Source: Gemmatimonadaceae bacterium (GTDB lineage: Bacteria; Gemmatimonadota; Gemmatimonadetes; Gemmatimonadales; Gemmatimonadaceae). Taken from it: a stretch of DNA of 33,141 nucleotides. Shown piece after piece: positions 1 to 33,141 of this stretch (its first letter is position 1; every line of letters begins with the position of its first letter). The notes below the pieces were generated by a model, which was not told the origin of the DNA, ran no database searches, and saw only the letters and a list, made by a program, of their open reading frames with translations. The stretch lies in assembly GCA_025358925.1 (NCBI GenBank), contig JANYHT010000027.1, positions 1 to 33,141 of the forward strand, in the 5' to 3' direction. A program made the translations under genes and the position numbers.

Positions 1-239
1 GGCAACAGCCGCGGCGCGATGGAGTCGCTCACGATGTTCGCGATGCGCTCCTCAACATCGAGAGCATCTGGAACCCCACGCACGTTTCGCGAGCGATCTT
101 CGACCCCGACCAACAACGTACCGCCGGCCGTGTTGGCGAAGGCGATCAAGGTCTTGAGGACCCCATCCGAGGAGGAAAGGTCGCGCTTAAACTCGAGCGT
201 CTTGCCTTCGGGGCTGGTGAGGAGTTCGACGAGGTCCAT
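1..239 (-). CDS. AlbA_2 (Schlafen-type) domain protein, N-terminal part
   Basis: This minus-strand frame opens with ATG at 239 and stays open to the left edge, so only the first 79 codons are present. The protein begins MDLVELLTSPEGKTLEFKRD and continues with LKTLIAFANTAGGTLLVGVED. That is the signature of the AlbA_2 domain (Schlafen AlbA_2, formerly a RecG-like DNA-binding domain): a TLEFKR strand, an AFANTxGG turn and a LLVGVED strand. Proteins with this domain are usually about 200-550 residues long and act as transcriptional regulators or nucleic-acid-binding effectors, often in accessory regions. The C-terminal part that would show the subtype lies outside the window. The domain call is firm; the role is unknown. 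Confidence 0.8.
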   Translation of the reverse strand, partial: MDLVELLTSPEGKTLEFKRDLSSSDGVLKTLIAFANTAGGTLLVGVEDRSRNVRGVPDALDVEERIANIVSDSIAPRLL

Positions 240-418
240 GTGCTCGGAAGTATGCTACGAAGTAGCTGTGCGGGGCAAGCTTCCGAGTAGTGGGACCTAT
301 TGCTGTGTGCAATGCATAGTCACGTGCAATTTAGACGAACACGACACTGCGATCGCAGCGACGAGCAGCAATTGCACTGTCCAATAGATAGAAACGGTGG
401 CGCGAACGCACGCAGTTG

Positions 419-970
419 TCAAACGCGTCCCTCATAAACATTCGCGATGTGGTCTATAAGGGCGTTAGCTGCTTCCAACCCGGAGGCGAACGGTCCAAAC
501 TGTTCAGGGAGAAGGTCTTTCGCGCTCAGGTGCAGGCTCAAGATCAGTGTGATCATCCACCACACTCGATCCAGATCGGTCGGTATGCGGTGTGCAAACA
601 TGTTGTAGAGCCGATCGAAATCGCGTGGATGCGTGACACCATTCATCAACCCCGTCTGAATACCGCGTGAAACGATCACGAGTGCCGCCATCGCCATCCC
701 GAGTGCGCGCTTGTCCAATTGATCGAGAGGAGGTTGCCCCCGCACCAGGATCCAGTCGGCGGCCCATGCGTCAGCGTCTCCTCGTCAATCGACCATTCGC
801 TCGCGCTGTTCGGTTGTGTGTGCAAGTTCTATGTGGGCCACTTCGTGAAGCAGAAGGAAGCCTGTTGCCACGAGCGCAAGTTCTCTCGCCACATCATATG
901 CGTCGGCATCCTCGCCAGATGTAGCAATACATGGAAAACAAATTCGTCTTACGCTCGGCCGCGGCAACAC
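419..970 (-). pseudogene. Lit/peptidase U49-like metallopeptidase interrupted by an in-frame TGA
   Basis: Two pieces lie in one minus-strand frame, 970-788 and 784-419, separated only by a TGA at 785-787. The first piece carries a zinc-protease motif in FLLLHEVAHIELAH (HExxH). The second carries DADAWAADWILVRG, the acidic/DxxA segment expected after HExxH, then a helical tail with THPRDFDRLYNMF and WWMITLILSLHL. This order matches the phage-exclusion Lit peptidase (U49) family, whose E. coli member cleaves EF-Tu after phage infection; that function is known for the family and not shown here. The frame also runs upstream of the GTG at 970 through LYWLVNTKKDNNLDR to a TGA near 1024, so the N-terminus is lost or shifted. 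Around the stop, another frame reads WSIDEE, so two compensating indels are an alternative to a point mutation. ImmA/IrrE-like peptidase is the other possible family. Confidence 0.6.
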
Positions 971-1033
971 TCGGTCTAAGTTATTGTCTTTCTTAGTGTT
1001 AACGAGCCAGTAGAGAGTTTGATCTCAAAACGG

Positions 1034-1393
1034 TTTTCCGGCCACTCGCCCCAGGACGTGTGTCCGTGGAATGTGTCCTTCTCACGTGAGCTTCGCGTGG
1101 ATGCATTCCGCGCACGAGAACTGTTCGTGGATGCGGACGCGCGTACCCTTGCGCGAGAGATGCTGAAGATGACACCGGCCACCTACGCAACGGCGCTTCG
1201 CGGTAGCGCAATGAAGCGCGCGAAACTGTGGATGCTGAAGCGAAATGCGTGCGTGGTACTCGGCAACATTGGAATGCGCGAAGACCACGTCGTGCTCGGT
1301 GACATGCTTGCGTATGAACATGCGATTGTGCGCGAACATGCGACGTGGGCGCTCGCGGAAATTGCGCGTCGCGGGAAATGGAGCGAGCCGTGA
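1034..1393 (+). pseudogene. queG: queG, C-terminal fragment (epoxyqueuosine reductase)
   Basis: The frame reads QDVCPWNVSFSREL, then DARTLAREMLKMTP, GSAMKRAKLWMLKRNACVVL and VREHATWALAEIARRG. This is the C-terminal third of epoxyqueuosine reductase QueG, the last enzyme of queuosine tRNA modification: a ferredoxin-like Fe-S segment followed by a HEAT-like repeat. Intact QueG is about 350-380 residues long; only about 118 are left. The family motif GCDICQxVCPWN is reduced to GHSPQDVCPWN, so two of the Fe-S cysteines are gone. The 5' two thirds, with the cobalamin-binding domain, are absent; the decayed Lit-like gene begins on the other strand just upstream. I see no start codon with a ribosome binding site. 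This is a dead remnant. Confidence 0.85.
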
Positions 1394-1559
1394 TTTCGAT
1401 CGGAACACCCTAAGGATGAACTCTGCATCACCATTGTGACTGCACGAGATGCTGTCGCTCAGAATTTGTTTCGTGCAATCTTATTGTGCATGCGCGTCCC
1501 AAGGGCACGTTTGAAGGGTGGTTGCATGAACTTCTTAACCCCTGTCCGAGGTACCGCTC

Positions 1560-2462
1560 ATGCCCCTGCTTCGTCGGTCCCGTTGGTTCGCTGTGCCTGC
1601 GTTCGTGGTGGTAGCAGCATTTGGAAATCCGCCAACGCACCCTGCAGCAGAACCTGTGAGCGCGAACGAGATCCGTCGCATTCACGCGCACTTTGACAGC
1701 GTGTTGATTGAGTTGCGTGCCCGCGATGTTTCGTCGTTGTCGGTCACGCAGCGAACGCATCGTACGGCATTGATCGCGACGCTCGCGTCGTACAACGCGC
1801 GCGCGCAGTTTCCGCAGAATTATGATTTCGTTGCACCAACGCCGTACTTCATCGATCGTCGCACGGGGGTACTGTGCGCGGTCGCACATTTACTCGAATT
1901 TACCGGCCGCCGAGATATTGTTGATCGGATTGCATTGAGTAACAACAACGTGTGGGTGGCGGCGCTCGCCGGTGATAGCGCGGTAACGACATGGGTGCAC
2001 ACCAACGGCCTCACACTCGATGAGGCGGCACGCATTCAGGTGCCGTATAACAGCGGACCGTCTCCGGCCATGGTGGGCACGATTGTAATCGGACTGCCGC
2101 TCGTGGTCGGCTCCTCGTTGGCCGCGGCGGTATGGAACGGATGGGGCAACGCCGATGGACACCGGCAGTCGGGGAGGGTAATCGGCATGACGGCTGGCAT
2201 CCTGTCCCTCGCGATTGGTGGTGGTATAGCCGCGCAGATGAATTCCAACGACCCACACATTCTTCCAGCAACCATGGCGGCTGCAGGTGGTCTCAGCATC
2301 GTGATGGCGGCGCGATCGATGTACCGCCACCATCAGATCGAGCTGGCCTCTCGCGACAGCAGCCGCGCGAACGTCACGACTCCAGCGTACGCACGTATTT
2401 CGCCCATCCTTCCACTGGGTCGCGGTACCGGCGCCGGTGTGGCGGTCGAAATTCGATTTTGA
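1560..2462 (+). CDS. conserved secreted/membrane protein of unknown function
   Basis: A 300-residue protein with an N-terminal signal or anchor segment (WFAVPAFVVVAAFG) and a GAGG eight bases or so before the ATG. Residues about 90-170 hold a recognisable but unnamed conserved block: YFIDRRTGVLCAVAHLLEF, then ALSNNNVWVAALAGD and NGLTLDEAARIQVPYNS. I recall this block from uncharacterised proteins of Bacteroidota, Gemmatimonadota and Myxococcota, usually just before a membrane-embedded tail. Here the tail has two glycine-rich hydrophobic segments (VGTIVIGLPLVVGSSLAAAV and IGMTAGILSLAIGGGIAA) and a third weaker one (ATMAAAGGLSIVMAA). The two cysteine-poor halves suggest an envelope protein. Its neighbours are remnants, so context gives no hint of role. 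A strong hairpin follows the stop. Confidence 0.75.
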   Translation: MPLLRRSRWFAVPAFVVVAAFGNPPTHPAAEPVSANEIRRIHAHFDSVLIELRARDVSSLSVTQRTHRTALIATLASYNARAQFPQNYDFVAPTPYFIDRRTGVLCAVAHLLEFTGRRDIVDRIALSNNNVWVAALAGDSAVTTWVHTNGLTLDEAARIQVPYNSGPSPAMVGTIVIGLPLVVGSSLAAAVWNGWGNADGHRQSGRVIGMTAGILSLAIGGGIAAQMNSNDPHILPATMAAAGGLSIVMAARSMYRHHQIELASRDSSRANVTTPAYARISPILPLGRGTGAGVAVEIRF

Positions 2463-2472
2463 TTGACGTCCG

Positions 2473-2504
2473 CGCGGCGATCCTGACGTTCAGGAATCGC
2501 CGCG
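2473..2504 (+). terminator. terminator-like hairpin after the 1560-2462 gene
   Basis: CGCGGCGATCCTGA pairs with TCAGGAATCGCCGCG across a three-base loop, with a single bulged A. It begins 11 bases after the stop codon. There is no U-run after it, so it may act as a weak intrinsic terminator or as an mRNA 3'-end stabiliser. Confidence 0.55.
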
Positions 2505-2507
2505 TGG

Positions 2508-3039
2508 CTCGCTGCAACGGCGGACGATGCAATTGAAAAAATCGCCGCCTTCTGTCGCCAAGCTGTTGCCGCCGATGCGAGACTCGTGCTCCTCCGCGAA
2601 GCATTCGTCGTCGGCTATCCACGCGCGCTATCGCGTTGTTGGTGTGATTGAGCGCGACGGCGGCACGCTGTATTGCACTGCGCTCTTTTTTTCGCCGGAC
2701 TGTGTGTTGATGGGCAAGTATCGAATACTCATGCCCACCGCTTTGTCCGCTCGACGCGGCGATTGCCCAGCTACCGACAGCGCCGCCAATGGCGACGACG
2801 TTGTGTGTCGTGGCGTTAAGCTGCATCGTCGATCCATTTGGTACGGTGTTCGCACGTCCGAATTACGACGGAGAAACATTCTCACCGCAACGATTGACCT
2901 CGGCGACACCATTTGCAGAAAGTTTGATTTCGATGTGATCGGACATTACGCGCGGCCTGATGTCTTTCGCCTCATCATCAACGAAGCAGATACACCGCCG
3001 GTACGTTTTGTCGACGGGTTTCTCGACTCACTGTCGTGA
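2508..3039 (+). pseudogene. nitrilase pseudogene, internally deleted copy of the 13670-14611 gene
   Basis: From 2508 the frame reads [15 protein letters not shown], matching residues about 16-29 of the intact nitrilase. It then shifts frame and reads [14 protein letters not shown] and later [16 protein letters not shown], matching the middle and the C-terminus. About 150 bp are missing after the GYPR codons; the junction lies at a short CCACG/CACGCGCT match. About 240 bp are missing after the LMPT codons, which removes the CWEN catalytic cysteine region. There are also small indels, for example one extra base near 2816. The N-terminal start region is missing too. The copy is clearly diverged at the base level, so it is older than the cyclophilin copy at 20.8 kb. 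It cannot make an active enzyme. Confidence 0.9.
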
Positions 3040-3087
3040 CAACGGGCACAACATGTCGCACCGCGTCTTGCGCGCACTCGCCATTGG

Positions 3088-3735
3088 CTATCCCTCGACT
3101 CGCTCCAAGCCGGATTCAATGACAAAGCGCGTGAGCACGGCAGGAGATGATGCGCCAATCTTACGCGCGAGACTTTCGCGATATGTGTTGACCGTCCGCA
3201 AGCTGATGCCGAGTGAGCAGGCGATTTGCTTGCTGCTCATGCCGGCGGCTACTGAAACAGCGACCTGACGTTCGCGGCGGCTCAGTGTCGTCGTGAGCTT
3301 CGGCACAGGACAATGGGAACGGAGCGCACAAGCAGCGCCGATGTCGCCACGCAACGCACCCACGGCACTACAGAAATCGACGACGCCTGACTCGTTGGGC
3401 AAGCAGTCCAACGTCGGCTCGCTCCCGGTTGAACTGCCGAGAAAGAGTACGCAGGCACCCGATGCGCGCACGCGAAGTTGTGTGAGCGCGTTGCGCTCCG
3501 ATTGCACAACAGGCGCCGCGTCAACGAGCACGACATCCGGACGATGTTGGTCTAAAAGGGTGAGCGCCGTCGCAATGGTCGGTGCCTCCGCAATCACCGC
3601 GAATCCTGACGTGGCGTCGAGCAGCGCGCGTAGTCCTGCGCGAACGAGGGCGTGTTCGGCGACGAGCAGGATCGCGGTGTCCGCGTCCGGCATCGTGTCG
3701 GGTGACTGGGAATTGAGGGTCGAATCGTTGAACAT
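3088..3735 (-). CDS. orphan NarL/LuxR-type response regulator with a degenerate receiver domain
   Basis: A 215-residue protein. The N-terminal half resembles a receiver domain: AILLVAEHALVRAGLRALL, then HRPDVVLVDAAP with a candidate phospho-acceptor Asp at about residue 72. The usual acidic pair is reduced to one Glu (VAEH) and I find no clear conserved Lys, so phosphorylation may be lost or altered. The C-terminal 60 residues form a good LuxR helix-turn-helix: LSRRERQVAVSVAAGMSSKQ followed by IACSLGISLRTVNTYRESLA. The first Met gives 215 residues; the Met at 3693 (MPDADTAILL) fits the family start better. No histidine kinase gene is adjacent. Role: DNA-binding regulator with unknown targets. 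Confidence 0.85.
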   Translation of the reverse strand: MFNDSTLNSQSPDTMPDADTAILLVAEHALVRAGLRALLDATSGFAVIAEAPTIATALTLLDQHRPDVVLVDAAPVVQSERNALTQLRVRASGACVLFLGSSTGSEPTLDCLPNESGVVDFCSAVGALRGDIGAACALRSHCPVPKLTTTLSRRERQVAVSVAAGMSSKQIACSLGISLRTVNTYRESLARKIGASSPAVLTRFVIESGLERVEG

Positions 3736-3762
3736 CGGGATAAGGGATAGTAACTGTCGGGA

Positions 3763-4149
3763 TTAGACCTGCAACTGCGACGGCGAATGCACTCGCGAGA
3801 TAATCCGCCTCGCCGCTTCATCCCGAGACCGTGCAAATCCGTCGCTCGGGCATCCGCCAAATGGACGCCGACCGTGCGCATCGGTGGATGCACTGGATTG
3901 TGCGGGATGTCTGTGCGAGTTCGCGCGTGTGTGTGTACGACAATTCATGACGTCATGCCACCATATGAATTGGACACGCGCCGTAGCGCTTCGTGCGAGT
4001 CTCGATCAATGCGCAGCGTGTTACAATTTTTGGCAATTCGTCGGCGTCGCTTCGCCTGCACGGTGAATCCCACGTTGAAGCGCGTCAACAAGTCGACGAG
4101 CGGATCAATGCTGCTCAATTCGATGCGTGCGCGGATCTGCGCGGGGTAA
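3763..4149. other. no gene recognised (3763-4149)
   Basis: Open frames here are short and none gives a family I recognise. The stretch separates the response-regulator promoter region from the integron-integrase remnant. It may hold the eroded 5' end of that integrase gene, because the remnant starts abruptly at about 4150. Confidence 0.4.
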
Positions 4150-4711
4150 CTGGGCTGGATCGTCCGCTATATCCGATATCACGGCACGCGTCATCCGGCG
4201 GAATTTGGTGAGTCGGAGGTTGTTGCGTATCTCACGTATGTGGCCGACGAAGGGCGCGTCGCGCGATCCACGCAGATGCGGGCGGAGAGTGCGCTGATGA
4301 TGTTGTATCGGGATGTGCTCGCCATACAGATCGGCGACTCCTTGCGCTGCTGCTGTAGCGTCTTGAGATCCGCCTCCGTCGAGGAAAGGCGGGAAAGATC
4401 GGGTGACCGTATTACCTACATCGGCTCGTGACGGCCTGACTGCGCGACTTGCGCGCGTTCGGACATTACCCGCGCGCGATGGTTAAGCGCGTCTTGCCGC
4501 GCGGTGTGCTGGCGGTCCGCCTTGAGAAGCGCGCCACGTGCCTCACCCCCCGTCATTCGTTTGCGACGTGCTGGAAGACGGGTAGGATATCCGCACGCGG
4601 CAGGAGTTGACGGGCCACGGCGATGTAAGCACGACCATGATCCACACGGAGGTGTTGAACCGTGGGCGACATGGTGTGCGGAGTCCGGCCGACCGGCTTG
4701 CCAGAGGATAA
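4150..4711 (+). pseudogene. intI: integron integrase (IntI-type tyrosine recombinase) pseudogene
   Basis: Pieces of IntI occur in the right order but in different frames. The N-terminal SAM-like domain reads WIVRYIRYHGTRHPAEFGES, then ARSTQMRAESALMMLYRDVL. The central part is IRLRRGKAGKI, then VTVLPTSARDGLTARLARVR after a shift. The C-terminal part is KRATCLTPRHSFATC, then [20 protein letters not shown] and [16 protein letters not shown]. The last motif (VLNRGxxGVRSPxDRL) is typical of integron integrases. The nucleophilic Tyr of the family motif MIYTHVL is replaced by His (MIHTEVL), the segment between the two halves is largely deleted, and there are several stops. The gene runs in the same direction as the cassettes that follow, unlike most integrons where intI is divergent. 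Confidence 0.88.
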
Positions 4712-4779
4712 TGGATATTGCGGCGAAGACTGTGGCGTTTACGGACTGCGGCGTAGCATCCTGTGTAGACGAATTAGTA

Positions 4780-4786
4780 GTTAGAC
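4780..4786 (+). other. integron core-site motif GTTAGAC, possible attI relic
   Basis: GTTAGAC fits the GTTRRRY core that IntI cleaves. It lies 69 bases after the end of the integrase remnant and about 100 bases before the first downstream gene, where attI would sit if integrase and array run in the same direction. A seven-base match can be chance; position is the main support. Confidence 0.35.
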
Positions 4787-4888
4787 CGCAACCAGCTCGA
4801 ACAACGCGCCATCCGCAAGGTCACTCGCTCGCCGAGCGCGAGGCGGTCAATACGCACTCTGCCGTCGGACTCACAAAAGGGAGAAGCC

Positions 4889-5341
4889 ATGTTCAAGTGT
4901 ATTTCAACATTCGTTGCCGCGAGTTTGTTGGCTGCCGTCACGGCGTTCGCGCAAACATCGCCCTTGCCCATCAGCACTGACGGCACGGATCCGAAGTCTT
5001 GGGACCCAAAACTCGATGCCGTTATCGCGGGCGCCAAGAACCATAAGGTCATTTTTGAAGACAAGGAAATTCGCGTGCTGTCAGTGACCGTGTTGCCCGG
5101 CGAAGTGGAGCCGTTGCACCATCATCAATGGCCCAGCGCCATCGTGTACGATCGACCGACCAAGAGCGAAAATCGCGATGCCAAGGGTAATTTGCTCGCG
5201 CCCAAAGCAAAGGCGGATCGTAAAGACTCGCCCATGCTGATTCGCGTGCCGCCCGAGGCCGCGCATTCCGTCACCAATCTTGACTCGGTGCCGCTGCACT
5301 TGATTCGAGTCGAATTCAAACACGGATTTCCGAAGCAATAA
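4889..5341 (+). CDS. secreted cupin-like protein
   Basis: A 150-residue protein with a clear signal peptide (FVAASLLAAVTAFAQT, cleavage near residue 22) and a GGGAG ribosome binding site just before the ATG. The mature part has VIFEDKEIRVLSVTVLPGEV, then EPLHHHQWPSAIVYDR and RVPPEAAHSVTNLD. This is the two-motif pattern of a small single-domain cupin, with His residues in the first motif able to bind a metal and a His in the second (AAHSV). Such proteins are found in the periplasm of many soil bacteria; substrate and reaction are unknown. It is the first intact gene after the integrase remnant and core site, so it may be a first cassette, but no full attC follows it. Confidence 0.75.
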   Translation: MFKCISTFVAASLLAAVTAFAQTSPLPISTDGTDPKSWDPKLDAVIAGAKNHKVIFEDKEIRVLSVTVLPGEVEPLHHHQWPSAIVYDRPTKSENRDAKGNLLAPKAKADRKDSPMLIRVPPEAAHSVTNLDSVPLHLIRVEFKHGFPKQ

Positions 5342-5379
5342 CGAACAATACAGTGGGCAACCGGGAGGCATCGTGCCGT

Positions 5380-5634
5380 CGAGTCGAGTGGGTCTTCAGG
5401 GATCTCGATCAAAGTGCGCTGCTCAAGAGTGTGTTGCCACATGCGATTCAGCATGACGCGTTGCATGATATGCGACAGATGAACGTCAGTGGTGCGACGC
5501 TATTCCCTGGGATCGACGGTTTCTCTCGCTCCATACAGTGGCTTTGCACAACCCGTTGGGCCGATCTCCGACGAATGCTCAACGCTCAGCAACAGTTCAG
5601 GAAAGTCCGCATGCGGTCTAACCTTGCGCGTTAG
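5380..5634 (+). pseudogene. FRG-domain protein, C-terminal fragment
   Basis: The frame reads VEWVFRDLDQSALLKSVLPH, then HDMRQMNVSGATLFPGIDGF. FRG-domain proteins (named for a conserved FxRG start motif) usually end with a segment such as MNIxxATLFPDLDGL, which this matches. The N-terminal FRG motif and most of the domain are missing and no start signal is present, so it is a leftover tail. Its frame ends at TAG inside the GTTAGCC of the collapsed attC at 5616-5636, and another frame stops at the TAA of GTCTAAC. A stop codon overlapping attC is the usual arrangement of an integron cassette gene. Confidence 0.5.
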
Positions 5635-5636
5635 CC
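5616..5636 (+). repeat. collapsed attC site (both ends, no hairpin centre)
   Basis: GTCTAAC (5616-5622) and GTTAGCC (5630-5636) are the two end boxes of an attC site, here only seven bases apart. Together with flanking GCGG/CCGC they make a short inverted repeat. The inner stem and loop of a normal site, about 50-70 bases, are gone. It marks the boundary between the FRG remnant and the vapBC cassette. Confidence 0.5.
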
Positions 5637-5712
5637 GCACTTCTCGCGTGACTGCGGACCAGACTTGACGGACACATTGACAGTAGTACGTTTCTGACTA
5701 GGAGGTATTACC

Positions 5713-5952
5713 ATGGCGAATCCGATGCGCACCGTGTCGTTCAAGCTTCCTGAGCACCTGGACGACGCGTTGAGCGACTTGGCGCGGCGCCGCAAGTCGA
5801 GTCGCTCTGCACTTGTACGCGAGGCGTTGGAGGGCTTGGCAACTGGCGGGCGCCGCTCGGTTACGGCGGCGGTCGATGGGCTCGTGAGTCCGCTTGATGG
5901 CCCGACCGATCTCTCGACGAATCCGAAGCATCTGGCCGGCTACGGGAAGTGA
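5713..5952 (+). CDS. vapB: VapB-like ribbon-helix-helix antitoxin
   Basis: A 79-residue protein with a strong AGGAGG ribosome binding site (5700-5705) eight bases upstream of the ATG. The N-terminal part, MRTVSFKLPEHLDDALSDLA followed by RRKSSRSALVREALE, is a ribbon-helix-helix (CopG/Arc type) DNA-binding fold: one beta strand and two helices. The tail is short and polar and would wrap the toxin. The last four bases overlap the toxin gene start (GTGA), so the pair is translated together. Role: antitoxin and probable autorepressor of the operon. It lies between a collapsed attC and an intact attC, as expected of an integron cassette. Confidence 0.85.
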   Translation: MANPMRTVSFKLPEHLDDALSDLARRRKSSRSALVREALEGLATGGRRSVTAAVDGLVSPLDGPTDLSTNPKHLAGYGK

Positions 5953-6371
5953 CCCGAGTCGTTGTCGATACGGGCCCCTTGGTGGCCCTGCTCAATCGGC
6001 GCGACCGTCACCATCTGTGGGTTCGTGAAGTGCTCGACACCGTCGAGCCCCCGATTTTTACGTGCGAGGCGGTTGTCTCCGAGGCATGTTTTCTGTTGGG
6101 CCGTCTCGCAAACGGGCAGGCTGCACTTTTGGAATTACTCGCGAACGATGTGGTGCGCATCGATTTCCGATTGCACACCGAGATCGACACGGTCCGAGGG
6201 CTGATGCGCAAATTCGCGTCGGTGCCGATGTCGCTCGCGGATGCGTGTCTCGTGCGGATGTCCGAACTCGATGCGCAGACCACGATCGTGACTATGGATG
6301 GCGACTTCCGTGCGTATCGGCGCAATCGGCGCCAGGTGATTCCGACCATCATGCCTGGCCGCGGCGGCTAA
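5949..6371 (+). CDS. vapC: VapC-type PIN-domain ribonuclease toxin
   Basis: A 140-residue PIN-domain protein starting at GTG and overlapping the antitoxin stop by four bases. The expected acidic residues are all visible: Asp7 in RVVVDTGPLVAL, Glu45 in VVSEACFLLG, Asp98 in SLADACLVRM and Asp117/119 in TMDGDFRAYRR. Length and spacing are normal for VapC, so it should be a working Mg2+-dependent RNase; family members cut tRNA or rRNA, target unknown here. The stop codon TAA (6369-6371) lies inside the first box of the attC at 6366, the standard layout of a cassette gene. This is the best-preserved toxin-antitoxin cassette in the window. Confidence 0.9.
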   Translation: MTRVVVDTGPLVALLNRRDRHHLWVREVLDTVEPPIFTCEAVVSEACFLLGRLANGQAALLELLANDVVRIDFRLHTEIDTVRGLMRKFASVPMSLADACLVRMSELDAQTTIVTMDGDFRAYRRNRRQVIPTIMPGRGG

Positions 6372-6453
6372 CAAAACATTGCAGTTAACAAGCGCGCTAC
6401 GGAGTGCTCGCTGCGCTCGCTTGTTTTGATTCGCTTGCAACTGAACGTTAGGC
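6366..6453 (+). repeat. integron attC recombination site (well preserved)
   Basis: It begins GGCTAAC (6366-6372) and ends GTTAGGC (6447-6453), 88 bases in all. Inside, AACAAGCG pairs with CGCTTGTT, and CAGTT pairs with AACTG near the ends with unpaired bases between, giving the imperfect hairpin typical of attC. The left part reads CTAACAAAACATTGCAGTT and the right part TTGCAACTGAACGTTAGGC; both recur at 9.0 and 30.1 kb. Confidence 0.88.
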
Positions 6454-6469
6454 GTGGAGGCTGTAGGAT

Positions 6470-6930
6470 AAGTCGTTTTTGCGTCGTGATTGCGCGGGCG
6501 GATTGACGGTGACGATTGAAAACGCCGATTGTCGTGTGCGCAAACACTGCGCGCGCAGCGTGCACGGCAGGCAGGCAGGCGCGTTTCGCGCCGCGAAAAT
6601 GTTCGCCGACGTAGTCCTTCGTCACGCGCGATTGCCCTTTGCGATAGAGCGACTTCCGCACAGAACACGTACAGGTGCGCGCCTCCGCGTCGTAGACGAA
6701 ATCGCTTGGGTCCGCTCCACGATTTCTCCGAGCAGCTTCAGGAATTGGCGGAAGCCAGCGGTGTGAAGTCGATTCGAGAACACCTGAAAGCGCGCGCCAA
6801 TCTCCGCAATGAAGCCGTTGGACCCTGTGGCGCTCGAGAAACTGCTGGCCGGGATCGTTACAACGGGGGCAAAAGTCAGCCATTGAGGTGCCCTGTCGTC
6901 CAAGCGGGGAGCTCCGGACTCCCGCAGCAT
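6470..6930 (-). mobile_element. IS1182-family transposase fragment, frameshifted
   Basis: On the minus strand one frame reads SDFVYDAEARTCTCSVRKSL, then YRKGQSRVTKDYVGEHFRGA. After a frame change it reads LPCTLRAQCLRT. This resembles the C-terminal cysteine-rich region of IS1182-family (DDE) transposases: F-YD---TC-CP-GK-LY, then a CxPCxLRxQCLRTP motif. The frame change falls in GGCAGGCAGGCAGGC (6566-6580, plus strand); removing one four-base unit restores the frame. The transposase start, the DDE core and the terminal inverted repeats were not found, so it is a fragment and not a mobile IS. Parts near 6700-6930 look derived from the same gene but I could not settle their frame. Confidence 0.65.
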
Positions 6931-6982
6931 GCGGAGGTGACCTGACGCATTTCGAGAATCGTCGGCTCCGCGTCACGGAGTC

Positions 6983-7196
6983 CGACTATGGACCGCAGTC
7001 GCTTGGCCCAACTGCTGGAAGAACACGAGCAAGAAGCCACATCATCGAAAAGGAGTTTGATGTAATGGAAGATGCGTTAGCCGCCGATTGATGGATGAAC
7101 GAGGAATACACGAACAGCACACCGCGAAGCGTTCCGCTTGCCTTCGCTCTTCGATCTGGCCATCGTTGGAGTATACGCTTGTCGATGAGGTTTCCA
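6983..7196. other. no gene recognised; cassette debris
   Basis: A short plus-strand frame from an ATG at about 6986 reads MDRSRLAQLLEEHEQEATSS and stops after about 25 codons. A GTTAGCC-like box occurs near 7076. Nothing larger can be supported. Confidence 0.3.
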
Positions 7197-7399
7197 TGAC
7201 TGTCGTCACGGTCTCACCCAAGTTCCCAGTCGTCACCCCCCGGAAATCCGCGAAGCGCCGCGGTTGGAGCCCGGCCGAAAGTCAGGTCCGGCAGTATCAG
7301 AATCGCATCGCATTCATTCTCGTGCAAAGCATGCGGAAGATGCGCAGCTTCTTCGAGGGCATCGACACAACAATCACTCGCGACACAGATCGCATGTGA
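7197..7399 (+). pseudogene. AbrB/MazE-type antitoxin with compensating frameshifts
   Basis: The protein begins MTVVTVSPKFPVVTP and ends YQNRIAFILVQSMRKMRSFF, with EGIDTTITRDTDR following. This is the swapped-hairpin AbrB antitoxin pattern (MTVVTVSPKFQVVIPKEIRE at the start, KMRGFLKGIDTT at the end). The middle is scrambled: with one more C in the C-run near 7236-7241 the frame reads PPEIREAPRLEPGRK, as expected, and two more missing bases near 7280 return it to the original frame. The three lost bases add up to one codon, so the frame stays open over the full length while about 15 residues of the DNA-binding part are replaced. It overlaps the toxin remnant by GTGA. Probably not functional. 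Confidence 0.7.
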
Positions 7400-7593
7400 A
7401 TCTGATCGATGCCTTGGCGTGGTTCGAGTATCTCGCGGCGGAACCACAAGCGGACCGATTCGCGGCGGTGATCGAAAAGGTCGACGAGTTGCTGGTGCAG
7501 TTGGACGTAGCGCATAAACTCCGCTTGGCCGACAGCATCATCTACGCGACGGCGAAACGTTTGCAACAGAATGACGAGGTCAAAGATGACTGA
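7396..7593 (+). pseudogene. PIN-domain toxin, internally deleted
   Basis: The frame begins at GTG with NLIDALAWFEYLAAEPQADR and FAAVIEKVDELLVQ. It then jumps to VAHKLRLADSIIYATAKR. The first part is the PIN N-terminus (family pattern MxVIDSSGWLEYF, with its Asp). The second is the late motif (KLPMADSIIxATA, with its Asp). About 50 residues between them, including the conserved Glu, are missing, and the C-terminal acidic residue is gone too. The family is usually about 125-140 residues and this has 65. It cannot be an active nuclease. Its stop overlaps the start of the cyclophilin gene. Confidence 0.78.
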
Positions 7594-8272
7594 TCGCTTC
7601 ACCACCGCCGCGCTCCTGCTGCTGCTGTCTGCGTGCGGACCGCGCACGGCGACTATGCACACGCCGCCGCCGAATGCGTCGCGTCTCCTACTCGATCCCG
7701 CGAATGCCGAATGGCGCCGCGCCGCACCGCCTGTTTCGCATCTGCGTGTCGAGACAACGAAAGGCGTCTTCGTACTCGAACTCGTCCGCGCGTGGGGGCC
7801 CATCGGCGCCGATCGATTGTACAATCTCGCGCGACTCGGCTACTACAACGACACACGCGTGCATCGCATGCGCACTGGGTACATCGCGCAGTGGGGATTG
7901 CATGGCGACTCGGCCGTGAACGCGGCGTGGACAGGTCGCTACATCGACGACGATCCGCCGCGTTCGCACAACACACGCGGGACGTTCGCGTTCTCCTACG
8001 AGGGCCCGGGGAAGGAGCGCACGCGCAACACGCAGATCTATGTGAACCTCGCCGACAATCCGCGCAACGACATCGAACCATTCACGGTGCTTGGCACCGT
8101 CGTCGAAGGCATGGCTGTGCTGGATCGTTTGTACGGAGGCTACGGCGAAGCGTCGGGCAGTGGCGTGCGGCAAGGGAAGCAAGGTCCGTTGGAGCGTGGC
8201 GGCAATGTGTTCATGGACCGCGAATATCCGAAGCTTGATCGGATCCTGCGCGTCACGGTGCGCGCCCGTTAG
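7586..8272 (+). CDS. cyclophilin-type peptidyl-prolyl isomerase lipoprotein
   Basis: From the ATG at 7586 the protein has 228 residues and starts MTDRFTTAALLLLLSACGPR, a lipoprotein signal with an LSAC lipobox. The rest is a cyclophilin-like domain: LRVETTKGVFVLELVRAWGP, DTRVHRMRTGYIAQWGLHGD, RGTFAFSYEGPGKERTRNTQ and PFTVLGTVVEGMAVLDRLYG. The catalytic-site sequence (FHR-I-GF--QGGD in typical members) appears as VHRMRTGYIAQWGLHGD, so Arg is kept but Gly-Gly is changed. Expected role: proline isomerisation in the periplasm, anchored to a membrane. An earlier in-frame start at 7571 lies in the toxin remnant and is less likely. A deleted, close copy of this gene lies at 20826-21073 on the other strand. 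Confidence 0.88.
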   Translation: MTDRFTTAALLLLLSACGPRTATMHTPPPNASRLLLDPANAEWRRAAPPVSHLRVETTKGVFVLELVRAWGPIGADRLYNLARLGYYNDTRVHRMRTGYIAQWGLHGDSAVNAAWTGRYIDDDPPRSHNTRGTFAFSYEGPGKERTRNTQIYVNLADNPRNDIEPFTVLGTVVEGMAVLDRLYGGYGEASGSGVRQGKQGPLERGGNVFMDREYPKLDRILRVTVRAR

Positions 8273-8282
8273 CTTCGGCCGT

Positions 8283-8768
8283 ATGACTTTACGCAATCGC
8301 CTCGCCATCGCACTCTCGATCATCTCACTCGCGTTGCTCTGGCCCGGATTAGTACAGCCGGTGCTGACCATTCGCGCAACGATGCAGCTGTTCGGGACCA
8401 CGCGCGAATTGTCCAATGAAACGCGCAGCGTAATTAGCGCGATTCAAAGTCTGCATGCGTCGCGCAACGATGTTGTCGCCGGTCTGATTTTGGTTTTCAG
8501 CGTGCTCATTCCACTCACGAAGGCGGCGTTGCTCATCCCCATTGTGGCGATGCGCCAATCGCAAAAGCGATATCAGTTGTTCGTGTTCGTTCAGGCGATA
8601 AGCAAGTGGTCGATGGCCGACGTGTTTGCCGTCGGTATGCTGATTGCGCTCCTGGTGGCGAAGGGCACCGCCAACTTGTCCGCCGTTGCCGGCCCCGGAT
8701 TTTATTTTTTCACGGCGTATTGTCTGACATCGAACGCGGCATTCCAACTACTCCGCATCGAAGCATAG
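8283..8768 (+). CDS. PqiA-family (paraquat-inducible protein A-like) membrane protein
   Basis: A 161-residue membrane protein starting at ATG 8283. Four hydrophobic segments are visible: LAIALSIISLALLWPGLV near the start, VAGLILVFSVLIPLTKAALL, ADVFAVGMLIALLVA and GFYFFTAYCLTSNAAFQLL. The stretch VQAISKWSMADVFAVGML followed by GPGFYFFTAY is characteristic of PqiA/YebS domains (WSMxDVFxVxxL, GPGxYFF). PqiA proteins work with MCE proteins in lipid transport between membranes; here there is one PqiA domain and no mce gene nearby, so the role is inferred by family only. It follows the cyclophilin gene with a 10-base gap and may share its transcript. Confidence 0.85.
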   Translation: MTLRNRLAIALSIISLALLWPGLVQPVLTIRATMQLFGTTRELSNETRSVISAIQSLHASRNDVVAGLILVFSVLIPLTKAALLIPIVAMRQSQKRYQLFVFVQAISKWSMADVFAVGMLIALLVAKGTANLSAVAGPGFYFFTAYCLTSNAAFQLLRIEA

Positions 8769-8779
8769 CGTCAGTCGGC

Positions 8780-8905
8780 GGGCGCCGACACGCGAAACTG
8801 GATGCGAGCGCCGTCGCGCACCGATTAACGACGGCGCGGCGAGCGGAACAGACGCGACCCGCACGATGTTCGGTCGACTCTCTTACACGCCCACATTTCA
8901 TATAC
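8780..8905 (+). pseudogene. shrunken inverted copy of the 19.46-19.96 kb region
   Basis: Three blocks match, in order, the reverse complement of the region around the 19620 gene. Block 8780-8821 matches 19913-19955 (coding part). Block 8834-8859 matches 19670-19695 (signal-peptide part). Block 8863-8905 matches about 19455-19496 (start region of the DUF5916 gene). About 500 bases have been reduced to about 125 by two deletions. It has no coding capacity. Confidence 0.8.
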
Positions 8906-9300
8906 GCCCGATCGATGGCGCTCTGGTTTCCCTCATCCGCCTGGTGCGAATGGACTTCGCGTTCGCGTAGTCACGGAGAACAACGAGTCGCTGCGTCGTC
9001 AAGTGAAGCGGATGCTTTGTCGCGCAGCTTCCTAACAACAGATTGCAGTTGACAGCCGCTAAAAGCGACGATGGCAGCCTATCCCGAAAGAAAGGTGTGT
9101 CAACTCGGCATGGCCGACGAGCTTATTCGCCGTTCGCTAGCAGATCGCTCAATAGCGATTCAGCATGTTTTTGCGCCTTCAACACTGGCGCAAGGTCGTC
9201 ACAGGTTTTGCTACAGTCTCGTTGAGGTTCACCGAAGATGATGACGTTGTCGTGTTGCTCAATCAGCATGGCCCGCGGGCCACAGCATTTCACCTAGAGA
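8906..9300 (+). other. cassette debris without an intact gene
   Basis: A plus-strand frame ends VVTENNESLRRQVKRMLCR and AAS, with its TAA (9033-9035) inside the attC-like box at 9030, as in a cassette gene; its start is lost. After the attC remnant a 44-codon frame from about 9110 begins MADELIRRSLADRSIAIQHV. I do not recognise either product. Confidence 0.4.
9030..9115 (+). repeat. decayed integron attC site
   Basis: The left end reads CCTAACAACAGATTGCAGTT and then GACAGCC, nearly the same as the left end at 6366. AGTTGACA (9047-9054) pairs with TGTCAACT (9098-9105). The final GTTRRRY box is not recognisable, so the right end has decayed or been replaced. Confidence 0.6.
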
Positions 9301-9304
9301 CATC

Positions 9305-9718
9305 ATGTCAGTCAAGCGTATGGACAACGTCGGTATCGTGGTAAAGGACATGGATGCCGCCATTGAGTTCTTCACCGAACTTGGCCTTGACCTCGAGGGA
9401 CGAGCCCCAATCGAAGGCGACTGGGCAGATCGTGTGACTGGACTGCGCAACATGCGCGTCGAAATTGCCATGATGCGTACGCCGGATGGCCACAGCCGAC
9501 TCGAATTGTCGCGATTCCTCGCGCCACCTGTAGTCGAGGATCATCGCAGTGCCCCGGTGAACGCGCTCGGATACCTGCGTGTCATGTTCACGGTAGAGGA
9601 CATTGACGATACGCTTGCGAGGCTCAGCAAGCACGGCGCGGAGCTCGTCGACAAAGTGGTGCAGTACGAGGGCTTGCCCAAGAGCTCGGAGAGCAGACTT
9701 CGCATTGAGCGCATCTGA
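9305..9718 (+). CDS. VOC-family (glyoxalase-like) protein, altered C-terminus
   Basis: A 137-residue protein with the VOC beta-alpha-beta-beta-beta start: RMDNVGIVVKDMDAAIEFFT followed by ELGLDLEGRAPIEGDW. The second module is present up to VMFTVEDIDDTLARLSKHGA and ELVDKVVQYEG. Family members then continue with a strand such as YRLCYIRGPEGIIVALAEQL, which carries the last metal-binding Glu. Here it is replaced by an unrelated tail (LPKSSESRLRIERI). The gene may be a recent truncation, with a protein that folds poorly or lacks metal binding. Enzymes of this superfamily include glyoxalases, dioxygenases and fosfomycin-resistance proteins; the substrate is unknown. Confidence 0.75.
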   Translation: MSVKRMDNVGIVVKDMDAAIEFFTELGLDLEGRAPIEGDWADRVTGLRNMRVEIAMMRTPDGHSRLELSRFLAPPVVEDHRSAPVNALGYLRVMFTVEDIDDTLARLSKHGAELVDKVVQYEGLPKSSESRLRIERI

Positions 9719-9864
9719 TTAATGCAGACCGAACGATGCCCCTGATTTCACGTTCCCGGTTTGAGTACCGATTGGATTTCTGGCGACGAACACAATCGCG
9801 ACACAATTGGCATCGGTAGAATTGCCGAAAGGCGCTCGATGAACCCCGGTGCAATGCTATCTCA

Positions 9865-12297
9865 ATGCGAAATCGACTCCTTCATCCCGAGCCCGTGCGA
9901 ATCCGGAATTCCATCCTCGTCCGTTGTACGGCGATTGTCCTAATCGTCATCCCGCAACAACTCTCCGCCCAAATTGGCGATCGCGTATTATCGAATCCGC
10001 GTCCCGCGGCGTCCGTCCGAACGTACAACATTTCCGCGCTGCCACTTGCAGACGCTCTCGCAGCATTTGCCCGGCAATCGGACATCGCGATTCGGGCCAA
10101 CGCGGCATCATTGCGCGGCATTCGTTCGCAGGCGGTTGCTGGTGCATACACGGCAACTGTTGCGCTCGAGCGACTTCTTCAAGAGACGGGATTCTCCGCC
10201 CGTTTCACGAACGAACGGACAGTCATGGTGACAACCAGTGGCGCCGTCGACGACGAAGCCCAGGCGCTTGATCGTGTCGTGGTGACGGGCATTCCGTCGC
10301 GCCAACCGGGCTACCGCGTGGCAAGCACCAAGACGGCCACCAAAATCGATGCGCGGGTCCGCGATATACCACAGGCGGTGTCTATCGTTTCTCGCGAGAT
10401 CATCGCCGACCAGTCGATGCAGAGTATGGCGGACGTGGTGCGTTACGTGCCAGGCGTTTCAATGAGTTTGGGCGAGGGTCACCGCGATCAACCCACCATC
10501 CGTGGCGTCAGCACGACGGCGGATTTCTTCGTCGATGGTATTCGCGACGACGCGCAGTATCTGCGTGACATGTACAACACCGATCGCATCGAGGTGATGA
10601 AGGGCGTCAATGCGATGGCCTTCGGTCGAGGAGGCGGTGGCGGCGTCATTAATCGCGCACTGAAAGCAGCAGAATGGTCGCCGACGCGCTCGCTCACATT
10701 TGAGGGCGGTGCTTTTGATCACAAACGAATCACACTCGATATCGGACAGGGACTCGGGCACACGGTATCGGCGCGCGCGAGCGCGGTGGCCGAGCGATCT
10801 GGCGGATTTCGCGACGCGTCAAAACTAGAACGATATGGTCTCAATCCCACGGTGGCCCTCGCCCTCGGCACGAACACTATCATGCGTGTCGGCTACGAAT
10901 ACTTTCGTGATGATCGTCGTGTTGACCGCGGCATTCCGTCATTTCTCGGTCGACCAGTTGCCAATGCGACGACCACATTCTTCGGCAATCCGGAAATCAA
11001 TTCCGCGTCGTCACGGGTCAACAGTGGGATCGCGACCGTCGAACATTCGGCGCCCAACGGACTGCGCATCCGGAGTCATTTGCACGTCGCCGACTACGAC
11101 AAATTCTATCAGAACACGTATCCCAGCGGCGTAAATGCGACGGGGACGCAAGCGACACTCAGCGCATATAACCACGATATTCAGCGGCGAAATTTCTTTA
11201 GCCAGAACGAGCTCACATACGCCATTGGCACGGGGCTGTTGCGACATACGCTGCTGGCCGGGTTAGAAATTGGTCACCAGCGCACCTCGCAATTCCGTAC
11301 GACCGGTTATTTCGCTAACGGGTCGGCGAGTGGTGTTGCAACGCTGAGCGTTCCACTCAATGCGCCGACTGTCGCGACTGACGTACGCTTTCGTCAAAGT
11401 GCTATCGACGCGGATAATACGGCAACTGTAAATACTGTTTCGGGCTATGTGCAGGACCAGATCGTCCTTTCGTCAAAGTCAATCGTGTTTCTCGGACTGC
11501 GCTCGGAGCGTTTCAGTATTCGATACCACAACAATCGGAATAGTCAGGAACTCGCGCGCACGGATCAATTGTTAACGCCGCGCGCTGGTGTCGTACTCAA
11601 ACCGATTGTGTCACTCTCTTTTTACGGCAGCTATGGCATGTCATTTCTGCCAAGCACGGGCGACCAATTCACGGCGCTGACTGTAACGTCGCAGACGCTG
11701 AAGCCCGAGCAGTTTCGCAATCGCGAGGTTGGAGCGAAGTGGGACGTGCGTCCAAACCTCGCACTGACCGCTGCCGCGTACAGATTGGATCGAACAAACA
11801 CGGCCGCACCGGATCCCACCGACCCAGCGCGCACCGTGCAGACCGGCGCTCAGCGAGCAACCGGCATCGAGCTTGATGTGGCCGGAGACCTCACGCGCGC
11901 GTGGCAAGTTATCGGCGGATTTGCGGGTCAGCGCGCGACGATCATCAGCGCTACTTCAGCCGCTCGTGCAAATGCGACAGTGCCACTCGTGCCGCATCGC
12001 ACGGTGTCGCTGTGGAATCGCGTCCAGCTCTCGACGCCTCTCAGTGTCGGACTTGGCGTGGTGCATCAGGGCGAGATGTACGCTGCCATTGACAATACGG
12101 TGCGCCTCCCTCGCTTCACGCGTGTTGACGGCGCAGCGTTTGTTTCGTTGTCGACGCACTTCCGCGCGCAGATGAACGTCGAGAATCTGCTGGGCCGTCG
12201 GTACTTTGCCACCGCCTTCAACAACAGCAACATCATGCCGGGCGCGCCGCGTACCGTGCGACTCTCAATTATCGCGTTGCTCCCGCGCACGCGCTGA
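9865..12297 (+). CDS. TonB-dependent siderophore receptor with STN domain
   Basis: An 810-residue outer-membrane receptor. Residues about 15-37 are a signal peptide (IVLIVIPQQLSAQ). Residues about 50-105 form an STN (secretin/TonB N-terminal) domain: ISALPLADALAAFARQSDIA and LERLLQETGFSARF. The plug follows with the TonB box region near DRVVVTG, then RDIPQAVSIVSREIIADQSM, DVVRYVPGVSMSLGEGHRDQ and TDRIEVMKGVNAMAFGRGGG. The rest is the beta-barrel, with GVVLKPIVSLSFYGSYGMSF and NVENLLGRRYFATAFNNSNI near the end. It belongs to the catecholate/ferrichrome receptor class (Fiu/FhuA-like). The STN domain usually signals through FecR and an ECF sigma factor, but no such genes are adjacent. The C-terminus ends in LLPRTR, not the usual aromatic residue. 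Confidence 0.92.
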   Translation: MRNRLLHPEPVRIRNSILVRCTAIVLIVIPQQLSAQIGDRVLSNPRPAASVRTYNISALPLADALAAFARQSDIAIRANAASLRGIRSQAVAGAYTATVALERLLQETGFSARFTNERTVMVTTSGAVDDEAQALDRVVVTGIPSRQPGYRVASTKTATKIDARVRDIPQAVSIVSREIIADQSMQSMADVVRYVPGVSMSLGEGHRDQPTIRGVSTTADFFVDGIRDDAQYLRDMYNTDRIEVMKGVNAMAFGRGGGGGVINRALKAAEWSPTRSLTFEGGAFDHKRITLDIGQGLGHTVSARASAVAERSGGFRDASKLERYGLNPTVALALGTNTIMRVGYEYFRDDRRVDRGIPSFLGRPVANATTTFFGNPEINSASSRVNSGIATVEHSAPNGLRIRSHLHVADYDKFYQNTYPSGVNATGTQATLSAYNHDIQRRNFFSQNELTYAIGTGLLRHTLLAGLEIGHQRTSQFRTTGYFANGSASGVATLSVPLNAPTVATDVRFRQSAIDADNTATVNTVSGYVQDQIVLSSKSIVFLGLRSERFSIRYHNNRNSQELARTDQLLTPRAGVVLKPIVSLSFYGSYGMSFLPSTGDQFTALTVTSQTLKPEQFRNREVGAKWDVRPNLALTAAAYRLDRTNTAAPDPTDPARTVQTGAQRATGIELDVAGDLTRAWQVIGGFAGQRATIISATSAARANATVPLVPHRTVSLWNRVQLSTPLSVGLGVVHQGEMYAAIDNTVRLPRFTRVDGAAFVSLSTHFRAQMNVENLLGRRYFATAFNNSNIMPGAPRTVRLSIIALLPRTR

Positions 12298-12335
12298 CGT
12301 GCACGGGAGTGCGGTCTCACTTTGTCCGCGCTCAA

Positions 12336-12914
12336 TTATTTACGCACGGGGACTGCCGGTACCATCACGTGCGCGTACGCCGTGCCCTTCCACATGACGA
12401 ATGGACCGCCCGACTTCGGATCGGTGGACAGCGTCTCCATCAACCGCTGGTCGGGCAGCAATACCATGACGTGCGGCGCACCGTCCTGAATCCATTGGTT
12501 ACTTGACGTCGGAGCCGTGGCAAATGGATCAGTGTTACTCACGGGCATATCGCCTTGCAGCATATATCCGAATCCGATCTGGGTTACCGCCGGCGTCTTC
12601 TTGTTCATCCATGCATCGATGAACGCGCGCCACGGCGCATCGAGACACATGGGCGTGTTGTTCGGAACGTCTGGCATGTCGGGCATACACACCCAGTCGG
12701 TCGAACCCTTGCGCAGTATTCTGCCGTCGTGTGTCGCCACCGTCGCACCTGCTGCAACGGACGCTGGCGCCGCACTCAGGGCGTTCGCGATCAGGGCCCG
12801 GTCGGTCAACTTGTGGACAGCTTTCCCGTGAGAAACGTCGGCCGTCGATTGCGCGGCGACCTTACCGGAAACAGTTGCCAGTACAAAAACTGTGGTCCAA
12901 GTGATGAATCGCAT
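12336..12914 (-). CDS. secreted protein of unknown function, probably controlled by the adjacent TetR
   Basis: From the ATG at 12914 (GGAG six bases upstream) the protein has 192 residues with a signal peptide (MRFITWTTVFVLATVSGKVA). The mature part has WVCMPDMPDVPNNTPMCLDA, then FGYMLQGDMPVSNTDPFAT, PHVMVLLPDQRLMETL and GGPFVMWKGTAYAHVMVPAV. The ending GPxVMWKGTxYAHxMVPV is a conserved block I recall in unnamed proteobacterial and gemmatimonad exported proteins. The two cysteines near residue 80-95 could form a disulfide. No function is known to me. The promoter region (12953-12977) carries a TetR-type operator and the tetR gene lies immediately upstream on the same strand. Confidence 0.75.
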   Translation of the reverse strand: MRFITWTTVFVLATVSGKVAAQSTADVSHGKAVHKLTDRALIANALSAAPASVAAGATVATHDGRILRKGSTDWVCMPDMPDVPNNTPMCLDAPWRAFIDAWMNKKTPAVTQIGFGYMLQGDMPVSNTDPFATAPTSSNQWIQDGAPHVMVLLPDQRLMETLSTDPKSGGPFVMWKGTAYAHVMVPAVPVRK

Positions 12915-12952
12915 GGCCAGCTCCAAGTCGAGGAAGAAGGATAAATTCCGAT

Positions 12953-12977
12953 TCTAAACCGGTCGGTCGGTCTAGAG
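12953..12977. promoter_or_regulatory. TetR-type operator upstream of the secreted protein
   Basis: The minus strand reads CTCTAGACCGACCGACCGGT followed by TTAGA. The first 14 bases are identical to those at the tetR start (13582-13595). TAGAAT just downstream could serve as a -10 box, so a bound repressor would block transcription of the 12914 gene. Confidence 0.65.
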
Positions 12978-12996
12978 CCGCCCGAAAAATAAAGAA

Positions 12997-13605
12997 TCAA
13001 CGCAACATCATTGCATTCAGATAAAAGTCGACGACGCCTTCCAGAGGGATCACAGTCCGCGCCAAACGGCTTCGCAGCGCGGCGCCTTCCCACGTGTCCA
13101 CTAACACCTCGGCCATCTGGACCGCGTTCGCTCCTTGAAAAAGGTCACCACGTGTGCGTGCCTCCTCAAAACAGGCCGCGAGGCTATCCGCGATAAACGT
13201 GAGACATCCCTCGATCTTCAGCCGGAAAGCCTCGCCTGCGCCGGATAGCTCTTGTCCAAGGGCGCCAAGAAAGCATCCTAAATAGCCTTCGTTTTTGTAG
13301 GCTTCGCCTACGCCGGCGAAAAACGCGCGCACCCGTTCGAGCGGAGGGCGACCTGTATCATGCAGCGTCACCACGATGAGCTGATGCACGCCCTCCGCGT
13401 AGGCGTCGATCAGCTGCAGCGCGAAATCTTCCTTGGTCGCGAAATGGTGGTAAAACGAACCACGGGGAACTGCCGCCGCCGTGAGGATGTCCTGCACGCC
13501 GGTCGCGTTGTATCCACGCTCGAGCATGAGGCGAAGCCCTGTTTGGACGAGCCGCTGTCGTGTGGCGTGCGGGGGCTTAGCCTCTAGACCGACCGGTCGA
13601 TTCAT
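12997..13605 (-). CDS. TetR-family transcriptional repressor
   Basis: A 202-residue regulator from ATG 13605. The N-terminal helix-turn-helix is complete: ATRQRLVQTGLRLMLERGYN, TGVQDILTAAAVPRGSFYHH and FATKEDFALQLIDAYAEG. The C-terminal ligand domain (ERVRAFFAGVGEAYKNEGYL, FLGALGQELSG, AEVLVDTWEGAALRSRLART) resembles the subgroup of NemR/AcuR-like repressors. An upstream in-frame start at 13656 adds 17 residues and is unlikely. Operators of the same sequence occur over its own first codons and before the secreted-protein gene. The nitrilase gene diverges from it, so it probably represses itself, the secreted protein and perhaps the nitrilase; the inducer is unknown, a nitrile or related electrophile being a guess. 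Confidence 0.88.
   Translation of the reverse strand: MNRPVGLEAKPPHATRQRLVQTGLRLMLERGYNATGVQDILTAAAVPRGSFYHHFATKEDFALQLIDAYAEGVHQLIVVTLHDTGRPPLERVRAFFAGVGEAYKNEGYLGCFLGALGQELSGAGEAFRLKIEGCLTFIADSLAACFEEARTRGDLFQGANAVQMAEVLVDTWEGAALRSRLARTVIPLEGVVDFYLNAMMLR
13582..13600. promoter_or_regulatory. TetR-type operator inside the first codons of tetR
   Basis: TAGACCGACCGGTCGA (13585-13600) is an inverted repeat of TAGACC and GGTCGA around four bases, one mismatch from TAGACC-N4-GGTCTA. It encodes residues about 2-8 of the repressor and lies about 70 bases upstream of the divergent nitrilase start. Confidence 0.65.
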
Positions 13606-13669
13606 GCAGTAACATGCGCAGATTCCGCTACTTGTCAATAGGGACATGGCGTACAATTCTCGATATCAT

Positions 13670-14611
13670 ATGAACACTCCTCAGTTTCGAGTCGCTGTTG
13701 CACAGTCCGCCCCCGCTGCAACGGCGGACGAGGCGATTGAGAAGATCGCCGCCTTCAGTCGCCAATCCGTCGCAGCCGACGCGGGACTCGTGCTCTTCCC
13801 GGAAGCATTCGTCGGCGGCTATCCACGTGGTGCCAACTTTGGCGCTGTGGTCGGCTCTCGCACCGAAGAAGGGCGCGATGCATTCCAGCGATATCACCAA
13901 AACGCGATCGATGTACCAGGGCCGCACTGCACGCGTATCGGCGAGATCGCTGCCACGCACGCGCTCCACTTAGTCGTTGGTGTGATTGAGCGCGACGGCG
14001 GCACGTTGTATTGCACGGTGCTCTTTTTTTCACCCGACGGTGCATTGATGGGCAAGCATCGCAAGCTCATGCCAACCGCGTCCGAACGATTGATCTGGGG
14101 ATTTGGGAATGGTTCGACCATGCCGGTCTTTGACACCCCGTTCGGAAAGCTCGGCGCGGTAATCTGTTGGGAGAATTACATGCCGCTGCTGCGGGCAGCG
14201 CATTACGCCAAGGGTATTCAGATTTACTGTGCGCCAACGGCGGATAGTCGTGACACGTGGCTTCCCACTATGCGCCACATCGCCGTAGAAGGACGGTGTT
14301 TCGTGCTAAGCGCGAACGTGTTTGCTCGGCGCCGCGATTACCCGGATACCGATAGCGCCACCAACGGCGACGGCGATGACATTGTATGTCGTGGCGGAAG
14401 CTGCATCGTGGATCCATTTGGCACGGTGCTCGCGGGTCCGAATTACAACGGCGAAGCCCTACTTACCGCTACGATTGATCTCAGCGACACCATTCGTGGA
14501 AAATTCGATTTCGATGTGACCGGACATTACGCGCGACCCGATGTGTTTCGCTTGCGAGTGAACGAAGCGGATACACCGCCTGTAAGTTTTGCTGATGGAT
14601 TTCCCGACTGA
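13670..14611 (+). CDS. nitrilase (carbon-nitrogen hydrolase family)
   Basis: A 313-residue enzyme with the complete nitrilase triad: Glu45 in [14 protein letters not shown], Lys132 in GKHRKLMPT and Cys166 in [19 protein letters not shown](Y/L)MPLLR together with [10 protein letters not shown] is characteristic of true nitrilases (nitrile to carboxylate plus ammonia), as distinct from amidases and N-carbamylases. Length is normal. The ATG at 13670 matches the family start ([16 protein letters not shown]); the earlier start at 13646 is less likely. It is transcribed divergently from a TetR repressor whose operator lies in between. A decayed copy lies at 2508-3039. The substrate class (aliphatic or arylacetonitrile) cannot be read from the sequence. 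Confidence 0.93.
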
Positions 14612-14662
14612 CCGTTCATACGATCACCACGTTTGTCCTCTCTCCATCCCGCTGGAGCCGTC

Positions 14663-15553
14663 ATGTTAACACTACCTATTGTGTCCGTACGTCGTGCGAC
14701 GCTTGCCGCTGCGTTCTGCACGCTCCCTTTCACGCTTGCGGCGCAAGGTGGCGCCCCGTCCGCGCGGACGCCGCGCGCTGATAGCCTGCAGCGCGCTAGT
14801 CGTCTCGACACTGACGGTACGACCACCGAAGCACGCGCGATATTTGCTGCGCTCATCGAAAGCGCGCCCGATCCGGCCGCGAAAGCCGCTGCACAACGCT
14901 CGATGGCCATTTCTTATGCGTTTGATGGCGACTGCGCCAACGCGGTGAAGTATGAAGAGATGGTCATTGCTTATTGGAAGACACGCGAACAGGCCGAGCC
15001 ACAGAACGCGTTTTATCAGCAAGGTGAGATGGCCAACGAAGCGGCGCGCGTGTGCATTGACGCAGGCAATTTCGACGTGGCGTTGAACTATTACATGATG
15101 GGCACCAAGCTGGGGAACGGTGAACCCGAGCCGCGAACGCATCCGAAGTCGTTGTGGAGCTTTCGCGTTCACCACGCGATGGGTCGTGTCGCCGCGCGTC
15201 GCGGGAACAGAGCTGAAGCGCTGCAACACATCGAGATGGCGCGGAAGTCGTTAGATAGCGATAGCACGATGGCCGTGGCGCAGCGTCGGTATCTCCCGTA
15301 CCTCGAGGGTTATGTCGCGCTGTACACAAACGATTTACTGGGTGGGCAAAAATACCTCACTGAAACGTTGGCCATCACCGGCAACGAACGCGATCCGTTC
15401 TTCACGTACTTGGTGGCGCTAACACACGACAAGCTCGGACATGCCGCCGTTGCAAAAGAGTGGTATCAAAAAGCGTACGATCTGGCCACCGCACACACGC
15501 CGCCGTCCGCGTTTGTCCGACCGAATGCGCGGCGGAAACTTGCGGGGATGTAG
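14663..15553 (+). CDS. secreted TPR-like protein
   Basis: A 296-residue exported protein from ATG 14663, with GGAG eight bases upstream and a signal peptide (TLAAAFCTLPFTLAAQG). The mature part is helical with repeated pairs typical of tetratricopeptide repeats: SRLDTDGTTTEARAIFAALI, AAAQRSMAISYAFDGDCANA, AGNFDVALNYYMMGTKLGNG, RGNRAEALQHIEMARKSL and HDKLGHAAVAKEWYQKAYDL. Conserved partners are not visible, so it is best called a periplasmic scaffold of unknown role. It follows the nitrilase by 51 bases and may be co-transcribed. Its last 20 codons recur as an orphan fragment at 16859-16924. Confidence 0.75.
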   Translation: MLTLPIVSVRRATLAAAFCTLPFTLAAQGGAPSARTPRADSLQRASRLDTDGTTTEARAIFAALIESAPDPAAKAAAQRSMAISYAFDGDCANAVKYEEMVIAYWKTREQAEPQNAFYQQGEMANEAARVCIDAGNFDVALNYYMMGTKLGNGEPEPRTHPKSLWSFRVHHAMGRVAARRGNRAEALQHIEMARKSLDSDSTMAVAQRRYLPYLEGYVALYTNDLLGGQKYLTETLAITGNERDPFFTYLVALTHDKLGHAAVAKEWYQKAYDLATAHTPPSAFVRPNARRKLAGM

Positions 15554-15945
15554 TAAGCCGAGCGGGCAACTCGTTGGACGCGAGCAGCTCATGCGTCAGT
15601 GCATGCTGCAATGATTCGCTGACGCGACCTGCATGAGGGAGACAAAACCCATTAGAGAACGACGCGCCGTATAGCGCACCGCTAGGCGCCTGCCAAAGTG
15701 AAATCTCTACCACGTCGATTGAACCAAGGTCGCGTGGCGATGAGCGCCGGTTCGAGCAACGTGTTCGTACTGGGGTCGATCACAGTCACCGCGTGTACAC
15801 GTCTGATCAGCCGTGTACACGCGATCTCGCGATGAGGTTGCTGTTGCGCCGGGCAATGCGGGAGCCTGCGGCGTACTGCCCTTCCCTTGCGATGACGATG
15901 CTGCCGCGCTGACGTTTGTCGCGCAACTCCACGTGAGCAGCCCAA
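15554..15945 (-). pseudogene. unidentified gene remnant, two frames
   Basis: On the minus strand, HAVTVIDPSTNTLLEPALIA and TRPWFNR lead, after a frame change near 15710, into VEISLWQAPSGALYGASFSN, GFCLPHAGRVSESLQHALTH and ELLASNELPARLT. Codon use and amino-acid mix look like real protein, and the two pieces adjoin as if one base shift had split them. There is no start signal and the 3' end runs to the end of the TPR gene. HALTHEL recalls gluzincin proteases but the second His is absent. Family unknown. Confidence 0.4.
15790..15823. repeat. 34-bp near-perfect palindrome with two CGTGTACACG units
   Basis: CGCGTGTACACG and CGTGTACACGCG flank TCTGATCAGC. Each arm contains the perfect palindrome CGTGTACACG, the centre contains TGATCA, and the whole is palindromic with a single mismatched pair. 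It could be a paired operator or a hairpin. Confidence 0.75.
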
Positions 15946-15991
15946 GGGGAACGAAGGTGGCGGCTGAGCAATTACCCAGCTGCCGTGTGGT

Positions 15992-16666
15992 TCACGCCTT
16001 CACGTCCGTCGCGCCCCAGTTCTTGTAATCGTGCTGCAATTCGGCAGAGTGTTTGTCGTCCCGTGCACGCGTTCCGAGGACGATGCCACCATCCTTGATT
16101 CCACGTTCGTATTCAATTGCTCGTACCTCGGGAATACCTGCGCCAACGAGGGCGCCAATTAATCCACCAGTGACACCACCTGCACCGGCACCAGCGAGCG
16201 CGGCCGCAATCGGACCCGCGACCACAAGTCCAAGTCCGGGTATCACGATGCTCGTTCCGATCGCGAGGAGCGCTCCGAGGGCAGCACCAACGCCGATGCC
16301 AACACCACCGCCAACGCCTGCCCCTTCCGCGGCCTTCGTACCCTTCTCGAATTCCTGTCCGGGCTTCACATCACCGAAGTGCTTTTTTCGACTTTCGTCA
16401 GACATCAGCACACTGATATCTTCGCCTTTATAGCCGTGTTTGGTGGTGAGATCATGATACGCGCGACCAGCTTGTTCCGGTGACGTATACATGCCTGTAA
16501 CGAGCGATTCATGCTTGCGTGCATCCGCAATCTCGCGCTCGCCTGCAACTTTAACTTCGCGATCTCCGGTCACTGTGCCATACGCTTCTTTCGTTGCACC
16601 TTTCGCGCGCTGAGCGAGTGCCGCAGCCTCTTCACCAGCTGTTTCGTCCTTCCGCCTGTTGTCCAT
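15992..16666 (-). CDS. CsbD / general-stress-protein fusion with glycine-rich membrane domain
   Basis: From ATG 16666 the protein has 224 residues in three parts. Residues about 10-50 resemble the CsbD stress domain: AQRAKGATKEAYGTVTGDRE. Residues about 55-105 resemble the YflT/general-stress-protein 17M domain: VTGMYTSPEQAGRAYHDLTT and GYKGEDISVLMSDESRKKHF. The third is a glycine-zipper-like hydrophobic block (VGGGVGIGVGAALGALLAIG then AGAGAGGVTGGLIGALVGAG) ending in a charged tail (YERGIKDGGIVLGTRARDDK). Such proteins accumulate in stress and at the envelope; molecular function is unclear. The longer frame from 16747 has no better start. Confidence 0.8.
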   Translation of the reverse strand: MDNRRKDETAGEEAAALAQRAKGATKEAYGTVTGDREVKVAGEREIADARKHESLVTGMYTSPEQAGRAYHDLTTKHGYKGEDISVLMSDESRKKHFGDVKPGQEFEKGTKAAEGAGVGGGVGIGVGAALGALLAIGTSIVIPGLGLVVAGPIAAALAGAGAGGVTGGLIGALVGAGIPEVRAIEYERGIKDGGIVLGTRARDDKHSAELQHDYKNWGATDVKA

Positions 16667-16858
16667 TGTTGTTCTCGCTGAGGTGTATCGATGTAATTCT
16701 CGAGTCCGAGGATCTGTCGATAAGCCGCACAAGTTTGCAATGTCCATGCCTCGAATCCAGCGCTCGAGTTTGTGCGACGTGAATTATTTTTCAGTTATCG
16801 ATGATGTCGTCGCCCAATACAATTTGGTGAAGCGCAAAGAATATGTCGCGCTGTAGTG

Positions 16859-16924
16859 CTGGCACACACGCCGCCGTCCGCGTTTGCGCAACCAAATGCG
16901 CGAAAGAAGCTAGCCAAAATGTGA
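16859..16924 (+). pseudogene. orphan C-terminal tail of the TPR gene
   Basis: The frame reads HTPPSAFAQPNARKKLAKM and stops, against HTPPSAFVRPNARRKLAGM in the 14663-15553 gene. Only about 20 codons remain and nothing of the rest is recognisable upstream. Confidence 0.85.
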
Positions 16925-16948
16925 TGTAGTGCGCGCTGCGGTCATCAG

Positions 16949-17040
16949 TTACTCACCACGCAGCGCGCGCATCGGATCCACGCGGCTCGCCCTCCGCGCG
17001 GGAAGAATCGAGAGAAGAGTGCTACCCCGTATCTCGCACG
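16949..17040 (-). pseudogene. ABC-type permease (MacB/FtsX-like) C-terminal remnant
   Basis: The minus strand reads STLLSILPARRASRVDPMRA and LRGE before TAA at 16951-16949. Permeases of the MacB/FtsX and acidobacterial ADOP type end this way (PARRAARVDPMxALRxE). No membrane segments or start are left between here and the DUF5916 gene. Confidence 0.75.
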
Positions 17041-17091
17041 ATCACGCTGGTGTGCTCGAATGCGCGGTGATACCTGCGCAGGATTTGTCAG

Positions 17092-19455
17092 TTACCGCCG
17101 TGTGCGCACTCGATACAAATAACTGATCTTCAAAAACGCCCCATCACTCGTGCGTTGCAAATCGCCCGGACGCTGCGTTTCTGAAGCGTCGAGCGCGCTC
17201 CCATAGCCGAGATACGCGACCGTACCCGGACTTGGCAAATACGACACCAACCAATCCACTCGTCCAAGCAATGATTTCTTTGCGCTTTGCAATGCGTAAC
17301 TGCCGTCGGTGCCTCGACGCAGCAACGCAAGCTCTGTGCGTGGATCGCGCAACGCGGATCGCTCCCGCGACTCGAGCTGGCCGACAAAACGCAGGAAGAG
17401 CGCACGCGAGAATTGGTATTCCATCCGCACGCGTGGCACGACCTGCGAACTGAACACACTACCGTCGCGCGCACGAACGAACCGCTGATATAGAACGAGT
17501 GTGCCAATGCGGGCCTTCGGTGTTGGGCGAAGATCGACACTGACTTCCGCATCACGTCGACGCACCGTGGACGTCTCAAAAAACTCTGCTTCGGTGCCGA
17601 GTGTCGTCGCGAGCGTGACGCCGATGCGTTTCCACTGTGGTGTGTTGATTCGAACCGCGACGTTACTCGTGCCCTGGACCGCACTTGGTGTGAATGCCAC
17701 AGTGTCGCGTCCATTCGCGGACAATGTGTAGAGTGTGGCATACCGACGGGCATCAAACGACGTGCGTTGATACTCGGGAGTGACGCTCACTTTCCAACCA
17801 CCACGAATCTGCATCGAATTGTCGAGCGACAACCGTGTCTCAAGTGGTGCGCGTCGTTGCGCGAAGCCGTCGTACGTCCAGAGTGTGGTGCCGGTGAAAA
17901 AATGTTGACGTTGATCCCACCAGCCACCGGGTACGCCAAAGCTCGTCAGACGCTGATTCATCTGCCCTTTGACATAATCCACGCGGTTCACAAATCCGGA
18001 TCGCGTCTCGAAGTTCGGCGAAAATGCTTGCAGTGCAAAACGGTTGCCGTAACTGCGACCAGAGCGCCCTTGATTGGCTTCCCAAAGCATACCGTTCCGC
18101 GTCGCGGTATCGTGCGTGACGCTGCCCGCGACACGAAATTCGGCGCTGTAATACTTGGCGAACTGCAACCGCGAATCGAACCCTGCGACGCGATTGAAAC
18201 GCCCACCTTCGGACCGATTCGTCAACACCAGACCGGCCGTACTCTGATCGCCAATATCTCGGCGCAACCGCACGATGTTGAACATGGGATGCGACTTGCC
18301 GTCATAACTACTCGATGCGCCGTCGATCGCGTTCAGCACACCGACGTCCATGCGCGGCACTTTGCCCGTGAGCTTGATCGCACCGAGGGGCTGGACGATC
18401 GATCTCGTATTCACGAGTTTGTTGGGTGCGTCGAACTGCTCACTCCCCTCAAGAAAAAATGGTCGCAATTCAGGAAAGAAATTCGCGAAGCGCACATCGC
18501 CAGGAATTTGTCCAACGTCGGTTTCAATCTGACTAAAATCCGGATTGACCGTGGCATTGAGTGTGAAGTTGGACGTCACACCCCAGCGCATATCGCCGCC
18601 CGCTTCGCTCCGCGTGCCACGATTCCATCCATTTGACGACGGCGTGCCCGTTGTCGTGGTGATCGACGCTGGCGTGAGATCAAGTACGAGGCCGCGTTTC
18701 ATGCCGGTCATACCACGAAGCGACCCCGCCTGCGCGAGGAAACTTTGATTCGCGCGCGAGGACGGTGACCACGTATCCTGATAGCCCGTGCGTTGCGTTT
18801 GACGCACGATTTGTATGCCCCAATCTTGCGACGCGCTCGTTTGAAATCGGATGGACTTGAACGGAATGCGCATCTCGACTTCGTATCCGTCGTCGAGTTG
18901 GCGGCCTGCCGATTGCCAGACGTAATCTTGCGAGAGATCGACAGCCTGTAATGCCGCCTTCGACACACCGGGGCCCGGCGACTGTTCGCTGCGCATGCCG
19001 TCGGCCTGCACACCAAGGGGATTGACGGCGAACACAAACGAACGACGATGATCGTTGAATGTGTCGAGATGCAATGCCACCCAGTCGTCATTTGTAATAC
19101 GATCGCGTTCCGCGAGTGTGGCACGCACCGTTCCGGCGGGGGCCCACGCACGGATGCCAACGTACAGCGCGTCTGCCGAGTACCAGATGCGCACTTCGGT
19201 GGAGTCCTGCGCGTCGCGTCCGTCTACGGGGTTATACGAGGTGAATCCGGTAAGAATACTGGCGCGCTGCCACGCGATTTCGTCGAGCTTCCCGTCGATG
19301 ATGACGCGTTCGTCGAGCCGTGGCGCGTTGATGTTCAAAACGCGTGCGCGACCACTGTGCACCCTTGCCACAGCCGGTGATGTTAGCGCGTCAGACGGAC
19401 CTACTGGAGAACCAGTAGCGGCGAGCTGAAACAGGACGTGCACGAGATGCAACAT
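17092..19455 (-). CDS. DUF5916 / CBM9-like outer-membrane protein
   Basis: From ATG 19455 the protein has 787 residues. A signal sequence (HLVHVLFQLAATG) is followed by a family-9 carbohydrate-binding-like domain: DERVIIDGKLDEIAWQRASI, EVRIWYSADALYVGIRAWAP, VALHLDTFNDHRRSFVFAVN and YEVEMRIPFKSIRFQ. The second half is a DUF5916 beta-barrel: NPDFSQIETDVGQI, FANFFPELRPFFLEGSEQFD, then many aromatic/charged strands ending in FLKISYLYRVRTRR. Members often sit beside peptidase or TonB genes in Gemmatimonadota and Bacteroidota; function is unknown, with surface binding of glycan or peptide likely. The upstream 45 residues of the longer frame look non-coding. The neighbouring gene diverges. Confidence 0.88.
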   Translation of the reverse strand: MLHLVHVLFQLAATGSPVGPSDALTSPAVARVHSGRARVLNINAPRLDERVIIDGKLDEIAWQRASILTGFTSYNPVDGRDAQDSTEVRIWYSADALYVGIRAWAPAGTVRATLAERDRITNDDWVALHLDTFNDHRRSFVFAVNPLGVQADGMRSEQSPGPGVSKAALQAVDLSQDYVWQSAGRQLDDGYEVEMRIPFKSIRFQTSASQDWGIQIVRQTQRTGYQDTWSPSSRANQSFLAQAGSLRGMTGMKRGLVLDLTPASITTTTGTPSSNGWNRGTRSEAGGDMRWGVTSNFTLNATVNPDFSQIETDVGQIPGDVRFANFFPELRPFFLEGSEQFDAPNKLVNTRSIVQPLGAIKLTGKVPRMDVGVLNAIDGASSSYDGKSHPMFNIVRLRRDIGDQSTAGLVLTNRSEGGRFNRVAGFDSRLQFAKYYSAEFRVAGSVTHDTATRNGMLWEANQGRSGRSYGNRFALQAFSPNFETRSGFVNRVDYVKGQMNQRLTSFGVPGGWWDQRQHFFTGTTLWTYDGFAQRRAPLETRLSLDNSMQIRGGWKVSVTPEYQRTSFDARRYATLYTLSANGRDTVAFTPSAVQGTSNVAVRINTPQWKRIGVTLATTLGTEAEFFETSTVRRRDAEVSVDLRPTPKARIGTLVLYQRFVRARDGSVFSSQVVPRVRMEYQFSRALFLRFVGQLESRERSALRDPRTELALLRRGTDGSYALQSAKKSLLGRVDWLVSYLPSPGTVAYLGYGSALDASETQRPGDLQRTSDGAFLKISYLYRVRTRR

Positions 19456-19619
19456 CACAAAATATGGGCATGTAAGAGAGTCGACCGAACATCGTGGGGG
19501 CGGCGAGCGTATCAAACAGGCGCGCCCTGCAGTGACGATACGCGGCGGCGGCGGTTGCCGCTGACAAACCGCCCGTCGCGTAGCTTGCACAGACCACTTT
19601 CACAAACACCCGCTACAAT

Positions 19620-20084
19620 ATGTCAGACCGATTAGTATCTGCGCTTCGGCGCGCCGTCATCCTGCTGCTGGTCGCGTCTGTTCCGCTCGCCGCGCAACGC
19701 AGCGCCAAGCCGTCGGCGAAATCAAATGCCAAGCCGCCTGTGCAGGTCGCCGCGCCGTCGTTGATCGGTACGTGGATGGGCACAGCCACTGTGCCATTGC
19801 CTGACAGCGTGATCACCGTGCCGGTGCTCTACACGTTCATACAAACTGCGACCGCGATCGGCGGCACCGCTTTCGTGCCAGGCCAGGGGTCGGGCGCGGT
19901 GTCGAATGTCGTGCGCGACGGCGCTCGCATCCAGTTTCGCGTGTCGGCGCCCGAAGGTCGTATGCTCGACCATGACGGAACGTTTGCGGCGGACGGCAGC
20001 ATTGAGGGCATGGTGAATTTGAACAGTCAGCCCGTTGCAAAATTTAAGATTCGACCCAAATCGAAAACGTCGACGGACAAATAA
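19620..20084 (+). CDS. small secreted beta-rich protein
   Basis: A 154-residue protein with a signal peptide (RRAVILLLVASVPLAAQ), a basic Lys/Pro/Ala linker (SAKPSAKSNAKPPV) and a compact C-terminal domain: SLIGTWMGTATVPLPDSV, VLYTFIQTATAIGGTAFVPG, VRDGARIQFRVSAPEGRMLD and HDGTFAADGSIEGMV. The GTWxG start and alternating strands suggest a small lipocalin-like or calycin-like barrel. It diverges from the DUF5916 gene with a short shared control region. A deleted inverted copy of that region lies at 8780-8905. Confidence 0.7.
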   Translation: MSDRLVSALRRAVILLLVASVPLAAQRSAKPSAKSNAKPPVQVAAPSLIGTWMGTATVPLPDSVITVPVLYTFIQTATAIGGTAFVPGQGSGAVSNVVRDGARIQFRVSAPEGRMLDHDGTFAADGSIEGMVNLNSQPVAKFKIRPKSKTSTDK

Positions 20085-20335
20085 TGTAGGTTTTTAAATG
20101 TTGCCTTACAACGCAACAAAATATCTGTGTTGGCTGCCGCTATGAAAAGCAATTTGTTGTCGAATAATATTGCGCTGTACGGCAACAATATCAACCGGTT
20201 ACGTCGGAGCACGAATGGACGCCAGTTCGCATGCGTGGATGCATGTATTGGTTGAATGCGTGGGAGCAGGTAAACATCGCCCGCGCCGATGCATGGGCCA
20301 GAGGATTGCATTCGTGATGATGCCGACAGCTTTCG
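20085..20335. other. intergenic stretch, nothing recognised
   Basis: The first part is AT-richer than its surroundings (for example GTAGGTTTTTAAATG and GTCGAATAATATTGCG). The rest has only short frames. No hairpin with a U-run and no gene are supported. Confidence 0.4.
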
Positions 20336-20722
20336 TCATTGACCGACGGGTGGTTGCCAAAGTTCTACCTTATTTCCTTCTGGATCGATGACCCACGCAA
20401 ACTTCCCGTATTCGGAATCGTCGATTTTTTCGAGTACGTTGCAGCCTTCTTCGCGCAACGCTTGGACTAGAGCATGGAGATCTTCCACGCGGTAGTTGAC
20501 CATGAACGTTGCCGTGCTCGGCGCAAACTGATCACTCTTCGCCGGAGCAATGCACCACGTCGTTGTTCCGGCGACCGGCTTCCCTTCACTGTCGGTCCAG
20601 TCGAAGGCGGCGCCACCCCACGCTTGGACATCGATGCCGAGGTGCCGCTTGTACCACGCCTGTAGTGCCGGAGCGTCTGTGGCTTTAAAGAAGATGCCGC
20701 CAATGCCAGTGACTCGTTTCAG
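20336..20722 (-). CDS. VOC-family protein whose start codon is CTG
   Basis: The minus-strand frame is open from 20722 to the TGA at 20338-20336 and encodes 128 residues: LKRVTGIGGIFFKATDAPAL, WYKRHLGIDVQAWGGAAFDW, STATFMVNYRVEDLHALVQA and WVIDPEGNKVELWQPPVGQ. This is a complete VOC-type domain with the terminal Glu of NKVELWQP. Homologues begin MKRVTGIGGIFF; here the codon is CTG, four bases after a GGAGG. No in-frame ATG, GTG or TTG lies near it, so either CTG is used or the start has been lost by one substitution. A TATAGT box lies about 50 bases upstream. Confidence 0.75.
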   Translation of the reverse strand: MKRVTGIGGIFFKATDAPALQAWYKRHLGIDVQAWGGAAFDWTDSEGKPVAGTTTWCIAPAKSDQFAPSTATFMVNYRVEDLHALVQALREEGCNVLEKIDDSEYGKFAWVIDPEGNKVELWQPPVGQ

Positions 20723-20825
20723 AAAACCTCCGAAGGTTGGTGTAGGGGAGGCAGGGACTATACCGCATCGGCATCGTTTAATCGTTCGTGGCGCACGGCA
20801 GATAGTCGACGATGGCGTCGCGAAC

Positions 20826-21073
20826 GTTCACATAGATCTGCGTGTTGCGCGTGCGCTCCTTACCCGGGCCCTCGTAGGAGAACGCGAACGTCCCGCGTGT
20901 GTTGTGCGAACGCGGCGGATCGTCGTCGATGTAGCGACCTGTCCACGCCGCGTTCACGGCCGAGTCGCCATGCATCCCTACTGCGCGATGTACTCCGTGC
21001 GCATAGTCGCCGTGCGCGGTCCGCACGCAGACAACAGCAGCAGGAGCGCGGCGGTCGTGAAACGATCAGTCAC
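20826..21073 (-). pseudogene. cyclophilin pseudogene, deleted copy of the 7586-8272 gene
   Basis: It starts with GTG at 21073 in place of ATG and reads TDRFTTAALLLLLSACGPRT, then jumps at ATGCGCAC to the codons for GYIAQ. The stretch for HGDSAVNAAWTGRYIDDDPP and RSHNTRGTFAFSYEGPGKER follows in another frame, almost identical at base level to 7900-8055. About 200 bp between the two ATGCRCAC sites are missing, and the end beyond YVN is replaced by unrelated sequence. The near identity shows that this copy is recent. Confidence 0.92.
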
Positions 21074-21170
21074 GTGTAGCCTCGTCACCGGTCACATCAC
21101 GCTCGATCCGAAATCGCGTCGTCCGTTCTTGACCGAGGACGCCCGCCGGCAGCGCGTGGAGCGAATCGCG

Positions 21171-22607
<1,437 letters not shown>

Positions 22608-22731
22608 GGAATGGACACTCGAATGGGTGGAGGATGCCGCATTTGTCATAGCATATCACGCGATTTTTGAGCGCGCTATGAAAATTGGCCGAACGGTTCA
22701 GTCGGAATGCGACACGGCAACACGTCACTGC

Positions 22732-25152
22732 TCATTTTTTTCGGCCGCCAGTCGCACTGGTAAACATCGCTTCATTCAGCTTCGCTTTGCGCAACAGCGC
22801 GGCGAAACGCGGCGATTTGCGCAGTGGATCGTAGACCGGGTGATTCATCACGATGTACTGTGTCCACATACTCCCTGATCGATGTGCAGACCGTTCCAAT
22901 GCGTCGAGCGCTCGAGAAGTATCTTTGATCGCGAGCATAACTGACGCGCGCATGACGTCGGTAAACCACGGTTGTGGTTCTCGCGCTTCATTGCTTCGCA
23001 ATATCTGCATGGCCGTCGCCGTGTCGCCGGCGACCGCGTAGATCAAGGGTACCTGCGACATCACCGCACCGGCAGGCATTCGACGCGCATACCGCATCGC
23101 ATCGGCGGTTCGCCCGACCGCGATATTTAGCAACGAACCAATATTCAATACTGGAAGCATCGTGGAATCAATTTGCGCAGCGCGATCAATCTCGGCGAGT
23201 GCCTGGGCCTCATTGCCTTGCGCATACATGGCATAGGCAATCCACGAAGATTGCACCGGTGACAACGGATCCAACTGCCGTGCGCGCTGCAGTTCGCCGA
23301 TGGCGTCTTTTGTACGACCTACGGTGAGGAGGAAACGCGCGTACTGCACTCGCGTGTTCACCTCATTGGGATCTATTTGAATGGCATGCCGAAACTCCAC
23401 ACCTGCACTGTCGAGTTGCGTGTTGTTCCAGTACGCAATCGCCAATGTTGACCGCGCCAACGCTAACGTGCTATCGAGCTGCAGCGCGCGATGCGCAGCG
23501 TTGGTCGCGCGTGCATACAGCTCACTCGGCAGCGTTCCGTCGAAGTACGGAACGAGTACGAGCGCCGCACTGAGGCCTGCGTACGCGCGTGCATACTGAT
23601 CATCTTTGGCAATGGCTTGTTCAAAATTGGCGATGCTCTGCTTGACGCCCGGACCTCGTCGTTGCAGCAGGTAGACCCCGCGTAGATACAAATCGTAAGC
23701 TTGCGAATGAATGCTGTCGCTGTCGGCCGAGTGTGAGTTGCGCGCTGTGACCGCTTCCCTGGCAAGTGTTTTGTGCAGGCTGCCGGCAATTGCACGAACG
23801 ATGCTGTCTTTCACTTGCGACAACTCATTCGAATTTTGTACAAAATCCAGCGACCACAGTTCTGTTCCGCCGGTGGAATCCGTGAGTTGCGCCGACACCT
23901 TCAAACGACCGTCTCGTTGCGTAAGAGATCCTTGGAGCAAGTAGCGTGCGCCGAGTGCGTGTCCAACGTTTCGTGCGTCAAGATCACGTCGGCCGTGGTA
24001 CTGAAACGCCGCGCTGCGTCCGATAAGCCGCATACCCGGCACTTTGCCAATGGCCGTCGCCAGTTCGTCCCGAATACCGTCGGCGAGATATTCCTGCAGC
24101 GAATCTCCGCCGACGTTAAGAAATGGTAGCACCGCGAGCGATGCGGGTTCATTGCTGATTGCCGCAGAACGCCACAAAAACAATCCGGCAGCAACGGCAA
24201 ACAGTGCGACCGCAGCCGTGACCATGACCGTGACTGCCGACTGCGTAAATCGCGCATTTTGTTTCGGCAGTGGGACTTGTGGCGAGGACGTGAGCGCGGC
24301 GTCCAGCGCCTGAATCAGTTCACGCGCATTTTGCGGCCGATCTGCTGGATCTTTCTCCAAACACTTCGCGACCAGCGTACACAAGGCGGGTGGAACGCCA
24401 GTGCGAACATCGGAAAGTGCGACTGGTGTCTCACTCATGTGCGCCGCAACGATCAGGTGCGACTTGCGTCCGGCAAACGGTGACGCTCCGGTGAGCACTT
24501 CATACGCGACGCAACCAAAGGCGTAAATGTCGGCGCGAGAATCAACATCGGGATCACCGACGGCTTGTTCGGGAGCCATGTAGGCTGGCGTGCCGATGCC
24601 AAACCCTGTCTGCGTCAGCGTGTGCTCTCTGTTGGCGCGCGCTGCGCTGAGTGCCTTCGCAATGCCGAAGTCCGCAACCACTGCCGTATCGCCAGACAGC
24701 AGAATGTTGTCGGGCTTGATGTCGCGATGGACGATGCCGTGTTCGTGCGCATACATCAACGCGCGTGCAATGTCGCGCAGAATATTGGTCGCTTCGCCAA
24801 TGGCAAGCGGTCCATCTTTTTCAATGCGGTCGCGAATGGAACGACCTTCAACGAACGGCATTGTGTAGTACGGCAATGATCCCGTTCGACCGGCGGACAA
24901 CAGCGGCACAATGTTCGCCTGCTGCAGTGAAGCGAGCATGCGAATTTCGCGCTCGAACCGTTCGAGACTTATTCCTTCTGCTAAATCGGGGGCCAGCACT
25001 TTCACCACCACTCGGCGGCCGAGTGCAATCTCGGTGGCGACAAACACCCGTGACATGCCGCCACCGGTCAGTTCACGTTCCAGCGTGTAGGCTGAGCCGA
25101 GTGACTGTTGGAGTGCCGATCGGAGATCGGGCGGCGAGCTGGGCGTGGTCAT
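22732..25152 (-). CDS. membrane Ser/Thr protein kinase with TPR-like sensor
   Basis: An 806-residue protein. Residues about 20-285 are a full Hanks-type kinase: glycine loop ELTGGGMSRVFVATE, Lys51 in VVVKVLAPDL, HRDIKPDN at 142-149 with Asp144, DFG at 161-163, and TPAYMAPEQ. One membrane segment lies at about 306-327 (AVTVMVTAAVALFAVAAGLF). The outer part begins with a TolB-like or adenylate-cyclase-associated fold (LAVLPFLNVGGDSLQEYLAD, ARYLLQGSLTQRDGRLKVSA) and continues with TPR units (AYAGLSAALVLVPYFDG, ARYARFLLTV-like repeats, RALDALERSAHRSG). This is a common gemmatimonad/acidobacterial architecture; signal and targets are unknown. A protein with a similar TPR tail is cut by the right edge. 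Confidence 0.93.
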   Translation of the reverse strand: MTTPSSPPDLRSALQQSLGSAYTLERELTGGGMSRVFVATEIALGRRVVVKVLAPDLAEGISLERFEREIRMLASLQQANIVPLLSAGRTGSLPYYTMPFVEGRSIRDRIEKDGPLAIGEATNILRDIARALMYAHEHGIVHRDIKPDNILLSGDTAVVADFGIAKALSAARANREHTLTQTGFGIGTPAYMAPEQAVGDPDVDSRADIYAFGCVAYEVLTGASPFAGRKSHLIVAAHMSETPVALSDVRTGVPPALCTLVAKCLEKDPADRPQNARELIQALDAALTSSPQVPLPKQNARFTQSAVTVMVTAAVALFAVAAGLFLWRSAAISNEPASLAVLPFLNVGGDSLQEYLADGIRDELATAIGKVPGMRLIGRSAAFQYHGRRDLDARNVGHALGARYLLQGSLTQRDGRLKVSAQLTDSTGGTELWSLDFVQNSNELSQVKDSIVRAIAGSLHKTLAREAVTARNSHSADSDSIHSQAYDLYLRGVYLLQRRGPGVKQSIANFEQAIAKDDQYARAYAGLSAALVLVPYFDGTLPSELYARATNAAHRALQLDSTLALARSTLAIAYWNNTQLDSAGVEFRHAIQIDPNEVNTRVQYARFLLTVGRTKDAIGELQRARQLDPLSPVQSSWIAYAMYAQGNEAQALAEIDRAAQIDSTMLPVLNIGSLLNIAVGRTADAMRYARRMPAGAVMSQVPLIYAVAGDTATAMQILRSNEAREPQPWFTDVMRASVMLAIKDTSRALDALERSAHRSGSMWTQYIVMNHPVYDPLRKSPRFAALLRKAKLNEAMFTSATGGRKK

Positions 25153-25268
25153 AGGAAAAGCGCCATTGTCTCACAACGTAGTCTCCAGCAAACGAAGGCA
25201 CCATAACGCCAAGAATGCGACGCACTAACAAATGAGAACACGTTGCCGATGACTCATATCGAATGCGC

Positions 25269-26255
25269 TCACCGCGGACGTCGCGAGAGCCAAGCGGCGA
25301 GTCGTTTTTCGGCGAGCGAATCACGCGCGTTCGTCGAGTCGATCCAAGCGCGATACGGCGCCAGCGTCTTCAAATACGTCAGGTACCGCGGATAGCTTGC
25401 GGGATCTTTCCCGTCGAGAATTTCGACAGATGTTGTGATCGCCGCTTTTGCAAATGCGCGCCAAATGCGTTCGCCGAAAGCGGCCGTGGCCAAATGCGGA
25501 GCGCCCAAGTATCCCGGCCAGCCCGGTTGAGCAGCGACGTCGAAGTCTGCGGCGTAGTTGGCGCCCGACACCACCGGTGCCTGCCGATAGTCTTTCGCGA
25601 CTAAATCGGGACGCAGGTACAGCATCAGACTGTGCTCGTCCATGCCCGCATGCAACGACAGACCATCGGCGGCTCTCTCCGCGGCCGTCATATCGGCCAT
25701 CGCACCGCCCCAACCGCCGAGTACTGGGAGGAGGCCCCATAAGTTGACCATGGTGCCGCGGTAGGTGTCGTGAAAGAAATCTGAGGCGTCATCGAGCGCG
25801 CCGATGTGCAGCGGCGAGCCATGGACGTGTACGACCAGTATCCAGCGAAAGCCTTGCTCCCCAAGCTCGCTCGCGAGGTCGACGAACGCAGCGCGAAGGG
25901 TCGGCGGACGTAGCGCGTAGGTGCCGGCAAACGAATACTGGCGTCCGATTTCGTTTGAGCCGCTTGCGCCTGCCGCGATTGGCGGAAACACCAACACCGT
26001 CCACCCTGGCCGCTGGCGAACGATGCCGGCCGCCAGCTCTTGGCTGAGGCGCGCGCTGAGGATGCCATCGGTGAAGGCTGGCAGGTATGGGCCATGCTCC
26101 TCGAGCATGCCGCCTTGCAGAATGACGACCGTCTTCGCGCGATCGAGCGCGCGGATCTCACGCGTATTCAAGTCTCCGACTTGTCGGACCTGCGCCGACA
26201 GAGCGGACGTGCAAACGATCGCGACGGCGAGCAGTGTTCCGAACCGAAGAGGCAT
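25269..26255 (-). CDS. secreted creatininase-family protein
   Basis: A 328-residue protein with a signal peptide (LLAVAIVCTSALSAQ). The creatininase metal-site start is clear: VVILQGGMLEEHGPYLPAFT with Glu53, His54 and Asp63. FRWILVVHVHGSPLH takes the place of the usual NGHGGN, and LSLHAGMDEHSLMLYLRPDL replaces HAGExETS. So one metal-site sequence is standard and two are variant. Family members hydrolyse cyclic amides or formamides (creatinine, FAPy-type compounds, mycofactocin peptide). The signal peptide points to periplasmic action. The variant motifs may mean a different substrate. Confidence 0.85.
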   Translation of the reverse strand: MPLRFGTLLAVAIVCTSALSAQVRQVGDLNTREIRALDRAKTVVILQGGMLEEHGPYLPAFTDGILSARLSQELAAGIVRQRPGWTVLVFPPIAAGASGSNEIGRQYSFAGTYALRPPTLRAAFVDLASELGEQGFRWILVVHVHGSPLHIGALDDASDFFHDTYRGTMVNLWGLLPVLGGWGGAMADMTAAERAADGLSLHAGMDEHSLMLYLRPDLVAKDYRQAPVVSGANYAADFDVAAQPGWPGYLGAPHLATAAFGERIWRAFAKAAITTSVEILDGKDPASYPRYLTYLKTLAPYRAWIDSTNARDSLAEKRLAAWLSRRPR

Positions 26256-26767
26256 GTCACGCTCCGCGTGTCGAACGAAGAAACAGAACGTTGCAACGCG
26301 AGCGACGGCATGTGCATTTCTGCGCCGACCTTTCCGACCGTGAAGTTCGCCAACGACTCGGTGGGCCGGAAGAGGGCGCGCTACCTACACGAGCGCGGCG
26401 CGTATCGAAGCACCATGCGCGAAATGCCCCGACGCCGGTAGTGCACACTCTGCCGTCCATCGTCGGACGCGGAGACGAGGCGGCGGCGATTCACGAAATG
26501 CATTGGGCAATGTGAGCGCACCGCGAGGAGAGTGGAGCACCCATGTCGGGCGCGATGACAACCACTGAGCAGCATCAGTTCGATCCGCGCATTGGCCAGA
26601 TTTTCGATCACGATCGAATACGTCGGTCCTGCGTAGTACGCCTTGCCGTGCGCTTTTCTGGTTCCGGAGCCGTTCTTGCACGGGGACGGTCACTCCCGCC
26701 GCTTTTCATGCCGCTGTACCGGGCGAGCGTTTCCCAATGTCCGGCCCAGATTCCTCATACTGCTGAC
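26256..26767 (-). other. no intact gene; protein-like remnant on the minus strand (about 26550-26690)
   Basis: The minus strand from about 26690 reads KNGSGTRKAHGKAYYAGPTY, then SIVIENLANARIELMLLSGC. The composition is protein-like and the frame is open, but there is no start, no family match that I know, and a TGA upstream. The rest of the stretch, including the mgtA leader, shows nothing else. Confidence 0.35.
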
Positions 26768-29380
26768 ATGATCAACCTGCCGAAGCTGGCACACCTGCCA
26801 TCGACGGCCGCGACGCCGTCCATCCACTTCTCTCCGATCCTGGCGGAGGTGGCGCAGCTGGATCCAAGCGCGGTGTTCTCCCGCATGAAGAGTTCAGCGG
26901 ATGGCTTGAGCCCTGCCGACGCTGCCAGTCGCTTGGCGCAGCTGGGACCGAATGTCGTGGTGGCGAGCACGCATCGCGGCTGGGTGTTTCGGCTTCTCGG
27001 CGCCATGCGAAACCCCTTGGTCATCCTGCTCGGCATTCTCGCGACCATCTCGTTCGCCACCGGCGATTCGCGAGCCGGCACAGTGATCGCGGTGATGGTC
27101 GTCCTCGGGGTGGGACTGCGCTTCATCCAGGAAGCGCGTGCCGGCGCTGCCGCGGAGAAGTTAAAGGCGATGATCAACATCACCGCCGCCGTGGTGCGTG
27201 CCGGCACGGCGGAGGAGATCGCGCTCCGGCAGCTGGTACCGGGCGACATCGTCACGCTCTCGGCCGGCGACATGATCCCGGCAGACGTGCGGATCATCGA
27301 GGCCAACGACCTGTTCATTTCTCAGGGCACGTTGACCGGTGAGTCGCTCCCGGTGGAGAAGGTCGGCGCTCCCGACACACGAACGGGTATTTCGCCACTC
27401 GACCTCGCGAACATTTGCTTCTTGGGCACGAGCGTCGAGAGCGGCGCCGCCACGGGCGTCATCCTCGCGACAGGCCCACAGACGTACTTCGGCAGCATGG
27501 CGGGAAGCATGGCGGGCGATCCGGAGCCGACCAGCTTCGACAAGGGGATGCAGCAGTTCACATGGCTGATGATCCGTTTCATGATCGTGATGGTGCCCCT
27601 GGTGTTTCTCATCAACGGGTTCACGAAGCACAACTGGCGAGAAGCGTTCTTCTTCTCCATCGCGGTCGCGGTCGGGCTTACGCCGGAGATGCTGCCGATG
27701 ATCGTCTCCGTCTGCTTAGCAAAGGGGGCGCTCGCGATGTCGAAAAAGAAAGTGATCGTGAAGCAGCTGAATGCGATCCAGAATTTCGGCGCCATGGATG
27801 TCCTCTGCACCGACAAGACGGGCACGCTGACGATGGATCAGGTGGTGCTGGAGCGGTACTGCGACGTGATGCGGAAGGATGACGCGGCCGTCCTGCTGGA
27901 TGCCTTTCTCATAGCACACTTCCAGACCGGACTGAAGAACGTGCTCGATCGCGCCGTGCTCGCGCACCGTGATGCGCACGAAGAACTGATCGTGGGCTAT
28001 CGCAAGGTTGACGAGATCCCCTTCGACTTCGTGCGCCGGATGATGTCCGTGGTGGTCGAGAAGCCGGACAAGGACCATCAACTCCTCACCAAGGGCGCAC
28101 CCGAAGCCGTGTTCCCGCGCTGCACATCCTATGAGCTGGACGGCAAGGTATTTCCGTTGGAGCCGGAGCGTGCTGCGGAGCTGATCACGCACTACGAGCG
28201 ACTCAACGCCGACGGGCTTCGCGTGTTGGCGGTCGCTCACAAGCATCTCGCCGATGACGAGCCGATCTCCAAGGACGATGAGTGCGAGCTGATTCTCAAG
28301 GGGTATATCGCCTTTCTCGATCCACCGAAGGACTCTGCTCGCAAGGCGATTGACGCGCTGCAGAAGCATGGCGTGACCGTGAAGGTCCTTACCGGCGACA
28401 ACGACCTTGTCACGCGCACGGTGTGCCGACAGGTCGGGCTGAACGCGGACGACATCCTCCTCGGTAGCAAGGTCGAAGCGATGACGGATGCCGAACTCGC
28501 CGTCGCCGCCGAGCGCACCCAGGTGTTCGCGCGCCTCACCCCCGCGCACAAGCAGCGGATCATTCGCGCACTCCAGGCAACGGGGCATGTCGTGGGCTTC
28601 ATGGGGGACGGTATCAACGACGCGCCGGCGCTGCACGTGGCCGACGTGGGCATCTCTGTCGATTCCGCGGTCGACATCGCTAAGGCGGCCGCAGCAGTGA
28701 TCCTCCTCGAAAAGGATCTGATGGTGCTGGATGACGGCGTGATCGAAGGCCGCAAGGTGTTTGTGAACATCCTCAAGTACGTGCGTATGGGTGCCAGCTC
28801 GAACTTCGGCAATATGTTCAGCGTGCTGGGTGCAAGCGCATTCCTCCCGTTCGTACCGATGGCTCCTATCCAAGTGCTGACGAACAACCTGCTCTACGAC
28901 TTCTCGCAGGTCCCCATTCCCACGGACACCGTGTCACCGGAGCAGACTGCCACGCCCCGTCCTTGGAACATCGGCGATATCAAGAAGTTCGTCCTGTTCA
29001 TCGGCCCGATCAGCTCGGTGTTCGACTACACGACATTTTTCGTGATGCTGTACGTGTTCGGCTGCTGGGATCCCGCACGCGCGTCACTGTTTCAGACCGG
29101 CTGGTTCGTCGAGTCGCTGATCACACAGACGTTGATCGTTCACGTCATCCGCACGAACGAGATTCCCTTCATCCAGAGCCGCGCGAGTTGGCAACTCACG
29201 ATAACCACCTTGGCAATCATGGCCATCGCCGCATGGCTGCCTTACTCACCCCTCGCGTCGGCACTTGGATTCACCGCATTGCCGCCACTCTACTGGCCGA
29301 TCCTGCTCGCAACCCTCTTCTCTTACGTCGTTCTCACCCAGGCAGTGAAAATGTGGCTGATCCGCAAGGCGTGGCTCTGA
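26768..29380 (+). CDS. mgtA: MgtA-type magnesium-translocating P-type ATPase
   Basis: From ATG 26768 the protein has 870 residues. All P-type motifs are present: TGES near residue 190 in QGTLTGESLPVEK, phosphorylation Asp349 in LCTDKTGTLTMDQ, KGAPEAVFPRC in the nucleotide domain, and GDGINDAP with Asp614. The N-terminus has VFRLLGAMRNPLVILLGILA. The C-terminal membrane part reads YVRMGASSNFGNMFSVLGAS, FLPFVPMAPIQVLTNNLLYD and SQVPIPTDTVSPE, the last being distinctive of the MgtA/MgtB (P3B) subgroup. It imports Mg2+ at the cost of ATP. The longer frame from 26543 adds 75 residues that look non-coding. The leader is more than 200 bases long, which leaves room for a Mg2+ sensor, but no known one was recognised. 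Confidence 0.93.
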   Translation: MINLPKLAHLPSTAATPSIHFSPILAEVAQLDPSAVFSRMKSSADGLSPADAASRLAQLGPNVVVASTHRGWVFRLLGAMRNPLVILLGILATISFATGDSRAGTVIAVMVVLGVGLRFIQEARAGAAAEKLKAMINITAAVVRAGTAEEIALRQLVPGDIVTLSAGDMIPADVRIIEANDLFISQGTLTGESLPVEKVGAPDTRTGISPLDLANICFLGTSVESGAATGVILATGPQTYFGSMAGSMAGDPEPTSFDKGMQQFTWLMIRFMIVMVPLVFLINGFTKHNWREAFFFSIAVAVGLTPEMLPMIVSVCLAKGALAMSKKKVIVKQLNAIQNFGAMDVLCTDKTGTLTMDQVVLERYCDVMRKDDAAVLLDAFLIAHFQTGLKNVLDRAVLAHRDAHEELIVGYRKVDEIPFDFVRRMMSVVVEKPDKDHQLLTKGAPEAVFPRCTSYELDGKVFPLEPERAAELITHYERLNADGLRVLAVAHKHLADDEPISKDDECELILKGYIAFLDPPKDSARKAIDALQKHGVTVKVLTGDNDLVTRTVCRQVGLNADDILLGSKVEAMTDAELAVAAERTQVFARLTPAHKQRIIRALQATGHVVGFMGDGINDAPALHVADVGISVDSAVDIAKAAAAVILLEKDLMVLDDGVIEGRKVFVNILKYVRMGASSNFGNMFSVLGASAFLPFVPMAPIQVLTNNLLYDFSQVPIPTDTVSPEQTATPRPWNIGDIKKFVLFIGPISSVFDYTTFFVMLYVFGCWDPARASLFQTGWFVESLITQTLIVHVIRTNEIPFIQSRASWQLTITTLAIMAIAAWLPYSPLASALGFTALPPLYWPILLATLFSYVVLTQAVKMWLIRKAWL

Positions 29381-29658
29381 ACGCGGGCGCGCCAGACCGG
29401 CGCTGGATCGCGTCTGGCTTCGCGTAGCCGCGGCGGCCACGCTCGCAGAAGCGGAGACGCATGCATGATGGCGGAGCAGGCAAACCGCGCCAAAACGTTC
29501 GTTCTGCGCGCCATGAGTCATAAGCTTGCGCCGTCAGCGGCAGTCGGAGCGCCCGGGCGAGTGCCGCATCATGCCCGTACAGATCGAAGTAGAAGAAGGG
29601 GACACCGTCATCGTCGGTTGCCACCGTGCCATAGAGGATGTAGACCGTCCGTCGACGT
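29334..29658 (-). other. unassigned minus-strand frame after the HicA-HicB gene
   Basis: The frame, open from 29681, reads RRTVYILYGTVATDDDGVPF, then FFYFDLYGHDAALARALRLP, which looks like a short natural protein, and becomes Arg-rich after about 29510. It starts within the hicAB end and overlaps the mgtA 3' end, so it may be a cassette remnant. No family is recognised. Confidence 0.3.
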
Positions 29659-30048
29659 CTATGCAAACGGGAGACGACCACGCGGTTCTGGAATCAAGCG
29701 GCCGAGTTCACGGGCCGTCGCAATCCATTCAGCGATGACGATTTCCGCCGCCGCGACGGCTTCGGCATACGTCGAGCCATCCGCCATGCAACCGTGGAGC
29801 TCCGGAACTTCGACGACGAATGCGGCGTGCGCATCGCTGACTTGGTACGCTTTGGCACGTCCGCCAACACGTGGTTGGAGGTTCACGATCTCGACAATAC
29901 CAGCGCGACTGAATATACGATGGCTGCCGCCGCGATGTCGGTCGTCGAACCCGAGCCGCCGCAGCAGGTCACACAACTCGTCGAAGCCGACGTTCCCGTC
30001 GGAGGCGCCGCGCAACACTTTCTGAAGGATCCATTCGTGACGCGTCAT
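29659..30048 (-). CDS. in-frame HicA-HicB fusion (toxin-antitoxin chimera)
   Basis: A 129-residue frame. Residues 1-70 are a HicA toxin: MTRHEWILQKVLRGASDGNV, FDELCDLLRRLGFDDRHRGG, SHRIFSRAGIVEIVNLQPRV and GRAKAYQV, with the catalytic His43 in GSHRIF. Residues 71-129 are the second part of a HicB antitoxin: AFVVEVPELHGCMADGSTYA, EAVAAAEIVIAEWIATAREL and GRLIPEPRGRLPFA. Missing are the last HicA residues and the first HicB strand, as if one deletion removed the end of hicA, the junction and the hicB start. HicA normally cleaves mRNA and HicB binds it; here both sit in one chain. It lies 38 bases after an attC end, so it is a cassette gene. Confidence 0.82.
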   Translation of the reverse strand: MTRHEWILQKVLRGASDGNVGFDELCDLLRRLGFDDRHRGGSHRIFSRAGIVEIVNLQPRVGGRAKAYQVSDAHAAFVVEVPELHGCMADGSTYAEAVAAAEIVIAEWIATARELGRLIPEPRGRLPFA

Positions 30049-30085
30049 CGCGAGGAATTTATCGGAATGGGCGTGCCGGTTGTCC

Positions 30086-30181
30086 AGCTAACGCTTGGGT
30101 TCAGTTGCAGCGCATCTCATACAGATGCGCGCGCAGCGCGCATTCAATACTGCGCTGTCAATCTGCAACCCATTGTTAGAC
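30086..30181 (-). repeat. integron attC recombination site, minus orientation
   Basis: In cassette direction it begins GTCTAAC (30181-30175) and ends CGTTAGCT (down to 30086). The left part reads GTCTAACAATGGGTTGCAGA and the right part TGCAACTGAACCCAAGCGTT. TTGCAG pairs with CTGCAA, and GCGCATCT pairs with AGATGCGC around a five-base loop. The signature matches the sites at 6366 and 9030. Confidence 0.85.
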
Positions 30182-30267
30182 ATCGCCAGCAGTGTTGTGC
30201 GCTCTGTCGCGCGAGCAGCCGGCGACCGGGTCACGACGATCGGACCCTGGGTACTGGAGGTGTCCCG

Positions 30268-30498
30268 TCAACTCGCGCGGGTGCGTGCCGGCCGCCACGA
30301 CATCGCGAGCCGACGACCGGTGCCGGCGCAGTCCCGTAAATACAGATTGATCAAACTCTGATACGGCAGCGCGGTTTCCTCCGCCAACGCCTTGAAGTAC
30401 GCGATGGTCGACGTGTCCAACCGAATCGTCACCGACTGCTTGAGCCGTTTCGCATAGGGGTTCTTCGTCGCCGCGGAAAAGTCGTAGTGGGCTTTCAT
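30268..30498 (-). CDS. brnA: BrnA/CopG-type antitoxin
   Basis: A 76-residue protein: MKAHYDFSAATKNPYAKRLK, QSVTIRLDTSTIAYFKALAE and ALPYQSLINLYLRDCAGTGR. This is the BrnA-like CopG antitoxin pattern (YDFS start, VTIRLD strand, then two helices of the ribbon-helix-helix). Its ATG overlaps the brnT stop by four bases, so the pair is coupled with the toxin first, as is usual for brnTA. It should neutralise BrnT and repress the operon. The attC follows 87 bases after the stop. Confidence 0.85.
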   Translation of the reverse strand: MKAHYDFSAATKNPYAKRLKQSVTIRLDTSTIAYFKALAEETALPYQSLINLYLRDCAGTGRRLAMSWRPARTRAS

Positions 30499-30788
30499 CG
30501 AGTGCGTCTCCGGGCATAAGTCTGACGTTCGCTGGGATCGGCTTTGCGGGCCGAGATGATGCTGATGACGTCGTCGAGCCCTTCGCAGTGCACGACGACC
30601 AACACGCGGAGCGCGGCGCTCAACCCCACAAGGACGAAGCGCGCTTCTTCTACGGAATGCTCCGGATCCGGCATGAACAGCGCTTCGTCGTCGTCGAACA
30701 CCGTCCGTGCTTCCTCGAACGACACGCCATGCTTGCGCTGATTCGTCGCGTCCTTCCTCGGGTCCCACTCGAATTCGGGCACGTCCAT
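30495..30788 (-). CDS. brnT: BrnT-type ribonuclease toxin (DUF497)
   Basis: A 97-residue protein: FEWDPRKDATNQRKHGVSFE, EARTVFDDDEALFMPDPEHS, VEEARFVLVGLSAALRVLVV and ISIISARKADPSERQTYARR. These are the BrnT/DUF497 motifs (EWDxxKxxxNxxKHGVSFEEA, RxLVVxxxE, IxIISARxAxxxERxxYxxR). BrnT is a small RNase that slows growth when free; the conserved residues appear intact, so the toxin should be active. A palindromic TGTACA site lies just before its start. Confidence 0.9.
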   Translation of the reverse strand: MDVPEFEWDPRKDATNQRKHGVSFEEARTVFDDDEALFMPDPEHSVEEARFVLVGLSAALRVLVVVHCEGLDDVISIISARKADPSERQTYARRRTR

Positions 30789-30799
30789 CTTTCAAGGTA

Positions 30800-30812
30800 T
30801 GTACATTGTACA
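30800..30812. promoter_or_regulatory. brnTA operator/promoter with TGTACA palindrome
   Basis: TGTACATTGTACA lies 12 bases upstream of the brnT ATG. On the minus strand it includes TACAAT, a plausible -10 box. A ribbon-helix-helix antitoxin bound here would shut off its own promoter, as known for brnTA. Confidence 0.5.
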
Positions 30813-30872
30813 GAACCGCAAGGACCTTCTGGCGCGCGTCCGCGCGACTGCCCGATTCACGCACCGTGGTCA

Positions 30873-31661
30873 GTGTCCTGCGCGGCGCATGGGTACATTG
30901 AAACCAATTCGCGCCCGCGCCGCAAGTTCCGCGCCGTGTCCGTTGGTTTTACCAGTGGATATCACTGGCGCGTGAGTGGCAGCGATTGGGGCGAACTGGT
31001 GTGGGCGGCGCGCGGTGTCATGACTGTCGCGGTCGAATCATCGCAGTGGGTGGTATCGCCGCAGCACGCGCTGTGGATTCCACCGCGCGTGCCACACCGC
31101 GTGCGGCTCGCAGGTCGAGGAGTGCTGAGTCAAGTGTACTTCTCGCGCACGACCTGCCGCCGGTTACCAACCGTACCCCAGGTCATTCACGTGAGCGCGC
31201 TGCTTCGCGAGCTGTTGCGGCGACTCCTTCCGTTGGGCACCCTGCGACGCGCAGTGCCACGTGAGCATCACGTGTTGCAGTTACTGCTCGATGAGCTCGT
31301 CGTGGTTCCCGTCGCCGCGATGGAGCTGCCGCTACCAACCGACGAACGTGCTCGTCGCGCTGCGGAGTATCTGCAAACCAATCCGTCAGTCGAGTTACGC
31401 GCACCGGCATTTGCGCGACATGCGAACGCGAGCGTACGCACACTCGAGCGGCTGTTCGCCGGCGAGACTGGACTATTGCTCGGCGCGTGGCGTCATCGCG
31501 CGCAGCTCGTTCGCGCGATGACATTGTTGGCCGACGGTACGTTGGTCGGCGACACGGCAACCATCGTCGGTTACGCCAGCACCAGCGCGTTCGTCGCGGC
31601 GTTTTGGCGCGCGATTGGCGTCACACCGGGTGCGTATGCAGCGAATATGACACCGGGTTAG
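30873..31661 (+). CDS. AraC-family transcriptional regulator
   Basis: The frame from the GTG at 30873 gives 262 residues; GTG 30936 is an alternative and no ATG start fits. The N-terminal cupin-like part reads DWGELVWAARGVMTVAVESS, then ALWIPPRVPHRVRLAGRGVL, the pattern of AraC-type effector domains. The C-terminal 95 residues form the double helix-turn-helix: RRAAEYLQTNPSVELRAPAF, ASVRTLERLFAGETGLLLGA and VGYASTSAFVAAFWRAIGVT. It diverges from brnTA and may share the control region by accident of insertion. Ligand and targets are unknown. Confidence 0.82.
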   Translation: MSCAAHGYIETNSRPRRKFRAVSVGFTSGYHWRVSGSDWGELVWAARGVMTVAVESSQWVVSPQHALWIPPRVPHRVRLAGRGVLSQVYFSRTTCRRLPTVPQVIHVSALLRELLRRLLPLGTLRRAVPREHHVLQLLLDELVVVPVAAMELPLPTDERARRAAEYLQTNPSVELRAPAFARHANASVRTLERLFAGETGLLLGAWRHRAQLVRAMTLLADGTLVGDTATIVGYASTSAFVAAFWRAIGVTPGAYAANMTPG

Positions 31662-31682
31662 ACCGCGTAGACCCGCAGCAGA

Positions 31683-32291
31683 CTACTCCGCGAATAGTTC
31701 GCCGAGCCCAAATGTGAAGCCGCGCAGTACGTCGCCGCCATCAAGCACGTCGTTGATTCCGAGTATCGCCTGCGATCCATCGTCGCGATACAAGGTGACG
31801 ATCTGTCGAGCGGGATCAACCACCCACACAAGACGCGAGCCCGCATCGAGGTAGTCGCCGACTTTTGCGAGCACCGCGCCCGCTCGATCGCTGGGCGAAC
31901 GGATCTCAACGACGAGGTCAGGTCCAAATTCGCCGTAACCTTTCGGCACTGGTCCAGGCATCCGTTCTCGCGACACATACGCAACGTCAGGCCCGCGCAC
32001 CGTGTCGGGGTTTCGAGCGAGCACAAACCCGGAATCGCACGTGAACACTCTCCCGCGGGTTTGCGTCGCACCAGACGTCTCACGATCACCTGAGAGGAAA
32101 TTGCTGAGTGCGACGGTTATTCGCACCGCATGCTCGCCGTGACGCAATCCTGGCAGGTCTCGCACAACAACTCGGCCGCGCACCAACTCGATGCGCTTAT
32201 TCGGCACATCGTACGTGAGCATCTCTTCGGCGGTCATCAGGGCGGCGGGTGTCGTCACGCGCGGCGTCCCCTCGATTGCGGTGGTAGGCAT
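31683..32291 (-). CDS. Uma2-family (DUF820) putative endonuclease
   Basis: A 202-residue protein: MTAEEMLTYDVPNKRIELVR, LRHGEHAVRITVALSNFL, SGFVLARNPDTVRGPDVAYV, YGEFGPDLVVEIRSPSDRAG and DAGSRLVWVVDPARQIVTLY. These are the motifs of the Uma2 family with a PD-(D/E)xK-like core: RGPDVAYV, then PDLVVEIxSPSD. The family is widely duplicated in cyanobacteria and soil bacteria; a nuclease role is suggested by fold only. It is convergent with the AraC gene with 21 bases between stops. Confidence 0.9.
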   Translation of the reverse strand: MPTTAIEGTPRVTTPAALMTAEEMLTYDVPNKRIELVRGRVVVRDLPGLRHGEHAVRITVALSNFLSGDRETSGATQTRGRVFTCDSGFVLARNPDTVRGPDVAYVSRERMPGPVPKGYGEFGPDLVVEIRSPSDRAGAVLAKVGDYLDAGSRLVWVVDPARQIVTLYRDDGSQAILGINDVLDGGDVLRGFTFGLGELFAE

Positions 32292-32422
32292 GCACCGACG
32301 ATACCCATGACCGTCAGCGCGCTGTCATCCGAGTGCAACGATAAGCTACCGGATGCGAGACGCCGAGTCTACTCGGCGCGCGAGGTCAATGTGCCGGGAT
32401 TGCTAACGTGCGCAACTTTGGG

Positions 32423-33141
32423 TCACTGTTCGATCGACTTCATAATTGCATCCGCGCGCGGATCTCGGCGCAACGCGTCGTACCGCTCGGCGCGGTTGTA
32501 CATCTGCAGCCAGTTATCCGGTTGCTTGACGGCCCGCTCAATCATCACAAGCGCGGCCGCGTGATCGCCGAGCGATTCGAGCGTTGCGGCCAGCACGGCC
32601 ATAGCCGGCAGCTCGCCGCCGTTGACGCGACGAAGATGGTTCATGGCGCCGCGCGACTCGGCGGGCTTTCCCGCACGGGCCAGCACGTACGCGAGAATTC
32701 CCTCGGTCTGGTTTGGTCGATCGGTGGGAAGCTGGGCGAGGTTCCGTGTCAGCATCGCGATCGCCTCGTCATGCCTACCGAGATAGCTCAGCACCTCGCC
32801 ACGCGCGTCCAGCGCCAACGCATATGTCGAGTCCATCGCGAGGATCGCGCGCGTGGCCGAGTCGGCCTCACGATAGCGACGCTCCGTCATGAGCAGCTGC
32901 GCGGCCCACGTGTGCGCGATCAGTGACGCGGGTTCAGCCGCTTGCGCGCGCGCCGTACGATCACGCGCCTCTTCGAAGCGGCCCATGTGAATGAGATTCA
33001 ATGCGTGCCAGCCCCAGAGAGTCGCGACGCTGGAGTCGAGCATCTGTGCGCGCCGATAGTTCGCGTCGGCTTCGTGATTCTCCCACAGGCTCGACTTCGC
33101 CGACGCGATCGCCCCCCACGATTCCGCCACGGTTGAATCCA
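32423..33141 (-). CDS. TPR protein, C-terminal part (gene runs off the right edge)
   Basis: The frame is open from the right edge to the stop at 32423. It contains repeated helix pairs: ADANYRRAQMLDSSVATLWG, GRFEEARDRTARAQAAEPAS, RRYREADSATRAILAMDSTY, GRHDEAIAMLTRNLAQLPTD and LGDHAAALVMIERAVKQPDN, typical of TPRs. It ends in YDALRRDPRADAIMKSIEQ, the same type of ending as in kinase-TPR proteins (compare YDPLRKSPRFAALLRKAKL at 22.8 kb). It is therefore probably the tail of a second Ser/Thr kinase or a related TPR regulator; the N-terminal part that would decide lies outside. Confidence 0.8.
   Translation of the reverse strand, partial: DSTVAESWGAIASAKSSLWENHEADANYRRAQMLDSSVATLWGWHALNLIHMGRFEEARDRTARAQAAEPASLIAHTWAAQLLMTERRYREADSATRAILAMDSTYALALDARGEVLSYLGRHDEAIAMLTRNLAQLPTDRPNQTEGILAYVLARAGKPAESRGAMNHLRRVNGGELPAMAVLAATLESLGDHAAALVMIERAVKQPDNWLQMYNRAERYDALRRDPRADAIMKSIEQ

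Follow-up and report, generated by a model that had tools for sequence, protein, structure and literature searches.

Probable template-switch origin of a near-perfect 34-bp palindrome in the remnant of a beta-propeller gene

A near-perfect 34-bp palindrome in the genome of a Gemmatimonadaceae bacterium is most probably a mutational footprint in a pseudogene, left by one short polymerase template switch (a quasipalindrome mutation). The palindrome lies in a stretch of 33,141 nucleotides (“the window”), and the sequence around it is, judged by homology, a frameshifted and shrunken remnant of a DUF305/YVTN beta-propeller gene on the minus strand (Table 1). Both flanks are homologous to this one gene family, one arm of the palindrome matches the homologues, and the other is a 12-nt inverted copy of it, which occupies 13 nt where the homologues have 12. 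A sequence-only reading of this DNA had already placed the palindrome within an unnamed gene remnant; the homology of both flanks agrees with this and gives the remnant its name.

Table 1. Features at and around the palindrome (positions in the window)
Feature	Positions	Strand	Basis
Near-perfect 34-bp palindrome	15790..15823	none	16/17 pairs
Ancestral arm and centre	15803..15823	-	CGC GTG TAC ACG GCT GAT CAG = R-V-Y-T-A-D-Q, as in L087 and L089
Derived arm, 13 nt ACGTGTACACGCG, versus 12 nt (x-S-N-T) in homologues	15790..15802	-	12/13 exact inverted copy; +1 frameshift
Linker remnant before the propeller, ends SRDRVYTADQ	15803..15928	-	Profile E 4.6e-7; 0 and 2 of 2000 shuffles
Propeller remnant past the frameshift, VTVIDPSTNTLL, homologous to VSVIDPSTNRLL	15754..15789	-	0/2000 shuffles; profile E 0.01
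62-codon open stretch, possible C-terminal end of propeller gene	15552..15737	-	Weak: shuffles, alignment order
TPR-repeat protein gene, convergent neighbour	14633..15553	+	Coordinates, family search
CsbD-like/stress-protein gene, convergent neighbour	15992..16747	-	CsbD below curated cut-off
Decayed counterpart of the bidirectional intrinsic terminator of G018	15956..15987	none	T-tracts lost; z -1.4

Symmetry of the Palindrome

The palindrome reads CGCGTGTACACG-T-CTGATCAG-C-CGTGTACACGCG, i.e., two 17-nt arms with a spacer of 0, of which 16 of 17 positions pair. The sequence-only reading had described it in the same place with one mismatch, had noted that each arm is itself symmetric around a TGATCA centre, and had considered such symmetry unlikely to arise by chance. 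All three points hold: the pairing and the symmetry can be read directly from the sequence, and the window contains 2 copies of CGTGTACACG compared to 0.05 expected, with at least two copies in only 1 of 100 shuffles. Near-perfect inverted repeats are not rare in this genome: when arms of 14 or more, at most 1 mismatch, and a loop of at most 10 were required, one contig of 395,125 bases had 10 of them and the window 2. The unusual part of the palindrome is the self-symmetry of each arm, and not the near-perfect inverted repeat as such.

This self-symmetry is a coincidence of V-Y-T codons: GTG-TAC-AC(G) is itself symmetric. Throughout the genome, the single 10-mer CGTGTACACG occurs in 17 places, compared to 4 for the reversed control and 9.1 expected from an order-2 Markov model. 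All 15 sites outside the palindrome fall within long frames whose codon usage is strong, where the motif is read as V-Y-T (C-GTG-TAC-ACG) in 13 and as R-V-H in 2 cases. The excess of single CGTGTACACG sites is thus a codon effect.

The Gene Remnant

When 395 genomes of the phylum were searched at the DNA level, 31 of them (the own genome included) matched at E up to 0.01. Nine loci were inspected (L079-L087), eight of which were set aside by eye as short similarities due to coincidence; the one informative match, a weak one, was L087 (genome G147, E 0.003). The gene at this locus reads DNHRDRVYTADQVSNTVSVIDPATNRLLGQLRLG on its minus strand, and its protein is a DUF305-YVTN/YncE-like beta-propeller (PF03713, PF21783, TIGR02276). 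On the minus strand of the window, one frame gives SSRDRVYTADQ and the next gives AVTVIDPSTNTLL. Set against shuffled sequences, this homology was reached by 0 and 2 of 2000 shuffles for the half that corresponds to the linker, and by 0 of 2000 for the half that contains VIDP. A profile built from six homologues and run over six frames likewise recognized the linker half (E 4.6e-7) and, weakly, the VIDP half (E 0.01), so that homology to the propeller gene extends to both sides of the palindrome, strongly in the profile on the linker side and weakly on the other. The remnant shares with the genes at L087 and L089 the linker and the first propeller strand; in contrast to these genes, it has a frameshift and lacks most of the propeller. 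There is no open frame through a propeller: the frame shifts at the palindrome, and the propeller core was not found in the stretch.

The six homologues are the loci that reach the start of the propeller query (L087/L088 and L089-L093) among the matches listed from a search in which 118 of 179 genomes matched, most of the listed matches covering only repeat blades. Not all six are whole, since the frame changes at a later point in L092, and L093 is cut off by the end of its contig. For one more, in G124 (26% identity, query 12-153), and for the other loci L094-L117, a motif scan alone was run and found nothing. At E 0.001, the propeller query had no match in the own genome (G000) or in G018, the nearest relative found with the neighbouring gene pair, and did not pick up the remnant itself; on this basis, no intact propeller copy is seen in either assembly.

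Further along, the 62-codon open stretch possibly represents the C-terminal end of this propeller gene, left after a large internal deletion. This is suggestive only: its alignment keeps the right order, and 14 and 22 of 1000 shuffles reach its score against the last 110 amino acids of the propeller protein, but 121 and 113 of 1000 do so against the whole protein. Its profile score is negative, and it has no protein matches in the 178 other genomes of the family. The scored pieces of the palindrome-bearing stretch have best frames of about 0.04 bits per codon or less, compared to 0.23 for the TPR gene; codon usage thus shows no strong signal of coding, as expected of a remnant.

Other similarities in this region were set aside. 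An exact 23-nt match to G008 and G017, where the gene is presumably PorV-like, had raised a PorV remnant as a candidate. It was treated as a coincidence; it implies another frame and strand sense than the propeller reading, and in the window its bases belong to the codons around I-D-P-S-T-N-T-L-L-E. When the window was compared by tblastx with regions of G029, G112, and G147 for synteny of the propeller gene, no block around 15550-15950 was convincing and the joined statistics were not interpretable; one row (15799-15960, 33% over 54 amino acids), whose match in G147 lies apart from the propeller gene, was treated as noise.

Old and New Arm

Comparison with the homologues tells the two arms apart. 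The minus strand of the window reads GAT CGC GTG TAC ACG GCT GAT CAG, then ACGTGTACACGCG, then GTG ACT GTG ATC GAC CC. At L089, which belongs to another species of the same genus (G029), the corresponding segments are GAC CGT GTG TAC ACC GCT GAT CAG, GTC TCG AAC ACC, and GTA TCA GTG ATC GAC CC, and the consensus of L087 and L089 is GTG TAC ACM GCY GAT CAG GTC TCG AAC ACS GTR TCR GTG ATC GAC CC. The middle segment comprises 12 in-frame nucleotides (x-S-N-T) in all six homologues examined, compared to 13 in the window. Because L087 and L089 share R-V-Y-T-A-D-Q and all six homologues have the 12 in-frame nucleotides, the arm that carries these codons is the old one and the 13-nt segment is the new one (Table 1). 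We infer the exact ancestral bases, as the closest homologues belong to another species of the genus (G029) and to other genera.

Of the 13 nucleotides of the new segment, 12 repeat nearby sequence in reverse complement. Against the 61 nt that precede the segment, its longest inverted match spans 12 nt, a length that none of 20,000 random genomic 13-mers reaches, whereas its direct (non-inverted) match is 10 nt. Its edit distance to the 12 nt of the homologues is 7-8, compared to means of 7.5-8.3 for its own shuffles; being as far from the homologues as shuffled sequence, it is unlikely to have arisen by gradual change. Moreover, the arms pair better than they would have in the ancestor, for which the homologues stand in: 16 of 17 positions pair in the window, whereas the six homologues reach 7, 8, 5, 6, 5, and 3 of 17 (ungapped) at the homologous centre, none of them forming a good ungapped inverted repeat there. 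As to an imperfect inverted repeat that predates the change, visual inspection shows ACCGTGT...ACACGGT on either side of the site in L087 and CTGATCAG in L089, yet the ungapped pairing of the homologues is low.

A single event would best account for this arrangement. The ancestral minus strand would have encoded the start of a YVTN beta-propeller (...D-R-V-Y-T-A-D-Q-x-S-N-T-V-S-V-I-D-P...), in which the codons CGTGTACACG (V-Y-T) and CTGATCAG would have been self-symmetric by happenstance. During replication, the growing strand might have paused at CTGATCAG, the putative hinge, and then folded back or crossed to the sister strand. A 12-nt reverse complement of the V-Y-T codons just passed would have been synthesized before the strand rejoined its proper template just upstream of the GTG codon. 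As a result, about 12 nt would have been replaced by 13, creating the near-perfect palindrome and shifting the frame by +1. The mutation may have killed the gene, or may have come later.

The one mismatched pair does not follow from exact copying: the derived arm has A instead of the predicted C as its first base, so that an extra substitution or an imprecise switch is needed. Further points count against a template switch, namely the shortness of the remnant homology, the weak first DNA match (E 0.003), the profile E value of 0.01 for the VIDP half, and an ancestor that is seen only through homologues. The weak profile support for the VIDP half and the weak first match lower our confidence by a hair.

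Alternative Explanations

The new arm could also stem from direct slippage duplication of the self-symmetric 10-mer CGTGTACACG instead of inverted copying, which we consider unlikely. As the arm is its own reverse complement, a direct copy would indeed yield 10 of the 13 nt; the inverted copy, however, accounts for 12 nt, with the arm-extending CG among them, and the symmetry centre is the 8-nt palindrome CTGATCAG, which also speaks against a direct duplication.

Given its position, the palindrome might instead be a hairpin that serves the 3' ends of both convergent genes, as a terminator or mRNA 3' stabilizer that replaces a decayed terminator. The palindrome lies between convergent genes, 236 nt past the stop codon of the TPR gene and 168 nt past that of the CsbD-like gene, and its RNA folds well (-22.7 and -28.3 kcal/mol, z -3.6 and -4.0). 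In G018, the TPR protein is 90% and the CsbD-like protein 84% identical to that of the window. The gap between the matched coding stretches is 79 nt in G018 compared to 444 nt in the window; the approximately 365 extra nucleotides, including the palindrome, are absent from G018. Within its gap, G018 has a bidirectional intrinsic terminator of textbook form, flanked by a T-tract on either side (-45.1 kcal/mol, z -6.8). The homologous stem in the window (to L029 in G018) has lost its T-tracts, part of the stem survives, and 19 of 200 shuffles fold as well (z -1.4); the loss of the T-tracts is in favour of such a hairpin. However, the flanks of the palindrome read acagtcac and atctcgcg, with a T-tract on neither side, so that the stem followed by T-tract of an intrinsic (Rho-independent) terminator is lacking, and a terminator scan did not find the palindrome. 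The distance to both stop codons and the explanation of one arm by ancestral codons likewise argue against this origin, which is distinctly unlikely. A combination of both ideas, in which the template switch in the dying gene bore a new regulatory hairpin that became a putative transcript end or mRNA protector after the old terminator had lost its T-tracts, appears very unlikely.

The sequence-only reading had suggested a paired regulator site and had proposed to count such pairs in the genome and to see whether they precede genes of one pathway. Two regulator dimers bound to two CGTGTACACG sites, 20 bp from centre to centre (about two helical turns), would suit binding to one face of the DNA, and unrelated genomes carry similar pairs too (genome collection, 16 stretches; viral collection, 4 stretches; e.g., a viral contig with four copies, L051). 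In its own genome, however, the pair stands alone: with fixed spacing and up to 3 mismatches, two CGTGTACACG with the TGATCA centre occur once in the entire 4,006,182 bases (4.0 Mb), and GTGTACAC-N8-16-GTGTACAC with 0 mismatches is found in 1 of 179 genomes of the family, the own genome. The recurrence upstream of genes that marks the operator of a regulon was therefore seen neither in the genome nor in its relatives, and the lone motifs lie inside coding frames, as described above for 15 of 15 sites. A convergent intergenic site is, in addition, not an expected place for a promoter operator. No recognized gene lies downstream, and one arm is ancestral coding sequence. A shared regulator site or regulon was thus rejected, and a paired operator at this locus is highly improbable.

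Some of the pairs found elsewhere deserve mention in their own right. The viral contig (IMGVR_UViG_3300009605_003299) has four near-identical copies of CGTGTACACGTAAACGTTTACGTGTACACG at 7106-7135, 7845-7873, 8371-8400, and 8941-8970, which lie among minus-strand frames and outside every stop-free frame of at least 80 codons; two of them follow CCTCCTAA, by eye a would-be ribosome-binding site on the minus strand. These copies look like a repeated set of operators or hairpins with the same arm-in-arm symmetry. Three Dietzia records (L037, L043, L044) have perfect or near-perfect inverted repeats on CGTGTACACG pairs (AACGTGTACACGAA..TTTCGTGTACACGTT), and Leucobacter sp. OLIS6 (L041, L046) has a GAACGCGTGTACACG...CGTGTACACGCGTTC inverted repeat on a CGTGTACACG pair twice in one genome. 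The pairs in Dietzia and Leucobacter are possibly real paired operators or hairpins there.

A terminus or relic of a mobile element, akin to the lost element to which the sequence-only reading had alternatively assigned the palindrome, has next to no probability, as a second copy was not found in the genome, two frames scanned in the stretch had no Pfam family match, searches gave no plasmid match at E 1e-5 and no phage match at E 0.1, and both flanks match one propeller gene, with one arm being its ancestral coding sequence, although the absence of the palindrome-bearing stretch from G018 would be in line with an insertion.

Relation to Known Template Switches

The proposed mechanism is already known, and the window provides one more natural footprint of it, in a bacterial pseudogene. 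Template-switch mutations that make quasipalindromes more perfect are established in E. coli, with lacZ reporters and a thyA hotspot among the systems described (PMC7202029). Related papers concern yeast, primates, and other systems. As in these systems, an imperfect inverted repeat would have been made near-perfect by a clustered change templated by the other arm. In contrast to the scored mutations in E. coli (PMC7202029), the present case is read from one natural pseudogene and distant homologues, one base misfits, and the starting quasipalindrome is not directly seen. Template switches can also make perfect stems in one event, as has been inferred for evolving RNA genes (PMC8794818). Both cases have in common that a reverse-complement copy made in one event would yield a stem; there, however, RNA genes with reconstructed ancestors were concerned (PMC8794818), whereas here the gene is a dead bacterial protein gene and the hairpin is one predicted from sequence.

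The palindrome illustrates that what looks like a designed regulator site can arise from one copying error on ordinary codons, and that homologues can tell the old arm from the new. It is also a readable, natural case of quasipalindrome mutation from a bacterium that is not E. coli. The practical lesson for scanning genomes is to check a one-off palindrome within a pseudogene against homologues before naming it a binding site.

Other Features of the Neighbourhood

Of 30 genomes of the genus, to which its search was confined, 2 have the TPR protein, namely G000 and G018; the CsbD-like protein was found in 18 of 179 genomes of the family (the own genome included), with 51% identity in the next best after G018, and among these the surroundings were compared for the G112 region. 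For 15300-17300, a search at E up to 1 detected no known RNA family. Between the CsbD-like gene and a DUF5916 gene, 16842-16914 of the window holds a degenerate second copy of the 3' end of the TPR gene (53 nt at 83%, plus TATGTCGCGCTGTA); it is absent from this place in G018, where the flanking alignments overlap by about 17 nt. At approximately 16950-17010, a minus-strand frame ends in LPARRASRVDPMRALRGE*, which we take to resemble the end of a MacB/ADOP-type ABC-transporter permease; this is probably another gene remnant.

Follow-up and report, generated by a model that had tools for sequence, protein, structure and literature searches.

The open reading frame at positions 29659 to 30048 (minus strand) of the window, i.e., the whole 33,141-nucleotide stretch of DNA that was analyzed from a Gemmatimonadaceae bacterium (GenBank assembly GCA_025358925.1, contig JANYHT010000027.1), joins a truncated hicA to a truncated hicB in a single chain and is probably the degraded remnant of a Class 1 hicAB cassette that was disarmed recently. 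The combination of a unique junction, lost core elements of both folds, a poor structure model compared with a good control, and broken hicA genes in three genomes of the same genus favors a remnant over a self-neutralized toxin. From these data we infer that the deletion is recent and that the product has no function; the fused chain would most likely be non-toxic and unable to fold into an active HicA ribonuclease.

Composition of the fused frame

The frame extends from an ATG at 30048 to a stop codon at 29661-29659 and comprises 129 codons without an internal stop, which encode MTRHEWILQKVLRGASDGNVGFDELCDLLRRLGFDDRHRGGSHRIFSRAGIVEIVNLQPRVGGRAKAYQV directly followed by SDAHAAFVVEVPELHGCMADGSTYAEAVAAAEIVIAEWIATARELGRLIPEPRGRLPFA. 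Its start lines up with the starts of intact HicA proteins (MTRHSKLL..., MSRRERLL...), in agreement with an earlier note on this DNA, which had described an open frame with a normal HicA start. Alignment with intact HicA assigns residues 1 to 70 (29839 to 30048, minus strand), which contain the GGSHRIF motif and end with AKAYQV, to the toxin, while a Pfam match and alignment assign residues 71 to 129 (29662 to 29838, minus strand) to the antitoxin, including its natural C-terminus RGRLPFA (RGRLMFA in one relative). HicA hence precedes HicB, and the deletion junction, AKAYQV followed by SDAHAAF, is located at 29838/29839 of the minus strand, a place at which relatives have 76 to 118 nt. The earlier note was right that HicA up to AKAYQV is joined to HicB, but it placed the beginning of HicB too late, since homology starts five residues earlier (SDAHAAF versus SDEDEAF of the relatives).

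The two halves are recognized to different degrees by profile searches. HicB_lk_antitox (PF15919) matches residues 72 to 122 with 29.3 bits, above the cut-off of 27, and HicA_toxin (PF07927) matches residues 23 to 52 with 20.4 bits, below the cut-off of 27 and covering only profile positions 2 to 31 of 58. NCBIfam provided no match to the fused 129-aa protein. Pfam detected no DNA-binding domain, and the protein ends with RGRLPFA like small HicBs. The candidate catalytic residue His43 in GGSHRIF is kept, as the earlier note had claimed, and this column is invariantly histidine in 22 relatives. The HicB inhibitory helix is likewise whole; HicB is known to neutralize HicA by packing a helix on the HicA sheet, which masks the histidine (PMC10865869, PMC11594946).

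Extent and frame of the deletion

The distance from the V70 codon to the S71 codon is 76 to 118 nt in relatives and mostly 1 modulo 3, e.g., 103 nt in locus L031 (genome G269) and 100 nt in L036 (G069), which share with the fused frame the GSHR loop and the longer NLQPRxxG loop. Judged from these relatives, the loss probably amounted to about 100 bp and joined two different frames. It is therefore not strictly the in-frame deletion that had been proposed, because hicA and hicB of the relatives lie in different frames. A deletion of any length has a chance of about one in three of joining the frames, and the open frame alone is thus no evidence of function.

In intact relatives, the sequence ...AKPYQVRQVRxLILKYKLGxxD and a stop codon are followed (or overlapped) by MxxYEIIIYWSDEDEAFxAEVPELPGC.... 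From HicA, the fused frame lacks the helix and the tail, together about 24 residues, and from HicB the start and the first strand, about 12 to 13 residues. The conserved C-terminal helix of HicA, YQVRQVRxLILKYKL, which comprises residues 67 to 79 in the intact L031 homologue and is confident in its model, is cut after the first turn, i.e., after residue 70, and the HicB start codon is absent together with the first beta strand (YEIIxYW, with an invariant Y..YW). The stop-to-start region and the first HicB strand had already been reported as missing, but they do not represent the full extent of the loss, because the C-terminal helix of HicA is gone as well. Consequently, neither the complete dsRBD-like fold with its C-terminal helix nor the complete partial RNase H fold with its first strand is present in the respective half.

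Structure models

The fusion was modeled, as the earlier note had suggested. AlphaFold2 yielded a pLDDT of 66.8 and a pTM of 0.49, with residues 70 to 79 around the junction below 50, in contrast to a mean pLDDT of 90 and a pTM of 0.79 for the intact L031 HicA that served as a control. The alignment of the fusion is thinner than that of the control and gapped at the junction, so that the pLDDT values are not strictly comparable and the low confidence of the fusion model is suggestive at most. This alignment (A9) has a real depth of 23 relatives; the window protein was also included in eight trimmed versions, solely to steer the aligner. Apart from the final V in the HicA rows, the alignment is correct; alignments A2, A5, A6, and A8, in which HicA tails were matched with HicB or vice versa, were discarded. 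In Foldseek searches, the control retrieved HicA structures (6g26, 1whz) and the fusion retrieved HicA and HicB, both weakly. A sequence search of solved structures with the fused protein gave no HicA match and three weak HicB-like matches. Residues 69 to 72, which stem from HicA, form a short strand beside residues 77 to 80 in the weak fusion model, at the place of the first HicB strand, and this predicted strand is the sole structural hint of a working HicB part.

Relatives, uniqueness, and constraint

The junction search in other genomes that the earlier note had proposed was run and did not provide a second copy of AKAYQV followed by SDAHAAF in 84,980 species genomes, IMG/VR, 395 genomes of the phylum, plasmids, and phages. 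A pattern scan of the species genomes, with AKAYQVSD among the patterns, detected 15 relatives, none of them fused; IMG/VR and the plasmids contributed one relative each, both with separate genes, no relative was found in phages, and the fused locus itself was absent from all three collections. Within the phylum, 57 of the 395 genomes harbor a match, and residues 1 to 129 occur in one piece only in the genome under study. HicA and HicB are encoded by separate genes in all complete relatives examined. The occurrence of the same fusion in several genomes, which would mark a fused toxin-antitoxin family under selection, was not encountered in the collections searched. Three genomes of the phylum (G149, G085, and G250) were considered as carriers of one-frame hicA-hicB fusions and rejected, as their hicA either ends at a stop codon behind VRR or is frameshifted. 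In an Albidovulum metagenome-assembled genome, the open frame of a frameshifted hicA continues into an intact hicB (L016, 3001-3468), and mechanical ORF calling reported this locus as a 155-aa fusion.

Both retained halves resemble ordinary proteins under constraint. In a leave-one-out comparison with 28 HicA and 39 HicB sequences, 1 of 25 conserved columns is broken in the HicA part and 1 of 24 in the HicB part; intact relatives break on average 4% and 6%, respectively, and the fused protein is no worse. The two halves contain 5 and 4 residues, respectively, that occur in no relative, which is no excess; one of them is found in ELHGC, which replaces ELPGC or ELAGC. The pN of the fused frame to its relatives is ordinary, but the pairwise synonymous differences are saturated (pS of 0.56 to 0.91), and a branch-specific dN/dS ratio is for this reason unobtainable. 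The absence of an excess of broken columns or unseen residues provides no sign of long neutral decay, and the interpretation as a remnant accordingly requires a recent event. On this sequence basis, either the deletion would be recent or the chain would still be constrained or tolerated. The earlier note had named a unique junction under relaxed selection as one observation that would refute its proposal; uniqueness was indeed found, but the retained halves show no detectable relaxation.

Integron setting

An attC site (30086 to 30181, minus strand; R'' GTCTAAC, R' GTTAGCT; cassette boundary between 30092 and 30091) is located directly upstream of the fused frame on the same strand. It has a DNA hairpin z of -4, resembles the repeated sites in arrays of the same genome (contig C49) and of other genomes of the genus, and scores 83 bits with a covariance model that was built from 14 such sites, itself among them; further sites were found on several contigs of the genome. 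Beyond this attC and in the same orientation as the fusion are the genes of a BrnT toxin (30495 to 30788, minus strand; PF04365, 90.7 bits) and a BrnA antitoxin (30268 to 30498, minus strand; PF14384, 36.1 bits), and the order BrnTA, attC, hicAB is as expected for cassettes. The BrnT/BrnA pair (30268-30788) is seemingly complete and occupies a cassette position ahead of the attC. In genome G012 of the same genus, an attC directly follows hicB of a hicAB pair, which indicates that hicAB in this genus is carried as an integron cassette; hicAB has also been reported as an integron cassette in Treponema denticola (PMC4909258).

No attC was found downstream of the fused stop codon, although the cassette's own site would be expected there. 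Instead, a C-terminal remnant of an L,D-transpeptidase-like gene (29409 to 29657, minus strand) abuts the fused stop without a spacer. This fragment was recognized by weak matches to the ends of long open frames in relatives, one of which reads as a transpeptidase with an SHGCIRL motif (identified by eye), and its position suggests a second rearrangement at the locus. Together, the missing downstream attC and the abutting remnant make this hicAB copy look stranded.

The genome encodes a complete integron integrase near a contig end (C23:30352-31296; TIGR02249, 425 bits, above the cut-off), and a second integrase match is present in two pieces (C7:4100-4835); loci L026-L028, L065, and L066 of this genome (G000) correspond to these matches. 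In the window, a decayed integron integrase with in-frame stops (4105-4699, plus strand; TIGR02249 fragments) is followed after about 1.7 kb by an attC of 49 bits (6366-6453, plus strand), and the two represent a dead integron platform on the same contig. Closely related attC sites, each about 90 to 110 nt long, form arrays with a spacing of about 0.5 to 1.8 kb and putative cassette genes in between; such arrays were observed in this genome (L072, G000:C49) and in G007 (L074, C213).

Loss of hicA in the genus

All three genomes of the same genus that carry this hicB contain a broken hicA next to a complete hicB: hicA has a premature TAG in G012 (L067, 875-1356), has lost its 5' end in G013 (L068, 2458-2915), and is reduced to its last helix in G006 (L020, 1486-1701). 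Frameshifted or cut hicA genes beside hicB were also found in G085, G250, G149, and the Albidovulum genome, bearing in mind that draft assemblies carry errors. Toxin loss with the antitoxin kept is the common fate, and the window represents a variant in which both genes are damaged.

Interpretation and alternatives

Most likely, a Class 1 hicAB module first resided in a gene cassette of the integron type. One deletion, roughly 100 bp long, would then have removed the 3' end of hicA, including the last helix and the stop codon, as well as the 5' end of hicB with its first strand, thereby joining the two frames by chance. The remnant would persist because losing the toxin does no harm or brings a slight advantage, and the lack of further damage so far would reflect a recent event. 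The earlier note had offered a harmless remnant and a self-neutralized toxin as two possibilities; the former is favored here, while the unique junction, the cut folds, and the poor model weigh against the latter. Some observations count against a remnant, namely the intact His43 and HicB inhibitory helix, the conserved columns without excess breakage, and the fact that hicB is usually kept whole in the genus, whereas here it is damaged too.

The most serious, albeit unlikely, alternative is that the chain is no longer toxic yet continues to work as an antitoxin-like HicB that is kept for neutralizing related HicA toxins, with YQV replacing the lost first strand. The conserved HicB columns, the whole inhibitory helix, the predicted pairing of residues 69 to 72 with 77 to 80, and the survival of hicB beyond hicA in three genomes of the genus are consistent with this idea; however, the first strand has gone together with its invariant Y and W, the pLDDT at the junction is below 50, and the same genome yielded no intact HicA of this family that could serve as a target. 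It is quite improbable that the chain is a toxin whose HicA part folds but is kept inactive in cis by its own HicB part and could be released by a trigger, as in CapRel-type fused systems. Such a protein would have both His43 and the helix that masks it in known complexes, its frame is open with a normal start, and families of fused HicAB and HicBA exist, but those published fusions keep complete domains, whereas here the C-terminal helix of HicA is gone, no linker separates the domains, the model lacks a confident fold, and the searches gave no further example. Equally improbable is an assembly artifact in which the genome contains two normal genes and the contig has lost about 100 bp: the assembly is a draft of 72 contigs and the junction is unique, but at the breakpoints the DNA of the relatives is free of long direct repeats that an assembler could collapse, and further hicA genes in the genus are disrupted differently.

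As a disarmed remnant, the locus offers a snapshot of how a toxin-antitoxin cassette loses its activity, in that one deletion breaks both toxin and antitoxin and leaves an open frame, and it adds to the pattern of hicA loss and hicB retention in the genus. An annotation pipeline would call such a frame an intact fusion protein. The core secondary structure of lone "fused toxin-antitoxin" proteins should therefore be checked before such proteins are treated as a class.

Comparison with known HicAB systems

Class 1 hicAB modules have hicA first and encode a small HicB of 67 to 97 aa without a DNA-binding domain (Gerdes 2024, PMC10865869). The fused frame resembles them in gene order, in sizes, and in the sequence of both parts, and its nearest relatives are of the Class 1 kind, but Class 1 consists of two genes, whereas here one chain remains after the loss of about 100 bp across the gene border. 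There is only a slim chance that the locus encodes a minimal one-chain HicA-HicB that derives from Class 1 and is functional; the HicA tail would then replace the first HicB strand and the HicB helix would replace the lost HicA helix, so that a single deletion would have created a cis-inhibited toxin or a dominant antitoxin.

The hicAB cassettes of the chromosomal integron of Treponema denticola (PMC4909258) are similar to this locus in that hicAB is located next to attC, but here the attC is upstream, an own downstream attC is absent, and the genes are damaged. Fused HicA-HicB proteins with whole domains have already been described as Classes 11 to 13 (Gerdes 2024, PMC10865869), whose defining features the fused frame lacks. 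It shares with Class 11 an N-terminal HicA and a C-terminal HicB in a single chain, but Class 11 proteins contain a complete HicA, a complete HicB, and a C-terminal HTH or RHH domain, whereas here both domains are cut and the DNA-binding domain is absent. With Class 12 (HicB-HicA), whose domains fit closely onto stand-alone HicA and HicB when superposed (Gerdes 2024, PMC10865869), it has in common that a small HicB without a DNA-binding domain is fused to HicA, but the domain order is reversed, with HicA first in the fused frame.
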